Assembly: GCF_018069925.1 (NCBI RefSeq)
Contig: NZ_JAGPXB010000006.1
Span: forward strand, 1-64,000
DNA: 64,000 bases
Origin: Flavobacterium erciyesense
Lineage (GTDB): Bacteria > Bacteroidota > Bacteroidia > Flavobacteriales > Flavobacteriaceae
Direction of reading: 5' to 3'
Below, one piece after another: positions 1 through 64,000 of this stretch; position 1 is the first letter of the stretch; each line of letters begins with the position of its first letter. The translations under genes and the position numbers were made by a program. The notes beneath the pieces were generated by a model, which worked only from the letters and a program-made list of their open reading frames with translations, did no database searches and was not told where the DNA came from.

Positions 1-2
1 TA

Positions 3-1466
3 ACCAATCTTCCAAAGACATCAAGCGTAGCTTTGGTGAAAACAGCCGTTTACAATGGCAATGCGACAGCAGCTCAAGTAGGCGATACCATTACGTACAC
101 CTTTACCATTACCAACACGGGTAATACCACTTTAAGCAATGCAGTTGTAAGCGATGCTAAATTAGGAATGACCAATGTTGCAGTAAGTCCGAGTACTTTG
201 GCACCAAACGCCAGCGGTACTTTAACACAAAACTACACGATTACTCAAGCCGATATCAATGCCGGAACGGTAACGAATTCAGCAATAGGAAGCGCTACAG
301 ATCCATCAAATGTGACAGTTTCAGATACATCAGGAACAACAACTACGAATGATACGCCTACAGTAACGACAGTTCCGTCTGCGCCAAGCACATCAAGCGT
401 AGCTTTGGTGAAAACAGCCGTTTACAATGGCAATGCGACAGCTGCACAAGTTGGCGATACCATTACGTACACCTTCACCATCACCAACACGGGTAATACC
501 ACTTTAAGCAATGCAGTTGTAAGCGATGCTAAATTAGGAATGACCAATGTTGCAGTAAGTCCGAGTACTTTGGCTCCAAACGCCAGTGGCACTTTAACAC
601 AAAACTATACCATTACCCAAGCTGATATCGATGCGGGCCACGTTGTAAATTCAGCACTGGCTACGGGTCGTACACCACAAAATGTCCTTGTTCAAGACAC
701 CTCAGGAACTTCAATTACTAATGATACTCCAACCACAACAATTTTAAATTCTGTGTCAAGTATAAACCTTTTAAAAGAGGGTGTATATGAGGATTCAAAC
801 AATGACGGAATCGTAAATATTGGAGATAGAATTAATTACACATTTACTGTTCAAAATACGGGACAAACAACTTTGAGCAATGTGATTGTTTCTGATCCTA
901 ATGTTACTGTTGTTGGGCAAGCAATTCCAACTCTGGCAGTAAATGCAATAAATAGTACTAATTTCTCAGCTTCATATCTCATTACACAAAGTGACATAAG
1001 TGCGGGCGTAGTATATAATTTGGCAACAGTTTCGGCAACAAACCAGCAAGGAATGACAGTGACAGCCACATCAACAGATCCAACGCCTTGTGTTACTTGT
1101 CCAGTTAGTCCGACTTGCTTAACGTGTACAATTACCGAGTTGCCTATTAATAATTGTGCTGTAGAAGTGTTTAATGCCGTATCGCCAAATACTGGTGACG
1201 ATTTTGAGCGTATTTTATACATCAAAGGAATTGAATGCTACCCAAATAATACGGTGCAAGTGTTTGATCGTTGGGGGGTGAAAGTCTTTGATATCGCAGG
1301 CTACAATAATACAACGAAGGCTTTTAGAGGAATGTCAGAAGGTAGAGTGACTGTACAACAGACCTCAGGATTACCGACAGGAACTTATTTTTATGTGATT
1401 GATTACACCAATTTTACAGGTGAAAAAATAGAAAAAACAGGCTATTTACATTTAGAAAACGATTAA
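3..1466 (+). CDS. Type B T9SS cargo adhesin with DUF11-like repeats, 3' part only
   Basis: The 5' end lies outside the window; the frame is open from base 3, giving 487 visible residues. A TTG near base 33 is not a real start, because the same LVKTA context recurs inside the second repeat. Three DUF11/DUF7507-like beta-sandwich repeats of about 124 residues are visible. The first two are nearly identical (period 372 bp) and the third is diverged (about residues 255-370). Each carries the signature ItYTFTItNTG...TLSN. A Cys-rich linker (CVTCPVSPTCLTC) precedes a C-terminal gliding-motility-type sorting domain with VFDRWGVKVFD and GTYFYVIDY, the mark of type B T9SS cargo. In this family such proteins are surface adhesins needing a cognate PorP/SprF-like protein, and one follows immediately. 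Function as adhesin is inference. Confidence 0.88.
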   Translation, partial: TNLPKTSSVALVKTAVYNGNATAAQVGDTITYTFTITNTGNTTLSNAVVSDAKLGMTNVAVSPSTLAPNASGTLTQNYTITQADINAGTVTNSAIGSATDPSNVTVSDTSGTTTTNDTPTVTTVPSAPSTSSVALVKTAVYNGNATAAQVGDTITYTFTITNTGNTTLSNAVVSDAKLGMTNVAVSPSTLAPNASGTLTQNYTITQADIDAGHVVNSALATGRTPQNVLVQDTSGTSITNDTPTTTILNSVSSINLLKEGVYEDSNNDGIVNIGDRINYTFTVQNTGQTTLSNVIVSDPNVTVVGQAIPTLAVNAINSTNFSASYLITQSDISAGVVYNLATVSATNQQGMTVTATSTDPTPCVTCPVSPTCLTCTITELPINNCAVEVFNAVSPNTGDDFERILYIKGIECYPNNTVQVFDRWGVKVFDIAGYNNTTKAFRGMSEGRVTVQQTSGLPTGTYFYVIDYTNFTGEKIEKTGYLHLEND

Positions 1467-1518
1467 AGTTTCATTGCTCTCCAATTTTTGCATTGCTTAC
1501 TTTTCTAAAACTAAAACC

Positions 1519-2433
1519 ATGAAAAAAATACATACACTTATCCTGCTTGTTTTTGTTTGTAGTGCTTCATTTGCACAACAAGACTCACAATATACGCACT
1601 ACATGTACAATACCATTAACATCAATCCTGCCTATGCTGGTAATAGAGGTGCACTAAGTATATTCGGGTTGCATCGTACACAATGGATGGGACTTGAAGG
1701 AGCTCCTACAACTTATGCTGCCTCAATAAATTCGCCAATTGAAAACTCAAAATTGGGTTATGGATTATCTTTGGTGAATGACAAAATTGGTGCGGGAAAT
1801 CAAAGTAACATAGCTGTTGATTTGTCGTATACAATAATGATTTCAGAAGAATTTGACTTGTCTTTTGGTTTAAAAGGTTCTGTTGATTTATTGAATGTGG
1901 ATTACACAAAATTAAATCGATATAATGTCAATAATCCAATTTTTCAAAACAATATCGACAATGAATTTTCACCAAATGTGGGAGCTGGCTTATTCTTTTT
2001 CTCTGAAAAAATGTACTTAGGAGCTTCTGTTCCATACTTTTTAGCAACCAAACATTTTGATGATAATACTAGCGGTATTGAAATTGATCGTTTACATTAT
2101 TATTTTATTGGGGGTTATGTCTTTGATTTGAGTTCGAATGTAAAGCTAAAACCTAGTTTCCTGACAAAAGTAGTTGCCGGTGCACCTTTGCAAGTCGACC
2201 TTTCTGCTAATGTTATGTTTTCGGAAAAATTCACCTTGGGATTAGCCTATCGTGTAGACGCAGCTGCTACAGCAATGACTGGTTTTCAAGTAAATAAAAA
2301 TTGGTTTATTGGTTATAGCTATGATTTTGAAACCACCAAATTAAATAATTATAATTCAGGTTCGCATGAACTTTTTTTACGTTATGAGTTGCCAAAAATC
2401 AATAGAAGAATAATAACACCAAGATTTTTTTAA
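1519..2433 (+). CDS. PorP/SprF family type IX secretion outer-membrane protein
   Basis: 305 residues. The ATG at 1519 is preferred over an upstream in-frame start at 1474 because it begins a clean signal peptide (MKKIHTLILLVFVCSASFAQ). The mature N-terminus has the family hallmark QDSQYTHYMYNTININPAYAGNRG, split here as the QYTHYMYN and NPAYAG motifs. The rest is a predicted beta-barrel ending RRIITPRFF. PorP/SprF proteins bind type B T9SS cargo and are needed to secrete or hold it at the cell surface. It lies 52 bp after the type B cargo gene and 1 bp before the OmpA-type gene, the usual cargo/SprF/OmpA triad. Function is by family; specificity for the upstream adhesin is inferred from position. 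Confidence 0.9.
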   Translation: MKKIHTLILLVFVCSASFAQQDSQYTHYMYNTININPAYAGNRGALSIFGLHRTQWMGLEGAPTTYAASINSPIENSKLGYGLSLVNDKIGAGNQSNIAVDLSYTIMISEEFDLSFGLKGSVDLLNVDYTKLNRYNVNNPIFQNNIDNEFSPNVGAGLFFFSEKMYLGASVPYFLATKHFDDNTSGIEIDRLHYYFIGGYVFDLSSNVKLKPSFLTKVVAGAPLQVDLSANVMFSEKFTLGLAYRVDAAATAMTGFQVNKNWFIGYSYDFETTKLNNYNSGSHELFLRYELPKINRRIITPRFF

Positions 2434-2434
2434 G

Positions 2435-4393
2435 ATGAAAAACTTTCCTAAACAACATATACTTTTTACACTTTTTGTCTTTGGTTGTACCGTTATTAGC
2501 ACTGCGCAAAGCACTGAAAAAAAAGCAGCTACAGATTATGATAATTACGCTTACGTAGATGCCAAAAAAACCTACGAACGTTTGTATGCGAAAGGATTAA
2601 AATCACCTGATTTAATTTTGAAATTAGCAAACAGTTGTTATTTTAACGCCGATTTTGAAAGCGCAGCTAAGTATTATAAAGCATTTTTTGATTTGACACC
2701 TAGTACGGCATCCGCTGAATTGTATTACCGCTATGCGCAATCCCTCAAAGCAATTACGGAGTATGCCAAGGCAGATGAAATGATGGAAAAATTTAAAGCA
2801 CAAAACAGTAGCGACAGTCGAGCTAAATTAGCAGTAAATCAAAAAGATTACTTAGCTGTTATTCGCAGTAATTCTGGGCGCTATGATATTACTAATGCAG
2901 GTATTAATAGCAAATATTCAGATTACGGATCTGCGTTTCATCAAGATAAAGTTATTTTTGCGACTGGAAGAGATGTTAGTTCAAAATCGGATAAAATGGA
3001 TCCTTGGACAGGTGAAGGATATACCAATCTTTATGAAGCAAATAAAAATGCAGATGGAACCTTGGCTTCAGCCAAAATTATGGAAGGCAATTTAAATAGC
3101 AGATACCATGAGTCTACACCTGTATTTACCAAAAATGGTAAAACAGTATATTTTACGCGTAACAATTTTGTAAACGGAAAAATAGGAAATGATAACAATG
3201 CAACCATTTTATTAAAAATCTATAAAGCCGAACTGATTGACGGACAGTGGAAAAATATTGTTGAGTTACCCTTCAACAGTGATCAATACAGTACAGCGCA
3301 TCCTGTTTTAAGCACCGATGAAAAAACACTCTATTTTGCCTCAAACATGCCTGGAACTATTGGACAATCGGATATTTTTAAGGTAGCAATCGGATTTGAT
3401 GGTTCATTCGGAACTCCGGAAAATCTAGGGAATAAAATTAATACCGAAGGCAGAGAAACTTTTCCCTTTATTTCTGCTGAAAATGAATTGTATTTCGCCT
3501 CTGATGGGCATCCAGGACTTGGTGGCTTAGATGTTTTCGTTGCAAAAGGTAAAAAAGAAGGAGTTTACGATGAAGTTATAAATGTAGGAGCCCCATTAAA
3601 TAGCTCTAAGGATGATTTTGGTTTCATTATTAATACAAGTAACAAACTAGGATTTGTTACCTCCAATAGAGATGGCGGAGTAGGTGGTGACGATATTTAT
3701 CGCATCAAAGAGATTAAACCTCTGCAGACCGCTTGCGAGCAAACTTTAGCGGGAGTAGTAACAGATAGCAATACCAAAAAAGCAATTGAGGGTGTGCAAA
3801 TTGTATTGTATGATGATAATTATAAAAACCAACGCTCGATGATGACCGATGCCGATGGTAAATTTAACTTTGGCGTAGTCGACTGTTCTCAAAAATATTA
3901 CTTGCAGTTATCTAAAAAAAATTACCATGTTGAGGAAATACCTGCTACAACAGGCGATCAATCAGGCGAAACATTTTTGCCTATAGTTCTTGAGGAGAGT
4001 ATTCAAAGAGTGGGACTTGGTGACGATTTAGCAAAAGTTTTTAAAATTAATCCTATTTATTTTGACTTCAACAAAGCAGATATCCGCATGGATGCTGAAA
4101 TCGAACTTTCTAAGATATTAGATTTTTTATTGGCTAATCCAGGAGTTAAAATCGAAATTCGATCCCATACTGACAGCAGACTATCAGATGCCTATAATTT
4201 TAATTTATCTAAAAGACGCGCCGACTCAACTAAAAATTGGTTGATAAAATATGGTGTAGACGCTACCCGATTAAAAGCTTATGGCTATGGTGAATCGCAA
4301 CTTCTTAATAAATGCGCAGATAATGTAGTTTGTACTGAAGCTGAACATCAGCAAAATAGACGTAGCGAATTTATCATTGTCGAAATTAAATAA
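2435..4393 (+). CDS. PorE-like OmpA family protein (TPR, beta-propeller, regulatory domain, OmpA)
   Basis: 652 residues. After a signal peptide (about 1-25) come TPR-like helices (about 30-135), a PD40/WD40-like propeller with repeats such as TLYFASNMPGTIGQSDIF and ELYFASDGHPGLGGLDVF (about 150-430), a carboxypeptidase-regulatory-like domain (ACEQTLAGVVTDSNTKKAIEG, about 435-520) and a C-terminal OmpA peptidoglycan-binding domain (about 545-652). The last contains PIYFDFNKADIR, RSHTDSR and LSKRRADSTKNWL. This order matches PorE-type proteins that tie the T9SS to peptidoglycan. It starts 1 bp after the PorP/SprF-like stop, so they are probably co-transcribed. It is probably an accessory anchor for the adhesin system rather than the core PorE, a point sequence alone cannot settle. 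Confidence 0.88.
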   Translation: MKNFPKQHILFTLFVFGCTVISTAQSTEKKAATDYDNYAYVDAKKTYERLYAKGLKSPDLILKLANSCYFNADFESAAKYYKAFFDLTPSTASAELYYRYAQSLKAITEYAKADEMMEKFKAQNSSDSRAKLAVNQKDYLAVIRSNSGRYDITNAGINSKYSDYGSAFHQDKVIFATGRDVSSKSDKMDPWTGEGYTNLYEANKNADGTLASAKIMEGNLNSRYHESTPVFTKNGKTVYFTRNNFVNGKIGNDNNATILLKIYKAELIDGQWKNIVELPFNSDQYSTAHPVLSTDEKTLYFASNMPGTIGQSDIFKVAIGFDGSFGTPENLGNKINTEGRETFPFISAENELYFASDGHPGLGGLDVFVAKGKKEGVYDEVINVGAPLNSSKDDFGFIINTSNKLGFVTSNRDGGVGGDDIYRIKEIKPLQTACEQTLAGVVTDSNTKKAIEGVQIVLYDDNYKNQRSMMTDADGKFNFGVVDCSQKYYLQLSKKNYHVEEIPATTGDQSGETFLPIVLEESIQRVGLGDDLAKVFKINPIYFDFNKADIRMDAEIELSKILDFLLANPGVKIEIRSHTDSRLSDAYNFNLSKRRADSTKNWLIKYGVDATRLKAYGYGESQLLNKCADNVVCTEAEHQQNRRSEFIIVEIK

Positions 4394-4409
4394 TTTTCGA
4401 TTCGCATTG

Positions 4410-4464
4410 AAAAACCAAATTGGGAAGCAGTGTATCAAAGCTACTTCGCTAGTATGGTTTTTTT
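4410..4464 (+). terminator. Possible terminator after the OmpA-type gene
   Basis: Outer arms AAAAACCA and TGGTTTTTTT enclose a less regular interior. The structure ends in a T-run 70 bp after the stop codon. The stem is short, so confidence is modest. Confidence 0.4.
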
Positions 4465-4545
4465 ATGATGTAATTATTTGGCATTGTGCATCGAAGATTT
4501 TGTACTATTTCTAATCGTACTACCAAGTCATAACCAAACAATGTC

Positions 4546-4878
4546 TCAACAACAATTCCTTTTAGGTCGATTGATCATTGTTCTTTTGTTCAATCGATCA
4601 AAAATGGTAAAAAGACGTTCCAATTTATTCCATTCCAAAGTATAAAGCGATTGTGTTCCGCTAAATTTTCTACAAATTAGTTTTTCTTCTAACAAGTCAT
4701 TCAAATGCTTGGATACAGTTGATTGTGAAAGGGGTAATTCTGCTACCAATTCCTTACAGGTACGGTCTTTATGCTTAGATAGAATTGTTATAATTTGAAT
4801 GCGTGCTGGATGCGACAAACATTTTGCCATTTGTGATAATTCCAATTCTAAAGCATGAAAAGTATTGTTGTCTTTCAT
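4546..4878 (-). CDS. ArsR/SmtB-type winged-helix repressor
   Basis: 110 residues, normal for the family. The helix-turn-helix reads CKELVAELPLSQSTVSKHL (about residues 37-56), preceded by the family's HPARIQIITIL. It transcribes away from the TonB-receptor gene at 5058, with a 179-bp shared intergenic region holding two inverted repeats. The classical CxC metal site in the recognition-helix region is absent: only one Cys (DRTC) is there, but the protein ends in an adjacent Cys pair (NCC). ArsR variants that sense As(III) or other thiophilic metals through C-terminal Cys pairs are known, so a metal or oxidant signal is possible. The ligand cannot be read from sequence. Control of the divergent receptor is inferred from position. 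Confidence 0.85.
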   Translation of the reverse strand: MKDNNTFHALELELSQMAKCLSHPARIQIITILSKHKDRTCKELVAELPLSQSTVSKHLNDLLEEKLICRKFSGTQSLYTLEWNKLERLFTIFDRLNKRTMINRPKRNCC

Positions 4879-4892
4879 ATTAATCGTATTTA

Positions 4893-4911
4893 TTAGATGA
4901 ATAAAATCTAA
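4893..4911. promoter_or_regulatory. Inverted repeat TTAGAT-N7-ATCTAA upstream of the arsR-like gene
   Basis: A 6-bp inverted repeat lies 15 bp upstream of the repressor start codon, within the divergent intergenic region. It could be an autoregulatory operator; this is inference from position. Confidence 0.35.
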
Positions 4912-4980
4912 TTTTTAAAATGTTTTTTGGTTGTTTTATCTATTGTTTATCAGTTAGTTGTGATTTTTAATATAAATATT

Positions 4981-4998
4981 AATCGTTAAAGTACGATT
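4981..4998. promoter_or_regulatory. Palindrome AATCGT-N6-ACGATT between arsR-like and TonB-receptor genes
   Basis: This perfect 6-bp inverted repeat is 60 bp upstream of the TonB-receptor start. A lone AATCGT half-site also lies just before the repressor start (4882-4887), and the same hexamer recurs at 4514. A candidate ArsR-family operator. Confidence 0.45.
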
Positions 4999-5057
4999 GA
5001 AAGATACAACTTTCTCATTAGTAGTTACGTATATTTCATAAATATAAATTAGGCTAC

Positions 5058-8000
5058 ATGAAAAACATTTTTACTTTTTTCCTATTATGCTGTTCTTTAA
5101 TGCTTTGTGCTCAAGAAACCACAGGAATTTTAAAAGGAAATATTACTGATTCGCAAGGAAATTTTTTACCAGCCGTGGCTGTCACGGTGCTACAAAAAAG
5201 TACTGGAATTCAATACAATACGCTATCACAAGGTGATGGATATTACGAGTTCAATCAATTGCCGCCAGCAGCTGATTATCAGGTTAAAATTGTACTCGAT
5301 GGCTACGAAGCGTTAATAATAGAATCGATTCAAATTTTATTGGGAAAAGCAACAAAAAAAGATTTGCAGTTGATTGGGAATGCCCAACAACTTCAAGAAG
5401 TTACGGTAGTTTCTAATTCTGGCTCTAAAAAAAATAATGAAAAAAGATTAAAAATTGAGGTGATAACGAGTCTGCCCAGCGCAAACAGGAGTATTCAAGA
5501 TGCTACACGATTATTACCAGAGGCCAATTTAAATTCTTTTGGAGGTGCTAATTATCGCTTCAATAATTTGTCTATTGATGGTAGCTCAACAAATGATGTT
5601 CTTGGTTTTCAGGAACCGGCTAGCGGTGCTGCGGGATCAACTGCGTCAGGAACTCCAGGCGGTTTAGCAGGTACACAACCAATTGGATTTGGTGCCATCA
5701 GTGCTTTGTCTGTAAAAACAGCTCCTTTTGATGTAACCTTTGGTAATTTTACTGGTGCCAGTATAAACGCGGTAACAAAAAGTGGCTCTAACAATACCGA
5801 AGGTTCGGTGTATACTTTTGTAAAAAATAGAAATTTAATTGGTTCACATGCCAATGGTATTCGACAAGAAAATGCCGTTTTTACTGATTATACCTACGGT
5901 GTAAGTTTGGGCGGTAAACTAATCAAAAACAAATTGTTTTACTTCTTTAATGCCGAAGTTGGTGACCGCAATGAAACAGTGCTCAATGCGCCTGGCAGCG
6001 CCACTTCAAATATAGATTCGGAAACCGTGTCAATTATTGCGGACCGACTAAAAACAAAATACGATTACGATCCCGGAACAGCACTTGATGCGCAAATTAA
6101 ACGAAAAAATACCAAGCTCTTTCTGCGTTTAGATTATAATATTTCAGACAATCACAAGCTCACACTTCGCAATAATTTTGTTACTGGATTTGCAGATAAT
6201 CTAGAATGGACACCTACAGTTTACAATTTCACCAATCAAGGTTACCGTCATAACTCTACCACAAATAGTATTGTAGCAGAATTAAAAAGTAAATTTTCAA
6301 ATGCTTTGTCTAATAAGTTGACCGTTTCGTTATCTACTGTTAATGATGATCGAACTTATTCCGGACGCGTATTCCCGCATATTGAAATTTTAGACAATAC
6401 TGCTAATACTATTTTTGCAGGAACGTATCGCGAGGCATCTGTTTATGGATTAACTTTAAACACCATTCAATTAACCGATAATGTAACCTATTATGTGAAA
6501 AATCATAAATTTACAGCAGGAGCATCAACAGAAATCAATGCTATTGAATATCGTTTTTTAACTGCCTTTAACGGAAGATGGCAATACAATTCAGTTGCTG
6601 ATTTTCTCAACGATCAACCAAATCGTGTAAGAGGCGTCTACAATATTGAGAACAATGATTTTGAGTTGAATAAAAGAACACCATCTGCTGATTATTCGGT
6701 TCTTTTATCAAGCGCTTATGTGCAAGATGAAATTAGACTTTCAAAAAAGTTTTCGATTCTTGCTGGATTTAGATTGGACTGGCAAAATACACCAACACCG
6801 TTTCCAGTTTCTGATGACATCAAAAATACTCCTGAATTTGCTGGCTACCAAAATAAGATAAATAGTAGGCCAATAATCAATCCTCGTTTTAATTTTAATT
6901 ATACAATTGATTCGGCTGGGAAGTACAATTTAAAAGGAGGAACAGGACTTTTTACAGGGCGAATGCCATTTGTTTGGTACGCCTATGAATACTATATCTC
7001 GGGAACCAAATATTTTAATATCGATTACCGACCAACAGGTAGCTTGGATTTAAATGAAGATTTGAGTCAACTAGCACCGTTACAAAGCAGAAGATTAACA
7101 GAAGTGAATTTGATAGACAACAATTTTAATTTACCTCGAGATTGGAAATCGAATGTATCTCTTGACGTAGCTTTAAAAAATAATTTTGCTTTAAATATTG
7201 AGGCTACCTACACCAAAACTTTAGATGGTTTATTGTTTCAATCCATCAACCGTAAAGAAGATCAAAAAAGTAATTTTGCAGGAGCTGACAATCGTCCGTA
7301 TTACAACACTTCGGCAGAAAGCATAAAGATCAATCCGAACTTTACGAATGTATTTTTGTTAACCAATACTTCCCAAGGCTACCGATACAATCTTACTTTT
7401 GGCTTGACCAAAACAGAGGAACGCTACAATGGATTTTTAGGATATACCTATGGCGTGAGTAAGGATATTTCGAGCACCAACCGTAACTCACATGCGGCTA
7501 ATTTTGAATGGAATCAGGCTTTAGTAGCCAATTCGCCAGAGTTGACAGCATCTAATTTTGATTTGCGTCACAAAATAGTTTCTTATCATTTTTATGATCT
7601 TCCAATCAAATCAAGCACTTTAAAATTTGGGCTTTTGTATAACGGAAGATCAGGAAGTCCGTTTAGTTTTGTGTACGAAGGTGACGTAAACCGTGATGGA
7701 TCGGCAAAAAATGATATTCTTTATATACCTAGAGACCAATCGGAAATTAGATTGCAAAACATAGTAAATAGTAGCAATCAAGTGGTAGTTTCGGCTGCAG
7801 ACCAATGGTTACAGTTGGATGCGTACATTAATCAAAACGATTACTTGCGTAAAAATCGTGGTAGTTATGCCAATCGTAATGCGGCGCGCACGCCTTGGAA
7901 TCATCAGGTTGATTTGAAAGTTATTTTTGAAACAAAACTCTTTAAAAACAAACTCGAATTTGGTCTTGATGTTTTTAATGTTGCGAATTTAATTTCTAAA

Positions 8001-8186
8001 AATTGGGGAACTCAAGTCTATGTTCCTAACATTAATAATTCGGGTTATGCCTTACTTGATTTTGTGCGTATCGAAAATCAACAGCCTGTTTTTCAATTTA
8101 AAAATCCACAAGGTAAACCATGGTTTGTTGATAATTTGAATTCAAGATGGCAAGGACAATTGAGTGCGACTTATCATTTTATGTAA
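5058..8186 (+). CDS. TonB-dependent receptor, Oar-like, with carboxypeptidase-regulatory N-terminus
   Basis: 1042 residues. Signal peptide MKNIFTFFLLCCSLMLCAQ, then a carboxypeptidase-D regulatory-like domain (GILKGNITDSQGNFLPAVAV, about 22-105), a plug domain (about 115-240, with INAVTKSGSNNTEGSVYTF) and a 22-strand-type barrel ending in aromatic LSATYHFM. The size and the NAVTKSG signature match Oar-like TonB receptors of Bacteroidota. It has no STN domain, so it is not the kind that signals to a FecR anti-sigma. There is no SusD partner next door, so a polysaccharide role is not supported. Substrate is unknown. The divergent ArsR-type repressor and the palindrome in between suggest transcriptional control by that regulator. 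Confidence 0.88.
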   Translation: MKNIFTFFLLCCSLMLCAQETTGILKGNITDSQGNFLPAVAVTVLQKSTGIQYNTLSQGDGYYEFNQLPPAADYQVKIVLDGYEALIIESIQILLGKATKKDLQLIGNAQQLQEVTVVSNSGSKKNNEKRLKIEVITSLPSANRSIQDATRLLPEANLNSFGGANYRFNNLSIDGSSTNDVLGFQEPASGAAGSTASGTPGGLAGTQPIGFGAISALSVKTAPFDVTFGNFTGASINAVTKSGSNNTEGSVYTFVKNRNLIGSHANGIRQENAVFTDYTYGVSLGGKLIKNKLFYFFNAEVGDRNETVLNAPGSATSNIDSETVSIIADRLKTKYDYDPGTALDAQIKRKNTKLFLRLDYNISDNHKLTLRNNFVTGFADNLEWTPTVYNFTNQGYRHNSTTNSIVAELKSKFSNALSNKLTVSLSTVNDDRTYSGRVFPHIEILDNTANTIFAGTYREASVYGLTLNTIQLTDNVTYYVKNHKFTAGASTEINAIEYRFLTAFNGRWQYNSVADFLNDQPNRVRGVYNIENNDFELNKRTPSADYSVLLSSAYVQDEIRLSKKFSILAGFRLDWQNTPTPFPVSDDIKNTPEFAGYQNKINSRPIINPRFNFNYTIDSAGKYNLKGGTGLFTGRMPFVWYAYEYYISGTKYFNIDYRPTGSLDLNEDLSQLAPLQSRRLTEVNLIDNNFNLPRDWKSNVSLDVALKNNFALNIEATYTKTLDGLLFQSINRKEDQKSNFAGADNRPYYNTSAESIKINPNFTNVFLLTNTSQGYRYNLTFGLTKTEERYNGFLGYTYGVSKDISSTNRNSHAANFEWNQALVANSPELTASNFDLRHKIVSYHFYDLPIKSSTLKFGLLYNGRSGSPFSFVYEGDVNRDGSAKNDILYIPRDQSEIRLQNIVNSSNQVVVSAADQWLQLDAYINQNDYLRKNRGSYANRNAARTPWNHQVDLKVIFETKLFKNKLEFGLDVFNVANLISKNWGTQVYVPNINNSGYALLDFVRIENQQPVFQFKNPQGKPWFVDNLNSRWQGQLSATYHFM

Positions 8187-8187
8187 G

Positions 8188-9480
8188 TTATAGTTTCAAG
8201 TGGTAATTGCCAATACGTTCTTTGAATTTTGGATCAACTTGAGCTTGATCGGCAAAAGTGTACCAATTAGCAACTTTCAATTGAATTTGGTCTATAATAT
8301 TAGTTGCTTTTTTGATATTCATTGATTTAGCAACTTGTAAAAGATCATCCCTCTGAAAATCTTTTCGTTTGCCGTTAATGCTTAAATTGTGTTGGCTCAC
8401 CCATTCGCTGTCTGGGCGGTACGCAAAACAAATATCGTACGCGGGAGCAAGTTCCCAACTACCGCCTTGTTGCAGTCGAAAAGCAAAATTTTTAGTATGA
8501 TCGTCGCAATTTCTAGCAATTACATTAAAAACCATTCTGCGAAATAATTGCTCGGCTTGCGGATAGGGCAGGCGCAACAAACGCATGGTTTGAAAAAGTT
8601 GCTCGTAACTAAAACTGTTTATTTGATTGAAATCGTAATGCTGCATGGCGCACAAGGTCTGAATGTGATGCTTTTGCTGGCCTCCTTCACGATCAAAGCG
8701 CTTGGTCATAAAATGCGCTCGGTTATTTTCTTCAAGTAAACGCGACTCCATCATGTCAATTCCACAAGCTTTAGCCATATAATAGTACGCTAGTTCAATA
8801 CGGCCGTAGCCTGTGCTTTCGCCAAATTGTACATCGCTCACCGTATCAAGTTTTATTAACCAATGTTCAAAACCATTTGGAGCATTGGTTTGACCAGATT
8901 TGACTTGTCCTGTTTTTGAATTGTAGGCAATGATCGCTTTTGGTCTTGCGCCTCCTGCCGAAGTTCCTATTTTAAGAATATCGAGCATGGCTTTTTGTTC
9001 GTCTTGAGTTAAATTAGTTTCAAATTCGTCTCTACGGGAAAGCATTTTTTGAGAAATCTGAATCAAACTATCAATTTCTATATCAAAAGCTCTTTTGGTA
9101 GGTTGTAGTTGCGATGGCTCAAATTCTAAAGCGCCCATACCACGAGTGCCAATAAAACACAAAAGCTCCACAGGATTCATACTGTTTTCAGGACGACCAT
9201 TTTGTGCAAGCCAACTATTGATTAATTGATTTCCGTAATCATCGGGTAAAACGTCGGCTAGCAAGCCAGGTAATCCTTTAAAAGTTTTGATTTGTTGTAA
9301 TTCTGGAAACGAAAAAATACGATTAGTAGCGTTATTAATTGGCATTTTCAATGGAGCTAAATCGGTTTTAGTAGCAACAAATTTCGGATCGTATTCAAAA
9401 CTAGCCAAGCCGGTTGTTGCATTCCATGCAATCGCTCCTACAGTGGTTCCCCAAATTTTGACAAAAGCAGTTGTTATCAT
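8188..9480 (-). CDS. HipA-family Ser/Thr kinase toxin
   Basis: 430 residues (E. coli HipA has 440). The ATG at 9480 is chosen: it overlaps the antitoxin stop as TAATG, while an upstream TTG at 9486 is less likely. The N-terminal HipA subdomain (VKIWGTTVGAIAWN, LPDDYGNQLI) is followed by the glycine-rich GTSAGGARPKAI (about 194-205), the ATP-lysine region HWLIKLD and the catalytic loop NCDDHTKNFAF (about 337-347). That loop holds the kinase Asp and Asn, and a metal-site Asp follows in YDICFAY. All kinase residues look intact. In known members HipA phosphorylates a tRNA synthetase and is held by HipB; the target here is unknown. It partners the XRE gene directly upstream. Confidence 0.88.
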   Translation of the reverse strand: MITTAFVKIWGTTVGAIAWNATTGLASFEYDPKFVATKTDLAPLKMPINNATNRIFSFPELQQIKTFKGLPGLLADVLPDDYGNQLINSWLAQNGRPENSMNPVELLCFIGTRGMGALEFEPSQLQPTKRAFDIEIDSLIQISQKMLSRRDEFETNLTQDEQKAMLDILKIGTSAGGARPKAIIAYNSKTGQVKSGQTNAPNGFEHWLIKLDTVSDVQFGESTGYGRIELAYYYMAKACGIDMMESRLLEENNRAHFMTKRFDREGGQQKHHIQTLCAMQHYDFNQINSFSYEQLFQTMRLLRLPYPQAEQLFRRMVFNVIARNCDDHTKNFAFRLQQGGSWELAPAYDICFAYRPDSEWVSQHNLSINGKRKDFQRDDLLQVAKSMNIKKATNIIDQIQLKVANWYTFADQAQVDPKFKERIGNYHLKL

Positions 9481-9827
9481 TACCAAGTAGAATTTGATGA
9501 ATTATCTGTATTGTTATTTCTGGCGCGTTGTCTTTTTTGTTTTTCTTGCTTGGCAAGTTGTAACGGACTTATTTGTTCTTGAATTGTAAATGAATTCAAG
9601 ACGTATAATAAATCCAAAACACGAAGTACTTGCAAAAGTGTTGGAAGTGTAACTGTTCCGCCTTTTTCTAATAAACTTAGGGTAGAGCGGCTGATGTTGG
9701 CAGCTTGCGCGATTTCCTCTTGCGTTTTATTTTGTGACAAGCGATGGTGTTTTACAAATGCTCCAATCGTTTGTGATAAAGCCAAATCACTCATTGCAAT
9801 CCAATCTATGTATGGTTTATCATTCAT
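9480..9827 (-). CDS. HipB-like XRE antitoxin/repressor
   Basis: 115 residues with an XRE helix-turn-helix: QNKTQEEIAQAANISRSTLS (about 33-52) followed by LLEKGGTVTLPTLLQVLRVL. A charged tail (KQEKQKRQRARNNN, about 93-107) ends in NSTW, a flexible C-terminus as in HipB proteins. Stop and toxin start overlap by one base (TAATG), indicating coupled translation. HipB dimers neutralise HipA and repress their own operon. An ATTAAT-N5-ATTAAT repeat and a TAnnTTTG box lie just upstream. Confidence 0.87.
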   Translation of the reverse strand: MNDKPYIDWIAMSDLALSQTIGAFVKHHRLSQNKTQEEIAQAANISRSTLSLLEKGGTVTLPTLLQVLRVLDLLYVLNSFTIQEQISPLQLAKQEKQKRQRARNNNTDNSSNSTW

Positions 9828-9833
9828 AATGTT

Positions 9834-9873
9834 ATTAATTAAGTATTAATGATTGCTTTGTCATACAAAATTA
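9834..9873 (-). promoter_or_regulatory. Probable hipBA promoter and operator
   Basis: On the minus strand a Bacteroidota -7 box TAATTTTG lies at 9866-9873. It is followed, between it and the antitoxin start, by the inverted repeat ATTAAT-N5-ATTAAT (9834-9850). No convincing -33 TTG was seen. Autorepression at the repeat is inferred from HipB family behaviour. Confidence 0.42.
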
Positions 9874-10071
9874 CAATAAAATATAGTATTGGTTATATAA
9901 TGTTTGCTTTTTTATTTTTAAACATCTAGTGTCGAATACAAGTAGAGTTCTAGATTGTAAAAGTATATATCTAGTTTCTTGAAAAAGGAAGGTGGGTGAT
10001 TTTATAAGATTCGCTATTTGTATTTTAGATAAGTACAAAGTAAAAATAGAGGTTCCGAAAAGTATAAACAT

Positions 10072-10100
10072 AAAAAAACCCCAACAAATGCTGGGGTTTT
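10072..10100 (-). terminator. Terminator of tRNA-Arg
   Basis: On the minus strand an A/C-rich arm, a CCCCA/TGGGG helix and a run of seven Ts follow directly after the tRNA 3' end. The flanking AAAA/TTTT extends the stem. Confidence 0.8.
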
Positions 10101-10101
10101 G

Positions 10102-10175
10102 TGACCTCGACTGGATTCAAACCAGTAACCTCTTGAGCCGTAATCAAGTGCGCTATTCAGTTGCGCCACGAGGCC
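10102..10175 (-). tRNA. tRNA-Arg (anticodon ACG)
   Basis: 74 nt that fold into a full cloverleaf. The 7-bp acceptor GGCCTCG/CGAGGTC has one G-U pair and discriminator A. The D stem is GCGC/GCGC, the anticodon stem CTTGA/TCAAG with loop TTACGGC (anticodon ACG), and the T stem ACTGG/CCAGT with loop TTTGAAT. CCA is not encoded. A34 is expected to be edited to inosine to read CGU, CGC and CGA. The D loop reads CTGAA rather than the usual GG pair. It is a single-gene unit with its own terminator. Confidence 0.95.
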
Positions 10176-10268
10176 TTTTGCAAAGCGACTAATTGTCTTG
10201 CTTGCGGGTGCAAATATAGGCATAAATGTGTAATTTGCAAGCGTAAAATTGTAAAAAAATAAAAAAAA

Positions 10269-10781
10269 ATGAACTTAAAAAATTACATCCGTGATATTCA
10301 GGGTTTTCCTAAAAAAGAAATTGTGTTTAAAGATATCACTCCGCTGCTTTTAGATCCTCAGGCAACACAAAAATGTCTTGAAGAACTAGTCAATGCTGTA
10401 AAAGATTTGCAAATTACAACCGTAATTGGTGTTGAAAGTAGAGGTTTCTTTTTCGGAACGTTGCTGGCTCAACAATTAAATGTGGGTTTTGTTCCGGTTC
10501 GAAAGCCTAAAAAGTTGCCTTATGAAACAATTTCGGCTACATATGCACTGGAATATGGCACCGATTCGTTAGAAATTCACATTGATGCTATCAAAAAAGG
10601 CGACCGCGTGCTTATTCATGATGATGTTTTGGCTACTGGCGGAACTGCTGCAGCCGTATGCGAATTAGTAGAACGATTAGGCGGAATTGTGGTGCAGTGT
10701 AATTTTTTAATGGAGTTGTCTTTTTTAAATGGTCGCGACAAAATTAAAAATTACGACACTTTTGCAGTGCTAACGTATTAG
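10269..10781 (+). CDS. apt: Adenine phosphoribosyltransferase
   Basis: 170 residues, normal for the family. Apt converts adenine and PRPP to AMP and pyrophosphate in purine salvage in the cytoplasm. Visible motifs are IRDIQGFPKKEIVFKDITPL at the N-terminus, the substrate loop VESRGFFFG (about 58-66), RKPKKLPYET and the PRPP-binding loop VLIHDDVLATGGTA (about 118-131). It stands alone on the plus strand. Its stop codon overlaps the stop codon of a small convergent gene by a few bases. Confidence 0.95.
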   Translation: MNLKNYIRDIQGFPKKEIVFKDITPLLLDPQATQKCLEELVNAVKDLQITTVIGVESRGFFFGTLLAQQLNVGFVPVRKPKKLPYETISATYALEYGTDSLEIHIDAIKKGDRVLIHDDVLATGGTAAAVCELVERLGGIVVQCNFLMELSFLNGRDKIKNYDTFAVLTY

Positions 10782-10918
10782 CGCAACGCACGCGTAGTAA
10801 CATAATAACGGTAGGCCAATACGGCAAGCTGCCATTTTTTGGCTTTAGAGATGTCCGTTCCGCGTTTGGTGAAACTTGGTAACACTATTTTATTGATTTG
10901 AGCTAAAACTTTGTACAT
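10778..10918 (-). CDS. Small conserved-type basic protein, 46 residues
   Basis: The frame starts MYKVLAQINKIVLPSFTK, continues DISKAKKWQLAVLAYRYYVT and ends RALR. It is strongly basic and amphipathic with no signal peptide. It overlaps the 3' end of apt tail-to-tail by 4 bp and is followed upstream by the M56 gene's terminator, so it is a separate unit. From memory, similar 45-50-residue proteins are common in Flavobacterium and are sometimes labelled 'SsrA-binding protein', although far too short to be SmpB. I do not assign a function. It is counted as real because of its clean start-to-stop frame and protein-like composition. Confidence 0.62.
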   Translation of the reverse strand: MYKVLAQINKIVLPSFTKRGTDISKAKKWQLAVLAYRYYVTTRALR

Positions 10919-10948
10919 CTGTTATTTTTTTGAGGCAAAGGTATAAAA

Positions 10949-10977
10949 AAAGACAGTCTTGGATTAAGACTGTCTTT
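10949..10977 (-). terminator. Terminator of the blaI-M56 unit
   Basis: A perfect 12-bp stem AAAGACAGTCTT/AAGACTGTCTTT with a 5-nt loop. On the minus strand it is followed by a run of Ts just after the M56 gene's stop codon. Confidence 0.85.
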
Positions 10978-10986
10978 GTATAACAA

Positions 10987-12762
10987 TTAATCATTCTTCT
11001 TTTGTTTTGCTTCAAAGACTTCCATTGCTTTTTCGAAATCTTTCATTTTCTTTTCGAACTCTTCCATTTCCTCGTTAAATGGTTTCATTTGTTTTTCAAA
11101 TTCCTCCATTTTTTTTTCAAAAGCTTTCATTTGTGGTTCCATGGCTTCCATTTTTTTATCAAAGGCTTTCATTTTTTTATCAAATTCAGCCCATTCTTTT
11201 TCGTTTTTGTAGTTACGAACTCCTGATGGTGCTTTTGGTGCAGCTGGAAAAATAGGCGCTTTTGGTGTTATGAAATTAAACTTCGGCGCTACTGGAGGTA
11301 CTGGTGGCTGAGGGCGCTCTATTACGCTACCATGTTCGCCGATGTAATTTTTGGTAATAATTCGGATAGAATTTCTTTTTCCTTGTTCGTCTTTAGTAAC
11401 ATTTACGCTTGTGATTGCGCTAGGTAGTAAACTTTCCGCTTCTAGGGCACTCACACGTTTGTCATTTACGAACACCTCAGTATCTTCAGGGATGCCATTT
11501 TTTTCAGTTCTAATCTGTTTAATAACAGTTACGTTGTTTTCTTTTTTAACGACGGATAGATTATTTGGATCAATGCGGTCTAGACTTACTTCATTCGACG
11601 AAAATATGTTTCCGCTTCCGATTGTGCTTGAGCTTTCCTTGGTGAAAATTTTAATAACAGATTTATCATTATTTTTTTCAACATTAACAGTTGCAATATC
11701 GTTCGGGTTTGTGCTGTCCAATTCTTTTTTGGTTACCTTTTTTCCGTTGATAAAAATACTGGTGTTTTCATCTGTAATTTCAGGAAGATTTTTTGATACT
11801 AATTCGCTTGTTTTACCTTTTTTCACAGTATCTGATACGGCAAGAGTACTAGTGTTTTGATTTTTTGTGTTAGAACTAATTGTTGTACTAGTTTTCTCTT
11901 GCGCAAGTACTTCAATTTGAAATAATACAAAAAAGGCGACTAAGGCAGGAATAACTGTGGTGTATTTCCAAGAATTCCATTTTTTTGATTGATTTTTGTT
12001 TAACATAACGATTCGTTTTTTGATTAATGATTGATAAAAAGGATTGGTAAGCGCAACACAATTTTGGTGTGTTGTAATTTTTAAAAGTGTGAATTGGTAT
12101 TCTTTTTTGTTAGTTGTTTTTTGAATTGCATGATGATCTGCAATGAATTCTAAATTTTGCACCATCGCTTTTTTGTAAAGCCACACAAGCGGATTAAACC
12201 AAAAAACAATACAAAAAATGCGGCTCAATAAAACGTCAGCCGAGTGGTATTGGGCGCTGTGAACTTTTTCGTGTGCAATTATATTATTGAGTTCATTAGC
12301 GCTGTACAGTGATGAATTGTACACTATTGTTTTAAAAAAGGAGAAAGGCGCTGTGTTTTCAGTTGTATCTACAAAAGTGAAACCCTTTATTTTTTCTGAG
12401 ACATGCATTTTTAGAATTCGCTGAAGTTTGTATATGTCTAAAATAAACTTTCCAGCTAAATATAAAACTCCCAAACCATAGCAAATACTGCTAATAAGCC
12501 ACCAATTAATTGTGGGAGGAGCTTCGGTTTTGTAGTCGCGCACCGGAAGATTTGTCCAATCAATAGGGTTTGGATTGGAATCTACCCAAATAATTTCCGT
12601 GTAAGTAAGCAACGGAAATACGGCCGAAGTCACTAAACCTACTAATAAAAACCATCGATTTCCAGTAAAAAACGTCTCTTTGCGGAGCAACACGTAATAC
12701 ACTGCAAAAAACAATGCTAGTAAGCCGCTGGCTTTAATGAAGTAGAGTTGAAGTGGTTCCAT
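10987..12762 (-). CDS. M56 (BlaR1-like) membrane metallopeptidase with heptad-repeat tail
   Basis: 591 residues. Membrane segments lie near residues 5-23, 37-55, 88-106, about 185-200 and 268-286. The zinc-peptidase motif is HEKVH (about residue 165), with further family residues in NPLVWLYKKAMVQNLEFIAD. In BlaR1 systems this domain, on sensing a signal, leads to cleavage of the BlaI repressor encoded upstream. Unlike classical BlaR1 there is no penicillin-binding domain. Instead the periplasmic part has two similar modules (IFINGKKVTKKELD... and VFVNDKRVSALEAE...), then a Pro-rich linker. It ends in eight consecutive 7-residue units of the form M-x-x-F-x-x-x (about residues 530-588), a likely coiled coil. 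The signal is unknown. Confidence 0.87.
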   Translation of the reverse strand: MEPLQLYFIKASGLLALFFAVYYVLLRKETFFTGNRWFLLVGLVTSAVFPLLTYTEIIWVDSNPNPIDWTNLPVRDYKTEAPPTINWWLISSICYGLGVLYLAGKFILDIYKLQRILKMHVSEKIKGFTFVDTTENTAPFSFFKTIVYNSSLYSANELNNIIAHEKVHSAQYHSADVLLSRIFCIVFWFNPLVWLYKKAMVQNLEFIADHHAIQKTTNKKEYQFTLLKITTHQNCVALTNPFYQSLIKKRIVMLNKNQSKKWNSWKYTTVIPALVAFFVLFQIEVLAQEKTSTTISSNTKNQNTSTLAVSDTVKKGKTSELVSKNLPEITDENTSIFINGKKVTKKELDSTNPNDIATVNVEKNNDKSVIKIFTKESSSTIGSGNIFSSNEVSLDRIDPNNLSVVKKENNVTVIKQIRTEKNGIPEDTEVFVNDKRVSALEAESLLPSAITSVNVTKDEQGKRNSIRIITKNYIGEHGSVIERPQPPVPPVAPKFNFITPKAPIFPAAPKAPSGVRNYKNEKEWAEFDKKMKAFDKKMEAMEPQMKAFEKKMEEFEKQMKPFNEEMEEFEKKMKDFEKAMEVFEAKQKKND

Positions 12763-12798
12763 TTTTATTTTTGGTTTTAGAAAATAGTGGGTAAACGA

Positions 12799-13167
12799 CT
12801 AGCTGTTTTGTTCTTGTTGCTCAATCATATTTAAAATTTCACGCAACTCAGCTGCCGAAATTTTTTCTTCTTGTGCAAAATGGGAAACCATATTTTTATA
12901 CGAGCTGTTAAAAAACGTATCAATTGCGGTATGCATAAAACGCTTACGGTATTCTTCGAGGCTCACTGTTGGGAAATACTGATGCGAATTGCCATAGGCG
13001 GTGTGCGATACATATCCTTTTTCTTCAAGATTACGAACTATAGTTGATAATGTATTGTAATGCGGTTGGTCTTCGGTAATTTCATTCATAATGTCTTTCA
13101 CGAAAGCTTTTTGTAGCTTCCAAACAATGTGCATGATTTCTTCTTCTTTGTTAGTAAGTTTTTGCAT
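12799..13167 (-). CDS. BlaI/MecI/CopY-family repressor
   Basis: 122 residues, usual family length. The winged helix reads LTNKEEEIMHIVWKLQKAFV then YNTLSTIVRNLEEKGYVSH (about 39-57), and the C-terminal helices serve for dimerisation. It is 36 bp upstream of the M56 peptidase gene, the standard repressor/protease pair. BlaI proteins bind palindromes over their own promoter and are cleaved after signalling through the M56 partner. Three identical-arm palindromes over a good promoter are found directly upstream, which strongly supports autoregulation. The controlled resistance or stress genes are not evident; the pair itself may be the whole operon. Confidence 0.93.
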   Translation of the reverse strand: MQKLTNKEEEIMHIVWKLQKAFVKDIMNEITEDQPHYNTLSTIVRNLEEKGYVSHTAYGNSHQYFPTVSLEEYRKRFMHTAIDTFFNSSYKNMVSHFAQEEKISAAELREILNMIEQQEQNS

Positions 13168-13184
13168 GATGTTTTTATTTGATT

Positions 13185-13215
13185 CAAACGTACAACTATA
13201 TTCCTAGTTTGCAAA
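13185..13215 (-). promoter_or_regulatory. Promoter of the blaI-M56 operon
   Basis: On the minus strand -33 TTTG (13212-13215), 19-bp spacer and -7 TACGTTTG (13185-13192) match the Bacteroidota housekeeping consensus TTTG-N19-TAnnTTTG. The start codon is 17 bp downstream of the -7 box. Confidence 0.75.
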
Positions 13216-13249
13216 CTATTTTTATAGTTATTTAACTAAATTTTTAGTT
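13194..13249. promoter_or_regulatory. Three tandem BlaI-type operators, AACTA-N6-TAGTT
   Basis: Three 16-bp palindromes have identical arms at 13194-13209, 13214-13229 and 13234-13249, exactly 20 bp apart. The first lies between the -33 and -7 boxes, the second covers the -33 box, and the third is upstream. The spacers differ, so the arms are what is conserved. Binding by the adjacent BlaI-family repressor is inferred. Confidence 0.7.
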
Positions 13250-13365
13250 TTTGGTATTTTTTTTGTAGTTAAGAGCTTGTTATTTAATCGAATACTTGTT
13301 TTTTTAGTAGTGTTTTGAAATTGAAAACGTTTTGATAGATTTAAATGGGTTTCTGGAAACGGGTT

Positions 13366-13482
13366 TGCGTGAGGGATAGGAGCAAACCGCCGCAGCGGTG
13401 CAGATAGCCCGACGCCATAACAGCAAAGGGGCTACTCAAAATAATTATGAGTAGCCCCTTTGCTGTAATGGGGGCACGCCCC
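13366..13482. repeat. Composite inverted-repeat intergenic element with 19-bp hairpin
   Basis: This block is GC-richer than its surroundings. Outer arms GCGTG (13367-13371) and CACGC (13475-13479) flank a small hairpin ACCGC-CGCA-GCGGT (13386-13399) and a perfect 19-bp stem (13420-13438 with 13448-13466, 9-nt loop). The text GCGTGAGGGATAGGAGC and GATAGCCCGAC resembles intergenic repeats I recall from Flavobacterium genomes. It lies downstream of the MFS gene (minus strand) and may also end its transcription. Confidence 0.6.
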
Positions 13483-13498
13483 AATTTTTAAAAGGATT

Positions 13499-14725
13499 TT
13501 ATTTTACAGTTGTTTTTTCTTTCTGAACCATTTTTTGCACCCAAACGCAACCTGCAACGGCCAAAATGCCCAATGTGCCCATAAAAAACCAATTGGCTTG
13601 ATAACCATACGAGGCAATAATTTCGAGTCCCGTTTTAGAACTCGCAATGTGCGCCAAACTAAAACTCATGGTAAACAGCGCCATGTAGCGTCCTTCGTGA
13701 CCTTTCGGAGCGCGACTCAGAGCAAACGAGTTGGAAAAGGGAAAAATAAACATTTCGCCAAACGTGATAAATAGAATACTTACAACTAGGATTCCTGCCC
13801 AAAAATGAATTAATAACACATAAAAACTAAGCGCCATAAGTAAGGAACCCCACAAAATAATTTTGAGCTTGTCAATGTTTTTACGCTGACTGTAGCTAAC
13901 AATTGGCATTTCGAGAAAGAAAATCAGTAAGCCGTTTAAAGACAGTAACAAACCACTTTGAAACTCGGTCAGGCCAAATTTTTCGTTGTGGTACAAAGGT
14001 AAAGTGGTGAAAAGTTGAAAAAATAGTACTGCGGTGACAAAACACACAAACAGAAATATCCAAAAAATTTGATCTTTGAAAACCGAAGTTGGCAAATCAG
14101 TTTCGGCCTGATCTGTTTCCAAATCTGCTGGTTTTTTGCGCTCTTTCACGAGCAACCAAAAAATCAAAATCGAGATAATACAAGAACTACCATCAACCCA
14201 AAAAAGTCCGCTGTATCCCAAATTCATAATGATTAATCCGCCCAGCGCTGGTCCTGCGGTGAATCCTAAATTTACGGCCAATCGAACTAAAGTGAGCGCT
14301 CTGGTGCGGTTTTCGGGCTTTGCGTAGGTGGCGAGTGATACAAACATGGCGGGTCTAAACATATCAGCAACCGTCATAATGCAAAACATACTCAAACAAA
14401 GTCCCCAAAATGTACGCACGAATTGCACCGCAAACAGCAGTAATCCGCTGGTAAATAAGCTGAAAACCATGATTTTGTAAAAACCAATTTTATCAGATAA
14501 TTTTCCGCCCAACCATGAACCTAACATCGAACCAAAGCCGAAAGCGACCATAATCCAGCCCACTTGCTCGTATGAAAATTGTAAATCCTCTTTTAAATAT
14601 TTTGATAAAAACGGCAAAACCATCGTGCCGGCCCTATTGATGAAGGTAATTAGCGTCAAAATCCAAACTTCTCTGGTAAATCCTCTAAAATTATTGATGT
14701 AGCGTGTAAAAGCAGTTTGCAGCAT
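13499..14725 (-). CDS. MFS transporter
   Basis: 408 residues with about 12 hydrophobic segments. The family loop between helices 2 and 3 is visible as GSWLGGKLSDKIGFYKIMVF (about 67-86). A cytoplasmic loop near 195-210 (ERKKPADLETDQAETD) splits the two six-helix halves. It resembles drug- or metabolite-exporting MFS proteins of the MdtG/DHA1 kind, but the substrate cannot be told. It begins at MLQTAFTRYINNF. A TAAATTTG box lies 20 bp upstream on its strand, and a dispersed repeat abuts that promoter. Confidence 0.85.
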   Translation of the reverse strand: MLQTAFTRYINNFRGFTREVWILTLITFINRAGTMVLPFLSKYLKEDLQFSYEQVGWIMVAFGFGSMLGSWLGGKLSDKIGFYKIMVFSLFTSGLLLFAVQFVRTFWGLCLSMFCIMTVADMFRPAMFVSLATYAKPENRTRALTLVRLAVNLGFTAGPALGGLIIMNLGYSGLFWVDGSSCIISILIFWLLVKERKKPADLETDQAETDLPTSVFKDQIFWIFLFVCFVTAVLFFQLFTTLPLYHNEKFGLTEFQSGLLLSLNGLLIFFLEMPIVSYSQRKNIDKLKIILWGSLLMALSFYVLLIHFWAGILVVSILFITFGEMFIFPFSNSFALSRAPKGHEGRYMALFTMSFSLAHIASSKTGLEIIASYGYQANWFFMGTLGILAVAGCVWVQKMVQKEKTTVK

Positions 14726-14744
14726 AGCCTAGAATTGTGAGTTG

Positions 14745-14752
14745 CAAATTTA
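14745..14752 (-). promoter_or_regulatory. -7 box TAAATTTG of the MFS gene
   Basis: An exact TAnnTTTG match 20 bp upstream of the start codon. No TTG is seen at the -33 distance; that region is taken up by the edge of a dispersed repeat element. Confidence 0.45.
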
Positions 14753-14763
14753 CGATGTTTTTC

Positions 14764-14848
14764 AGGAGCTTTTTCCAGCTATTCGCTACAATCTTTTATT
14801 TTTTTAAAGAAAAAAAATAAAAGGATTTTCGCTGCTATCTGGGCTAGG
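14764..14848 (+). repeat. Dispersed inverted-repeat element, copy 1
   Basis: It begins AGGAGCTTTTTCC and ends TATCTGGGCTAGG. The centre is a helix of TCTTTTATTTTTTT with AAAAAAATAAAAGGA, with looser pairing outside it (CCAG with CTGG). The right arm (14822-14847) matches copy 2 at 23 of 26 positions and copy 3 at 20 of 26. It lies between two divergent genes, so it is not a simple terminator. Confidence 0.7.
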
Positions 14849-14888
14849 GTTTCGGTCTTCGGTAGTCATTTCTACCAGTTACTTTTCG

Positions 14889-14919
14889 TTGTGGTATTCT
14901 AACTTTTAGACTATTTTTG
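14889..14919 (+). promoter_or_regulatory. Promoter of the DUF1684-tatD unit
   Basis: -33 TTG (14889-14891), a 20-bp spacer and -7 TATTTTTG (14912-14919) match the Bacteroidota consensus. The inferred transcription start is only about 10 nt before the TTG start codon, giving a short leader. Confidence 0.6.
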
Positions 14920-14935
14920 CATCAAAATCAAACCT

Positions 14936-15538
14936 TTGAAAACACTTTTCACTTTTCTGCTTTTTTGGATGTGTACTTTTGCATTCGCTCAAAAGTCGTA
15001 TCAAGCCACCGCTGTAGCTCAGTTTCAGAAAAAAATGAATACCGAATTTGCTGATGCAGCCACGAGTCCGCTTACAACAGAAGACCGAGCCAAGTTCAAA
15101 TCGCTTGATTTTTTTCCGGCCAATGCTTCTTTTTTTGTACAAGCAACTTTGGTAAAAACACAAAATGCAGTTCCTTTTGCTATGAAAACCACCACAAGCA
15201 GACAACCTTTGTATGTTAAATATGGTGAATTGCATTTTGAATTGGAAGGCAGAAAACTTAAGCTAAACGTATACCGCAATTTGGAACTTGCCAAGCAAGC
15301 AAAATACAAAGACTATTTGTTTTTACCTTTTTCTGATCGTACATCGGGTCGTGAAACCTATATTGGCGGTAGGTATGTTGATTTAAAGATTCCAAAAGGG
15401 AAAAAAATAGCGATCGATTTTAACACCGCTTACAATCCGTATTGCGCCTACAATTCAAAATATTCTTGCCCAATAGTACCTTTAGAAAATGATTTGGATG
15501 TTTCGATTACGGCTGGCGTAAAAAAGTTTCACGACTAA
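14936..15538 (+). CDS. DUF1684 family secreted protein
   Basis: 200 residues beginning at a TTG codon; no ATG gives a full signal peptide, and the promoter box sits just upstream. Signal peptide MKTLFTFLLFWMCTFAFAQ. The C-terminal half holds the DUF1684 signature GRETYIGGRYVDLKI, DFNTAYNPYCAYN and YSCPIVP (about 138-182). The family's biochemical role is not established. Stop and start of the following tatD-type gene overlap as TAATG, so the two are translated together. Confidence 0.85.
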   Translation: MKTLFTFLLFWMCTFAFAQKSYQATAVAQFQKKMNTEFADAATSPLTTEDRAKFKSLDFFPANASFFVQATLVKTQNAVPFAMKTTTSRQPLYVKYGELHFELEGRKLKLNVYRNLELAKQAKYKDYLFLPFSDRTSGRETYIGGRYVDLKIPKGKKIAIDFNTAYNPYCAYNSKYSCPIVPLENDLDVSITAGVKKFHD

Positions 15539-16191
15539 TGGAGTTTTTTAATGCACATACACACCTTTGGAGCAAGCAAACGCATATTGTAGAGTTGGTC
15601 AATCAATATCCGCAGGAATTGAATGAGGCAATACCACAGTACTCAATTGGCATTCATCCTTGGTATATTAACGAAACGCGCCTTGCTGCAGATTTTGATA
15701 TCATGCAAAAAAGTATGAGCCAACCCAATTGTTGGGCAGTAGGTGAGTGCGGACTTGACAAACGCATCGAAATGCCTTTACCATTACAACAACAAGTTTT
15801 TGAAACCCAATTGCTGCTTGCTCAAAAATACAACAAGCCGGTCATTATTCATTGTGTAGCAGCGTTTCAAGAAGTTGTTTCCATCAAAAAAAAGCTGCAA
15901 ATTACCGTTCATTTGATCATACATGGTTTTTCAAAAAATAAAGCGGTAGCACAGCAACTGCTTGACAATGGTTTTTACATTTCATTTGGTAAATATTTAC
16001 TGCGCAACCCCGCACTGGAAGAAGTTTTTACAAGCATCCCCAACGATCGTTTCTTCCTAGAAACAGATACCGTCGAAGAGGGAATTGAGGCTGTTTACGA
16101 ACTCGCTGCACGTTATAAAAACACAACAGTTGCAGCCATACAAACACAAATACAAACGAATTTTAATACCGTTTTTGGACCTAAAATATAA
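15538..16191 (+). CDS. TatD family metal-dependent hydrolase
   Basis: 217 residues, shorter than the usual 260. Metal ligands are all present: NAHTHLW (HxH, residues 5-7), GECGLDK (Glu), IIHCV (His), IIHGF (His) and LETDT (Asp). TatD proteins are Mg-dependent deoxyribonucleases linked to DNA repair and quality control; the exact substrate of this short form is unknown. It starts within the stop codon of the DUF1684 gene. Confidence 0.86.
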   Translation: MEFFNAHTHLWSKQTHIVELVNQYPQELNEAIPQYSIGIHPWYINETRLAADFDIMQKSMSQPNCWAVGECGLDKRIEMPLPLQQQVFETQLLLAQKYNKPVIIHCVAAFQEVVSIKKKLQITVHLIIHGFSKNKAVAQQLLDNGFYISFGKYLLRNPALEEVFTSIPNDRFFLETDTVEEGIEAVYELAARYKNTTVAAIQTQIQTNFNTVFGPKI

Positions 16192-16231
16192 TTTTTAATT
16201 TCAAAAACTTTTCAACTTAAAACAGAATAGA

Positions 16232-16945
16232 ATGGCAGAATGGACAGAGAGAGCAGAACTTTTATTTAAAAAAGAAGGTCTGACTAATTTACAAAATGCA
16301 AACGTACTCGTGGTAGGATTGGGCGGTGTAGGCTCATTTGCTGCTGAATTTTTAGCTAGGGCAGGCGTGGGTAAAATGACAATTGTTGATGGTGACGTGG
16401 TAGATATAACTAATATCAACAGGCAATTACCAGCTTTACACTCTACAGTAGGACAACCAAAAATTACAGTTGTAGGAGACCGTTTGCAAGACATCAACCC
16501 CCAATTACAACTAACGCGAGTGCAAGAATTTTTGTCGCCTGAGCGTGCTTTTGAAATTGTTACTCCTGATTTTGACTATGTTTTAGACTGCATTGACAGT
16601 GTAACTCCAAAACTAAACTTGATCATAGCGGCCAAACGCAAAAGAGTAAAAATTATTAGTAGTATGGGCGCTGGTGGAAAAATGGAAGCATCGAAAGTAA
16701 AGGTTACCGATATCACTAATACTGTGAATTGTTTCTTTGCTAAAACTATTCGCAGGCGTTTAAAAGAAGTCAAAATAGACAAATTAAAAGTCGTTTTTTC
16801 TTCTGAAATTCAAGACGAATCTAGTTTAAGAATGACCGACGGCTCTAATTTTAAAAAGTCGTTTTACGGAACCAACAGTTATATGCCAGGTTTGTTTGGG
16901 TTGTATGCTGCTGAAACGGTGATTCGTTATTTGATTAAAAAATAG
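16232..16945 (+). CDS. tcdA: tRNA threonylcarbamoyladenosine dehydratase
   Basis: 237 residues. TcdA (CsdL) is a ThiF/E1-like enzyme that uses ATP to cyclise t6A37 of tRNA to ct6A. The nucleotide-binding region is VLVVGLGGVGSFAAEFLARA (about 24-43), followed by DGDVVDITNINRQLPAL (about 52-68) with its catalytic Arg, then the CIDS motif and SSMGAGGKMEASKVKVTDI. It follows tatD by 40 bp and may be read from the same promoter. Confidence 0.92.
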   Translation: MAEWTERAELLFKKEGLTNLQNANVLVVGLGGVGSFAAEFLARAGVGKMTIVDGDVVDITNINRQLPALHSTVGQPKITVVGDRLQDINPQLQLTRVQEFLSPERAFEIVTPDFDYVLDCIDSVTPKLNLIIAAKRKRVKIISSMGAGGKMEASKVKVTDITNTVNCFFAKTIRRRLKEVKIDKLKVVFSSEIQDESSLRMTDGSNFKKSFYGTNSYMPGLFGLYAAETVIRYLIKK

Positions 16946-17029
16946 GATTGACTTTTTATTTCTTTATTCAGTTATTACTAATTCGTACATAATAATTCAT
17001 AACTCATAATTCATAACTCATAATTTAAA

Positions 17030-17704
17030 ATGATCCAAACAGTAATTTTTGATATGGATGGCGTAATCGTTGATACAGAGCCGGTACACCGCTATGCTTA
17101 TTTCAAGCAATTTGAAGAGTTAAATATTACTGTAACCGAAGAAATGTATACTTCATTTACAGGATTTTCAACGCGCAATACGTTTCAAAAATTAAAAGAA
17201 CTTTTTGTAATTGACCAAGAAGTAGAAGATTTGATTCAGCGCAAGCGTACCATTTTTAATGATGCTTTTGATACCAAAATCGATTTAGAATTGTTGCCAA
17301 GAGTAGAAAAATTGATTAAAGATTTGCATACTAATGGAATGCAATTGATTTTGGCTTCATCAGCTTCAAAAGTAACGATCGAGCGCGTTTTTAGTCGGTT
17401 TAAACTCCATGATTATTTTACTCATGTGGTAAGCGGCGAGGATTTCCCGAAATCAAAACCGCATCCAGCTATTTTTGAGCATGCAGCCAGTTTATCAATT
17501 GCTCCAAAAGAAAATTGTATTGTAATTGAAGATAGTACCAATGGCGTGAAAGCTGCAAAGGCGGCCGGTTTACTTTGTATTGGTTACAACAGTTTGCATT
17601 CTGAAGCACAAGATTTGGCTTTGGCCGATGTAATTGTGCAAGATTTTAAAGAGTTGAGTTTTCAAACCGTTCAGCAAATAGACTCGAAATTAAGGAATAT
17701 TTAA
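17030..17704 (+). CDS. HAD-superfamily phosphatase (beta-phosphoglucomutase-like)
   Basis: 224 residues. Motif I DMDGVIVDTEP (residues 8-18), a helical cap, motif II SSASK, motif III KPHPAIF and motif IV IEDSTNGVKAAKAA are all visible. The DTEP after motif I and the size place it near phosphatases such as sugar-phosphate or GS-type hydrolases rather than the mutase itself. Substrate is unknown. It is separated by 84 bp from tcdA, with short direct repeats (TCATAACTCATAATT) in the gap. Confidence 0.87.
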   Translation: MIQTVIFDMDGVIVDTEPVHRYAYFKQFEELNITVTEEMYTSFTGFSTRNTFQKLKELFVIDQEVEDLIQRKRTIFNDAFDTKIDLELLPRVEKLIKDLHTNGMQLILASSASKVTIERVFSRFKLHDYFTHVVSGEDFPKSKPHPAIFEHAASLSIAPKENCIVIEDSTNGVKAAKAAGLLCIGYNSLHSEAQDLALADVIVQDFKELSFQTVQQIDSKLRNI

Positions 17705-17726
17705 CATTTCCTCGGTCTTGAATTTG

Positions 17727-17734
17727 TAAATTTG
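17727..17734 (+). promoter_or_regulatory. -7 box TAAATTTG of the DUF2911 gene
   Basis: An exact TAnnTTTG match 24 bp upstream of the start codon. The -33 TTG is not clear. Confidence 0.45.
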
Positions 17735-17757
17735 GGCAACAAAAAAATTAAAAAACA

Positions 17758-18603
17758 ATGAAAAAAATAATCCTTGCGCTAGCTTTAATTGTTAGCGGTT
17801 TGAGTGCTGAGGCACAATTAAAAACACCACAATCAAGTCCGAAAGCAACTTTATCACAATCAGTAGGTTTAACTGATGTAGAGATTGTGTATTCTAGACC
17901 AAGCGCTAGAGGACGTGTAGTTTTTGGAAACTTAATTCCGTTTGGAAAAGTTTGGAGAACAGGTGCAAACGAAAACACAACAGTTTCTTTTGGTGATGAT
18001 GTAGTTATTGATGGTAAAACCTTAGCAAAAGGGACTTACTCTTTGTTTACTGTTCCAAAAATTGAAAGCTGGGAAGTGATTTTTTACAAAACAACGGATA
18101 ACTGGGGAAATCCAGCAGAGTGGAAAGAAGAAAATGTTGCTTTGAGAACTACAGTAAAACCTGAGACTTTAAATAAAAAAGTAGAAACTTTTACAATTGG
18201 TTTGAGCAATATCGACAACAATTTTGCATTTCTTGAAATGTACTGGGAAAACTCATATGCAGCAGTAAAATTTGAAGTACCAACGCAACAAAAAGCAACA
18301 GCTAACATCAATAAAGTTTTGGCGGGTCCAGCTGCAGGAGATTATTTCTCTGCTTCTCAATTTTTGTTTCAATCTAATGGCGACGCTAACAAAGCATTAG
18401 AATATGTGAACAAAGCATTAGACATGACGAAAGAAAAACCATTTTGGTATAACAGATTAAAATCGTTAATTCAAGCTAAATTAGGTGATAAAAAAGGTGC
18501 TATTGAAACTGCAAAACTATCATTAGCAGCGGCAGAAGCAGCTAAAAACCAAGATTACGTAAAAATGAATAAAGATAGTATTGCAGAGTGGAGTAAAAGC
18601 TAA
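17758..18603 (+). CDS. DUF2911 family secreted protein with TPR-like tail
   Basis: 281 residues. Signal peptide MKKIILALALIVSGLSAEAQ. The DUF2911 core (about 25-180) shows the marks YSRPSARGR, PFGKVWRTGANENT, GTYSLFTVP and WEVIFYKTTDNWG. A C-terminal helical part (about 195-281) resembles a TPR pair (ALEYVNKALDMTKEKPFWYN and similar). The family is abundant in Bacteroidota and has no known activity. A strong terminator follows at 18624. Confidence 0.88.
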   Translation: MKKIILALALIVSGLSAEAQLKTPQSSPKATLSQSVGLTDVEIVYSRPSARGRVVFGNLIPFGKVWRTGANENTTVSFGDDVVIDGKTLAKGTYSLFTVPKIESWEVIFYKTTDNWGNPAEWKEENVALRTTVKPETLNKKVETFTIGLSNIDNNFAFLEMYWENSYAAVKFEVPTQQKATANINKVLAGPAAGDYFSASQFLFQSNGDANKALEYVNKALDMTKEKPFWYNRLKSLIQAKLGDKKGAIETAKLSLAAAEAAKNQDYVKMNKDSIAEWSKS

Positions 18604-18623
18604 ACGAGTGCAATAAGAATTTT

Positions 18624-18659
18624 AAAATCCCGTCCGGTAAATCGAGGCGGGATTTTTTT
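18624..18659 (+). terminator. Terminator of the DUF2911 gene
   Basis: Stem AATCCCGTC with GGCGGGATT (one G-U pair) followed by seven Ts, 20 bp after the stop codon. Confidence 0.85.
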
Positions 18660-18769
18660 GTAGCTCGTTGTTGTAAATTGAGTCTGGAGTTTATTAATTG
18701 GATTTTTGAAATCATCCTAACTTCAAATTAAGTTTAAATAAATTATTGAGGGAGGACTTTATAGGTTTT

Positions 18770-19342
18770 CTAATCGTCAGTCTTTGTGATTTGACGATTA
18801 AATTTTGCATTGATAATTTTATTTATTTCAAGTCCTAATTTTTTAGCGTTGTCTGCTTCTGAATTTGGCATTTGAAATTGTAAGATTGGAGTAGCAATAT
18901 TTTGTACTTGCATAAAATGAGTAATTGTGATAAAGTCGGAACCCAATTTTCCAACACGACTTATCTTATTGACTTCTGTTTTCATTTTTACTTGTAGATT
19001 ACCGTTCAAAGGTATTTTGGTTTCTTTGAGATTATATCTAAAAATTAAATATTTTTCTGTGATTTGAATACAATCTACAAGTTGGCGAATTATTGTCATT
19101 GTTGAAAGTATAACAAAAAGTAATCCTATTGAAACTCCAATAACTTTTGAAAGTATGTCAGAAGTTTTAAAAAAAGGAGCAACCATTAAAAAGAAACCAC
19201 CGAACAAGAAAATTAGGGCTCCCAATATAGATTTGTCTCCTAGGCAGAATTTGTGTTTAATCACTATTTCCTGATTATCCACTAAAATTTTTAAATAAGC
19301 TTTGTTAGCTATTTCTAAAACGGCAACATTAATTTTTGTCAA
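18770..19342 (-). CDS. Unrecognised two-helix membrane protein
   Basis: 190 residues. Two adjacent membrane segments (about 37-57 and 66-88: GALIFLFGGFFLMVAPFF and VIGVSIGLLFVILSTMTII) are followed by a soluble C-terminal half of about 100 residues. That half has alternating hydrophobic strands (YLIFRYNLKETKIPL), reminiscent of membrane-anchored PH-like proteins but not convincingly so. I do not recognise the family. It is visibly more AT-rich than the flanking genes and lies beside another orphan membrane gene; transfer or a lineage-specific pair is possible. Confidence 0.6.
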   Translation of the reverse strand: MTKINVAVLEIANKAYLKILVDNQEIVIKHKFCLGDKSILGALIFLFGGFFLMVAPFFKTSDILSKVIGVSIGLLFVILSTMTIIRQLVDCIQITEKYLIFRYNLKETKIPLNGNLQVKMKTEVNKISRVGKLGSDFITITHFMQVQNIATPILQFQMPNSEADNAKKLGLEINKIINAKFNRQITKTDD

Positions 19343-19380
19343 TACTTTTCAGTTTTGTTTATATGTTCTTGCCACAATCT

Positions 19381-19716
19381 TTAATTTAGAATTTTAGATC
19401 TAAAAGAAAATATAAGAATCAAAGTTATTAATGTAATTATGTTCGTTTTGTATTCAATATATTTTTTGCTTTTATAGTTTGCAAAAGTTTTAAGCCCCAA
19501 ATATCCAATTATAGTAGCAAACGGTAAATAGTCTAAAATTAATTTAACATACCAAATTTCTGCAATTCTACTTGCTGTTGCGCCTTCTCCAAAAATTCCC
19601 CAAAAAATAAAAATTTCGATACTGAACAATATGATGAGCACTACAAAAAGTAGTATACTACTCACCATAATTGCCATGTAATCGGTTTTTAAGTTTACGA
19701 ATTTATGTATATTCAA
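19381..19716 (-). CDS. Unrecognised small membrane protein
   Basis: 111 residues with about three membrane segments (near 14-40, 58-75 and 88-104). No motif or family is recognised. It lies 38 bp upstream of the 190-residue membrane gene on the same strand, so they may be one unit. It ends FSFRSKILN and is AT-rich. A spurious frame cannot be fully excluded, but the hydrophobic pattern is protein-like. Confidence 0.5.
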   Translation of the reverse strand: MNIHKFVNLKTDYMAIMVSSILLFVVLIILFSIEIFIFWGIFGEGATASRIAEIWYVKLILDYLPFATIIGYLGLKTFANYKSKKYIEYKTNIITLITLILIFSFRSKILN

Positions 19717-19751
19717 AATTAGCTATATTAAAATAAAAAAGTAATTATCTA

Positions 19752-21476
19752 TTACGCCTCTAGTACCTTTTCTTTTCTAAAAATCGTGTACTGCAACAAC
19801 TGTGAAAGTACAATTGTGCCCATTGCACCAATAAAGTTTAACCATAAATAACCCAGTTTTTCTTGACCACTCGGGTAGATGTAAATAGCATAGTAGTAAA
19901 TCACAAAAATCGCTAATTGACAAACTACTGCGCTGTAGAATATTGCTTTTGATTGTACTTTTTTACTGTAAAAACCAACGAGGAATATTCCTAGCACCGT
20001 TCCGTAAAAAATAGAACCAATGATGTTGACTAACTGAATTAAGTTTTCAAATAAAGTTCCCACGCAGGCAAATAAAATAGCGATTACACCCCATAAAAGC
20101 GTGAAGAATTTAGTTGCGTACAAATAGTGTTTTTCTGATTTTTCTTCTTTAATGTTTCTCTTGTAAATATCAATTGCTGTTGTTGAGGCCAAAGCATTTA
20201 ATCCCGATGCTGTTGATGACATGGCCGCTGAGATTATAACTGCTAACAACAAGCCAATTAAACCTTTTGGTAAATAATTCAGAATAAAATGAAAAAACAC
20301 ATAATCCTTATCGTTGGTTTCGCTGTTGCTATCGGCTTTAGAAATAATTTCTTTGGCGCGATCGCGTAAGTCTTTTTCTTTTGAGGATAGCGCTACTAAT
20401 TCTTTTCTTAAAATCGGATTGTCATAATCTTGATTTAACTGATCGATGTATAATAAGTTGATTACCTTTTTATCTTCTGAAAGTTCGTTTAATTTCTTTT
20501 CAAGAGCGTTGTATTCGCCTTTGTAGGCTGATTTTTCAATGAGGGCTTTATTGTTTGGATTAAAGTTCAAAGGCACTGGATTGAATTGAAAAAATACAAA
20601 TACCATGACACCGGTTAGTAAAATGAAAAACTGCATCGGTACTTTTAAGAGTCCGTTCATGATGAGTCCCATTTGACTTTCACGCACTGATTTTCCTGAT
20701 AAGTAGCGACCAACTTGCGATTGATCGGTACCAAAGTAGGCTAGGGCCAAGAAAAATCCTCCTGTGATTCCGCTCCAAAAAGTGTATTTTTCCTCTGGAT
20801 CGAAAGAGAAATTTACGATATTCATTTTATCATTTGCCCCAGCAATATGCAAAGCACTTGTAAATGTCATATCATTAGGTAAGTAATACAAGATCAAGAA
20901 AAAAGTAATAAACATTCCCGACATAATCACAAACATTTGTTGTTTTTGGGTCACGTTTACCGCTTTTGTTCCTCCTGAAAAAGTATAGATAATCACCAAA
21001 ACACCAATCACAATATTCATGTAGGTAAGATTCCACCCTAATATAGCCGATAAAATAATTGCTGGTGCGTAAATCGTTAGTCCCGTACCTAAACCTCTTT
21101 GAAACAAAAATAAAATGGCTGCCAGCGAACGGGTTTTTAAATCAAAACGTTTTTCTAGATATTCATAAGCGGTATATACTTTGTATTTGTGGTACAAAGG
21201 AATAAAGGTAACGCAGATAAGTACCATGGCTATTGGTAAACCAAAGTAAAACTGAACAAATCCCATTCCGTCATGATACGCTTGCCCAGGAGTTGACAAA
21301 AAAGTGATTGCACTGGCTTGTGTGGCCATTACCGAAAGTCCTACTACATGCCAAGGAGTTTCGTTGTTTCCTAAAATAAAATCCTCAACATTTTTACTGC
21401 CTTTGGTTTTCCAAGCGCCGTAAATAACAATAAAAAGTAAGGTAACAATAAGGATAACCCAGTCAAATAATTGCAT
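19752..21476 (-). CDS. Sodium/solute symporter (SSS/SLC5 family)
   Basis: 574 residues with 13-14 hydrophobic segments. Family features are the N-terminal VEDFILGNNETPWHVVGLSVMATQASAITFLSTPG region (here split: VEDFILGNN, ATQASAITFLSTPG), AYEYLEKRF, and FSGGTKAVNVTQKQQ. An additional charged, probably cytoplasmic insert of about 65 residues (KKLNELSEDKK...RAKEIISKADS, about 310-380) sits between helices. The family couples Na+ entry to uptake of sugars, sialic acid, vitamins or amino acids; substrate unknown. It is the last gene of a run with a PIG-L deacetylase and a 35-residue membrane peptide, so an amino-sugar or glycan-derived substrate is plausible but unproven. Confidence 0.9.
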   Translation of the reverse strand: MQLFDWVILIVTLLFIVIYGAWKTKGSKNVEDFILGNNETPWHVVGLSVMATQASAITFLSTPGQAYHDGMGFVQFYFGLPIAMVLICVTFIPLYHKYKVYTAYEYLEKRFDLKTRSLAAILFLFQRGLGTGLTIYAPAIILSAILGWNLTYMNIVIGVLVIIYTFSGGTKAVNVTQKQQMFVIMSGMFITFFLILYYLPNDMTFTSALHIAGANDKMNIVNFSFDPEEKYTFWSGITGGFFLALAYFGTDQSQVGRYLSGKSVRESQMGLIMNGLLKVPMQFFILLTGVMVFVFFQFNPVPLNFNPNNKALIEKSAYKGEYNALEKKLNELSEDKKVINLLYIDQLNQDYDNPILRKELVALSSKEKDLRDRAKEIISKADSNSETNDKDYVFFHFILNYLPKGLIGLLLAVIISAAMSSTASGLNALASTTAIDIYKRNIKEEKSEKHYLYATKFFTLLWGVIAILFACVGTLFENLIQLVNIIGSIFYGTVLGIFLVGFYSKKVQSKAIFYSAVVCQLAIFVIYYYAIYIYPSGQEKLGYLWLNFIGAMGTIVLSQLLQYTIFRKEKVLEA

Positions 21477-21479
21477 AGT

Positions 21480-21587
21480 TTAGGCGTATAATTTCATAAT
21501 AAGACAAAAGATCAAAATGTAGAGCGCGTTGGCTAGGAGCACCCAAGTATAGTTTTTTTTCCAGGTTTTTGGTTTTTTGGTTTCCAT
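21480..21587 (-). CDS. 35-residue single-helix membrane peptide between PIG-L and symporter genes
   Basis: The frame starts METKKPKTWKKNYTW, continues with one hydrophobic helix (VLLANALYILIFCLIM) and ends KLYA. It begins 9 bp after the PIG-L stop and ends 3 bp before the symporter start, so the three genes are tightly packed. The basic N-terminus followed by one helix predicts an N-in inner-membrane peptide. A role as a small accessory subunit of the symporter is an inference from position. Confidence 0.6.
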   Translation of the reverse strand: METKKPKTWKKNYTWVLLANALYILIFCLIMKLYA

Positions 21588-21596
21588 GGTTTTGTT

Positions 21597-24128
21597 TTAA
21601 GGCTTTATTTTTTGTTCAGGTACCGTTATGGTTTGTTGAATTGAGATCATATTGGCCAATAATTTATAGGCGCCGGTTACACCTTCAGGTAGTTCTCTAA
21701 AAAAGCTTAGCCCTGTGTAAATGTAATGTCCTTTTCCGTAAGGCGCTACCAATAAAGCGCCATTTTTTGGGGACTCACCTTGATCGTTTGATGATATGAT
21801 TGGTGTGAAAGCTTTGTCAAAGGTACTTGGGTAGTACAAACCTTGCTCTTGTTTCCAGCCTTTGAAATCTGCCACTGTTATTTTGTTTGGGAAATTTAAA
21901 ACAGGGTGATTAGGTGTTAAGAAACGAACTTCGGCATCTTCTTCGGTTACGCGATCTCTTGATAATTTTATTGGATATGGCGCAAGTTCATCAGTTACTA
22001 AGTCAGAAGAAGTATTGTATTGCACAATCATCGTTTTTCCTGATTTTACAAAATCGAAAAGAATTTTTTGTTTGTTTTTTAGTTCATTTACGGTGTTGTA
22101 AGCACGTACGCCAGTAATTACTGCATCGAACGATTCTAAACTTTCAGGTGTAATTGCATCTGGCTTTAAAATGGTTACGCTGTAACCTAATTGAGATAAG
22201 CTATTAGGAACTTCATCTCCAGCGCCCATGATGTAAGCTATTTTTTCACCAAAGGATTTTAAATCGGTTTTAATTATTTTCGTTTGCGCTGTTTGCAATA
22301 CTTGTTGCTTGGTTATATGGTCAAAATTGATGATTATTTGCTCTTTGTCAAATCGTTTGCCGTTTACGGTTGCGACACTTTTTGCAAAACCTTCAGTAGC
22401 ATTTTGTGGCGCTGTGACTTCAAAAAATACCAATTGCTCGCTGCCTTTTTTGGCAATTTCAAACGGAATAGTAGTTGGAGTTACTTTCCAGGTGTTTGGG
22501 ACTTCGAGCGCTAAAGTTCCTTTCACAGCATCTTTGCCCGCTTTAATTTTTACTCCGATGTATTTGGATTTATTGTCTCTAAAAAGCACAACTTTGTCTG
22601 TTATTGATGTGGTAACGTCTGGCACTACATCAAGATAGTTGTAGATTTCTCCTTTTACGTCATCATTGTATTTGTATACTACAGTGCGTTCAAAAGGAAG
22701 TGTAACTCCATTAACTTGAAGGTTAAAAATCACTTTCGCTTCGCGGATAATATCAGGAATTCCAATGTTTTCTTGCTTGTTTACAGCATACATGCCAACA
22801 GTTCCGTTTTCATTCAACCAGTAAGGGAAAGTATAGTTTGTTGTTTCTGGTAATTTTAAGTCGATTGAAAAATTTTGTAGTACATTATTTTTTAAATCTT
22901 TCTCTATTGTGGTCGTATTTTGTTCTGGTTGTGTAGTTACACTTTGCAATAGTAAAGTTGCATTACTTCGGTTGATAGCCTCCATTTTTAATTTCAAAAC
23001 ACTTCCAGGAGTTGTTTCTTGAGCAGGTGAAACAGCTTCAAGATACAAGCCTGCGCAGGCTGCAATTAATTCTTTTACTGCAGCAGCTTTCAAAGGAGCC
23101 CACTGTTTGTCACCTAAAGCGGTCATCATGCTGTATGCTTTAGTTAAAGCGGGAATACTTGCCGCTGGATTTTTATGATCAAAATCTTTGGCAATAGCAG
23201 TTAATAATTCACCAATCGGTTTGCCGCCTTTAACGCGATTCCAAGAGGTGTCAATTCCTTCAAAAAGTGATTTTTTATCTTGTAAAGGTGTACCGTTGAT
23301 AAATTCAAGATACTCTGTTTCTTCACCTCGAGCGCCCGTACTGCCAAATCCTTGCGATTGATGACGGCTACGACTCAAAGCTGCAATTTCTTGATTTGAT
23401 TTGCCAATACCCGTGAAATAAACACCCGTTTGTAAAGCAATTAGATTTGTTTTGTCGGCAGCATTAAATTTTTCGATAGTGCCATAAAACCACCACGATG
23501 TGTTAAAAAATTGTCGTTTGGTTTGCCAGGGTTGTACCCATTTTAATTGTTCAGGAAAACGATTTGGGTTTGCAGCCTCTTTAAAACTTTCAACACTTAA
23601 CATGGCAGATGCGGTGTGGTGTCCGTGTGTGGTACCTGGTGATCTATGGTCAAATCGATTTACAATTACGTCAGGTTGAAATTTTCGGATAGCCCAAATT
23701 ACATCTGCTAAAACTTGTTCCTTATCCCAAATAGCAAGAGTTTCGGTAGGATTTTTAGAAAAACCAAAATCATTAGCACGAGAAAAAAACTGTTCTCCTC
23801 CATCAATTTTTCTAGCTTCAATAAGCTCTTGAGTTCGAATCACTCCTAATAATTCTCTTAGTTGTGTTCCTATTAAATTTTGTCCACCATCACCTCGGGT
23901 TAATGATAAATAACCTGTTCTTGCTTTTTGATCGTTAGCCAAATACGAAATCAATCGTGTGTTTTCATCATCAGGATGTGCAGCAATATAAAGCACTGAT
24001 CCTAAAAAATTTAATTTTTCAATTTGGTTATAAATTTCTACACTATTTAATTTGGCGGGTTGTTGAGCGCGTAGGGTAGGAGCACAAAATAGGAAACAAG
24101 TAAATAATGGAACTAGTTTTTTAAACAT
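21597..24128 (-). CDS. Secreted PIG-L family deacetylase with amidotransferase-like C-terminus
   Basis: 843 residues. Signal peptide MFKKLVPLFTCFLFCAPTLRAQ. The N-terminal PIG-L domain has the zinc motif AAHPDDE (residues 49-55) and the distal HGHHTAS (about 168). Central beta-sandwich segments (about 360-600) are followed by a C-terminal flavodoxin/glutamine-amidotransferase-like domain (YIMGAGDEVPNSLSQLGYSV, ITGVRAYN; about 630-830). PIG-L enzymes remove N-acetyl groups from GlcNAc-type sugars. It is periplasmic or outer, and heads an operon with the membrane peptide and the symporter; together they could process and import a sugar, which is inference. A TACATTTG box lies upstream. Confidence 0.88.
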   Translation of the reverse strand: MFKKLVPLFTCFLFCAPTLRAQQPAKLNSVEIYNQIEKLNFLGSVLYIAAHPDDENTRLISYLANDQKARTGYLSLTRGDGGQNLIGTQLRELLGVIRTQELIEARKIDGGEQFFSRANDFGFSKNPTETLAIWDKEQVLADVIWAIRKFQPDVIVNRFDHRSPGTTHGHHTASAMLSVESFKEAANPNRFPEQLKWVQPWQTKRQFFNTSWWFYGTIEKFNAADKTNLIALQTGVYFTGIGKSNQEIAALSRSRHQSQGFGSTGARGEETEYLEFINGTPLQDKKSLFEGIDTSWNRVKGGKPIGELLTAIAKDFDHKNPAASIPALTKAYSMMTALGDKQWAPLKAAAVKELIAACAGLYLEAVSPAQETTPGSVLKLKMEAINRSNATLLLQSVTTQPEQNTTTIEKDLKNNVLQNFSIDLKLPETTNYTFPYWLNENGTVGMYAVNKQENIGIPDIIREAKVIFNLQVNGVTLPFERTVVYKYNDDVKGEIYNYLDVVPDVTTSITDKVVLFRDNKSKYIGVKIKAGKDAVKGTLALEVPNTWKVTPTTIPFEIAKKGSEQLVFFEVTAPQNATEGFAKSVATVNGKRFDKEQIIINFDHITKQQVLQTAQTKIIKTDLKSFGEKIAYIMGAGDEVPNSLSQLGYSVTILKPDAITPESLESFDAVITGVRAYNTVNELKNKQKILFDFVKSGKTMIVQYNTSSDLVTDELAPYPIKLSRDRVTEEDAEVRFLTPNHPVLNFPNKITVADFKGWKQEQGLYYPSTFDKAFTPIISSNDQGESPKNGALLVAPYGKGHYIYTGLSFFRELPEGVTGAYKLLANMISIQQTITVPEQKIKP

Positions 24129-24156
24129 TCTTTTAAAATTTAGTTGGCAGTAGCTT

Positions 24157-24164
24157 CAAATGTA
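24157..24164 (-). promoter_or_regulatory. -7 box TACATTTG of the PIG-L operon
   Basis: An exact TAnnTTTG match on the minus strand, 28 bp upstream of the start codon. No -33 TTG at the expected distance. Confidence 0.4.
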
Positions 24165-24230
24165 GGAATTAAATATTTTTTGTAGAAATGTTTTCACTTT
24201 TCTTTAATGTTACAATGTTTTTTTAACAAA

Positions 24231-24266
24231 AAAAAGAGAGAAAACAGCTTTGGTTCTCTCTCTTTC
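24231..24266 (-). terminator. Terminator of the basic secreted protein gene
   Basis: Stem AAAGAGAGAA with TTCTCTCTCTTT; read on the minus strand it ends in a long T-run, about 20 bp after the stop codon. Confidence 0.75.
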
Positions 24267-24286
24267 TTGTTGTGTTACCTGAAAAG

Positions 24287-24820
24287 TTAGTCTCTATCAT
24301 GACCTCTTCCGCCTCGATCGTGGTTGTCGTGTCCTCGGCCACCTTTTCTGTGGTCGTCATGACCTCTTCCTCTGTCATGGTCTCTATCATAATACTTTCT
24401 TTTGTCAACGTAGGTTTTAGTAACATATACATCACGATCGTTTCTACCTATGTTACGTTGTGGACGTCCTCTGTATCCATGGTAATATTTAACTTTATGT
24501 GTTTTGAAATTAGCATAAGGTCTTGATCCACGATAATCGGTTAATACAACTTTATATCCTCGATACAAATCAAAGTTGCGGTATCTATATGGTAAAGATC
24601 TTGAGCGAACCCATCTACCATCGCCAAAATAAATAAATTGAGTGGCGCGTACATCATAATAGGCTTCAATGTCTGGGATGTAGTAGTAAGAGACATCGTT
24701 ATAACCAACAGGTCCCCATTGAGGTGCTCGACCGATGTTTACGTTTACTGATACTTGTGCTTCTATTGTGCTGCTTGCAAAAAGAAGTAGTGCAACAGCG
24801 AGTAGTTTATATGTTTTCAT
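24287..24820 (-). CDS. Secreted protein with Tyr-rich core and His/Arg/Asp/Gly-rich tail
   Basis: 177 residues. Signal peptide MKTYKLLAVALLLFASSTIEAQ. The core (about 25-120) is rich in Tyr and Arg and includes YYYIPDIEAYYDVRATQFIY and FGDGRWVRSRSLPYRYRNFD, a pattern I recall from small Flavobacterium exported proteins of unknown function. The tail (about 140-177) is low-complexity with repeated RGHDD/RGHDN/RGHDR units. Metal or polyanion binding by the tail is a possibility only. Single-gene unit with its own terminator. Confidence 0.75.
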   Translation of the reverse strand: MKTYKLLAVALLLFASSTIEAQVSVNVNIGRAPQWGPVGYNDVSYYYIPDIEAYYDVRATQFIYFGDGRWVRSRSLPYRYRNFDLYRGYKVVLTDYRGSRPYANFKTHKVKYYHGYRGRPQRNIGRNDRDVYVTKTYVDKRKYYDRDHDRGRGHDDHRKGGRGHDNHDRGGRGHDRD

Positions 24821-25102
24821 AATATGTGATTTTAAGGTATAAAATTAAGTGCAATTGCGTATTTGAAATATTTCTATTTTCGAAATTCCAACAACTGTGC
24901 CAGAATTAAAATTTCTTCCCATATAGTTTTTTAAGTGTTTGCAAATCAATGAAATGTTATCTGAAAAAACATTTTAATCTTTGATAATTCCTTTATCATC
25001 GATGTAAAATTTTTTAAAAGCAGTAAATTTTAGAGCTTAGATTCTTTTTTCTTCTGCTTTGGTTATAGCTAATTTTGATCCCTTAATCGGAAAGTATTTA
25101 AT

Positions 25103-26926
25103 TTACAATCTATAATTGACTATTCTAGGTTTGGCCAAATCAAAATCTTGTAATCTAAAGTCAGTGGTTTCTAATTCATTTGTTTTGAATATATTAGTAC
25201 CATTGCCAGGAATTGAAGGATAGTACGAAAGAGAAATTTGAAATGCACTAAAAACTAAATAGTCGTTGTTAATAATGAATCCGACACTTAACTTAGAGTA
25301 GGCTTTACTACTTAAAATACTTTTATTACTGTTTCCTAATGTCGCTAGCGAATAGTTTAAATACGGATTTAATCTAAATCCCCACAATTTCCATGGTGAA
25401 TAGGCTTGTGTTTGTAAAACTACTAATGCTTTTTGAGTTCCATATTGTGCCGTGTTAAAACCACTTATGCCTTCATTTTGATTGATTGATAATTGGTCTC
25501 CAATAATACTAGATCGGTGAGCACCTAGAACAATTTGAGGTTTTATAAATTGCCTGACTTTCCATTTTCCAATACTCATTAAGTTGGTAAAATAATTGGC
25601 TTCGAAAGTAAAAGCTGATTGCTGGGTTTTCGATCCATCAAAAAAGGAGCCTAACTCTATATTTGTACTTAAAAATCCCCATTCAAAAAAGTGTCCGAAA
25701 GCAGCTCTTGCGCCTGCATAAAAGCGATTTGTTTGATTTTTATTTTGGTAACCCGCGGTTAAACCATATATTTTTCCGGTTGGGACGTCTTCAATAATAC
25801 CATTTTGAAAGATGTATCGGTCTCTTACGAATCGTCGTGACGTAATACCTAATCCAATTAATGCTAATTTTTCGTTGGCATAAAAATTATCAGGATCAAA
25901 AACAGCCGACGGACTTTCGCTGTATTGAATATTTAAAAAACGTCCGCTTAGCACCAGTTTAGAGCTTCGATCGTCTACCGTTTGACCTTTAAAAATTTGA
26001 AAAGCTCTACCAACCCAAAAATCTTGTGTATTAAATTTGAAATTTTGAAATTCAAAAACCGAATTAACATCCGGTAGCGTATCTTTTCTGAAGTTTTGCT
26101 CTATAAAAATACCACCAGCCCACTTGGCTACAGGCGAGTAAAATGGGCGCTCGAGTGCTACACTTTTGTTGTAGTATCCATCTAAATCTAGTCTGTATTT
26201 AACATCAGTACTAACAAAGGTATTTTTTATTGTCGGAATACGATACCCTACATCATAGGCCGTTTTACCATCTTCAAAGCGGTTAGTGATTTTATTTTGG
26301 AACTGATGTCCGGAACCTAAAAAATTTCGTTCGTTCAATTCAAAATTGATTCTCGAGCTAGATAGCGATCCTTGCGGAAGCATGCTCCATGAATCCAACA
26401 CGCGAATGGTTACATCAACAGAGTCGGGGCTAGTTGTGCTACTATCGGGTGTAATATCTACCCTATTTATGTACCGTTGCGCTCGAATTAAACGCTCAGA
26501 TTCTCGCACAAGTAAGGAATCGAAAGCCTTGTTTTTCTTAATTAAAAGTAAATTAAGAATTGCCAATCGGCTGGTTTTGATGTGCGCTCTGTTCCCCACT
26601 TTTTCTGCCCATCGAGTTGGTTTTTTAAGTGTATCAGTATCTGAATATCCAAAGGGATCGAGCGTGATAATGTTTATTTTACGAATAATTTTGCCTTCAA
26701 ATGGGCTGTATTTTTTTTGAATTTTTGGTGTGCTTCTGCTGCGAATGGTATTTCTCTTAAACACTAATTTGTGCAGGATTTTGTTAAACTTATTTTTTTT
26801 CGAAAATGAAGTTATGTTGTTAGCTATTGTCGTCGAATCCTTTTTGCCTTCTCTTTTTTGCCCAAACGAAATTGTTGTTCCAAAAAAGAACAGCACGCAT
26901 AACATTATTTTAAAAAACGTATTCAT
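25103..26926 (-). CDS. Outer-membrane barrel of BamA/TamA (Omp85) type
   Basis: 607 residues from the ATG at 26926. An upstream in-frame start at 26962 would put a charged stretch before the signal peptide MNTFFKIMLCVLFFFGTTISFGQ. A basic linker (about 25-70) precedes a POTRA-like domain (GKIIRKINIITLDPFGYSD ... DSLLVRESERLIRAQRYINRVDI, about 75-170). After it comes a barrel with strands such as INFELNERNFLGSGHQFQNKI and terminal residues FDLAKPRIVNYRL. One POTRA-like unit is fewer than the five of true BamA, so it is probably an accessory Omp85-like protein. The role is not known. Confidence 0.75.
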   Translation of the reverse strand: MNTFFKIMLCVLFFFGTTISFGQKREGKKDSTTIANNITSFSKKNKFNKILHKLVFKRNTIRSRSTPKIQKKYSPFEGKIIRKINIITLDPFGYSDTDTLKKPTRWAEKVGNRAHIKTSRLAILNLLLIKKNKAFDSLLVRESERLIRAQRYINRVDITPDSSTTSPDSVDVTIRVLDSWSMLPQGSLSSSRINFELNERNFLGSGHQFQNKITNRFEDGKTAYDVGYRIPTIKNTFVSTDVKYRLDLDGYYNKSVALERPFYSPVAKWAGGIFIEQNFRKDTLPDVNSVFEFQNFKFNTQDFWVGRAFQIFKGQTVDDRSSKLVLSGRFLNIQYSESPSAVFDPDNFYANEKLALIGLGITSRRFVRDRYIFQNGIIEDVPTGKIYGLTAGYQNKNQTNRFYAGARAAFGHFFEWGFLSTNIELGSFFDGSKTQQSAFTFEANYFTNLMSIGKWKVRQFIKPQIVLGAHRSSIIGDQLSINQNEGISGFNTAQYGTQKALVVLQTQAYSPWKLWGFRLNPYLNYSLATLGNSNKSILSSKAYSKLSVGFIINNDYLVFSAFQISLSYYPSIPGNGTNIFKTNELETTDFRLQDFDLAKPRIVNYRL

Positions 26927-27012
26927 GACATAGTTGCGCCTACAAATAATGAATGGGTACAAAACAGAGAATTTTCTTTTGTAGTACGATTTTTGAAGCG
27001 ATTGCTAAGATA

Positions 27013-28218
27013 CTATGTTTTTGGGGTATTTACATCTGTTATGGTTGTAGTTTCAGTAAATACCGGCACCGGCACATCTGTTTTAATGACATTAGTTTTT
27101 GGTTCAGCATCTTCTTCGGAGTCAAATAGAGGTAGTTTAATATTGCGCCAAGTGTAGGTTTTAGGTAGATGATCGCCCATTAAATATCCCCAAGGTTCTA
27201 ATGATTCGATGCGGTCAAAAATTACTTTTAGGACAGCTAATATCGGTAAAGCCAAAAACATTCCCGAAACACCAGCAATTGCTCCTCCAATAATGATGGC
27301 TATAATTGATATGAAAGCGTTGATTTCTACTTTCGAACTTACAATCATGGGTACTAAAATATTATTATCGATCAATTGTACCACGACAGTAACAACAATC
27401 ACTCCAACGATTACTGACAAGTCTGGAGAACCGGTAAGGGATGCAACAATGCTTAGAACCCCTGCAAATAAAATCCCGATGTACGGAATCAAATTTAAGA
27501 TGCCTGTTATGATTCCAAGTAAAATAGCATATTTCACTCCAATTAGCATAAAGCCAATGGTTGTCATGGTTGCCACACAAATTAGTTCGATGATTAAGCC
27601 AACGATGTAACTATTTATGGCCATTCGGATGTTGGTTAAAATATCTTTTAATTGAGCATGGTTTTCTTTACTGACTAGTTTTGCTAAAAACATCAAGAAA
27701 TGGGTACGATACAATAAAATTAGAAAAGTATAAATTGGAATTAACGTAAGATTTAATAACGTATCTGTGAATGACATTAGCGTTGTTCCTATTATTTCTT
27801 TTCCTTTTTCCATAGAATCTTCAGTTGCAGTATCAATATATTCTTTTTGTTCAGAGGAACTTAAGTTGAAGTTGGCGCGAATGTAATCCTGAATATTTGC
27901 CAGATGAATGGTTAAGTTTTTTTCTATTTTATCAAAATCCTCAGTAAAATCGCTAATTTGAAAAGAAAGAAAAACAAACAACCCCACAAAGAATAGGACA
28001 AAAAGGAGTACAGCAATCATTACAGCAAGTACGTTAGGGAATCGTAATTTTGTTTTTAAAAATTGTACTATTGGATATAGTAAAATAGCGAACAAAAATG
28101 ACATGATTATAGGCACGAGAATCCCTTGACCAATATAAAATAAAAATAGCAGCGAAATTAATGCTAGTAAAATGAAAGTTAGTTTTGCGTAAAAAGGGAA
28201 TTGCATCGAGTTGCTCAT
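27013..28218 (-). CDS. AI-2E family transporter
   Basis: 401 residues with about 8 membrane segments in the family's 3+5 arrangement. The PLPILAVLKVIFDR-like end of the fold is visible as LALPILAVLKVIFDR (about 335-349), with NLIPYIGILFAGVLS (about 243-257). The C-terminal 50 residues are a soluble extension (EDAEPKTNVIKTDVPVPVFTE). Members include the AI-2 exporter TqsA and Na+/H+ antiporters, so function is uncertain. It stands alone between an Omp85-like gene and a MscS gene on the same strand. Confidence 0.85.
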   Translation of the reverse strand: MSNSMQFPFYAKLTFILLALISLLFLFYIGQGILVPIIMSFLFAILLYPIVQFLKTKLRFPNVLAVMIAVLLFVLFFVGLFVFLSFQISDFTEDFDKIEKNLTIHLANIQDYIRANFNLSSSEQKEYIDTATEDSMEKGKEIIGTTLMSFTDTLLNLTLIPIYTFLILLYRTHFLMFLAKLVSKENHAQLKDILTNIRMAINSYIVGLIIELICVATMTTIGFMLIGVKYAILLGIITGILNLIPYIGILFAGVLSIVASLTGSPDLSVIVGVIVVTVVVQLIDNNILVPMIVSSKVEINAFISIIAIIIGGAIAGVSGMFLALPILAVLKVIFDRIESLEPWGYLMGDHLPKTYTWRNIKLPLFDSEEDAEPKTNVIKTDVPVPVFTETTTITDVNTPKT

Positions 28219-28371
28219 ATTATCTTTTTTTAGAATTACTAAAGTTATAAAACTAAATTTTTAAAGAGCAAAGATGAATAAAAAAAAAAACTAAGTATTT
28301 ACATATTTAGGATTGAAAGTTATAGAATTTTAACTTTTCTTTTAAGGTAACAATTACGATTGATTGCTCCG

Positions 28372-28908
28372 CTAATCAATGAAATCTTGATCGTGAAATT
28401 CATTTTTAAGGATAGAAATTCCTTTTTGTAGTAATAAATTGTTTGGAAAAATTATTTTCTCACCATCAATTGTGCGCAAAAAAACATGAAAAGCGCCTAT
28501 GTCTTCAATTTCTGCTTGAATAGGAAAGTCTTTGTCATGAATTTTAATTACGTCACCAATTTTAAACGGAAACGAAAAAAACAAAATAATCCCTGAGGTA
28601 ATATTACTTAAAATAGACCATTGCGCAAACATAGCAACACCTACAACTGTTGTAAAGGAACTCAGTGCAATTATGATATCTTTTGCTTGAACTCCCCAAA
28701 CGATAATTAGTGCAATTACCACCAAAATATTTAAAAATAAGTGCAAGTATTTGATAACCAAATTGGTTCGGTGTTCAATAGTTTGGTTCGATTGCGCATA
28801 ACGACGCACTAATTTAGTAGTTACAATACGTAAAATAATAAATACTATTGCAGTTATTCCGCTTGCTATTATCTCTCGAGAATACTCTTGAATAATGGAT
28901 AAATTCAT
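28372..28908 (-). CDS. Small mechanosensitive channel (MscS family)
   Basis: 178 residues, near the minimal MscS core. There are three hydrophobic segments (about 15-30, 56-75 and 80-112), the last being the pore helix region SSFTTVVGVAMFAQWSILSNITSGIILF. A beta domain follows: FPFKIGDVIKIHDKDFPIQAEIEDIGAFHVFL. MscS channels release solutes upon osmotic down-shock. It is 5 bp downstream of maf on the same strand and is probably the last gene of that operon. Confidence 0.9.
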   Translation of the reverse strand: MNLSIIQEYSREIIASGITAIVFIILRIVTTKLVRRYAQSNQTIEHRTNLVIKYLHLFLNILVVIALIIVWGVQAKDIIIALSSFTTVVGVAMFAQWSILSNITSGIILFFSFPFKIGDVIKIHDKDFPIQAEIEDIGAFHVFLRTIDGEKIIFPNNLLLQKGISILKNEFHDQDFID

Positions 28909-28913
28909 AAGAT

Positions 28914-29498
28914 TTAAGGTAATTGGTTCAAATAATCAAAAACTTTATCAGTTGGCAAGCCCATTATATTATTGTACGATCCTTCAATTTTTTCAACTCC
29001 AATAAAACCAATCCATTCTTGAATGCCATAGGAACCCGCTTTGTCGAAGGGTTTATAGTTTTCTACGTAATATCGTATTGTCGCTTCGGTTAAATTATGA
29101 AAAGTGACTTTGCTATATTCATGAATAACAGTCGTTTTTTCATTGCTTTTAAAACATACAGACGTTATTACTTCGTGGGAACTATTAGAAAGTGATTGTA
29201 ATATTGCTATGGCCTCTTGTTCATTTTTTGGCTTTCCTAATGCTTGGTTTTTATGCCATACAATGGTGTCGCTTGTTATCAAAATACCATTTTCGGGTAT
29301 TTCATTTTCAAACGCATTTGCTTTTAAAACAGCCAAATAATCTGTTATTTCGTGCGCTTTCAAATGCGATGGGTAGACTTCTTCGGTATCTTTTAATCGA
29401 ATTTCAAAATCCAAATCTAAGTCCTTTAAAAACTGCTGCCTACGCGGGGAGCCTGATGCTAGGATTATTTGGTATTTTTTTAATTTATCTTTAAGCAT
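28914..29498 (-). CDS. maf: Maf-like nucleotide pyrophosphatase
   Basis: 194 residues. The Maf signature LASGSPRR (residues 13-20) is followed by SDTIVWHKNQALGKP (about 92-106) and the distal KPFDKAGSYGIQEW (about 150-163). Maf/YhdE proteins hydrolyse noncanonical or modified NTPs, preventing their incorporation; some members affect septum formation. The start codon overlaps the upstream prenyltransferase gene's end by 8 bp, indicating one transcript. Confidence 0.93.
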   Translation of the reverse strand: MLKDKLKKYQIILASGSPRRQQFLKDLDLDFEIRLKDTEEVYPSHLKAHEITDYLAVLKANAFENEIPENGILITSDTIVWHKNQALGKPKNEQEAIAILQSLSNSSHEVITSVCFKSNEKTTVIHEYSKVTFHNLTEATIRYYVENYKPFDKAGSYGIQEWIGFIGVEKIEGSYNNIMGLPTDKVFDYLNQLP

Positions 29499-30411
29499 TG
29501 TATTGTAAATTTAGATTAAGGAATGCAACTGAGATAATTCCGAAGAACAAAACCCATTTAAGCACTGAACTCAATAAATGATAATCAGATTTATTTTTTG
29601 CAGACCACATTTTAATGGTAAAATAGAGTAGTGGACCAGTTACAAAAATCAAAAGGTAGACCACTACAAAAAGCAAATCCATCAAATACATGTTGATGTA
29701 ACGCAGCAAAATCAATAGGGGAGCAAAACTAATCGCAAATACCAGCTTGCTAGTTTTTGCGACGCCTAAAACGATGGGTAAAGTCGCCATTCCTTGTTGT
29801 GAATCACCGTCTAAATCCTCCAAATCTTTGACTATTTCGCGCAATAAATTGACGATAAAAGCAAAGATGGCATAGTCCGTTATGATGGAGAAAAAGAGAC
29901 GCATTTGCTTTTGGTTATCTAAGCCGGTTGCTGGATACAAATCGAAAACACCAATAATCAGGATGCTGACTGATAACAATAGTGCAACCACAATATTTCC
30001 AACAAGTATCATTTGCTTTAAGCTAGTAGCATAAAAATAAAGAGTGGCAGCAATAAAGATAAAGACAGCCGCAAAGCTAGGTTTCATAATCACATTCGAC
30101 AGATAAAAACCAAGAGCTACACCAACTGTAGTTAGAGCAATATAGTAATTATAGGCTTTTTGTTCTGAAATAGTAACCCCAACAATTTGTTGTCCAGGTT
30201 TGTTAATAGCATCAGTTTGTTGATCGTAAATGTCGTTGATCACATAGCCACCTGCGGCAATACAAACAGTTGCGACCACCAACAAAAGGTACTGCCAATC
30301 GGCAAGTGCGAGCGGTATTGATTGCCATTTAAAAAATGCAAATCGAAATAACAATTGCATCACTACCAGCATTATTAGATTTTGATAGCGAATCAGTCGA
30401 AGAAAATTCAT
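29491..30411 (-). CDS. UbiA-type prenyltransferase (geranylgeranylglycerol-phosphate type)
   Basis: 306 residues with 8-9 membrane helices. The two Asp-rich motifs are NDIYDQQTDAINKPG (about 60-74) and DLEDLDGDSQQGMATLP (about 195-211). In Flavobacteriaceae this gene is usually annotated as a geranylgeranylglycerol-phosphate geranylgeranyltransferase. Its real product in these bacteria is not settled, and a quinone or heme role cannot be excluded. A separate MenA is encoded at 50188, so it is not needed for menaquinone prenylation. It is in an operon with kdsC-like, maf and mscS genes. Confidence 0.82.
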   Translation of the reverse strand: MNFLRLIRYQNLIMLVVMQLLFRFAFFKWQSIPLALADWQYLLLVVATVCIAAGGYVINDIYDQQTDAINKPGQQIVGVTISEQKAYNYYIALTTVGVALGFYLSNVIMKPSFAAVFIFIAATLYFYATSLKQMILVGNIVVALLLSVSILIIGVFDLYPATGLDNQKQMRLFFSIITDYAIFAFIVNLLREIVKDLEDLDGDSQQGMATLPIVLGVAKTSKLVFAISFAPLLILLRYINMYLMDLLFVVVYLLIFVTGPLLYFTIKMWSAKNKSDYHLLSSVLKWVLFFGIISVAFLNLNLQYNA

Positions 30412-30432
30412 AAGCTATTATTTCTTTTTCTT

Positions 30433-30960
30433 TTAATCGTGTTGTCCGTTAAAATGTTCCATCCATTTGCCTTGTACTTTCATTACTTGTTCAATAACAT
30501 CTCGCACTGCTCCTTTACCACCATTTTTATGCGAAATGTATCCTGATATCCCTTTAATTTCTGGGCTCGCATCCTGCGGACAAGTTGCTAATCCTACTAA
30601 TTTCATGACATGATAATCCGGAATATCATCACCCATATACAAAACTTGCTCAGAATCTATTTTATTAATATCTATGTAATCATTAAAAGTAGCTACCTTA
30701 TCTGGAGTTCCCAAATAGATGTCTGTAAGACCTAAATTACGCAGTCGTAAACGGACTCCTTCATTACTTCCGCCAGAAATAATACATACATTATACCCAC
30801 TTTCAATAGCGGCTTTCATAGCATAACCATCTCGAATGTGCATTGTTCTTAACATGTCACCTTCGTTGGTTACAAATACTGAACCGTCTGTAAGCACACC
30901 ATCAACATCAAAAATAAAACTAGTGATGTCATTCATTATTTCTTTATAGCTTTTTGCCAT
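30433..30960 (-). CDS. KdsC-like HAD phosphatase
   Basis: 175 residues, the length of KDO-8-phosphate phosphatase. HAD motif I FDVDGVLTDGSVF (about 17-29) is characteristic of the C0-cap KdsC group. Motif II ISGGSNEGV, motif III KVATFNDY region and motif IV MGDDIPDYHVMKLVG are all seen. KdsC removes phosphate from KDO-8-P on the way to lipopolysaccharide inner core. It is placed between DUF2520 and prenyltransferase genes; the start overlaps the DUF2520 stop by 17 bp. Confidence 0.87.
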   Translation of the reverse strand: MAKSYKEIMNDITSFIFDVDGVLTDGSVFVTNEGDMLRTMHIRDGYAMKAAIESGYNVCIISGGSNEGVRLRLRNLGLTDIYLGTPDKVATFNDYIDINKIDSEQVLYMGDDIPDYHVMKLVGLATCPQDASPEIKGISGYISHKNGGKGAVRDVIEQVMKVQGKWMEHFNGQHD

Positions 30961-31720
30961 TTTCTTGTATCGATTGAGTTAAAAGTTGATAAATTTCTTT
31001 TTGATATTCCTCTTTCAAAAAATTGAGGTGTGTTGTTATTGTATTTTGATCGTTGCGTTTTGCTGGTCCCGTTTGCGCATCGATGGGTGAGAGTATTTGT
31101 ATTTTTGCTGCTGTTTCTTGAATTAATGGTTCAAGTATGTCAAATGGAACTTGATTTTCTTGGCAAATTGTTGCTGCAATGGAATACAAATGATTGGTAA
31201 AATTATTAGCAAAAACCGCAGCTACATGCAATGCCTGGCGCTGATCGGTATTAATTGCAATTACTTTATCTGAAATTGCTTTTCCCACTTTTTGTAGAAC
31301 ATGAAAATCAGTTGCATTTTCACTTTCGATACAAATAGGTATAGGTCTAAAATTAATTTCTTTGTTTTTGGTAAATGTTTGCAGGGGATAAAAAACGCCC
31401 TTGCGGTTGTTGTCGTTTAAAATTTGAAGTGCTGCCGCTCCTGATGTATGAGCTACCAATCTATTTTTGAAAGGTATTTGTGAGGCTACTTCGGCTATAG
31501 CGTCATCGGATACACAAATAATGTACAAATCGGCTTCGGTCAACTCTTCAAAAGAGGTTGTAATACGATCCCAAGAAACTAAAGAGGTAATCGTTGCAGA
31601 ATTTCGGGCGTAAACTTGCACCAATTCTACATCACTACCATGTGAATTTTCATATTCAAACGCGGCAATTAAATGCTGTGCCACGTTTCCTGAGCCTATT
31701 ACTACTACTTTGATCATCAT
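30944..31720 (-). CDS. Rossmann-fold protein with DUF2520 C-terminal domain
   Basis: 258 residues from the ATG at 31720 (a second ATG follows at once at 31717). Upstream in-frame starts add a hydrophobic run (KFAIFFFYFC) that does not fit a Rossmann protein. The N-terminal nucleotide-binding site is VVVIGSGNVAQHL. The all-helical C-terminal part (AVFANNFTNHLYSIA ... KRNDQNTITTHL) is the DUF2520 domain, related to ketopantoate-reductase/prephenate-dehydrogenase-like folds. Activity is unknown. A TATTTTTG box ends 1 bp before the first ATG, so transcripts from it would be close to leaderless. Confidence 0.85.
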   Translation of the reverse strand: MMIKVVVIGSGNVAQHLIAAFEYENSHGSDVELVQVYARNSATITSLVSWDRITTSFEELTEADLYIICVSDDAIAEVASQIPFKNRLVAHTSGAAALQILNDNNRKGVFYPLQTFTKNKEINFRPIPICIESENATDFHVLQKVGKAISDKVIAINTDQRQALHVAAVFANNFTNHLYSIAATICQENQVPFDILEPLIQETAAKIQILSPIDAQTGPAKRNDQNTITTHLNFLKEEYQKEIYQLLTQSIQENGKKL

Positions 31721-31878
31721 GCAAAAATAGAAAAAAAATATGGCAAATTTTTGCAAAGACAAATCGCTTTTGGTACTGTTTTGTAATGCTTTTAGTTTCA
31801 AAAAAATTAGGCCGTAACGGTGTTCTTAATTTTGATTTAATTAACAAATGTGCGATTCGCGAAGTCAACATTTTTAAG

Positions 31879-31886
31879 TACTTTTG
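31879..31886 (+). promoter_or_regulatory. -7 box TACTTTTG of the resB-ccsA gene
   Basis: An exact TAnnTTTG match 31 bp upstream of the start codon chosen for the cytochrome c maturation gene. The -33 element is not clear. Confidence 0.5.
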
Positions 31887-31917
31887 TGGCACTTTTACAA
31901 AACATAACCCCATAAAA

Positions 31918-34900
31918 ATGGAGAAAAAAATAGTTTCTTTTTTGTTTTCAACTCGCTTAATGGCCTTTTTGTTTGTTGCATACGCTGCTGCTATGGCTAC
32001 CGGAACTTTTATTGAAAGCAAATACAACACAGATACCGCAAAAATTTTAATTTACAATTCATGGTGGTTTGAAGCCATTCATGTTTTTTTTGTGATCAAT
32101 TTCATTGGTAACATCAAGCGTTACCAACTTTTAAAGAAAGAAAAATGGGCGACATTGTTGCTGCATTTATCTTTCATCTTCATCATTTTGGGAGCTTTTG
32201 TGACGCGATATATAAGCTATGAAGGTGTTATGCCGATACGTGAAGGTGCAACTGAAAACCAAGTTTTTTCAGAGAAAACATTTTTGACTGTTTTTGTTGA
32301 TGGGGAATATCAGGGTCAAATGCGACGCAGAGTTTTTGAGGAAAAGGTGTTGTTTTCACCTGTGACCTCAAATGATTTTACGATGTCAGGTAAATTTGCT
32401 GATACACCCTTTGAGATTCAGTATGAAAATTTTGTTATGGGTGCAACAGAGTATGTGAAACCAGATCCAAAAGGAATTACTTATTTAAAAATTGTAGAGG
32501 CAGGTGATGGTGGCCGACACGAACATTTTTTAAAAGAAGGTGAAGTTCAAAACATTCATAACGTTTTGTTTTCGTTAAATAAATATACGGATGGCGCCAT
32601 TAATATTACAACAATTGGAAAAGAATACACTATTCAAACTCCTTTTGAAGGTAATTTTATGCGAATGGCTGATAAGTTACAAGGTAAAGTGACAAAAGAC
32701 GATGTTCAGCCATTGATGATGCGTTCGTTGTATAGCGTAGGCGAGATGCGATTTGTTTTTCCAGATCCTGCGGTAAAAGGAATCATCGATTATAAGTCGA
32801 ATAACGATTTTAAAGCAAAAACTCACGAAGATGCAGTAACGGTAAAAGTGATTGCTGAAGGTCAGGAAAAAACTGTAACCTTATTGGGCTCAAAAGGTAA
32901 AGTTGGGGAACCAAAGACTGTTAAAATTGGTAAAATCGATTATACTTTCTTTTTTGGAAGTAAGGCGTATGAGTTGCCTTTTAAAATTAAACTAAATGAT
33001 TTTATAGCTCAAAAATATCCGGGTACTGAAAAAAGTTACTCTTCATTTGAAAGTAAAGTAACCGTGCAAGACAAGGAAATTTTTGATGCACGCATTTATA
33101 TGAATAATGTACTAGACCATGATGGTTACCGTTTCTTTCAATCTGGTTTTGATCCCGATGAAAAAGGTACTATTCTCTCTGTAAACCATGATTTCTGGGG
33201 TACGGGACTTACTTACGTTGGATATTTTATTCTTTATTTTGCTATGATGGCCATCTTATTTACAAAGCATTCTCGTTTTGCTGACTTAAAGCGAAAACTA
33301 GAAGTTGTTAAAACCAAAAAGGCTAAGTTTTTACCTGTTGTATTGCTGTTATTTAGTTTGGGTTCATTCGCACAAGCACAAGAACACAATCATGACGAGC
33401 ATGAAGGTCATGTGCATGAAGAAACTGCAGCTACGCCTACGCCAACACAGCATGCAAGCCATTCACAAAAAAAACTAAGCCAATCTGAACTTTTAGCTTT
33501 TATCACGAAAAACAAAGTTTCAGAGGCACATGCAGCGAAGTTTGCCCGTTTGGTTATTCAAGATGCTGGAGGAAGAATGAAACCGATTAATACTTTTTCT
33601 TCAGAATTGTTGCGAAAAGTAAGTCAGAGTAATTCATTCAATGATATGAATTCGGACCAAGTTTTTCTATCCATGACGCAATATGCAAACTATTGGATTG
33701 ATATTCCAATTATACATTTACGAAGAGGAAATGACAGTATCAGAAAAATTATCGGCGTTGATAAAGAAGCCAAAGTAGCACCTTTTGTTTCATTTTTTGA
33801 CGAAAAAGGAAATTATAAACTAGCCAAATATCTAGAAAGTTCATTCAATGCGGCCAATCCAAATCAATTTGAAAAGGATTTCATTGAAACAGACAAAAGA
33901 GTTAACTTAATGGAATCTGCTTTGAGCGGTAGAATTTTGAAAATTTTCCCTATTCCTAACGATGCGAATAATAAGTGGGTTTCATTTTTAGAATTGAATG
34001 AAGCAGGATTAAAAGGAATGGAGGCAACTTATACCAAAAGTGTACTTCCTTTGTATTTTGGAGCACTAGCTAATGCCGCAACCACTGGCGATTTTAAAAC
34101 ATCAGATGAATTGGTAGAAAGTATTACTGGTTTTCAAAAACGTTTTGGTAGTAAAGTAAGGCCAAGTGAAGATAGGATATCTTCTGAAATACTCTATAAC
34201 AGGTTTGACGTATTTAATAAATTGCAAACTTGGTATATGCTGGGCTCTATCTTAATGTTGTTATTTACAATTTTACAAATTTTTAAAGAGCGCAAATGGT
34301 TGCATTATGCAGTAAATGGTATGCACATTATCATTGGACTTCTTTTTGCGCTGCATACAGTTGGTTTAATTGCTCGTTGGTACATATCTGGTCATGCTCC
34401 TTGGAGTAATGCTTATGAATCAATTATTTATATTGCGTGGGCGACTATGTTTTTCGGATTGGCTTTTGATCGCAAATCAAAACTTACCGTAGCTTCATCA
34501 GCTTTTGTAACCGCTATGATTTTATTTGCTGGAAACTTAAACTGGATTGACCCTGAAATTGCAAACTTGCAACCGGTTTTAAATTCGTATTGGTTGATGA
34601 TACACGTTGCTGTAATCGTTGGTAGTTACGGTCCGTTGGCTTTAGGAATGATTTTAGGAGGTGTTGCTTTGTTGTTAATGTTGTTTACCAATGAAAAAAA
34701 TAAAGTAAAAATGGATTTGAATATTCAAGAGATTACTTATATCAATGAAATGGCATTGACTATTGGTTTGATCATGCTTACTATCGGTAACTTTTTAGGA
34801 GGCCAGTGGGCTAATGAAAGTTGGGGACGCTATTGGGGTTGGGACCCAAAAGAGACGTGGGCTTTAATTACTATTATGGTTTATGCATTTGTAATTCATG

Positions 34901-35130
34901 CGCGTTTTGTTCCTTCATTGCGAGGTAAATGGATCTTTAATCTGATGAGTATGTTTGCATTTTTATCAACTTTGTTTACATATTACGGTGTTAATTTTCA
35001 CTTAGTAGGATTACACTCGTATGCAAGTGGAGAAGCTCACTCCCTTAATTGGATTTATTATACTTTGGGTGGAATTGCTTTATTTGGTGCAGTTTCGTAT
35101 CCTAAGTATAGAAAATATTATAAAAAGTAA
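31918..35130 (+). CDS. Fused ResB-CcsA cytochrome c maturation protein (system II)
   Basis: 1070 residues from ATG 31918; upstream in-frame codons belong to the promoter region. The N-terminal half (about 1-470) is ResB/CcsB-like: helices at 9-27, 45-60 and 75-95, a large periplasmic domain, and NVLDHDGYRFFQSGFDPDEKGT. The C-terminal half (about 770-1070) is CcsA, with WGRYWGWDPKETWALITIM, the WWD heme-handling motif, plus conserved His residues (HAPWSNAYES, HVAVIVGSYG, FHLVGLHSYAS). The fused protein exports heme and ligates it to CxxCH of periplasmic cytochromes c. The junction (about 470-510) reads like a signal peptide end followed by a His-rich stretch (HNHDEHEGHVHEE). Divergent from the DUF2520 gene and followed by a strong terminator. 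Confidence 0.92.
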   Translation: MEKKIVSFLFSTRLMAFLFVAYAAAMATGTFIESKYNTDTAKILIYNSWWFEAIHVFFVINFIGNIKRYQLLKKEKWATLLLHLSFIFIILGAFVTRYISYEGVMPIREGATENQVFSEKTFLTVFVDGEYQGQMRRRVFEEKVLFSPVTSNDFTMSGKFADTPFEIQYENFVMGATEYVKPDPKGITYLKIVEAGDGGRHEHFLKEGEVQNIHNVLFSLNKYTDGAINITTIGKEYTIQTPFEGNFMRMADKLQGKVTKDDVQPLMMRSLYSVGEMRFVFPDPAVKGIIDYKSNNDFKAKTHEDAVTVKVIAEGQEKTVTLLGSKGKVGEPKTVKIGKIDYTFFFGSKAYELPFKIKLNDFIAQKYPGTEKSYSSFESKVTVQDKEIFDARIYMNNVLDHDGYRFFQSGFDPDEKGTILSVNHDFWGTGLTYVGYFILYFAMMAILFTKHSRFADLKRKLEVVKTKKAKFLPVVLLLFSLGSFAQAQEHNHDEHEGHVHEETAATPTPTQHASHSQKKLSQSELLAFITKNKVSEAHAAKFARLVIQDAGGRMKPINTFSSELLRKVSQSNSFNDMNSDQVFLSMTQYANYWIDIPIIHLRRGNDSIRKIIGVDKEAKVAPFVSFFDEKGNYKLAKYLESSFNAANPNQFEKDFIETDKRVNLMESALSGRILKIFPIPNDANNKWVSFLELNEAGLKGMEATYTKSVLPLYFGALANAATTGDFKTSDELVESITGFQKRFGSKVRPSEDRISSEILYNRFDVFNKLQTWYMLGSILMLLFTILQIFKERKWLHYAVNGMHIIIGLLFALHTVGLIARWYISGHAPWSNAYESIIYIAWATMFFGLAFDRKSKLTVASSAFVTAMILFAGNLNWIDPEIANLQPVLNSYWLMIHVAVIVGSYGPLALGMILGGVALLLMLFTNEKNKVKMDLNIQEITYINEMALTIGLIMLTIGNFLGGQWANESWGRYWGWDPKETWALITIMVYAFVIHARFVPSLRGKWIFNLMSMFAFLSTLFTYYGVNFHLVGLHSYASGEAHSLNWIYYTLGGIALFGAVSYPKYRKYYKK

Positions 35131-35150
35131 ATTATAACTTATCTTCATAA

Positions 35151-35183
35151 AAAAGCCCAACTATTTCAGTTGGGCTTTTTTTA
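35151..35183 (+). terminator. Terminator of resB-ccsA
   Basis: Perfect stem AAAAGCCCAACT/AGTTGGGCTTTT with a T-run, 20 bp after the stop codon. Confidence 0.9.
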
Positions 35184-35309
35184 TTGGAGGGTTACATCAC
35201 AATATTTAAAGTTCATCGTAATATTTATGCCATGATTTAAGGAGAAGAATTAAATTTTCTCGAAATTATTGGTGCCAGGGTAATTAATTACTGTACTAAA
35301 TAAATGCAT

Positions 35310-35343
35310 AAAAAAAGGGCTCAACTGTTGTTGAACCCTTTTC
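35310..35343 (-). terminator. Terminator of the sigma/anti-sigma operon
   Basis: On the minus strand, stem GTTGAGCCC with GGGTTCAAC (one G-U pair) in an A/T frame, ending in a T-run 23 bp after the anti-sigma stop. Confidence 0.8.
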
Positions 35344-35365
35344 TCTTTTAAAAACTAGTTTGGTT

Positions 35366-36151
35366 TTATACTTTACCCAAAGTATATAATTGTTCCATTG
35401 TAGGAGTTAAACTTCCACCTGCTGGTTCTAATGTGATTCCGAATCCTTCGGCACCGCTTGCACTGCTTACTGCAAATAATTTTTGATCGTTTTTATCAAA
35501 ATTTTCAAGTAAACCAATGCTCGTAGGAGTGAGAGGATTTAATTTAAGTGCCCAAACTTGATAAACCATTCCTTCTGGTGGTTCAGGTAAATTTGCAGCA
35601 TCAATATAAACTACCTCAGTTTCTTGATTCCAATATACCTTTGCTGAAGACTGAGGGCTAACTGCCTGTCCACCCAAACTTACGACTGTGTTTTTGATAT
35701 CACGAACTACTGCTAAGCTTGATTCAACCGCTGTGTTTTTAATTTTTAAAGTGTTGAATTCTTTTTCAATTTTAGCCTTGTCTTCTTGAGCAGCAGCCAC
35801 AATTGAAGAAGTTTGATTCAACTCATTATATTGATATGCTACACCCACTAACAATGCTACAGATGCGGCCCATCCTAAATATTGGAATTTATTCCTTTTA
35901 GGTTCCAATTGAATTACGGGAGCGTATTTAAGCTCTAATTTTTCTTTAATTTTTTCGTAATTAGCCACCGAATGAAAAGGTGAAAAACTAGATGATAGTG
36001 CTACAATAGCTTTTTCTATCGAAATGATTTCTGAATTAATTTCAGCATTATTTTTTGCCTTTGCGGCAACTTCTTCACTCTCTGTTTCCGTTAATAAACC
36101 ATAAACATAAAGTTCCAGAATTCCTGAGTCAATATATTCTTTTGTTTCCAT
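35366..36151 (-). CDS. Anti-sigma factor, RskA-like
   Basis: 261 residues. An N-terminal zinc-finger-less anti-sigma domain (about 5-75: ILELYVYGLLTETESEEVAA) is followed by one membrane helix (YLGWAASVALLVGVAYQY, about 90-107). A short coiled segment and a C-terminal periplasmic RskA domain follow (VYWNQETEVVYIDAANLPEP, VYQVWALKL, FGITLEPAGGS, about 165-258). It holds the co-encoded ECF sigma factor at the membrane until released by proteolysis. Its ATG overlaps the sigma-factor stop by one base (TAATG). Confidence 0.9.
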   Translation of the reverse strand: METKEYIDSGILELYVYGLLTETESEEVAAKAKNNAEINSEIISIEKAIVALSSSFSPFHSVANYEKIKEKLELKYAPVIQLEPKRNKFQYLGWAASVALLVGVAYQYNELNQTSSIVAAAQEDKAKIEKEFNTLKIKNTAVESSLAVVRDIKNTVVSLGGQAVSPQSSAKVYWNQETEVVYIDAANLPEPPEGMVYQVWALKLNPLTPTSIGLLENFDKNDQKLFAVSSASGAEGFGITLEPAGGSLTPTMEQLYTLGKV

Positions 36152-36681
36152 TATACTTTCAAATAATTTCTGAGATCGTTAATACAATTTCTGTTTTGTG
36201 TTTTTACTGTTCCTAAAGGTATAGCCAACTCGTCACTAGCCTCTTGTTGGGTGTAACCTTTAAAAAACAATAAGTCAATTATTTGAATACATTTTGGTTT
36301 GAGTCTTTTTACAAATTCATTTAATCCAATTGTATCCACTTTGTCCGACAGTATCGTGCTGTCTTCAAAATGATTTACGAAATTATCTGTAGAAAGGTTT
36401 TTTTGGCTGTTATTAAAATTTTTGGAGCGCAGTTTGTCAATTGAAGTATTTCTAGCAATATTAAGGATCCAGGTATAAAATCGTCCTTTACTTTCGTTAT
36501 AAGAATCAATGTTTTTCCAAATTTTCACAAAGACCTCTTGCAACACATCTTCGGCCTCTTCTCTGTTTTTTACTAAAACATTGATTACCGAGAACAGACT
36601 TTTGGAATACATATCATAAAGATGTGTGAATGCCCTCTCATCTTTTTTGTATATCAGTACTAATAATTCTTCTTGACTCAT
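36151..36681 (-). CDS. ECF RNA polymerase sigma factor
   Basis: 176 residues. Region 2 (about 20-85) includes EEAEDVLQEVFVKIWKNIDS and FYTWILNIARNTSIDKLR. Region 4 (about 125-175) includes IIDLLFFKGYTQQEASDELA and PLGTVKTQNRNCINDLR. It is coupled to the RskA-like anti-sigma gene, as in ECF systems of the SigK type. The pair faces away from a TonB receptor across a 450-bp gap. That receptor lacks an STN signalling domain, so a FecIR-like circuit is not supported. Confidence 0.93.
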   Translation of the reverse strand: MSQEELLVLIYKKDERAFTHLYDMYSKSLFSVINVLVKNREEAEDVLQEVFVKIWKNIDSYNESKGRFYTWILNIARNTSIDKLRSKNFNNSQKNLSTDNFVNHFEDSTILSDKVDTIGLNEFVKRLKPKCIQIIDLLFFKGYTQQEASDELAIPLGTVKTQNRNCINDLRNYLKV

Positions 36682-36703
36682 AGTTTATATTGTTTATCTC
36701 TTA

Positions 36704-36753
36704 CAAATTTATGCAATTTCAATTAAAAGAAGACTGATTTTGGCCAGTCTTCT
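36704..36753 (-). promoter_or_regulatory. Promoter region of the sigma factor, with inverted repeat
   Basis: A -7 box TAAATTTG (36704-36711, minus) lies 22 bp upstream of the start codon. A 9-bp inverted repeat AGAAGACTG-N8-CAGTCTTCT (36728-36753) lies over the expected -33 region; it may be an operator or the 3' hairpin of something upstream. Confidence 0.45.
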
Positions 36754-37128
36754 GGTTTTAAAATCTAAAGAAAACTATCTTTTGAACGTAAATATACATA
36801 AAAAGTTGCCTTTTCTTAAGGTATAGTCAAAAAAAGATGATTTATGTAAAACCATTTTAATCTTATTTCCGTAAATAAATTTAAATAGATGTAAACAGTT
36901 TTAAAATCAAAAAAAAATAAACTTGTTTAACTTTCTATTTTAACACTTTTCTTTTTCAAAGTAGTTCTCTGATTGTCAATTTTTTAAGTGTTATATGTTA
37001 ATTGTACGTTCTTATTTTTCTTGATATTGCCATTGAAAAGAAATATTTTCGCCCTCTAATCTCTATACATATTAGTATTTAATATCATCTCATAAGTACT
37101 TCATATGTATAGTTTTATATCAAAACAA
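36754..37128. other. AT-rich divergent intergenic region
   Basis: About 375 bp between the sigma-factor and TonB-receptor promoters. No open frame of protein character, no tRNA and no strong hairpin were seen. It presumably holds the receptor's promoter, but I found no clean TTG/TAnnTTTG pair on the plus strand. Confidence 0.4.
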
Positions 37129-39342
37129 ATGAAAAATATTTTTTTGACGTTGTTAACATGTTTCGGTTTAACGACTTGGGCGCAAATTAAAAAAGCGAAG
37201 ATTGTAGATAAAAACGGCAATCCAATAGAAAATGTGTACGTGTTGAATACAAAATCTCAAACACATGCACACAGTAACGAATTTGGAGTTTTTACCTTAT
37301 CTGAAACGGTTGACGGAGATCCTCTTGAAATAGTAGCCTTTGGTTATAAAAGACTAATTCGTGCTTTTAATTCAAATGAAGAAGCTATTGTTCTTGAAGA
37401 TGGGCTATTTCGTTTAAAAGAAGTTGTAATTCAACCCAAACTTTCGGCTATGAATGTCATTTCAAAAATCGATTTGCAAACTTCGCCAGTAAATTCTTCA
37501 CAAGAGATTTTACGTAAAGTTCCGGGTTTGTTCATTGGTCAGCACGCAGGCGGAGGTAAAGCAGAGCAGCTTTTTTTAAGAGGTTTTGATATTGATCATG
37601 GTACTGATATTGCCATTTCTGTTGATGGAATGCCTGTAAATATGGTTTCGCATGCGCACGGTCAAGGTTATGCTGATTTACATTTTGTTATACCTGAAAC
37701 GGTAGATAAAATTGATTTCGGAAAAGGAACTTACTATGCGGACAAAGGAGATTTTGCAACGGCAGGATATGTAGCTTTTCAAACGAAAGATAAAATCGAA
37801 AACAGTAGTATTGGTGTAGAGATTGGTCAATTTAATACGCTCAGAACAGTAGGATTATTTGATCTTTTGGGGCAACAAAAAAATCAAAGCGCTTACATTG
37901 CAACTGAATATATTCTGACAGATGGTCCGTTTGATGCGCCTCAAAATTTTAATCGAATCAATCTTTTAGGGAAATATTCGGTTAGTTTGAATGATGCAAG
38001 TAAGTTCTCAATTTTAGCTTCTCGTTTCAAAAGTAAATGGGACGCGTCTGGACAAATTCCACAACGATTGGTTGATTTGGGAGTGATTACTAGATTTGGT
38101 GCAGTTGATAGTACGGAAGGTGGAACAACTTCAAGAACTAATTTTAATGTGGCTTGGTCAAAACCAATTAGTGAAAACAGCTATTTTAAGGCCAATGCTT
38201 TTTATTCAAATTACGAGTTTGAATTGTTCTCGAATTTTACCTTTTTTTTGAATGATCCTGTAAATGGTGATCAAATAAAACAAAAAGAAGAGCGAGCGAT
38301 TTATGGTTTGAATGCTGATTTACATCAAAAATCATTTATCAATGACGCCGAAGTACTTATGCAATACGGAATTGGTTTTAGATCAGATGCAACAATTGAC
38401 TCTGAATTATCAAGTACGCTGAATAGAAAAACCGTTTTGCAACGATTAAAATTAGGCGATATAGAGCAATCTAATTTATTCTCGTACGCAAATGCAGAAT
38501 TTAAGATGGGAAAATGGATTATAAATCCTGCATTGCGCTTGGATTATTTTAAATTCAATTACCAAGATAAGTTAGCCAACACGTTTCAAACACAGGCAGA
38601 AACAGAAGTGAAGTTTTCGCCAAAATTGAATTTTATTTATTCAAAAAGTAATGAATTACAATTTTTTGTCAAATCAGGAATGGGTTTTCACTCAAATGAT
38701 ACAAGAGTGGTGGTTGAAAATAATGGCAGAGAAATACTTCCAACAGCAATTGGTACTGATATTGGTACAATTTGGAAACCAATACCATCACTATTAGTAA
38801 ATGCTGCTTTGTGGCATTTGTATTTGGATCAAGAATTTGTGTATGTAGGTGATGCGGGAGTGATTGAGCCGAGTGGGAAGTCCCGTAGAATGGGAGCAGA
38901 ACTTAGTTTACGTTATCAATTGAATGATCATTTGTTTTTTGACGCAGATGCCAATTATACTTATGCGCGTAGTATTGAAGAGCCAAACGGGCAAGATTTT
39001 ATACCGTTAGCGCCTGATTTTACAACAACAGGTGGCTTGAGTTTTCAAAATGTGCACGGATTTTCAGGAGGCTTGCGCTATCGTTACCTCAAGAATCGTC
39101 CAGCTAATGAGGATAATTCTATTATTGCAAAAGGCTATTTTATATCTGATTTGAATGTAAATTATCAATTAAAGAAAATTAATATTGGCATTACCATCGA
39201 AAATATATTCAATACCGAATGGAATGAAACACAATTTGCAACAGAATCGAGGCTTCAAAATGAGCCAGAAAGTGTTGAGGAAATACATTTTACTCCAGGA
39301 ACGCCTTTCTTTTTGAAAGGGAAAATTACCTACGCGTTCTAA
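37129..39342 (+). CDS. TonB-dependent receptor with carboxypeptidase-regulatory N-terminus
   Basis: 737 residues from ATG 37129 (MKNIFLTLLTCFGLTTWAQ signal peptide). An upstream in-frame ATG at 37105 would lengthen the n-region. A regulatory-like domain (IVDKNGNPIENVYVLNTKSQ, about 22-95) precedes the plug (about 105-235, with SSQEILRKVPGLFIGQHAGG and the His-rich NMVSHAHGQGYADLHF). A 22-strand-type barrel ends GKITYAF. The His-rich plug loop is typical of one TonB-receptor subgroup, but I cannot assign the substrate. It forms a single-gene unit with a terminator; divergent from an ECF sigma operon. Confidence 0.88.
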   Translation: MKNIFLTLLTCFGLTTWAQIKKAKIVDKNGNPIENVYVLNTKSQTHAHSNEFGVFTLSETVDGDPLEIVAFGYKRLIRAFNSNEEAIVLEDGLFRLKEVVIQPKLSAMNVISKIDLQTSPVNSSQEILRKVPGLFIGQHAGGGKAEQLFLRGFDIDHGTDIAISVDGMPVNMVSHAHGQGYADLHFVIPETVDKIDFGKGTYYADKGDFATAGYVAFQTKDKIENSSIGVEIGQFNTLRTVGLFDLLGQQKNQSAYIATEYILTDGPFDAPQNFNRINLLGKYSVSLNDASKFSILASRFKSKWDASGQIPQRLVDLGVITRFGAVDSTEGGTTSRTNFNVAWSKPISENSYFKANAFYSNYEFELFSNFTFFLNDPVNGDQIKQKEERAIYGLNADLHQKSFINDAEVLMQYGIGFRSDATIDSELSSTLNRKTVLQRLKLGDIEQSNLFSYANAEFKMGKWIINPALRLDYFKFNYQDKLANTFQTQAETEVKFSPKLNFIYSKSNELQFFVKSGMGFHSNDTRVVVENNGREILPTAIGTDIGTIWKPIPSLLVNAALWHLYLDQEFVYVGDAGVIEPSGKSRRMGAELSLRYQLNDHLFFDADANYTYARSIEEPNGQDFIPLAPDFTTTGGLSFQNVHGFSGGLRYRYLKNRPANEDNSIIAKGYFISDLNVNYQLKKINIGITIENIFNTEWNETQFATESRLQNEPESVEEIHFTPGTPFFLKGKITYAF

Positions 39343-39375
39343 ATACCACGAGAAGTTTTTGTTGTTTATTTGTTT

Positions 39376-39414
39376 GGAAGCCTGACAGTTCATAGGGTCG
39401 GGCTTCCTTTTTTT
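39376..39414 (+). terminator. Terminator of the TonB receptor gene
   Basis: Stem GGAAGCCTGAC/GTCGGGCTTCC (one G-U pair) followed by seven Ts. Confidence 0.88.
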
Positions 39415-39487
39415 ATTTAACCACTGTTTAACAAAAAAATAATTTATTAAAACAAAAAAAGAAGTACTTTTAACAAAAATTATAATT

Positions 39488-40075
39488 ATGAAAAACTTAG
39501 TTTATATAGCAACTTTTGCTTTAGTATTATTTAGTTGTCAAAACCAAGCACAACCAAAAAAATCAGACAAAATTATGAGTACAGCAGTTACAGCTAAAGA
39601 AAACATTTATCAGTTTAAAGTAGAAGATTTATCAGGCAAAACATTTGATTTTAGTACGCTAAAAGGGAAAAAAGTGATCATTGTAAACACAGCATCTAAG
39701 TGCGGATTAACTCCTCAGTACAAAGATTTAGAAGCGGTATATAAAGAATACAAAGATAAAGGGTTGGTAATTGTTGGTTTTCCAGCAAATAACTTTGCGT
39801 CACAAGAGCCAGGAACAAACGAGGAAATTGCAACATTTTGCCAAATGAATTACGGTGTTACTTTCCCGATGATGGATAAAGTTTCTGTAAAAGGTGATGA
39901 TATGGCTGATATTTATCAATTTTTAACTCAAAAATCTAAAAATGGTTTACAAGATTCAACTGTAGAATGGAATTTTCAAAAATACCTAATCAATGAAAAC
40001 GGAGAACTTGAAAAAGTAATCTCTCCTAGAGTTTTGGTTACGGATCCAGAAGTAATGAATTGGATTAAAGCATAA
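39488..40075 (+). CDS. Glutathione peroxidase family lipoprotein
   Basis: 195 residues. The N-terminus is a lipoprotein signal peptide with lipobox LFSC (Cys17), placing it in the periplasm or outer membrane. The thioredoxin-like core has the peroxidatic Cys in NTASKCGLTPQY (about 66-77), then FPANNFASQEPG and WNFQKYLI. Cys replaces selenocysteine, and in the second motif N replaces the usual Q of FxxNQF. Such bacterial enzymes reduce peroxides with thioredoxin-like donors rather than glutathione. Single gene between two terminators. Confidence 0.9.
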   Translation: MKNLVYIATFALVLFSCQNQAQPKKSDKIMSTAVTAKENIYQFKVEDLSGKTFDFSTLKGKKVIIVNTASKCGLTPQYKDLEAVYKEYKDKGLVIVGFPANNFASQEPGTNEEIATFCQMNYGVTFPMMDKVSVKGDDMADIYQFLTQKSKNGLQDSTVEWNFQKYLINENGELEKVISPRVLVTDPEVMNWIKA

Positions 40076-40110
40076 GCAGTTAGCTGATTTTATAAAGTAT
40101 AATATTTTCA

Positions 40111-40145
40111 AAGAGATTTTCAGTCAAATGAAAATCTCTTTTTTT
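40111..40145 (+). terminator. Terminator of the glutathione peroxidase gene
   Basis: 12-bp stem AAGAGATTTTCA/TGAAAATCTCTT with 6-nt loop and a T-run. Confidence 0.88.
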
Positions 40146-40257
40146 GTGATTTAACTAAGTTTCCAATATTTCATAAACATTGAACCATTAAGAAATTAAG
40201 TTAAATGAAGTATCAGCGCTTAATTCTTCTTCATTTCTTAATGGTTTATATTTTCCT

Positions 40258-41208
40258 CTAGATTTTTTCGTTTTTGAAAATTTCAGCTACAGCAGCTTCA
40301 TAATTACGGATACTTTGTGCTTTTTTTATCTTTTTTAAAACTTTGTGTGGATTTGAAAAAGTAGTACTAAAATACTCCCATAAATGATACATTTTCAGTA
40401 AGATATGCGTACTTCCCGATAATGACTCGCTGTAAATAGCGTATAAAGTATCATGAAAAGCGCTAAACAATTCTATTTTATTAGCTGGATAGTCGGTAGT
40501 GTTATTTTTTATCATCGTTGGTAAAAAAGGATCGGCAATTAAACCGCGGCCAATCATCCAATGTGAAATAGATGGGAAACGCTCTTGCATTTCTCTAAAA
40601 CCTTCTACCGAAGTGATATCGCCGTTATAATACAAAGTATGTTTGGCTTGATCAATACATTTTTGAAAACCATCAAGATCTACCCCGCCTTTATACAGTT
40701 GTTTTCCTAAACGAGCATGGATGGCAATATTTTTAAGCGGATATTTGTCAAGAATAGGAAGCACATCTAAAATTTCTTGCGGAGACTCATAACCCAAGCG
40801 CATTTTCATTGATACCAAAATATCCGTTTCATTGTGTGCTCGTTCTAGTATATGATTGATTTTTTCGGTATTGCTTATCAATCCGGAGCCCATTCCTGAT
40901 TTTGTCACCATCGGATACGGGCAACCTAAATTCCAATTGAGTTCTTTATAGCCTAATTCCAAAACATATTTGGCAACAAACAAAAATTCTTCGGCATCGT
41001 TGGTAATTACTTGCGGAATCACCTCCAAATCTAAATTATTGTCCAATTGCAAGTCGCGCTGATAAGATGGTTTGATTACTAATTTACCATTAAGTCGGAT
41101 GTATGGCGAATAAAAAGTGTCAATACCACCAAATAATTTATTTTGGGCATTGCGAAAACGAAAATCGGTAAATCCTTGTAAAGGTGATGAAAGAAGGGTA
41201 AAGCTCAT
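40258..41208 (-). CDS. tRNA-dihydrouridine synthase
   Basis: 316 residues. The FMN-dependent TIM barrel begins LLSSPLQGFTDFRFR. The catalytic-Cys motif is ELNWNLGCPYPMVTKSGMGSG (about 93-113, Cys in GCP), followed by ILVSMKMRLGYES, IAIHARLGKQLY and WMIGRGLIADP. It reduces uridines in the tRNA D-loop; which positions cannot be told, though the sequence is closer to DusC-like than DusA-like forms. It sits alone on the minus strand, downstream of the GNAT gene. Confidence 0.92.
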   Translation of the reverse strand: MSFTLLSSPLQGFTDFRFRNAQNKLFGGIDTFYSPYIRLNGKLVIKPSYQRDLQLDNNLDLEVIPQVITNDAEEFLFVAKYVLELGYKELNWNLGCPYPMVTKSGMGSGLISNTEKINHILERAHNETDILVSMKMRLGYESPQEILDVLPILDKYPLKNIAIHARLGKQLYKGGVDLDGFQKCIDQAKHTLYYNGDITSVEGFREMQERFPSISHWMIGRGLIADPFLPTMIKNNTTDYPANKIELFSAFHDTLYAIYSESLSGSTHILLKMYHLWEYFSTTFSNPHKVLKKIKKAQSIRNYEAAVAEIFKNEKI

Positions 41209-41267
41209 ATTGATTTAAAAAACACAAAGGTATCTTTTATAACGCAAGTACCCTAATTATAGCTGAA

Positions 41268-41765
41268 TTACTCTAATATCAATTGCATGAACACCGAGTG
41301 TAACCAACGATCAAATTTAAAACCAGATTCTTTAATTACGCCAACCGTTTTAAAACCAAATTTTTCGTGAAAGGTAACGCTGCTCTCATTTTCTGCATCA
41401 ATTACGGCAATCATGGTGTGCAGTTTTTGTTGTTTTGCTAACGAAATGAGCTCTTGCAACAGTAGTTTACCAATGCCTTTTCCATGAAAATTTTCATCAA
41501 CATAAACTGAGTGCTCTACTGTAAATTTATACGCTTCGCGGAAACGAAATTCGCTATACATCCCAAAACCAACTACTTGATTTTCAATTGTGGCTACTAT
41601 CACAGGGAAATTTTTAGCCAGTTTGTCTTCTATGATATTTTTTTGTTGGTCTAATGTTCGCACGTTGTAATCGTAAAGCGCTGTAGAGTGCAAAATATTG
41701 TAATTGATAATATCGAGAATGGCTTGAGTATCTTCGGGTTGATAAGGGCGAATGCTTACAGACAT
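41268..41765 (-). CDS. GNAT N-acetyltransferase, phosphinothricin-acetyltransferase-like
   Basis: 165 residues. Family marks are IRPYQPEDTQAILDIINYNI at the N-terminus, SVYVDENFHGKGIGKLLLQEL (acetyl-CoA loop, about 90-110) and VTFHEKFGFKTVGVIKESGFKF near the end. It is close to the Pat/MddA group that acetylates phosphinothricin, methionine sulfoximine or similar amino acids. Natural substrate unknown. It diverges from menD by about 95 bp. Confidence 0.88.
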   Translation of the reverse strand: MSVSIRPYQPEDTQAILDIINYNILHSTALYDYNVRTLDQQKNIIEDKLAKNFPVIVATIENQVVGFGMYSEFRFREAYKFTVEHSVYVDENFHGKGIGKLLLQELISLAKQQKLHTMIAVIDAENESSVTFHEKFGFKTVGVIKESGFKFDRWLHSVFMQLILE

Positions 41766-41833
41766 GGCTATTTGATTTGGTTCAAAATTAACAAAAAACC
41801 TCTAAAAGAAAAGGAAAAAGCCTGCCAAGTTTG

Positions 41834-41841
41834 TAACTTTG
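41834..41841 (+). promoter_or_regulatory. -7 box TAACTTTG of menD
   Basis: An exact TAnnTTTG match 17 bp upstream of the first candidate menD ATG. No clear -33 element. Confidence 0.45.
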
Positions 41842-41858
41842 TAACTCAGAAAAATGAC

Positions 41859-43523
41859 ATGATGATATACCCCAAAATACCTTTAGCGCAAAGCATAATT
41901 GAGTTGTGTTTGGCCAAAGGAATTACCAACATAATAATTTCGCCCGGTTCACGTAATGCTCCTTTAACCATAGGTTTTGCAAGCAATCCTGCGTTTAACT
42001 GCTACAGTATTGCCGATGAGCGTTCGGCCGCATTTTTTGGTTTAGGAATTGCACAGCAAACCAAGCAGGCAGTAGCCTTGGTATGTACTTCTGGATCAGC
42101 TTTGCTAAATTATTATCCCGCTTTTGCGGAAGCATTTTACAGTCAAATTCCATTGATTGTAATTTCTGCTGATCGTCCGCAAAGTAAAATTGATATTGGC
42201 GATGGGCAAACGATAAGGCAAGAAAACGTGTTTGCTAACCACTCGTTGTACAATGCCAATTTAAAAGAAGAGGTGTCGAATGAAAACGATATCAAAATTA
42301 ATGAAGCTATAAATACGGCTTTGACTCAAAAAGGACCTGTTCATATCAACGCACCTTTCGAAGAGCCTTTGTATGAAACAATCACAGACTTGTCGGTTAG
42401 TGTAAATGTTGTTCCTGTTGCAATTGAAAATACAATTCTAGCAATTGATGAAGTACAAAAAGCTGCTGAAAGTTGGAATAAGTCATCAAAAAAAATGATT
42501 TTAGTAGGTGTCAATGAACCAAATGCGGTTAACGATACCATAATTGAAGCTTTTGCTCAAGATGAATCGGTTGTGGTGCTAACCGAAACGACTTCTAATT
42601 TGCATCATGCTACCTTTATCAGTAACATTGATACAATTATTACGCCTTTCTCGGATATTGAGTTTGAACAACTGCGCCCTGAAATCTTAATTACTTTTGG
42701 TGGAATGGTAGTATCAAAACGCATTAAAGCTTTTTTACGAAAGTACAAACCAAAGGAACATTGGCACATCGATCCGTTGCGTGCTTATGATACTTTTGGA
42801 GCGTTGACAAAACATTTTACCGTAACTCCCAATATATTTTTTGAGGCATTATTTCCGCTTGCGCAAAAGGGAAGCAGTACTTACTTCAAGGAATGGGACA
42901 AGATTAAAAGTCTTAGAAAATTAAAAGCCGACTTGTACTTGTCGAAAATTCCTTTCTCAGATTTTAAAGTATTTGAAAAAGTAATTCCAGCACTACCGCA
43001 GCACTCTCAATTGCAAATAAGCAATAGTTCGGCCATTCGGTACGCCCAATTAATTGAAATTGATCCTAGCATCGAAGTGTATTGCAATCGTGGAACGAGT
43101 GGCATTGATGGCAGTACGTCTACTGCAATTGGTGCGGCTGTTGCCAATAAAAAACAAACCGTGTTTATTACTGGTGACATCGGATTTTTATACGATACCA
43201 ATGCACTTTGGAATCACTACATTCCCAAAAATTTTAAAATTATTTTGATTAATAATGGTGGTGGTGGTATTTTTAGGATTTTGCCAGGTCATGCCGAAAC
43301 TCCTGTGTTTAATACTTATTTTGAAACTTCACATTGCTTAACAGCCGAGCATTTGGCAAAAATGTATGGTTTTAAATATACCATTGCTAGTGACGAAAGA
43401 AGTTTAAACACTGCCCTTACCGAATTATTTGCTCAAAATGAACAGGCTTGCATTCTTGAGGTTTTCACACCTACATTAATAAACGATCAGATTTTATTGA
43501 ATTTTTTTAAAGAGTTAAATTAA
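41859..43523 (+). CDS. menD: MenD, SEPHCHC synthase of menaquinone synthesis
   Basis: 554 residues from ATG 41859; a second ATG follows at 41862 and either could be used. Upstream in-frame codons overlap the divergent GNAT gene. MenD is a thiamine-diphosphate enzyme joining 2-oxoglutarate and isochorismate. Visible are IISPGSRNAPLTIGF (about 29-43), the Glu-containing SIADERSAAFFGLG, LVCTSGSALLNYYPA and the cofactor loop ITGDIGFLYDTNALW ... NNGGGGIFRILPG (about 440-475). It is the first of four men genes scattered over the next 12 kb. Confidence 0.95.
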   Translation: MMIYPKIPLAQSIIELCLAKGITNIIISPGSRNAPLTIGFASNPAFNCYSIADERSAAFFGLGIAQQTKQAVALVCTSGSALLNYYPAFAEAFYSQIPLIVISADRPQSKIDIGDGQTIRQENVFANHSLYNANLKEEVSNENDIKINEAINTALTQKGPVHINAPFEEPLYETITDLSVSVNVVPVAIENTILAIDEVQKAAESWNKSSKKMILVGVNEPNAVNDTIIEAFAQDESVVVLTETTSNLHHATFISNIDTIITPFSDIEFEQLRPEILITFGGMVVSKRIKAFLRKYKPKEHWHIDPLRAYDTFGALTKHFTVTPNIFFEALFPLAQKGSSTYFKEWDKIKSLRKLKADLYLSKIPFSDFKVFEKVIPALPQHSQLQISNSSAIRYAQLIEIDPSIEVYCNRGTSGIDGSTSTAIGAAVANKKQTVFITGDIGFLYDTNALWNHYIPKNFKIILINNGGGGIFRILPGHAETPVFNTYFETSHCLTAEHLAKMYGFKYTIASDERSLNTALTELFAQNEQACILEVFTPTLINDQILLNFFKELN

Positions 43524-43613
43524 ATTTAATCTCACTTTTCTTGGTTCAGAAGATTTTATGTTTAAATTTGGTTGTGTTACGAAACTAATAAACAACCATT
43601 AAACCAATTATTT

Positions 43614-43955
43614 ATGAGTGCAAGAGAAGAATTAATTACCAAGTATGCTGCTGATTTAAAAGAAAAATGCGGTGTAGAACCAAATATGGATTTGCTAACC
43701 AAAGTTACTATTGGATGCGGACCATCAATTTATAATGCAGATGCTGCTACGGTTGCAGGAAGTCAACAAGCTGAATTGGACACTGTAAAAAATAACTTTT
43801 TGATTAAAAAATTAGGTCTAACTGACGGTCCTGAGCTTGATGCTGCTATTGATGCAGTTATGGAGCAGTACGGACGTTCAAACAGAAATAAGTTTAGAGC
43901 CGTGATTTATTATTTGTTAACGGTACATTTCAAGAAAGAAAGCGTTTACAATTAA
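43614..43955 (+). CDS. DUF2853 family protein
   Basis: 113 residues from ATG 43614; an upstream in-frame ATG (43572) adds an unlikely tail. The sequence is soluble and helical with family marks REELITKYAADLKEKCG, TIGCGPSIYNADAATVAGSQ and RNKFRAVIYYLLTVHFKKES. Function is unknown. It lies 90 bp after menD, as often seen in Flavobacteriaceae, so a link with the quinone genes is possible from position only. A strong terminator follows. Confidence 0.85.
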   Translation: MSAREELITKYAADLKEKCGVEPNMDLLTKVTIGCGPSIYNADAATVAGSQQAELDTVKNNFLIKKLGLTDGPELDAAIDAVMEQYGRSNRNKFRAVIYYLLTVHFKKESVYN

Positions 43956-43975
43956 TAAACTTTGTTTAACTGCAT

Positions 43976-44008
43976 AAAAAAAGCGTTCGAATCATCGAAC
44001 GCTTTTTT
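43976..44008. terminator. Bidirectional terminator between DUF2853 and M28 peptidase genes
   Basis: 12-bp stem AAAAGCGTTCGA/TCGAACGCTTTT with 4-nt loop and T/A runs on both sides; serves two convergent genes. Confidence 0.9.
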
Positions 44009-44025
44009 GTTTTCAGTAGTTGCAT

Positions 44026-45378
44026 TTATCGAATTGGCAATGGAAACACTGGCAAACTTGAATGCCCTAATTCATCTACTGCTTGAACAGCAAAGAAGAA
44101 ATTGTCTTTTGAATAAGGTATTTCAACTTTAGTACCCTTTACAAAAATTGTTTTTTCCCAATGTTGTGAGGACGTTTCACGAACTAAAATGTTATAGCCA
44201 TAAACTGGTTTTCCTGCGGGTGCAGTCCATACCAAAGTAGAGAAATTAGTTAAGTCTTTTACTTCAATTCCAACGTTGGTTGGAGCTTTTGGTGACCAAG
44301 CTAAGTTGCTGTAAGAAGCTAAGTTAGATAAGGTTACTTTTTTCATATATTCAAAGTCCATAAACTCTACTAAGTCGCCGTATTGAATGTTGTTTTCCTT
44401 ACGAACGTCTTGGTGTTGGTGGTCGTAGTTCTCGTTCATTTCACAAAAACGAACAGCTGTAAAACCATTTTGACTAAAAGGTGTGTGGTCTCCACCACGC
44501 AAGAAACGATCGTTGCGGTATACCAAAGTGATATCCAATTGATCTACATATTGGTTGGTTACCGTTTTAATGTAACGTGCTAATTGTCTTGATGGGCTGT
44601 CGTTATCACGGTTAATAGACTTTCTAATTTTAGCTTCAGCCTCAGTTTCTAAAAACGGAATTGCCTCACTAAACACGCGCACTCTTGTATTGTCGCGCAA
44701 CATTGTTCCACTCGAAAGACTGTTACCAATCATGTCGTTGTTGAACATGGCAATTAAGTTCCACTTTTCGTTTTTAGCTTTATCAGCTAAATGTTTGGCA
44801 CCGTACAAACCTTGTTCTTCACCAACAACTGCAACAAAAATCAAGGTAAAAGGGAATTCTCTTTGGCTCATGATGCGCGCCAATTCCATCATAGCAGCAA
44901 CTCCTGAGGCATCATCATTGGCCCCGGGAGCATCGCTTTTAGCATCCATCACGTCAGATGCTCTAGAGTCTAAATGGCCGCTAATGACCATCACACGGTC
45001 ATCAGTAGGGTCAGTACCTTTTAATGTAGCCATTACGTTACCCAACTGGCTGTCGGTAGCAATGCGGCGTCCATCGGCTTTTACAGTAAAATAGTCAATT
45101 ACAGATGTCAATCTGCCGCCTGAAGCTAAAGCATATTTATCAAATTCAGATGTTACCCAGCGTTGTGCAGCACCAATGCCACGTGTATTACTTTTGGTAT
45201 CGCTTAAAGTATGACGTGTACCAAACGAAACGAGTTTGCGTACGGTAGCTTCCATGTTTTCCGATTTCACTTCGGACAGCATTTTTTTAATTTCAGGATC
45301 GTCTACGGTTGATTGTGCCACGCTCGAAAACGAGAAACAAACCAACAGTACAAATGTAATAATGGATTTAGATTTCAT
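44026..45378 (-). CDS. Secreted M28 family aminopeptidase with fibronectin-III-like tail
   Basis: 450 residues. Signal peptide MKSKSIITFVLLVCFSFSSVAQ. The zinc-peptidase core (about 60-340) carries SGHLDSRASD (His, Asp), GANDDASGVAAMMELA (bridging Asp), VGEEQGLYGAKHLA (Glu-Glu), NNDMIGN (Asp) and GGDHTPFSQNGFTAV (His), so both zinc sites are complete. A C-terminal fibronectin-III-like domain (PTNVGIEVKDLTNFSTLVWT ... about 360-448) follows. Likely a periplasmic or secreted exo- or carboxypeptidase-type peptidase for peptide nutrition. No T9SS tail is seen. Confidence 0.9.
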   Translation of the reverse strand: MKSKSIITFVLLVCFSFSSVAQSTVDDPEIKKMLSEVKSENMEATVRKLVSFGTRHTLSDTKSNTRGIGAAQRWVTSEFDKYALASGGRLTSVIDYFTVKADGRRIATDSQLGNVMATLKGTDPTDDRVMVISGHLDSRASDVMDAKSDAPGANDDASGVAAMMELARIMSQREFPFTLIFVAVVGEEQGLYGAKHLADKAKNEKWNLIAMFNNDMIGNSLSSGTMLRDNTRVRVFSEAIPFLETEAEAKIRKSINRDNDSPSRQLARYIKTVTNQYVDQLDITLVYRNDRFLRGGDHTPFSQNGFTAVRFCEMNENYDHQHQDVRKENNIQYGDLVEFMDFEYMKKVTLSNLASYSNLAWSPKAPTNVGIEVKDLTNFSTLVWTAPAGKPVYGYNILVRETSSQHWEKTIFVKGTKVEIPYSKDNFFFAVQAVDELGHSSLPVFPLPIR

Positions 45379-45525
45379 TAAGTAGTTTTTATTAGTTTCT
45401 TCAAAGTTAAGAAAAAAGAAAATGAATGCTGCTTGCGTGTTTAATTTTAGGATTTGTTTGAAGTTAAGGTTAGATAGTTTTAGGTGGTATTTGGATTGAA
45501 ATTTGAATTGTGAATTTATTATTGA

Positions 45526-45558
45526 AGACCTAACAGGTTTTTAAAACCTGTTAGGTCT
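45526..45558. repeat. 16-bp inverted repeat, AGACCTAACAGG type
   Basis: Arms AGACCTAACAGGTTTT and AAAACCTGTTAGGTCT are separated by one base, so the real hairpin has an A/T-rich loop. It resembles a short palindrome I recall as frequent in Bacteroidota intergenic DNA. Confidence 0.6.
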
Positions 45559-45620
45559 CAGCTAATTAATTTTTTAAGACTTGCAATGGAGAACGTCGCC
45601 TGAAAACATAAATTGCAAAT

Positions 45621-45713
45621 CTAGCCCCGATGGAAGCGAGTATCCCACGCTTTTTTGCGTGGATACTGTGTACAGCGGGACTGCACGCGAGCAGTAAGAC
45701 AGTTGTGTGCTCC
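45621..45713 (-). repeat. Dispersed inverted-repeat element, copy 3 (reverse orientation)
   Basis: On the minus strand it starts GGAGC and ends TTCCATCGGGGCTAG. The central helix is GTATCCACGC with GCGTGGGATAC around a loop of six A, and CCCG pairs with CGGG further out. The right arm matches copy 1 at 20 of 26 positions. About 28 extra bases containing a small hairpin (ACTGC/GCAGT) lie between GGAGC and the main stem. Confidence 0.65.
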
Positions 45714-45788
45714 CAATAAGAAAAAAATAGAAATATTTAGACTTTATTTTTTGTGGACCGTTTCTTAATATCCTATTTTCAAACTTCG

Positions 45789-45796
45789 TACCTTTG
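45789..45796 (+). promoter_or_regulatory. -7 box TACCTTTG of the cvfB-like gene
   Basis: An exact TAnnTTTG match 21 bp upstream of the start codon; -33 unclear. Confidence 0.5.
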
Positions 45797-45817
45797 CGCT
45801 TTAGAAATTGAATTACA

Positions 45818-46672
45818 ATGATTGAAATAGGAAAATACAATACGCTTACTATATTACGTGATACCCAAGTGGGTTTGTTTTTGGGAAATCCAGAGCTGGA
45901 TCCTGAAGGAATTCACGATGTGTTACTGCCAAACAAATACGTTCCTAAGGTATTCGAAATAGGTGAGGAGCTCATTGTGTTTGTGTATTTGGATCACGAA
46001 CAGCGACCTGTAGCTACTACGCTTGAACCAAGTATTTTACTAAACGAATTTGCCTTGCTAAGGGTAAACTATACCAATCAAGTGGGAGCTTTTATGGATT
46101 GGGGAATGGAAAAAGATATCTTGGTTCCTTTCAAAGAGCAAGCACGCCCAATGGAAAAAGGCAAGCGCTACTTGGTGTACTTGTATCTTGATGAAAAAAC
46201 CAATCGTTTGGTTGCATCGAGTAAATTAAACCAATTTTTAAAAAATGAAAACCTTACGGTCGAAAAAGGAGAAGAAGTTGATTTAATCGTATCGCACATA
46301 ACGGAGTTGGGGATTAACGTAATCATCAATGAAAAATACAAGGGTTTGATGTACAAAGACGAGGTGTACGATGATGCAATCCGTACAGGAGATCGTATGC
46401 GCGGTTACATCAAAGCTATTAGACCTGATAATAAGATAGATGTTTCGCTTCAAATTCAGGGTTACCAAAGTATTGAACCAAATGCTGAGAAAATTTTAGA
46501 CGAGCTAAGAGCGAGTCGTGGTTTCTTGCGCCTCACCGATAATTCTCATCCAGAAGATATTAAAACGGTACTTAAAATGAGCAAGAAGACTTTTAAAAAG
46601 GCTATCGGCGCTTTGTATCGAGAACAACGCATCGAAATTAAAGAAGACGGTATTTACCTGATTAAAGAGTAA
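45818..46672 (+). CDS. CvfB/YitL-like S1-domain RNA-binding protein
   Basis: 284 residues. Three S1-like OB-fold units are visible: IGKYNTLTILRDTQVGLFLG (about 3-60), LRVNYTNQVGAFMDWGMEKD (about 70-135) and VDLIVSHITELGINVIIN (about 148-210). A C-terminal winged helix follows (FLRLTDNSHPEDIKTVLKMS, KKAIGALYREQRIEI, about 230-284). This order is that of CvfB, an RNA-binding protein affecting virulence-factor expression in Staphylococcus. Its role in flavobacteria is unknown. Single gene with its own promoter and terminator. Confidence 0.9.
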   Translation: MIEIGKYNTLTILRDTQVGLFLGNPELDPEGIHDVLLPNKYVPKVFEIGEELIVFVYLDHEQRPVATTLEPSILLNEFALLRVNYTNQVGAFMDWGMEKDILVPFKEQARPMEKGKRYLVYLYLDEKTNRLVASSKLNQFLKNENLTVEKGEEVDLIVSHITELGINVIINEKYKGLMYKDEVYDDAIRTGDRMRGYIKAIRPDNKIDVSLQIQGYQSIEPNAEKILDELRASRGFLRLTDNSHPEDIKTVLKMSKKTFKKAIGALYREQRIEIKEDGIYLIKE

Positions 46673-46677
46673 AAAAA

Positions 46678-46714
46678 GAAAGACTAATCGATAATGATTA
46701 GTCTTTCTCGTTTT
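46678..46714 (+). terminator. Terminator of the cvfB-like gene
   Basis: 12-bp stem GAAAGACTAATC/GATTAGTCTTTC with 6-nt loop, followed shortly by TTTT. Confidence 0.82.
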
Positions 46715-47161
46715 AATGTTAGGCTTGTACCTGCAAGCGTATCATTAAAAAATACAGGCTGCAATTTGTTTATCAATGCGTTTACGTTATTATAGCAACA
46801 GTTTTGCTATTTCTGTTATACTTTTAAACGAAGCAAACGATACAACCTTTTCTATATTTTGTAGTAGTCACAAAGCACTACTGATTTCATTTTTGCAATT
46901 TTATCGAATCAAAACATAACTTAAAGTAAAATGTGTTTAAATTTAAAATACATACACATTTTAAATGGATATCATATTGATTATCATATGTTAAAGTTAT
47001 AAAAAACGATCTAATAAGTTGCTTTTTTGGTTTTAAAAATTACTTTTTTTAACATTTGTTTTCTATAAATCAGATAATTATTACCACAAGCTTATCGAAA
47101 TGGAATAGGGATAATGTAAAAAATGATTTATTTTTACACTGAAAATTTTAAATCATTCAAA
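46715..47161. other. AT-rich intergenic region upstream of menB
   Basis: About 445 bp with no protein-like frame. It holds small inverted repeats (ATAGCAA with TTGCTAT near 46792; AAAATGTGT with ACACATTTT near 46928-46962) that may be operators or nothing. No clean TTG/TAnnTTTG promoter was found, although menB must have one here. Confidence 0.4.
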
Positions 47162-47992
47162 ATGGATTGGATTACTGCCAAAGAGTACGAAGATATCACT
47201 TATAAAAAATGCAATGGGGTAGCCCGAATTGCCTTTAACCGTCCGGATGTGCGCAACGCATTCCGACCAAAAACAACTGCTGAATTATACAATGCTTTTT
47301 ACGATGCGCAGGAAGATACCTCTATTGGTGTGGTATTGCTGTCTGCTGAAGGTCCTTCGTCTAAAGATGGCGTTTATTCTTTTTGTAGCGGTGGCGATCA
47401 AAACGCACGTGGGCATCAAGGATATGTGGGCGACGACGGGCAACACCGATTAAATATTCTGGAGGTACAACGATTGATTCGCTTTATGCCAAAAGTTGTT
47501 ATTGCTGTCGTTCCAGGATGGGCAGTAGGTGGTGGACATAGTTTGCACGTGGTTTGCGATATGACTTTAGCTAGCAAAGAACACGCTATTTTCAAACAAA
47601 CCGACGCTGATGTAACCAGTTTTGATGGAGGTTACGGCTCAGCATATTTGGCCAAAATGGTGGGACAGAAAAAAGCAAGAGAAATTTTCTTCTTGGGACG
47701 CAATTATTCAGCGCAAGAAGCAATGGATATGGGCATGGTGAATGCAGTAGTGCCTCACGATGAATTAGAAGCAACTGCATACGAATGGGCTCAAGAAATT
47801 TTGCAAAAATCGCCTATGGCTATCAAAATGCTGAAATTTGCCATGAACTTGACTGATGATGGAATGGTTGGTCAGCAAGTATTTGCTGGTGAAGCAACAC
47901 GTTTAGCATATATGACTGAGGAAGCTAAAGAAGGTAGAAATGCGTTTCTTGAAAAGAGAAAACCAAACTTTGAAAAAAAATGGTTGCCGTAA
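47162..47992 (+). CDS. menB: MenB, 1,4-dihydroxy-2-naphthoyl-CoA synthase
   Basis: 276 residues from ATG 47162 (MDWITAKEYEDITYKK); an in-frame ATG at 47123 adds 13 unlikely residues. Crotonase fold with CSGGDQN (about 75-81), the oxyanion region GWAVGGGHSLHVVCDMTLAS, and SFDGGYGSAYLAKMVGQKKA with the catalytic Asp. The C-terminus EKRKPNFEKKWLP is typical of MenB. It cyclises o-succinylbenzoyl-CoA. menA follows 2 kb downstream beyond two PH-domain genes. Confidence 0.95.
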   Translation: MDWITAKEYEDITYKKCNGVARIAFNRPDVRNAFRPKTTAELYNAFYDAQEDTSIGVVLLSAEGPSSKDGVYSFCSGGDQNARGHQGYVGDDGQHRLNILEVQRLIRFMPKVVIAVVPGWAVGGGHSLHVVCDMTLASKEHAIFKQTDADVTSFDGGYGSAYLAKMVGQKKAREIFFLGRNYSAQEAMDMGMVNAVVPHDELEATAYEWAQEILQKSPMAIKMLKFAMNLTDDGMVGQQVFAGEATRLAYMTEEAKEGRNAFLEKRKPNFEKKWLP

Positions 47993-48071
47993 TGTAATAA
48001 TTTAAATTGCTAATTCAAAATAAAATCACTTTAAGTACTGATATATAAGTGCTTAAACAATTGTACTCTTT

Positions 48072-48593
48072 ATGGAATTATTTACGAATGATATTATTGA
48101 CACTCAAAATTTACCCAAATTAGAGTCTATTCCGTTTACGGCTTTGAATAGTAAATACGGAATCGTTATTGCTTGTAATTTGGCACTGATTATCGGCGTA
48201 CTTACTGGCGGTTTGTTTGTCCTTGCTGAACTTGAACCTGATGTTTTTAGCAACCGAATTTGGTTCATTATTGGTGTTTTGACGCCTTTGTCATTGTTAT
48301 TAATTGTTTGTTTTGCAATCATTGGTTTCAAGAAAAAAGGCTTTGCTTTTCGTGAGCATGATGTGGTCTATCGTTCAGGAATTATTGCTACGAATACTAT
48401 CGTAATTCCTTATAATAGAGTGCAGCATGTGGCTTTACATGAAGGCTTTGTTTCACGATTTTTAGGATTGGCAAAGGTTCAAGTTTTTACCGCAGGCGGT
48501 AGCGCAAGCGACATTGAAATTCCGGGTATCGAAAAAGAACAAGCCGAAAATATCAAACAATTATTGATGGGTAAAATTCAAAAACAATTATAA
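48072..48593 (+). CDS. Membrane protein with bacterial PH domain (YdbS-like)
   Basis: 173 residues. Two membrane helices (about 31-56 and 62-90) precede a bPH2 domain (about 95-165) with FREHDVVYRSGIIATNTIVI and YNRVQHVALHEGFVSRFLGL and VQVFTAGGSASDIEIPG. YdbS/YdbT pairs in Bacillus affect resistance to bacteriocins and cell-envelope stress; the role here is unknown. The stop overlaps the next gene's ATG (TAATG). Confidence 0.87.
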   Translation: MELFTNDIIDTQNLPKLESIPFTALNSKYGIVIACNLALIIGVLTGGLFVLAELEPDVFSNRIWFIIGVLTPLSLLLIVCFAIIGFKKKGFAFREHDVVYRSGIIATNTIVIPYNRVQHVALHEGFVSRFLGLAKVQVFTAGGSASDIEIPGIEKEQAENIKQLLMGKIQKQL

Positions 48594-50104
48594 TGCGCAC
48601 TGATTTTAGTCAGCCGCAAAGGCAGTCAGCCGTTGGTATTTGGGTTTTGTTTTTTTATACCTTACAACAATACGCACGAGCCTTTTGGCCTATTTTTTTG
48701 GTTTTCTTTTTTAGGTTAAAAAACTTTTATTTGGGGTACATTTTTGGAGTGATTGGCCTTTTTTTAGTGCTAATCGCTCTCATTTCGTACTTAAAATACA
48801 GGAACTTTACTTTTTATCTGGATGAAGAAAATCAAGAATTCATTATCAACGAAGGCATTTTAAACAAGACCAAAACTGCCATCCAACTCAATAAGATTCA
48901 GCAAGTAAACATCAACCAGTCGTTTATTCAAAAGATAATTGGGGTTTATGAATTGCAAGTTGATACCGCTGGGAGCAACAAAAAAGAGGGAAACATAAAG
49001 GCAATTTCGCAGCAATTGGCTTTGGATTTAAAAGCGTGCTTGCTTGAAAATGAAGGCAAAGAACGAATTTTAGGTCAAAATGAACCTGGTACAGCAGCAG
49101 AATTTGAAAGCAACACGACGATAACTCCTTTTATAAAAATTAGTTTTTTTAGCTTGTTAAAAGTCGGAATTACATCGAACTATCAGCGCACTATTGCCTT
49201 GTTGGTTTTGTTTTTCAGTACTGTTTTCGAGAGTCTTTCAAAATTATCCGATCAAGAAACTGGCTATGAGCAGGATTTTGGGGCTTATTTTGATTATTCG
49301 CAAGGATTAAAGGCCATAATCATGGGGTTTTTCATGGTACTTGTTGCTGTTTTGTTACTAAATATTATTCGGGTTTTTGTGCAGTTTTTTAATTTTAATA
49401 TTGCCAAACAAAAAGGTTCATTACTTTTATCATACGGCCTTTTAAACTCCAAGAGCACTATTGTAAAACCAGAGAAAGTTCAAATCACCACCGTAACACA
49501 GAATTACTTTCAACGTAAGTGGGGTATTTTAGACATTAGAATTAAACAAGCAACGGGTGGCGCCGAAGAACAACGCAAATCAGCTATTGAAATTCCGGGT
49601 TGTGATCCAACGGAACGAGACGCTATTTTTCAGTTGTTATTTTCTAAACTACCTGAAAAAGGAATCGAATTTATTCCCAATTACCGAAAGTTAGTTTTTG
49701 GGCTTTTTATAGCTGTAGTTATTCCTGTGGCCTTGTTTTTTGGGTTGGCAAATACTTTTTTTCCTGAGATAATGGAGTATGTAGGTTGGGTTCCGTTTTA
49801 TGTTGTACTAATGATCGTTTTACAGTATTTTAAGTTCAAAAATTATCGCTTGTACATTCATCCGGAATTCATCATTAAAACGTCGGGCGCTTGGGATGTG
49901 AGCGAAGCAATTATTTTACCTCAAAAAATTCAAGCCATTACCACTTCACAGCTGTTTTGGCACAAAAAAGCGGATATCGGCTCAGTCATTTTGCATACAG
50001 CAGGAGGGAATATTTCATTTCAATTGGCCAATTATACCGTGCTCAAGGAACATATCAATCGATGGTTGTACGAATTAGAAACTTCCAATAGCAATTGGAT
50101 GTAA
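48593..50104 (+). CDS. Membrane protein with tandem PH domains (YdbT-like)
   Basis: 503 residues. Three bPH2 units are seen: about 65-150 (EFIINEGILNKTKTAIQLNK), 275-355 (GSLLLSYGLLNSKSTIVKPEK, with TGGAEEQRKSAIEIPG) and 420-495 (FIIKTSGAWDVSEAIILPQK, HTAGGNISFQLANY). Pairs of membrane helices lie between them (about 20-58, 195-262, 365-405). It is coupled to the shorter PH gene just upstream. The two sit between menB and menA, yet nothing in them suggests a quinone enzyme. Confidence 0.87.
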   Translation: MRTDFSQPQRQSAVGIWVLFFYTLQQYARAFWPIFLVFFFRLKNFYLGYIFGVIGLFLVLIALISYLKYRNFTFYLDEENQEFIINEGILNKTKTAIQLNKIQQVNINQSFIQKIIGVYELQVDTAGSNKKEGNIKAISQQLALDLKACLLENEGKERILGQNEPGTAAEFESNTTITPFIKISFFSLLKVGITSNYQRTIALLVLFFSTVFESLSKLSDQETGYEQDFGAYFDYSQGLKAIIMGFFMVLVAVLLLNIIRVFVQFFNFNIAKQKGSLLLSYGLLNSKSTIVKPEKVQITTVTQNYFQRKWGILDIRIKQATGGAEEQRKSAIEIPGCDPTERDAIFQLLFSKLPEKGIEFIPNYRKLVFGLFIAVVIPVALFFGLANTFFPEIMEYVGWVPFYVVLMIVLQYFKFKNYRLYIHPEFIIKTSGAWDVSEAIILPQKIQAITTSQLFWHKKADIGSVILHTAGGNISFQLANYTVLKEHINRWLYELETSNSNWM

Positions 50105-50187
50105 AAAACAATGCATATCGTTCTTTTATACCGTACATTTGTACATACAATTGTCAGTGAAAAAGAATTTAAAAAATAAAAAATAGC

Positions 50188-51147
50188 ATGAAGCAGTGGA
50201 TTGAAGCCGCACGTTTACGAACCCTACCTTTATCTGTATCCGGAATCATCGTAGGTAGTATGTACGCGTTGCGACCAACAAATACAATTGAAACACCTAC
50301 AGAAGTTTTTAGCTGGTCTATTTTTGGGCTTGCTTTATTAACAACCTTGGGCTTGCAAGTGCTCTCTAATTTTGCTAATGATTATGGCGATGGGGTAAAA
50401 GGAACTGATAATTCTGATCGGGTAGGTCCAATGCGTGCCATTCAAAGTGGCGCTATTAGTGCCGCCGCCATGAAGCAGGCTATTATAATAACTTCGGTTT
50501 TAACGTTGTTTTCAGCAGTAGCCTTAATTTATGTTTCTTTCAAAGACACTAATCTTTGGTTTTCACTTTTCTATTTGGTTTTGGGAATTCTAGCAATCGT
50601 TTCGGCCATTCGGTACACGGTAGGGAAAACTGCTTACGGCTACCGTGGTTTCGGGGATATTTTTGTCTTTGTTTTCTTTGGTTTGGTGAGTACTTTGGGA
50701 GTTAATTTTTTATATGCCAAACAACTTGATTTCGATTTATTCCTTCCTGCTGCCGCTATAGGATTATTAAGTACTGGAGTTCTTAATTTGAATAACATGC
50801 GCGATGAAGCTTCAGATAGAAAATCAAATAAAAATACCATGGTAGTAAAAATGGGTGGTGCCAAAGCAAAAAAATACCATTATTTCTTGGTAATTACGGC
50901 TATGGTTTTGGTTCTTGTTTTCGCTATTTTAAGTGAGTATCGCCTTGATCAATACCTTTTTGTTTTGGCTTATATTCCGTTAATCAAACATTTAAAAACC
51001 GTACAAGCCAATCAAAATCCAAAAGAACTCGATCCCGAATTAAAAAAATTAGCATTAAGCACTTTTGCATTGTCTTTGCTCTTAGCGTTGTGTATGGTAT
51101 CGCTTATTCAGGATATAATTGTAAACCTGTTTTTAGGAGGTCGTTAA
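50188..51147 (+). CDS. menA: MenA, DHNA polyprenyltransferase
   Basis: 319 residues with 8-9 membrane helices. N-terminal WIEAARLRTLPLSVSGIIVG, the first Asp motif NFANDYGDGVKGTDNSDRVG (about 61-80) and the second NNMRDEASDRKSNKNTMVVK (about 206-225) define MenA of the UbiA superfamily. It attaches the isoprenoid tail to 1,4-dihydroxy-2-naphthoate in the inner membrane, producing demethylmenaquinone. Downstream by 87 bp is the UPF0173 hydrolase. Confidence 0.95.
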   Translation: MKQWIEAARLRTLPLSVSGIIVGSMYALRPTNTIETPTEVFSWSIFGLALLTTLGLQVLSNFANDYGDGVKGTDNSDRVGPMRAIQSGAISAAAMKQAIIITSVLTLFSAVALIYVSFKDTNLWFSLFYLVLGILAIVSAIRYTVGKTAYGYRGFGDIFVFVFFGLVSTLGVNFLYAKQLDFDLFLPAAAIGLLSTGVLNLNNMRDEASDRKSNKNTMVVKMGGAKAKKYHYFLVITAMVLVLVFAILSEYRLDQYLFVLAYIPLIKHLKTVQANQNPKELDPELKKLALSTFALSLLLALCMVSLIQDIIVNLFLGGR

Positions 51148-51234
51148 GTTTATTTTACCCCAAAAAAGAGTTTTATTTTACAACTTTTGACTATATTTTT
51201 TCGTTAATTCACACAAACCTTTAATTCAATTCTT

Positions 51235-51912
51235 ATGAAAATTACATTTTATGGTCACGCTTCACTAGGTATCGAGGTAGGTGGCAAAAACATTTTAGTA
51301 GATCCTTTTATTTCTCCAAACCCAAAAGCGGCTCATATCAATGTAAACGAGTTGGCTGCTGATTATATTTTACTCACTCACGCACACGGCGATCACATAG
51401 CTGATGTTGAGGCTATCGCCAAAAGAACCAATGCCGTAATTGTATCCAATGCTGAAATTGCTGATTATTACAGTGCCAAAGGTTTTCAGGCTCACCCGAT
51501 GAATCACGGCGGAAGCTGGAATTTCGATTTTGGTAAAGTGAAATACGTTAATGCTGTGCATTCAAGTTCTTTTCCTCACGGAGCTACTGGCGGAAACCCA
51601 GGAGGTTTTGTTATTGAGAGTGAGCACAAAAACATCTACATTGCTGGCGATACGGCTTTGACAATGGATATGAAACTTATTCCAATGCGTACCAAATTAG
51701 ACTTAGCTATTCTTCCAATCGGGGATAATTTTACCATGGATGTTGAAGATGCTATCCTTGCATCAGATTTTGTGGAGTGTGATAAAGTTTTAGGTTACCA
51801 TTTTGACACTTTCGGTTATATCGAAATCAACAAAGAAGAGGCAATCCGTAAGTTTTTCAACAAAGGAAAAGATTTAATGCTGCTAGAAATAGGTGCGTCT
51901 ATCGATTTATAA
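51235..51912 (+). CDS. UPF0173 metal-dependent hydrolase (metallo-beta-lactamase fold)
   Basis: 225 residues. Starts MKITFYGHASLGIEVGGKNI. The metal motif is LTHAHGDHIADVEA (HxHxDH, about 43-56), followed by NHGGSWNFDFGKVKYV, ASSFPHG-like HSSSFPHGATGGNPGGFV, IAGDTALTMDM (Asp) and GYHFDTF (His). Substrate unknown. It lies between menA and menC in this genome. A dispersed inverted-repeat element starts 8 bp after its stop. Confidence 0.9.
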   Translation: MKITFYGHASLGIEVGGKNILVDPFISPNPKAAHINVNELAADYILLTHAHGDHIADVEAIAKRTNAVIVSNAEIADYYSAKGFQAHPMNHGGSWNFDFGKVKYVNAVHSSSFPHGATGGNPGGFVIESEHKNIYIAGDTALTMDMKLIPMRTKLDLAILPIGDNFTMDVEDAILASDFVECDKVLGYHFDTFGYIEINKEEAIRKFFNKGKDLMLLEIGASIDL

Positions 51913-51919
51913 ATGGTTT

Positions 51920-52020
51920 AGGAGCTTTTTCCTGATAGTAGTGAAAATCCTTTTATAAAATGGCTGGCCTTAACAGGCTGGCCATTTTATAAAAGGATTT
52001 TCACTACTATCAGGGCTAGG
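51920..52020 (+). repeat. Dispersed inverted-repeat element, copy 2 (39-bp perfect helix)
   Basis: It begins AGGAGCTTTTTCC and ends CTATCAGGGCTAGG. Arms 51931-51969 and 51976-52014 pair over all 39 positions in RNA (two G-U pairs) around the loop TTAACA. The inner 9 bp (TGGCTGGCC/GGCTGGCCA) are absent from the other copies. It could also stop transcription of the gene before it, although no T-run follows. Confidence 0.8.
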
Positions 52021-52088
52021 ACGAGCGTTTAGAATTAGACGATCGTTAATTTCTAAACCAATCGATTTCAGAGTTAACTATCTTAATT

Positions 52089-53294
52089 ATGTTACAAAAA
52101 AAATATTTTTTTACTTACTTCGCGCTCTTGCTAGCCTCAGGTGTTTTCGCTCAAAAAGAAGGCTACTGGGATAAAGCGCGCGCTACGACACAAGAAATTC
52201 AAGTTTCGGCACGTGACCGAATGCTAGTCAAAACTCAAGATTTACCTGAAGGCACTACCGAAATTTTGTTTCGCATTACTTTGCTAGATAAAAATCATCA
52301 AATGGCGAGTAGTTTAGTATCTGTTCTCAAGGCTATTCCTGATCCTACCGGAATAAGTCAAGGTTCTGCCGGAGCGGTTTTTTTACTTTCTAAAATATCG
52401 GGCGACGATACCTGTAAATACGCCGTTTTTACCTCAGCTAGTGCTGCGCAACAATACGTAAAAGACGGTTCTGCTAATGCAGCTTGCTTCGAGCAAAGCA
52501 AAGCTGTTAGTAAAGATGCACAATTATTATCTGCTGATAAGAGTCTTTGCTTGCAGCAAAACTCCAGTAACTTATGGTTTGCTTTTGAAAGCAAAAATTG
52601 GATCATGAGTCAAAAAATTATTTTAGAAGTAGTGCCGTGGGTTGATACAAAACTAAGTCGTGGTTGGACAGTCGACAGCCGAAAAGCAATAATTGAGCAA
52701 TGCAAGACCTCTAATTTGGCGAAAAAAATGTCTAATTCGGATGATTTTTGTGTTTGCATTTTAGATAAGATTCAAAACAAATACAAGGCTAAGGAATTTA
52801 CAAAATTACTGCCTGCAGAACAGTCCAAAGCTTTTAAAGATTTCGGTAACAATTGTTACGGCGAAACGAGTTTGTCTCAATCTATTTATGCTGATTTACG
52901 CACGCAAGCTACAACCTTAGCCAAACAAGGCAAACCAGCCGAAGCAATAACGCAATTGTTAACTATCGTAAATGATGGTCAAGCAACAGCTTTAGATTAT
53001 AACGCATTAGGTCGCAATTATCTCATGACCAAACAATACGGAAAAGCAATTAAGTATTTACAAGAAGGAGCTCAAAAAGACCCATCTGAATTGCTTATAC
53101 AGCTCAATTTGGCTCATGCGTATTTGCTAAATGATAATTTTTCAGCAGCCAAAAAAATACACAAAACCTATCAAAATCAAAATGTAACGGCACAGGCTAG
53201 TTGGGTAAAACAAACGGAGCTTGATTTTGCTGCTTTTGCAAAAGCGGGTATTCAATCAGCAGATTTTGATCGTATTTTGAAGTTACTTCGTTAA
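52089..53294 (+). CDS. Secreted TPR-containing protein
   Basis: 401 residues. Signal peptide MLQKKYFFTYFALLLASGVFAQ. The middle (about 30-200) is an unrecognised beta-rich domain including PEGTTEILFRITLLDKNHQ and several Cys. It is followed by a Cys-bearing segment (SDDFCVCILDKIQNKYKAKEF) and two or three TPR units (about 270-365: ALDYNALGRNYLMTKQYGKA, LLIQLNLAHAYLLNDNFSAA). Function unknown; it lies between the UPF0173 and menC genes and could be co-transcribed with menC (25 bp gap). Confidence 0.82.
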   Translation: MLQKKYFFTYFALLLASGVFAQKEGYWDKARATTQEIQVSARDRMLVKTQDLPEGTTEILFRITLLDKNHQMASSLVSVLKAIPDPTGISQGSAGAVFLLSKISGDDTCKYAVFTSASAAQQYVKDGSANAACFEQSKAVSKDAQLLSADKSLCLQQNSSNLWFAFESKNWIMSQKIILEVVPWVDTKLSRGWTVDSRKAIIEQCKTSNLAKKMSNSDDFCVCILDKIQNKYKAKEFTKLLPAEQSKAFKDFGNNCYGETSLSQSIYADLRTQATTLAKQGKPAEAITQLLTIVNDGQATALDYNALGRNYLMTKQYGKAIKYLQEGAQKDPSELLIQLNLAHAYLLNDNFSAAKKIHKTYQNQNVTAQASWVKQTELDFAAFAKAGIQSADFDRILKLLR

Positions 53295-53319
53295 CAAAAC
53301 AAGTTTTAAAAACAATATC

Positions 53320-54372
53320 GTGAAAGCAACTTATCATAAATACATGCTCGAGTTCAAGCGCCCGTCAGGCACCTCTCGCGGTATTTTAACAGAGAAAGAA
53401 ACGTGGTTTATTATCATCGAACACAATGGTAAAAAAGGAATAGGAGAGTGCGGTATTTTGCGCGGCTTAAGTGCGGATGATCGTCCGGATTACGAGCAAC
53501 GTTTGCAATGGACTTGCGAGAATATTAATTTGGGAGTTACTGCACTTTGGGATGCGTTGATAGAGTTTCCGTCAATACAATTTGGCGTTGAAATGGCTTT
53601 TCAATCTTTAGCAAGTGCCAATCCGTTCGAGTTGTTTCCATCTGATTTTACAAACGGAGCCCAAGCCATGGATATTAATGGTTTGATTTGGATGGGCGAG
53701 GAGGCCTACATGAAAGAGCAAATTGAAGAGAAATTAGCAGATGGTTTTAGATGTGTAAAACTTAAAATTGGAGCTATCGAATTTGAAAAAGAATTGTCTT
53801 TATTGCGTTATATTCGTACTCATTTTACTGCTGATCAAGTAGAACTTAGAGTTGATGCTAATGGTGCTTTTGATAAAAATGATGCTTTAGATAGGTTAAT
53901 ACAATTGTCTGAATTTAAACTACATAGTATTGAGCAACCTATTGCTAAAAATCAAACTGACAGTATGGCAGAGTTCTGTAAAAACACTCCTTTCCCAATT
54001 GCATTAGACGAAGAGTTAATTGGTGTTTATTCTACCACAGATAAAGAAGAATTATTACAAAAAATTAAGCCGCAATACATCATTTTGAAACCTAGTTTTG
54101 TGGGTGGATTTCGAGGTACTCAAGAGTGGATTGACTTAGCCGAAAAACATAAAATAGGTTGGTGGATTACCTCAGCATTAGAAAGTAATATTGGCTTAAA
54201 TGCGATTGCTCAATGGACGTATTTGCAAAACAGTCCGCTTCCACAAGGATTAGGAACCGGTGCTTTGTACACCAATAATTTTGACAGTCCACTACAAGTA
54301 AAAGGAGGACAACTTTGGTACAAAAAGGATTTGGGTTGGTCTTTTGATTTTGCTACTTTGGAGAATAACTAA
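53320..54372 (+). CDS. menC: MenC, o-succinylbenzoate synthase
   Basis: 350 residues, GTG start (MKATYHKYMLEFKRPSGTSR); the next ATG would remove conserved N-terminal strands. Enolase-superfamily residues are complete: RCVKLKIGAIEFE (KxK, about 145-157), LRVDANGAF (Asp), HSIEQPI (Glu), ALDEELIG (Asp) and YIILKPSFVGGF (Lys). It dehydrates SHCHC to o-succinylbenzoate. In many flavobacteria menE follows, but here an opposite-strand gene follows, so the CoA ligase must be elsewhere. Confidence 0.94.
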   Translation: MKATYHKYMLEFKRPSGTSRGILTEKETWFIIIEHNGKKGIGECGILRGLSADDRPDYEQRLQWTCENINLGVTALWDALIEFPSIQFGVEMAFQSLASANPFELFPSDFTNGAQAMDINGLIWMGEEAYMKEQIEEKLADGFRCVKLKIGAIEFEKELSLLRYIRTHFTADQVELRVDANGAFDKNDALDRLIQLSEFKLHSIEQPIAKNQTDSMAEFCKNTPFPIALDEELIGVYSTTDKEELLQKIKPQYIILKPSFVGGFRGTQEWIDLAEKHKIGWWITSALESNIGLNAIAQWTYLQNSPLPQGLGTGALYTNNFDSPLQVKGGQLWYKKDLGWSFDFATLENN

Positions 54373-54398
54373 GGATAAAAATTTTTTAAAAGTAAAAA

Positions 54399-54426
54399 AA
54401 AACGGGGCTTTACGAGCTCCGTTTTT
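54399..54426. terminator. Bidirectional terminator between menC and the NTF2-like gene
   Basis: Stem AAACGGGGCT/AGCTCCGTTT (one G-U pair) flanked by A- and T-runs. Its right arm overlaps the last codons of the convergent NTF2-like gene. Confidence 0.8.
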
Positions 54427-54886
54427 GTATATAATTTTGTAAAGAATTTTTGGCTCCTTGTTGAATTTTATTTTGAAAAAATCCGGTCCAACCCAATATA
54501 GCACCTTTTAATCCAAATGCTTGTTTCGACCATTTGTAAAGGTCAAAATCATCGACATGCTTGATGATTAACCCATTTTTAAAATAAAATTGGGCTTGAA
54601 TGCGGTTGACAACAGTGGCATTGGTTGCACTAAAAGGATAAGTGGCTGTCCATTGTGCTTTTCCTAAGTATTCATTGGCTAAAACATTACTCAAATCAAT
54701 TTTCAAATTGCCTTTGCTCTTTTTTATCAACATTTCCCACATGGCAAGTACTTCTGAAGCTTGTAACACTCCAAATACGGGGTCTCTGAACTCTACATTT
54801 GGATCATAACAACTTTTCATTGTTGTTATATCACCTTTAACCAAAGCTGTATAAAATTTAGATATAAGATGTTCGTTACGATGCAT
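54410..54886 (-). CDS. NTF2/SnoaL-like protein
   Basis: 158 residues. The N-terminal helix (HLISKFYTALVKGDITTMKS), the CYDPNVEFRDPVFGVLQASE segment and later strands (KAQWTATYPFSA, RIQAQFYFKNGLIIKHVDDF) form a cone-shaped NTF2-like fold. The family includes ring cyclases, isomerases and proteins without known activity, so no function is assigned. The C-terminal tail (about 138-158) is Gln/Lys-rich and its last codons fall inside the terminator hairpin. Confidence 0.85.
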   Translation of the reverse strand: MHRNEHLISKFYTALVKGDITTMKSCYDPNVEFRDPVFGVLQASEVLAMWEMLIKKSKGNLKIDLSNVLANEYLGKAQWTATYPFSATNATVVNRIQAQFYFKNGLIIKHVDDFDLYKWSKQAFGLKGAILGWTGFFQNKIQQGAKNSLQNYIQKRSS

Positions 54887-55117
54887 ACCGAAAATGATTG
54901 AAAATATAGTAACTGCTTCTAAATGATTTTATAATAAACGCCAGTAAATTTGAGTGATCAAACTTATTCAAAGCAGTTTGCTATATAAAATATAAAAATA
55001 GCAACTTTTTTTCCATTATGTCTTGATTTTTAATAAAATTATGACGCAAAGTACTTTCTTTTAGTAGCTTACTTTTTAATTAAAACCTTTTCTATCCATT
55101 ACAGGGGATAATTATTT

Positions 55118-55471
55118 TTATTCGTTGTCTCGTTGCTCGTTAAAATTTGCAGCTTTTTTTTGTACCAAAGCGCCTACAGCAAATTGCAAAAGGGTGCCAA
55201 ATACTTTTTTTATTGGATTATGCGTGCTGCCAACTACTGCTTTACGTGTTAAATAACCTGTGAGCAACCCCAAACCATTACTTATTAAATCACTTTTTAA
55301 ATCAGAGGATTGACGGACTTCGCCAAATGTTCTTTTTAGGATATTGATTGGTTTATAATGGCTGTACGTTTCATGATATTGATTTTTAAGGTCTAACAAC
55401 TCCAATTCTTGTTTTCGCTTCAAGAGATCAATAGCTTCTTGTAAAGTGTCTGAGGGATTGATACGTTTCAT
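55118..55471 (-). CDS. Unrecognised protein with glycine-rich hydrophobic C-terminus
   Basis: 117 residues. The N-terminal half is a charged helix (TLQEAIDLLKRKQELELLDLKNQY). The C-terminal half has two weakly hydrophobic stretches (NGLGLLTGYLTRKAVVGS and VFGTLLQFAVGALVQKKA). No family is recognised. Its start overlaps the stop of the holin-like gene by 4 bp (ATGA), so it belongs to the YtxH/holin unit, which in other flavobacteria is associated with envelope or general stress. Confidence 0.72.
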   Translation of the reverse strand: MKRINPSDTLQEAIDLLKRKQELELLDLKNQYHETYSHYKPINILKRTFGEVRQSSDLKSDLISNGLGLLTGYLTRKAVVGSTHNPIKKVFGTLLQFAVGALVQKKAANFNEQRDNE

Positions 55472-55821
55472 AGCGTTTTGTTTTTAAGCATTTTTACAAT
55501 AATCAAATTGCTGATTGGTGTTTTGATCCACTGCTCTTTGAATACAAACAGCAAAACAGCTATTAGCAAATAAAATATTGCTACAATAAAAAAACCAAAG
55601 TGTATTTTGCCTACAAGATCACCAATATAAAAAGAAAGGCCAATGTTGACTAGCAATGCGAACATTCCAAGTACAACACCAATCATCATGCGTGATAACA
55701 ATGACGAGGATAAATCGGCCGCTTTATCAATTGCTTGTAACTTGGCTAATTCAATTGAAGTTTTGGTGTAGGTCTCTGCTTTTTCAAAAAGATCCTCTAT
55801 TGAAGGTGTTTTTTTTTCCAT
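55468..55821 (-). CDS. Holin-superfamily-III-like (Phage_holin_3_6 type) membrane protein
   Basis: 117 residues with a helical N-terminus (IEDLFEKAETYTKTSIELAKLQAIDKAADL, about 6-35) and two membrane helices (MMIGVVLGMFALLVNIGLSFYIG and FGFFIVAIFYLLIAVLLFVF). This is the pattern of the putative holin-X family that is chromosomal and unrelated to phage lysis. It is between ytxH-like and the 117-residue unknown gene. Confidence 0.82.
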   Translation of the reverse strand: MEKKTPSIEDLFEKAETYTKTSIELAKLQAIDKAADLSSSLLSRMMIGVVLGMFALLVNIGLSFYIGDLVGKIHFGFFIVAIFYLLIAVLLFVFKEQWIKTPISNLIIVKMLKNKTL

Positions 55822-55875
55822 GATAGTTGTGTTGCATTAAAAGTTCAAACAAAGTGAATTCGTTTGAAGTGACAT

Positions 55876-56139
55876 TTAAAGTTTTTTGGCAGCTTGGTTT
55901 AAAGCTTCTGTACCTTCAATTATTGCATCTTTACCTTCTTCAGTCGCTGAATTGTATTTTTTTTGAATAGTTCCGATTAAGGCATCAATTTGACTTTTTA
56001 AATCTTCTGCATAATCAGCGCTTTTATCGGCTATTTTTTTTCTGGTTTTGCTACCTTTTTCAGGTGCAAATAATACTCCTAATAATGCTCCAACGGCTAC
56101 TCCGCCTAAAATTCCTAAAATTACTTTATCTGCTTTCAT
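55876..56139 (-). CDS. YtxH domain protein
   Basis: 87 residues. An N-terminal helix GILGGVAVGALLGVLFAPEKG (about 9-29) with the LLFAPxxG-type signature of YtxH is followed by a charged coiled helix (KTRKKIADKSADYAEDLKSQ). YtxH-like proteins are general-stress and stationary-phase linked in Bacillus and are common in flavobacteria. It heads the small membrane-protein unit. Confidence 0.88.
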   Translation of the reverse strand: MKADKVILGILGGVAVGALLGVLFAPEKGSKTRKKIADKSADYAEDLKSQIDALIGTIQKKYNSATEEGKDAIIEGTEALNQAAKKL

Positions 56140-56271
56140 ATTAATATGTTTTAATGTTGTTGTTTTTAGTTTGCCTTAGCAAATGCATGACACTATTTTT
56201 TCATATAACAACAAAACTTAAGTTTTTAATAAAAAAAAACTAAGTTTTGAAGGTATGGAATTTAAAAGGTC

Positions 56272-56424
56272 TTAGATATTTCTTCCTGAGATAAGTCTGA
56301 ATAGTACTGCAATAACGGCAATAACTAAAAGGAGGTGAATGATTGATCCTAGACTGTAAGCGAAAAATCCGATAGCCCATAAAATAACTAAGATAACTGC
56401 GATGGTGTAAAGAAGATTGTTCAT
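56272..56424 (-). CDS. lmo0937-type small membrane protein
   Basis: 50 residues: MNNLLYTIAVILVILWAIGF begins the first helix, and the second helix is SIIHLLLVIAVIAVLFRLIS. This two-helix pattern matches the lmo0937 family of stress-related small membrane proteins, found near YtxH genes in flavobacteria. It is 132 bp upstream of ytxH on the same strand. Confidence 0.85.
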   Translation of the reverse strand: MNNLLYTIAVILVILWAIGFFAYSLGSIIHLLLVIAVIAVLFRLISGRNI

Positions 56425-56455
56425 AATTTTGGTTTTTAAAAGGTTAGATTGAATT

Positions 56456-56541
56456 AGCCGTTGGTTGTATTTGGTGAGGTTGTACTAGACTTTATTTCAG
56501 TATGATCAATAACTATTCACCAGTTGTTACATCCAACGGCT
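56456..56541. repeat. Long imperfect inverted repeat between lmo0937-like gene and broken barrel gene
   Basis: Outer arms AGCCGTTGG (56456-56464) and CCAACGGCT (56533-56541), with inner arms GGTGA (56473-56477) and TCACC (56517-56521), enclose about 39 bp. It could be a structured 3' region, a processing site or a small mobile-element remnant; no target duplication is evident. Confidence 0.5.
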
Positions 56542-56551
56542 TATTTATGAT

Positions 56552-57163
56552 TTAGTTAAGTCTTAATCCGATGTAGGCACTAAGCACACTATTCTTGGCA
56601 TCTGATGAATTAAAATCACCTTCTTTTCCAATTTTGGTTAAACCGTAGTTGTAACGTACTCCAAAATTTACAGCATCTAAATCGATACCAATACCTGCAG
56701 CAACACCTGCGTCAAACTTGTTAAAATCGTTTGTGTCTAATTCTGACTCTCCGCTGATAAGTTCTTATTCAAAAGTTCTTTTACCGCTTACCATGTATGC
56801 AGCATAAGGACCAACGTGAACGTTTAAATTTTCTGTTAAATTAGCTACTAATAATACAGGAACTTCAATATAATTTACATTGAATTTAGATGTACTATTG
56901 TTAGTTACTAACTCAGCACCTTTAGTCGTGTAGTTGATCTCAGGTTGAATTGCAATACTATTTGTAATAGGTAATTTAGCATACAAACCAGCATTGAATC
57001 CTGTCAAAATATTATTATCATCTACTGTATCAGTATACATATTAGAAAAGTTTAAACCTCCTTTAAATCCAAAAGCGGCTGTCTTTTCTTGTGCTTGCAT
57101 TCCTGTAAATGCTAATAAACCAGTTACTACTGCTGCATAAAGTGTTCTTTTTGTATTTTTCAT
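56552..57163 (-). pseudogene. Outer-membrane beta-barrel protein interrupted by one in-frame stop
   Basis: 204 codons including the final stop. Signal peptide MKNTKRTLYAAVVTGLLAFTGMQAQ, then porin-like strands (FGFKGGLNFSNMYTDTVDD, IAIQPEINYTTKGAELVTNN, NYIEVPVLLVANLT, VHVGPYAAYMVSGKRTFE). A TAA codon at 56765-56767 follows E132. The same frame then continues ELISGESELDTNDFNKFD, AGVAAGIGIDLDAVNFGVRY and ends LSAYIGLRLN with its own stop at 56552. The tail is a normal barrel end for this family of about 200-residue proteins. A single substitution (from AAA, CAA or GAA) would restore it. It may be a recent pseudogene, a sequencing error or a readthrough site. Confidence 0.85.
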
Positions 57164-57495
57164 GACTTTGTTTTTTTAATTGTTTTTATATAGTACAAAG
57201 ATGGGATGCTTCACCATAAATCGTCTTACACGAATTTGTCTTATTGTTATACAATTCACATATTTTACAAAGCACAACTCTTTTTTGGAGCTATTCTATG
57301 AGTTTTTTTACCAATTTGGATAAAAATGGACTACAATTGTTTGCTTAATGATGATTTTTTATTCGAAGTAAAGTGGTTGCTTGTCGCACGGATCTACTAT
57401 AAAGCAATACTCTTTCAGAGCTTGTTTTTGTACTAACAATTAAAACCTTAATGATTAAAGAAATGGATTGATTCGAAATATTTTGCTAGTACTAA
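57164..57495. other. Intergenic region with no recognised gene
   Basis: 332 bp, AT-rich, between two minus-strand genes. No protein-like frame, hairpin or promoter that I can support was found, apart from a CATCTTTG near 57200 on the minus strand that only partly fits the -7 consensus. Confidence 0.35.
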
Positions 57496-58386
57496 TTATT
57501 GAATAGGATTTTTTAATTTTTCATCATCTTTGAGTTCTGCTGTTCTTTTCGAAGTAATCGTTGATCCAGCAGATGCAATAACCACACAGCAAAGCGCTAT
57601 AATTTCATTTGTGTTAAGACGCTCGCTCAAAAAAAGTAGTCCGCAAATAGCTGCTGCAGCAGGTTCTAAACTCATTAAAATGCTAAAAGTACGAGCGGGT
57701 AATTGTCCAAGTGCTTTCATTTCGAGTGTAAATGGTATTGCGCTAGATAAAAGAGCAAGAGCAATTCCCATATATAAGTAGGTTGGAGTAAGGAGCAGGA
57801 GTCCTTTTCCGGCAATTCCGAAGGGTATAATTAATAAGGAAGCAAAAAGCATTCCTGTAGCTACAGCTTGACCTCCGTTCATAATTTTCGAAATTTTCCC
57901 TCCTAATATAATATAACCTGCCCAAAGGCCACCTGCTATCAATGCAAAAACAACTCCTAAAATATCAATTTTGCTATTGGTCCAAGGAGCAATCAATGCA
58001 ATGCCTGTAGCTGCTAGAGCAACCCATAAATAATCTAAAATTCGTTTTGAACCCAAAACAGCGACCAACAATGGTCCGAAGAACTCTAAGGTAACTGCAA
58101 GTCCTATCGGAATGCGCTCGATAGCCATGTAAAAAACTAAATTCATTGCCCCTAACGATAATCCATACGGAATTACAATTTTCCATTGTTTAGCGGTTAT
58201 GTGAAATAAGTTTGGTTTGTAAACAGCTAGTAGAATTAATGCTGAAATCCCAATACGCAGTGAAGCCGTGGCCGATGCACCCAATATTGGAAACAAGGTT
58301 TTAGCAATAGCGGCACCTGATTGAACACTTATGATGGCAAAAAGCACGGCGGGAATAGGAGGGATCGAAGGTAATTTGTTTTTCAC
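57496..58386 (-). CDS. EamA/DMT family transporter
   Basis: 296 residues with 10 membrane helices in two EamA halves. Typical are PAVLFAIISVQSGAAIAKTL (helix 1), YMAIERIPIGLAVTLEFFGP (about 94-113), and the second-half LGQLPARTFSILMSLEPAAA ... FLSERLNTNEIIALCCVV. The IPIGLAVTLEFFGPL motif and size are close to RhtA-type homoserine/threonine exporters. Substrate is not proven. It ends with a charged tail TAELKDDEKLKNP. Confidence 0.88.
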   Translation of the reverse strand: MKNKLPSIPPIPAVLFAIISVQSGAAIAKTLFPILGASATASLRIGISALILLAVYKPNLFHITAKQWKIVIPYGLSLGAMNLVFYMAIERIPIGLAVTLEFFGPLLVAVLGSKRILDYLWVALAATGIALIAPWTNSKIDILGVVFALIAGGLWAGYIILGGKISKIMNGGQAVATGMLFASLLIIPFGIAGKGLLLLTPTYLYMGIALALLSSAIPFTLEMKALGQLPARTFSILMSLEPAAAAICGLLFLSERLNTNEIIALCCVVIASAGSTITSKRTAELKDDEKLKNPIQ

Positions 58387-58611
58387 AACTCTAATTTAAA
58401 GGAGTAGTAAATCTACTAAAAATTATAGTCTAAAGGTGTACTATTTATTTCATGATAAATTAATTTAAATACAAAATAGGACAACTAACTAAAGTTAATT
58501 TTGAAATTAAATTATTGAAAATGAGTGTTTTTATGATTGTTTTTTTAATATCTTTAACACAATCAAAAATTAAAACGTCTCTAATTAATTATTTTAAAAT
58601 CGTGACCTCCA

Positions 58612-59130
58612 ATGATAAAAAACTACTTTTTACTTTTTTCTCTGTTTTTAACTTTTTGCTTACATGCTCAAACTAAGAGTGTATTTGATATTGCAAGAAA
58701 AGGCAACTTGGTTGAAATAAAAAATGTATTTCAACAAAACCCTAAGCTCATAAATTCCGTAGATATAAATGGATATACACCTTTAATCCTTGCATGTTAT
58801 AGAGGTAATGAAGAAGTAGCTCTATTTTTAACTGAAAAGGTAAGTGATATCAATTACAATAGTGGAATGGGAAGTGCAATAATGGCAGCAGTAATGTCAG
58901 GAAATAGCGCTATTGTAGAAAAACTTATTGCATTAAAAGCTAACCTGAATGAAGTAGATGCTCAAGGAAAAACTGCATTGATTTATGCTACATTTTTTAA
59001 CAAAAATGAAATTGCCAAAATGCTGATAAAAGCAGGTGCTAATCTCAATATAAAGGATAGTGATGGTAAAAGTGCACAAGATTTTGCCACTTTCAATAAA
59101 AATACAGAATTAATAATATTGCTAAATTAA
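58612..59130 (+). CDS. Secreted ankyrin-repeat protein
   Basis: 172 residues. Signal peptide MIKNYFLLFSLFLTFCLHAQ. Four ankyrin units are seen: SVFDIARKGNLVEIKNVFQQ, NGYTPLILACYRGNEEVALF, SAIMAAVMSGNSAIVEKLIA and GKTALIYATFFNKNEIAKML, with a last half repeat KSAQDFATFNK. Exported ankyrin proteins sometimes shield or regulate a partner such as a catalase; here the partner may be the DOMON protein 21 bp downstream, an inference from spacing. Confidence 0.88.
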   Translation: MIKNYFLLFSLFLTFCLHAQTKSVFDIARKGNLVEIKNVFQQNPKLINSVDINGYTPLILACYRGNEEVALFLTEKVSDINYNSGMGSAIMAAVMSGNSAIVEKLIALKANLNEVDAQGKTALIYATFFNKNEIAKMLIKAGANLNIKDSDGKSAQDFATFNKNTELIILLN

Positions 59131-59151
59131 TTAACCCTTAATTACTTAAAT

Positions 59152-59919
59152 ATGAAGAAAATTTACATACTGCTATTTTTAATTACAACAAGTTATTTTT
59201 GCCAGGCTCAAAAAACATCGGGTGAGGTTACTCTAGGTGGTCTTATGTCGGCAAAACTTGATTTAGATTCTAATACATCAAGAGTTACACTTACACTAAA
59301 GGGTCCATCAGATCGCTGGTTTGCATTTGGTTTAAATGCCTTGAGTATGAATTCAGGCACTGATTGTGTTGTGATGCGAAGTGCGTCATCTTTTAGCGAT
59401 GACAGATTGATTGGTTTTCAAGCACCCGTTGCTGATGCAGTACAAAATTGGACTGTAACAACTAACGAAGTTAATGGATCAACAAGAACAATTGTGGCAT
59501 CAAGAGCATTTAACACAGGCGATACCTCTGATTATATTTTTAATTTTAACCTAAGCTCTCTAAATGTTATTTATTCATTTGGGTCGGGAGCAAATTACAA
59601 TTTAGTATATCATGGAGGAGCTAATCGCGGTGCAACTACACTGTCATTTACCACTTTGGGAACGAATGATTTTGCAACTGTAGAGGATGTAAATATTTAT
59701 CCTAATCCTTCAAATGGTGTTTTTAACATATTAAAAAATGATTTAACTACAGTCTCAAAAGTTAGGGTTTTTGATATTAATGCAAAACTATTGAAAGAAA
59801 TAGATACTAAAAATGACGATGCTATTGCTGTAAATTTATCACAATATGCAACGGGTCTTTATTTTATGGAAATTACCACTGCTAATAATAAAATGATTAA
59901 AAAAATTCAAAAAAAATAG
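59152..59919 (+). CDS. DOMON-domain protein with type A T9SS sorting tail
   Basis: 255 residues. Signal peptide MKKIYILLFLITTSYFCQAQ. A DOMON-like domain (about 25-170) shows RWFAFGLNALSMNSGTDCVV and DRLIGFQAPVADAVQNWTVT, resembling heme- or sugar-binding DOMON domains. A type A C-terminal secretion signal follows: VNIYPNPSNGVFNI (about 179-192), VFDINAKLLKEID, LSQYATGLYFMEIT and KMIKKIQKK. So it is exported by the T9SS and anchored or released at the surface. Ligand unknown; a redox role is suggested only by the domain type. Confidence 0.88.
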   Translation: MKKIYILLFLITTSYFCQAQKTSGEVTLGGLMSAKLDLDSNTSRVTLTLKGPSDRWFAFGLNALSMNSGTDCVVMRSASSFSDDRLIGFQAPVADAVQNWTVTTNEVNGSTRTIVASRAFNTGDTSDYIFNFNLSSLNVIYSFGSGANYNLVYHGGANRGATTLSFTTLGTNDFATVEDVNIYPNPSNGVFNILKNDLTTVSKVRVFDINAKLLKEIDTKNDDAIAVNLSQYATGLYFMEITTANNKMIKKIQKK

Positions 59920-60021
59920 CTCGATTAATTGAGCAAGAGATTATTACTGTTTAATTAAACTTTAAAAATCTTCATTGTTGGATGCTATTAAATTCGATAC
60001 GAACTAACTTTGAATCTACTT

Positions 60022-60052
60022 AAAAAAAACCGAGCCACTGCTCGGTTTTTTT
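60022..60052 (+). terminator. Terminator of the ankyrin-DOMON unit
   Basis: Stem AAAACCGAGC/GCTCGGTTTT with a 4-nt loop and a T-run about 105 bp after the DOMON stop. Confidence 0.82.
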
Positions 60053-60207
60053 ATTGATATATTTCTCAGCCTTGTAGTTGTCGTAATACTATTTAGGCTT
60101 TAAAAACTCGATAAGTGTATTTTTACAATTTTATTTATAGAAGTTTGTGAACCTTTAATAAGTAAAAGAACTCTGATTTTTCTATTTTTACACAAATTTA
60201 GAATTGC

Positions 60208-63200
60208 ATGAATAAAATTTTTAAAGTGCTGCTTTTACTGCTTTCTTTTGATGCGGTGGCTCAAAAAGAGGCGAATATTTGGTATTTTGGCGGTAAAGCT
60301 GGATTAGATTTTAACAGTGGCAGTCCTGTCGCACTTACAGACGGGCAATTAAACACGCTAGAGGGTTGTGCTTCTATATCCACTGCATCAGGGAATTTGC
60401 TATTTTACACCGATGGTAAAAATATATATAACAAAAATCATCAAATAATGAATAATGGCTCTGGTTTACTAGGGCATCTTTCTACATCACAATCAGCGAC
60501 CATAGTTCCGATGCCAGGATCAGCGTCATTGTTTTACGTCTTTACCTTAGATGCGGGTGGTGGAACTGAAGGACTTCGCTATTCGGTAATAGATATGAGT
60601 CTTGATGGCGGCCTTGGCTCTGTAACAGCAAAAAAAAATGTTTTAATATACACACCTTCATGCGAAAAAATTGCAATAGTAAAACACGCAAATGATACTG
60701 ATTTTTGGATTATAACACATGGCTTTGATTCTAATTTGTTTTTTTCTCATTTGTTAACGGAAAATGGTTTAAGTGCTAACGCAGTAATTAGCAGTTCAGG
60801 AATTGTGGTTTTAAAAGATAGTAATGGTTTTAATACAATGGGGTATATGAAAGTGTCTCCAAATGGTACCAAATTAGCATTATGTCATCAATTTCTTTAT
60901 TCAGCAGAATTATTTGATTTTGACAATGCGTCTGGCCTTGTGTCCAATCCAACTGTATTGCTATCTGATGCCGGTCAGTTATACGGTTTAGAGTTTTCAC
61001 CAAACAGCGAAGTATTGTACGTGGCTTCTCAAATTTCAAGAAAACTTTATCAATTTGATTTAAAAACGTTCAATATAGCTGAGTCCGTAAAAACGATTTC
61101 AACATTACCCTACTTTATAGGTGCTTTACAATTAGGACCTGATGGCAAAATTTATATTGCTGCCTATGAACAAGCAAAATTGAGCGTTATCGAAAAACCA
61201 AACACAATAGGTTCTGCCTGCGATTTGCGTATTGATAGTGTTGATTTAGCTGGTAGAATAACAAAACTAGGATTACCTGCGTTTAATCAATCTTATTTTT
61301 TTAATTCGGATATTGTAGTTGATAATACATGCGTGGACGAAGTTTCTCAATTTAAAATAAATTCGAATCAAACCCTCACTACCGCCAGTTGGGATTTTGG
61401 TGATGGAACAAATTCAACAGAAATCAACCCATCTCACATTTATACGACAGCAGGAACTTACACCGTTTCTGTAACTGCTACAAGTACTAGCGGAACAACT
61501 ACCAAAACCAAAAAAGTAGTAATTTTTGAAGTGCCAAGTGCGACAAAACCAGCAAACATTCAAGTTTGTGATGATGACAATGATGGTATATATTCTTTTA
61601 ATTTAGAATCTCAAATGACTTCAATATTAAATGGACAAGACCCTGATTTGTATCAAGTAACTTTCTATGCCAATGCAACAGATTATGCCAACAAAGTTGC
61701 TTTGACCACGCCAAACAATTATTTAAACACAACACCATATCAGCGTCAAACTATTTATGCAGAAGTAGCTAACAAATCAAATACTAGTTGTAAAAGCGCG
61801 ACTTCTTTTGATATCGTAGTTTTCGAAAAACCGCTTCCTAATAGTGCTTCAAACATTACAAAAACAGCAGTATGTGACAACACAACGGTTGGTACGGACA
61901 CTGACGGTAAGGTGGTATTCGATTTGACTCAAAACGCGAATACGGTTTTAAACGGACAATCGGCTGGTCAATTTTTGCTTTCTTATTACAAAGATATCGC
62001 GCTAACGCAAAGTATTTCTTCTCCGGCATCGTACCAAAACACAAATGCATCAGAAACCATTTATGTTAAAGTTATCAATAAGGATAATGCAAGCTGCTTT
62101 GCTGTTACATCTTTCAAAATCGAGGTTTTAGCCTTACCAGTAATTACCAATGTTGCAGATTTAAAGCAATGTGATGATGATACTGATGGATTTAGTGTTT
62201 TTAATTTAGAAGAAGCGATTTCTAAAATCACTTCATATTCTTCAAATGAGACAGTTACTTTTTACAGTAGTTTGGTAGGAGCTGAAAATGATATTAATCC
62301 AATTTTGAATACAACTTCTTATTCCAATCAAATTGTAAGCAATGATGCTGTGTTTGCCAAAATTAGCAATAGCAATGGTTGTTATCGAATTGCAAGAATC
62401 AATTTGTTTGTCACAACAACTCAAATTCCGGTAAATTATGCCAAGTCATTTACTGTTTGTGATGACGCTACTTTAGGCACAAATACAGATGGAATTACCT
62501 CTTTTGATTTTAGTAGTGTCACTTCAGATATTCAAAATATTTTTCCAACAGGACAATTATTAGACATTCGTTATTTTAGAAATCTTGCAGATGCTTTAGC
62601 CGAGAAAAATGCGATTGTCGATATTTCAAATTACAGAAATATTGGATATCCCACCACACAGAAAATTTATATTCGTGTTGATAGTAAAATTAACAACGAT
62701 TGTTTAGGATTGGGAAGCCACATAACATTGAATGTAGAACGAATTCCAATAGTTCAAGCCTTGAAAGTTGCTAAATGTGATGATGATCAAGACGGTAAAT
62801 TGGCTTTTGATACCTCTTCGCTGCAATCGCAAATTTTAAATGGTTTAACAGGTGTTTCTGTTACTTATTTTGACCAAAATAACAATGCTTTACCAAGTCC
62901 ATTGCCTAATCCGTTTATCACTTCAACTCAAAAAATAAAAGTAATTGTAACAAATACTACCGCAGCGGCTTGTTTTTATGAGGGTAGTATTGATTTTATT
63001 GTAGATGATTTACCAGAAGCATTTGCAATACCAACAAGTTTGACCAGTATTTGCGATGATGAAGTGGATCCTAAATTGCAAGATGGAAAATTTGCTTTTG
63101 ATACCTCATCATTTCAAAATACCATTCTAGGAGCGCAAACGAGAATGCAGGTTTACTATTTCGATGCCAACAATAATCAATTACCAAGCCCCTTACCAAA

Positions 63201-64000
63201 TCCATTTTTCACGACTACTCAAGAAGTGCGAGTAGAGGTGGTTAATCCGATGAATCCATCTTGTAAAGCAATTGTAACGATCCCATTTGTTATCAATCCT
63301 TTACCAACAATGGAGCTTGCCGGCGATGAATTAGTTTGTAGTGATTTACCAACTTTTACCAAAGTAATTGATGCAGGATTACTTGACATCAATCAAAAAA
63401 ATAATTTTAGTTACAGCTGGACTAAGGATGGTCAACCGTTAGGGAATGCGATAAATTATGAATTAACAGTTAATCAAAAAGGAATTTATAGGGTGACTGC
63501 TACCAATTCATTTGGATGCGCAAGAACTAGAACAATTACAGTTAACGCCTCAGATAAAGCCAAAGTTGAAATAGCAATAAAAGACTTAACAACTGAAAAC
63601 AGTATTACAGTTATGGCATCGGGTGCAGGTGATTATGTGTATGCTTTGGATCAGGAATTTGGAAATTTTCAAACAAGTCCTATTTTTGATAACGTAGCTT
63701 CGGGAGTTCATACCGTTTATGTAAAAGATTTAAATGGGTGTGGGACAACTGTTCAAGAAGTTGCAGTACTAGGAATACCAAAATATTTCACTCCTAATGC
63801 AGATGGATACCATGATAAGTGGACTGCACAAGGAGTAAACGCAACTTTTAACTCAAAAACTATAATTCGAGTATTTGATAGGTATGGCAAATTAATAAAA
63901 CAAATTGATCCAAAAGGGGAAGGCTGGGACGGCACATTTAATGGGCAACCTTTGCCCGCTGATGATTATTGGTATGATATTCAACTTGAAGACGGAAGAG
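60208..64000 (+). CDS. Giant type B T9SS protein with propeller, PKD and repeated CDD modules, 3' end missing
   Basis: The frame is open from ATG 60208 to the window edge (1264 codons visible). Signal peptide MNKIFKVLLLLLSFDAVAQ. The N-terminus (about 20-370) is propeller-like with ANIWYFGGKAGLDFNSG and MKVSPNGTKLALCHQFL. A PKD domain lies near 390-447 (SWDFGDGTN ... SHIYTTAGTYTVSVTAT). Six modules of about 100 residues begin with Cys-Asp-Asp/Asn and DG (for example VCDDDNDGIYSFNLES, QCDDDTDGFSVFNLEE, KCDDDQDGKLAFDTSS). An SprB-like segment (YSWTKDGQPLGN) and the gliding-type sorting domain (KYFTPNADGYHDKW, VFDRYGKLIKQ, GWDGTFNGQPLPADDYWY) end the visible part; only about 10-20 residues are lost. 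It is a surface protein needing a PorP/SprF-like partner, probably just beyond the edge. Confidence 0.9.
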   Translation, partial: MNKIFKVLLLLLSFDAVAQKEANIWYFGGKAGLDFNSGSPVALTDGQLNTLEGCASISTASGNLLFYTDGKNIYNKNHQIMNNGSGLLGHLSTSQSATIVPMPGSASLFYVFTLDAGGGTEGLRYSVIDMSLDGGLGSVTAKKNVLIYTPSCEKIAIVKHANDTDFWIITHGFDSNLFFSHLLTENGLSANAVISSSGIVVLKDSNGFNTMGYMKVSPNGTKLALCHQFLYSAELFDFDNASGLVSNPTVLLSDAGQLYGLEFSPNSEVLYVASQISRKLYQFDLKTFNIAESVKTISTLPYFIGALQLGPDGKIYIAAYEQAKLSVIEKPNTIGSACDLRIDSVDLAGRITKLGLPAFNQSYFFNSDIVVDNTCVDEVSQFKINSNQTLTTASWDFGDGTNSTEINPSHIYTTAGTYTVSVTATSTSGTTTKTKKVVIFEVPSATKPANIQVCDDDNDGIYSFNLESQMTSILNGQDPDLYQVTFYANATDYANKVALTTPNNYLNTTPYQRQTIYAEVANKSNTSCKSATSFDIVVFEKPLPNSASNITKTAVCDNTTVGTDTDGKVVFDLTQNANTVLNGQSAGQFLLSYYKDIALTQSISSPASYQNTNASETIYVKVINKDNASCFAVTSFKIEVLALPVITNVADLKQCDDDTDGFSVFNLEEAISKITSYSSNETVTFYSSLVGAENDINPILNTTSYSNQIVSNDAVFAKISNSNGCYRIARINLFVTTTQIPVNYAKSFTVCDDATLGTNTDGITSFDFSSVTSDIQNIFPTGQLLDIRYFRNLADALAEKNAIVDISNYRNIGYPTTQKIYIRVDSKINNDCLGLGSHITLNVERIPIVQALKVAKCDDDQDGKLAFDTSSLQSQILNGLTGVSVTYFDQNNNALPSPLPNPFITSTQKIKVIVTNTTAAACFYEGSIDFIVDDLPEAFAIPTSLTSICDDEVDPKLQDGKFAFDTSSFQNTILGAQTRMQVYYFDANNNQLPSPLPNPFFTTTQEVRVEVVNPMNPSCKAIVTIPFVINPLPTMELAGDELVCSDLPTFTKVIDAGLLDINQKNNFSYSWTKDGQPLGNAINYELTVNQKGIYRVTATNSFGCARTRTITVNASDKAKVEIAIKDLTTENSITVMASGAGDYVYALDQEFGNFQTSPIFDNVASGVHTVYVKDLNGCGTTVQEVAVLGIPKYFTPNADGYHDKWTAQGVNATFNSKTIIRVFDRYGKLIKQIDPKGEGWDGTFNGQPLPADDYWYDIQLEDGR

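Follow-up and report, generated by a model that had tools for sequence, protein, structure and literature searches.

We identified a tandem array of three palindromes, AACTA-N6-TAGTT, that overlaps the promoter of a blaI-like gene in Flavobacterium erciyesense. In the 64,000-nucleotide stretch of DNA analysed here (the window), the palindromes begin at 13194, 13214 and 13234, and the steps between them are exactly 20 bp. The operon present in the window consists of two genes, blaI and then a gene encoding an M56 membrane metalloprotease, with the array positioned over the blaI promoter. Taken together, the observations are best explained if the array serves the BlaI-like repressor, whose gene follows immediately, as its autoregulatory operator, and we consider this very probable on the basis of the sequence comparisons described below.

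The promoter is of the Bacteroidota type, and consists of a possible -33 element, TTTG (13212–13215), and a -7 element, TACGTTTG (13185–13192), which are both on the minus strand and separated by 19 nucleotides. A consensus of TTTG/TANNTTTG is given for Bacteroidota-type promoters (PMC6847099). Operator 1 (AACTATATTCCTAGTT, 13194–13209) sits in the spacer between the two elements, and the -7 element begins one nucleotide past it. Operator 2 (AACTATTTTTATAGTT, 13214–13229) shares two bases with the -33 TTTG, and operator 3 (AACTAAATTTTTAGTT, 13234–13249) is located 5' relative to the promoter; no strand is assigned to the palindromes. As an earlier note on this DNA had described, the three sites have identical arms and different spacers, and the appearance of predicted BlaI-type operators over a Bacteroidota promoter is supported. 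Among 139 tandem-type genes, TAnnTTTG begins 0–1 nucleotides past operator 1 in 114. Because the spacing from the -7 element to the start is 4–5 nucleotides in F. johnsoniae (PMC6847099), the blaI leader would be about 12 nucleotides long. The promoter had been called near-perfect, and although TTTG-N19-TACGTTTG is present as described, this wording was generous given the G at -9. In F. johnsoniae promoters, for which the consensus is TAHHTTTG, G is reported virtually never at -10 or -9 (PMC6847099), whereas 89 of 114 tandem-type promoters carry G at -9 (TAnGTTTG). This residue perhaps reflects a weak core promoter, or is perhaps a piece of the regulatory site.

Other repeats are found nearby. 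An inverted repeat at 13415–13471 of the window, with arms of 28 nucleotides that are 93% complementary and separated by a single nucleotide, is located 3' of an MFS transporter gene (13499–14725, minus strand) and is probably a terminator. By eye, a similar palindromic element (GCGTTAGGGATAG...AACGCC) is visible immediately 5' of the blaI start codon in ten loci (L029, L032, L034, L039, L059, L060, L061, L065, L085 and L090), and operators, where found, are upstream of this element. A relative of the element is present in the window at about 13364–13417, and one 78% copy is found elsewhere in the genome.

The repressor gene (12799–13167, minus strand) encodes a protein of 122 amino acids with the recognition helix PHYNTLSTIVRNLE and no cysteine. 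Residues 4–117 match the winged-helix family PF03965 over profile positions 1–115 of 115 (E = 5.3e-33), and among solved structures the protein matches MecI (1sd6, E = 6.8e-9; 1okr and 1sax, E = 1.1e-8) and BlaI (1sd4, E = 5.5e-6). The canonical site TACANNTGTA is absent from the 350 nucleotides upstream of the window blaI, its nearest occurrence in the window being at 16465, and it was rejected as the window operator, with AACTA-N6-TAGTT present there instead. TACANNTGTA is a trait of characterised members and not of the PF03965 protein family. The NCBIfam CopY model scores 52.1 bits against a cut-off of 121.95, and copper sensing through a C-terminal CxC metal site was rejected, since the repressor has no cysteine.

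The gene for the M56 protein (10987–12762, minus strand) encodes 591 amino acids that match PF05569 (E = 8e-15). HEKVH at residues 164–168 and EFIAD at 205–209, the latter read from the sequence, are spaced as H201, E242 and D246 are in BlaR1 (PMC9834060). The NCBIfam BlaR1 model scores 45.7 bits on this protein against a cut-off of 400. Pfam found no penicillin-binding sensor domain in the 591 amino acids up to E = 1, and beta-lactam sensing by the window M56 protein is thus unsupported. H96–F97 of the repressor aligns with the N-F cleavage site of MecI and BlaI, which in Staphylococcus aureus BlaI lies between N101 and F102 (PMC9834060). F97 is kept in 60 of 80 representatives; at P1 of the proposed cut, 64 of the 80 have F and six have H, in place of N.

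The tandem 36-mer is present in 116 of 299 genomes of the family. In a sample of the phylum it was found in 41 of 395 genomes. The genus, with F. erciyesense counted, accounts for 21 of these out of 24 sampled, other genera in the family for 3 out of 17, and the class beyond its own order for 17 out of 49; it was found neither in the 8 genomes from other families of the order nor in the 297 from outside the class. Relatives of the repressor are common, with representatives in 153 of 199 sampled family genomes.

We examined 79 named Flavobacterium orthologue loci, which are the distinct ones among the best 80 of 567 confirmed matches. An exact site lies within 250 nucleotides upstream of blaI in 69 of these. 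Nine of the remaining ten are a second blaI behind a blaI that bears the array, and one (L039) has no site. The earlier note had named absence of the palindromes 5' of orthologous blaI–M56 pairs as a refutation, and this is clearly not what is seen. With one mismatch per site allowed, the step between adjacent sites is 20 bp in 125 of 125 cases. The M56 gene directly follows blaI in 78 of the 79 loci, with HExxH in each; at the other (L056) the sequence ends too early. Exact motifs number 162 in the 19,636 bp 5' of blaI and 26 in 463,619 bp elsewhere, where the latter include those preceding the first blaI of double loci, and the reversed control motif has no match 5' of blaI in these loci.

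In the 69 loci the arms of sites 1 and 2 carry 1.6–2 bits per position. The outer arm of operator 3 carries less and is the least conserved in the orthologues, while the inner arm is kept. The stretch 43–60 nucleotides before site 1 carries 0.04–0.61 bits. Because these loci were selected by the motif, we repeated the comparison with alignments anchored on TAnnTTTG alone, an element that is missing in 9 of the 79 loci. In 63 of the 70 loci that have it, an exact AACTA-N6-TAGTT ends one nucleotide before the anchor, and the arms of this set carry 1.4–1.9 bits as against 0.16 at spacer position 6. Shared ancestry of the related loci inflates these counts, but the contrast between arms and spacer is independent of kinship. 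The arms are conserved while the spacers drift, in support of the earlier note.

Thirty-eight tandem loci, including that of the window, were fetched with their flanks. In 33 of these the array is no more than 200 bp upstream of a blaI, and in two it is 550–631 bp upstream, where a gene on the same strand intervenes. The other three (L104, L094 and L153) have no blaI within the fetched flank. When L104 was fetched more widely (L414, genome G156), three sites spaced by 20 bp, one of them with a mismatch, were seen to head four close same-strand genes, which encode a PF00144 serine hydrolase, a 342-amino-acid protein, BlaI and an M56-like protein, in this order. The 342-amino-acid protein has 43–45% identity to proteins behind blaI-detached arrays in L145 and L146, and the presence of this family in an operon with blaI–M56 ties the detached arrays to BlaI control. 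Members of the family are 342, 327 and (cut) 216 amino acids long, begin with a signal-peptide-like sequence and contain, by eye, an HExxH-like motif (HENFH or HEHFH); Pfam gave nothing above cut-off for the two members scanned. The L094 array precedes an RNase E/G gene, the L153 array precedes a MacB/FtsX gene, and the array at L144:2758–2793 precedes a gene for a barrel-like protein, which scores 25.6 bits for OMP_b-brl where the cut-off is 28.7. Given such neighbours, the role of the arrays may be wider than autoregulation.

The operon itself also varies. In L101 and L106 short proteins with no Pfam match up to E = 0.01 are encoded between the array and blaI, and the operon therefore carries variable extra genes. 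In a same-genus genome (G127, L149) two consecutive blaI–M56 pairs are located behind one array, and the proximal blaI frame is shorter, with stops in its alignment; a double blaI is found in nine named loci too. At its end the M56 protein of L149:2428–4284 carries a plug domain of the TonB-receptor type (PF07715, E = 6.3e-8, residues 547–613), which is a possible clue to the M56 signal.

We gathered 261 distinct blaI genes, many of which are close relatives; the genes used for the counts given here are also those from which the class motifs were derived. Among the 206 genes whose first varying helix position is N, 165 have one or more exact copies of AACTA-N6-TAGTT within 350 nucleotides (permuted arms: mean 0.42, maximum 7) and 41 have none. 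None of the 55 genes with a T or S helix has this motif, and 36 have TACANNTGTA. Three of the 165 AACTA-N6 genes also carry TACANNTGTA, and two N-helix genes carry TACANNTGTA alone. The helix PH[FY]NTLSTIVR[GSV] occurs with AACTA-N7-TAGTT (5 of 5), YTT.AS, for which the rule was written as [FY]T[TS].A[ST], with TACGA-N5-TCGTA (9 of 11), YN[TS].AT with CTAAT-N2-ATTAG (3 of 3) and TT.AT with CTACA-N2-TGTAG (27 of 30). These distributions suggest that five predicted operator types follow the sequence of the recognition helix. Counted from the dyad centre, CTA is at -6 to -4 in AACTA-N6, CTACA-N2 and CTAAT-N2 as read from the sequences, and these three codes therefore have a common register.

Rules fixed beforehand were applied to 62 unseen genes of two families, collected with query proteins from the training set and including no group-3 gene, and the outcome agreed in part. 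The predicted operator was found for AACTA-N7 in 6 of 6 genes, for CTAAT-N2 in 5 of 6, for AACTA-N6 in 21 of 32 (seven more had N7 and four had none) and for TACGA-N5 in 4 of 11. When the last rule is read strictly as YTT.AS, which is a post hoc reading, it holds in 4 of 5, and YTT.AT proteins give 0 of 6. Proteins fitting no rule had AACTA-N6 in 2 of 7 cases. All seven additional N7 cases have PHF or PHI helices. However, such helices are also found with N6 (L344) or with neither motif (L343 and L367), and clade may thus weigh as much as helix. A two-by-two table of helix and operator, which omits 31 representatives without a recognised operator, gave 37/1 against 0/11 representatives (Fisher p = 4e-10). 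A tree of the 80 representatives, in which the helix columns were kept, columns were few and 39 of 77 inner branches are open, has one independent pair on supported branches (two in all) and three operator changes. With so few independent events on the tree, we rejected the helix–operator link as a case of repeated evolution.

The genome carries a second BlaI (group 3, L147:2328–2696), which is also in an apparent operon but differs from the window repressor in its helix, PATTTVATLLKRMI, and in the canonical-type site upstream, CTACATTTGTAG. This site (L147:1861) is 467 nucleotides upstream of the group-3 blaI and precedes an ORF that presumably belongs to the operon, and in group-3 orthologues the motif is at -33 to -93. 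The contig ends within the ORF that follows the group-3 blaI, and the 110 residues available from the start of this ORF have no M56 match. The earlier contrast with operators of the TACA/TGTA type thus holds for the window gene, but does not extend to the other blaI of the same genome, which has a TACANNTGTA site 5' of it.

Staphylococcal and Bacillus BlaI/MecI–BlaR1/MecR1 systems (the bla and mec divergons) likewise have a PF03965 repressor beside an HExxH M56 protease, and the repressor governs its own operon, as is proposed here for the window repressor. Three operators are also described for B. licheniformis BlaI (PMC3305447). In contrast to bla and mec, the window has AACTA-N6-TAGTT arms rather than TACANNTGTA, in a regular 20-bp tandem array, an M56 protein in which the sensor domain of BlaR1 and MecR1 was not found, and a two-gene operon without a lactamase or PBP gene. 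The CopY/CopR copper repressors are of the same family and have a 16-bp operator, RNYKACANNTGTMRNY; AACTA fits its outer RNYKA in the same register, whereas the inner CA/TG is absent in the window sites (PMC7253601). The window repressor also differs from CopY/CopR in lacking cysteine and in having a protease as neighbour, not a copper exporter. For BlaI_0696 and BlaI_1845 of Clostridium thermocellum, arms of GTCTAT and GACTAT were obtained by DAP-seq and EMSA, and ordered dyad pairs 5' of the repressor's own operon are termed an apparent strict requirement (PMC8457756). These arms, from another phylum, have CTA placed as in the window sites. The motif of BlaI_0696, GTCTAT-N5-ATAGAC (PMC8457756), differs in its length of 17 bp and has CTA positioned as in the N7 class. 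We found no description of a Bacteroidota BlaI operator among the matches listed from the open-access literature, and the passages searched in mycobacterial BlaI papers provided no usable motif. What is new is the AACTA-N6-TAGTT version of the operator; Firmicutes were already known to have this repressor family, operators in tandem and arms of the CTAT type.

Single sites occur at background. With up to two mismatches the window contains 73, compared to a mean of 63.8 in shuffled sequence, and 73 was reached in 15 of 100 shuffles. The whole genome contains 14 exact single sites (the three of the array included) and 22 matches to the reversed control, so that a lone site carries no meaning, and a regulon read from single sites genome-wide was rejected. 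The tandem 36-mer, however, is unique to the window promoter in the draft genome even when three mismatches are allowed, while its reversed control gave two matches. Background frequency, a second outcome that the earlier note had held against its own proposal, is thus true of single sites, but the tandem array is set apart, and it is the array rather than the single site that is the regulatory unit. Palindromes arising by chance in AT-rich DNA, or common descent with no function involved, could account for the frequency of single sites and for the likeness of related Flavobacterium loci. This explanation is contradicted by the conservation of the arms relative to the flank and to spacer position 6, by the array in other families of the class, where it is beside BlaI proteins of about 40–50% identity, and by a reversed control with 0 matches in 299 genomes, and we give it next to no weight. 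A different transcription factor might instead read the array while the BlaI-like protein reads another site. The three of 38 tandem loci with no blaI in the fetched flank are in favour of this, although L104 was resolved by the wider fetch and only L094 and L153 remain. We consider it highly improbable, given that 33 of the 38 arrays are close upstream of blaI, that neighbouring BlaI proteins of different helix class go with different operator types, albeit in few independent events, and that CTA at -6 to -4 is in register with the known consensus for CopY.

The spacing of neighbouring dyads is less simply explained by the helix than had been suggested. In the N6 class, pairs within 60 nucleotides of each other (one mismatch allowed) have a 4-bp gap in 232 of 268 cases, and 20 of the rest have 2 bp and form the 18-bp clade. 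The gap is also 4 bp in 6 of 6 N5 pairs and 4 of 5 N7 pairs, which are small numbers. Dyads of 15, 16 and 17 bp thus step mostly by 19, 20 and 21 bp, or dyad length plus four. Selection of 20 bp so that the dimers lie on almost one face of the helix and bind cooperatively, as the first reading of the sequence had it, is consistent with a step of about two helical turns that is invariant in the group. However, this cause is weakened by the N5 and N7 steps, by the paralogue clade that steps by 18 bp (20 pairs), and by the pneumococcal relative CopY, for which no cooperativity is reported (PMC7253601), and we regard it as rather unlikely. Abutting dimers that leave 4 bp between dyads, and not helical phase as such, probably determine the step. 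This rule is not universal, since a class relative (L215) steps by 23 bp and group-3 sites are 27–28 bp apart. The 18-bp pair is present in 19 of 20 fetched genomes in paralogue group 2; in 18 of 20 of the 18-bp genes a TAnnTTTG or TAnnTTAG element shares one base with the second site, and a further site is often found downstream of this element. Alternatively, a dimer could read the divergent TAGTT-N4-AACTA between neighbouring sites, which is present in 134 of the 139 tandem-type genes and would agree with the decay of only the outer arm of operator 3. Yet this palindrome is an automatic by-product of tandem AACTA-N6-TAGTT sites, five genes have a single exact dyad with no partner, and the 18-bp clade retains N6 but has only 2 bp between sites; we therefore think it very unlikely that the divergent form is the one recognised.

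For the preferred reading of the array as the operator of its own blaI, comparison shows the position, conservation and class of the operator and its pairing with the genes, and from these we infer binding, repression, proteolysis and dimer–dimer contact. Counting against it are the 41 N-helix genes that lack an exact site, the arrays in front of other genes, the weakly conserved outer arm of operator 3, the residues at P1 of the proposed cut, and pneumococcal CopY with its lack of cooperativity. Each AACTA-N6-TAGTT would take one repressor dimer, with dimer 1 occupying the promoter spacer and the other two reaching upstream. The bound dimers would hold RNA polymerase off the blaI–M56 promoter. 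On sensing its signal, the M56 protease would cut BlaI at H96–F97, and this cleavage would derepress the operon.

More broadly, BlaI proteins of the class may use at least five orthogonal codes (AACTA-N6-TAGTT, AACTA-N7-TAGTT, TACGA-N5-TCGTA, CTAAT-N2-ATTAG and CTACA-N2-TGTAG), each set by a few helix residues, with several coexisting per genome without cross-talk and with one fixed 4-bp inter-dimer gap in three dyad classes. We offer this tentatively, as a generalisation whose chances fall a little short of even. The 4-bp gap predicts contact between dimers. The table of helices and operators makes the protein–DNA specificity of the family testable by residue swaps. With a conserved operator, the targets of the repressor would be readable from sequence, and reporters become possible with which the signals of the M56 proteins may be found.
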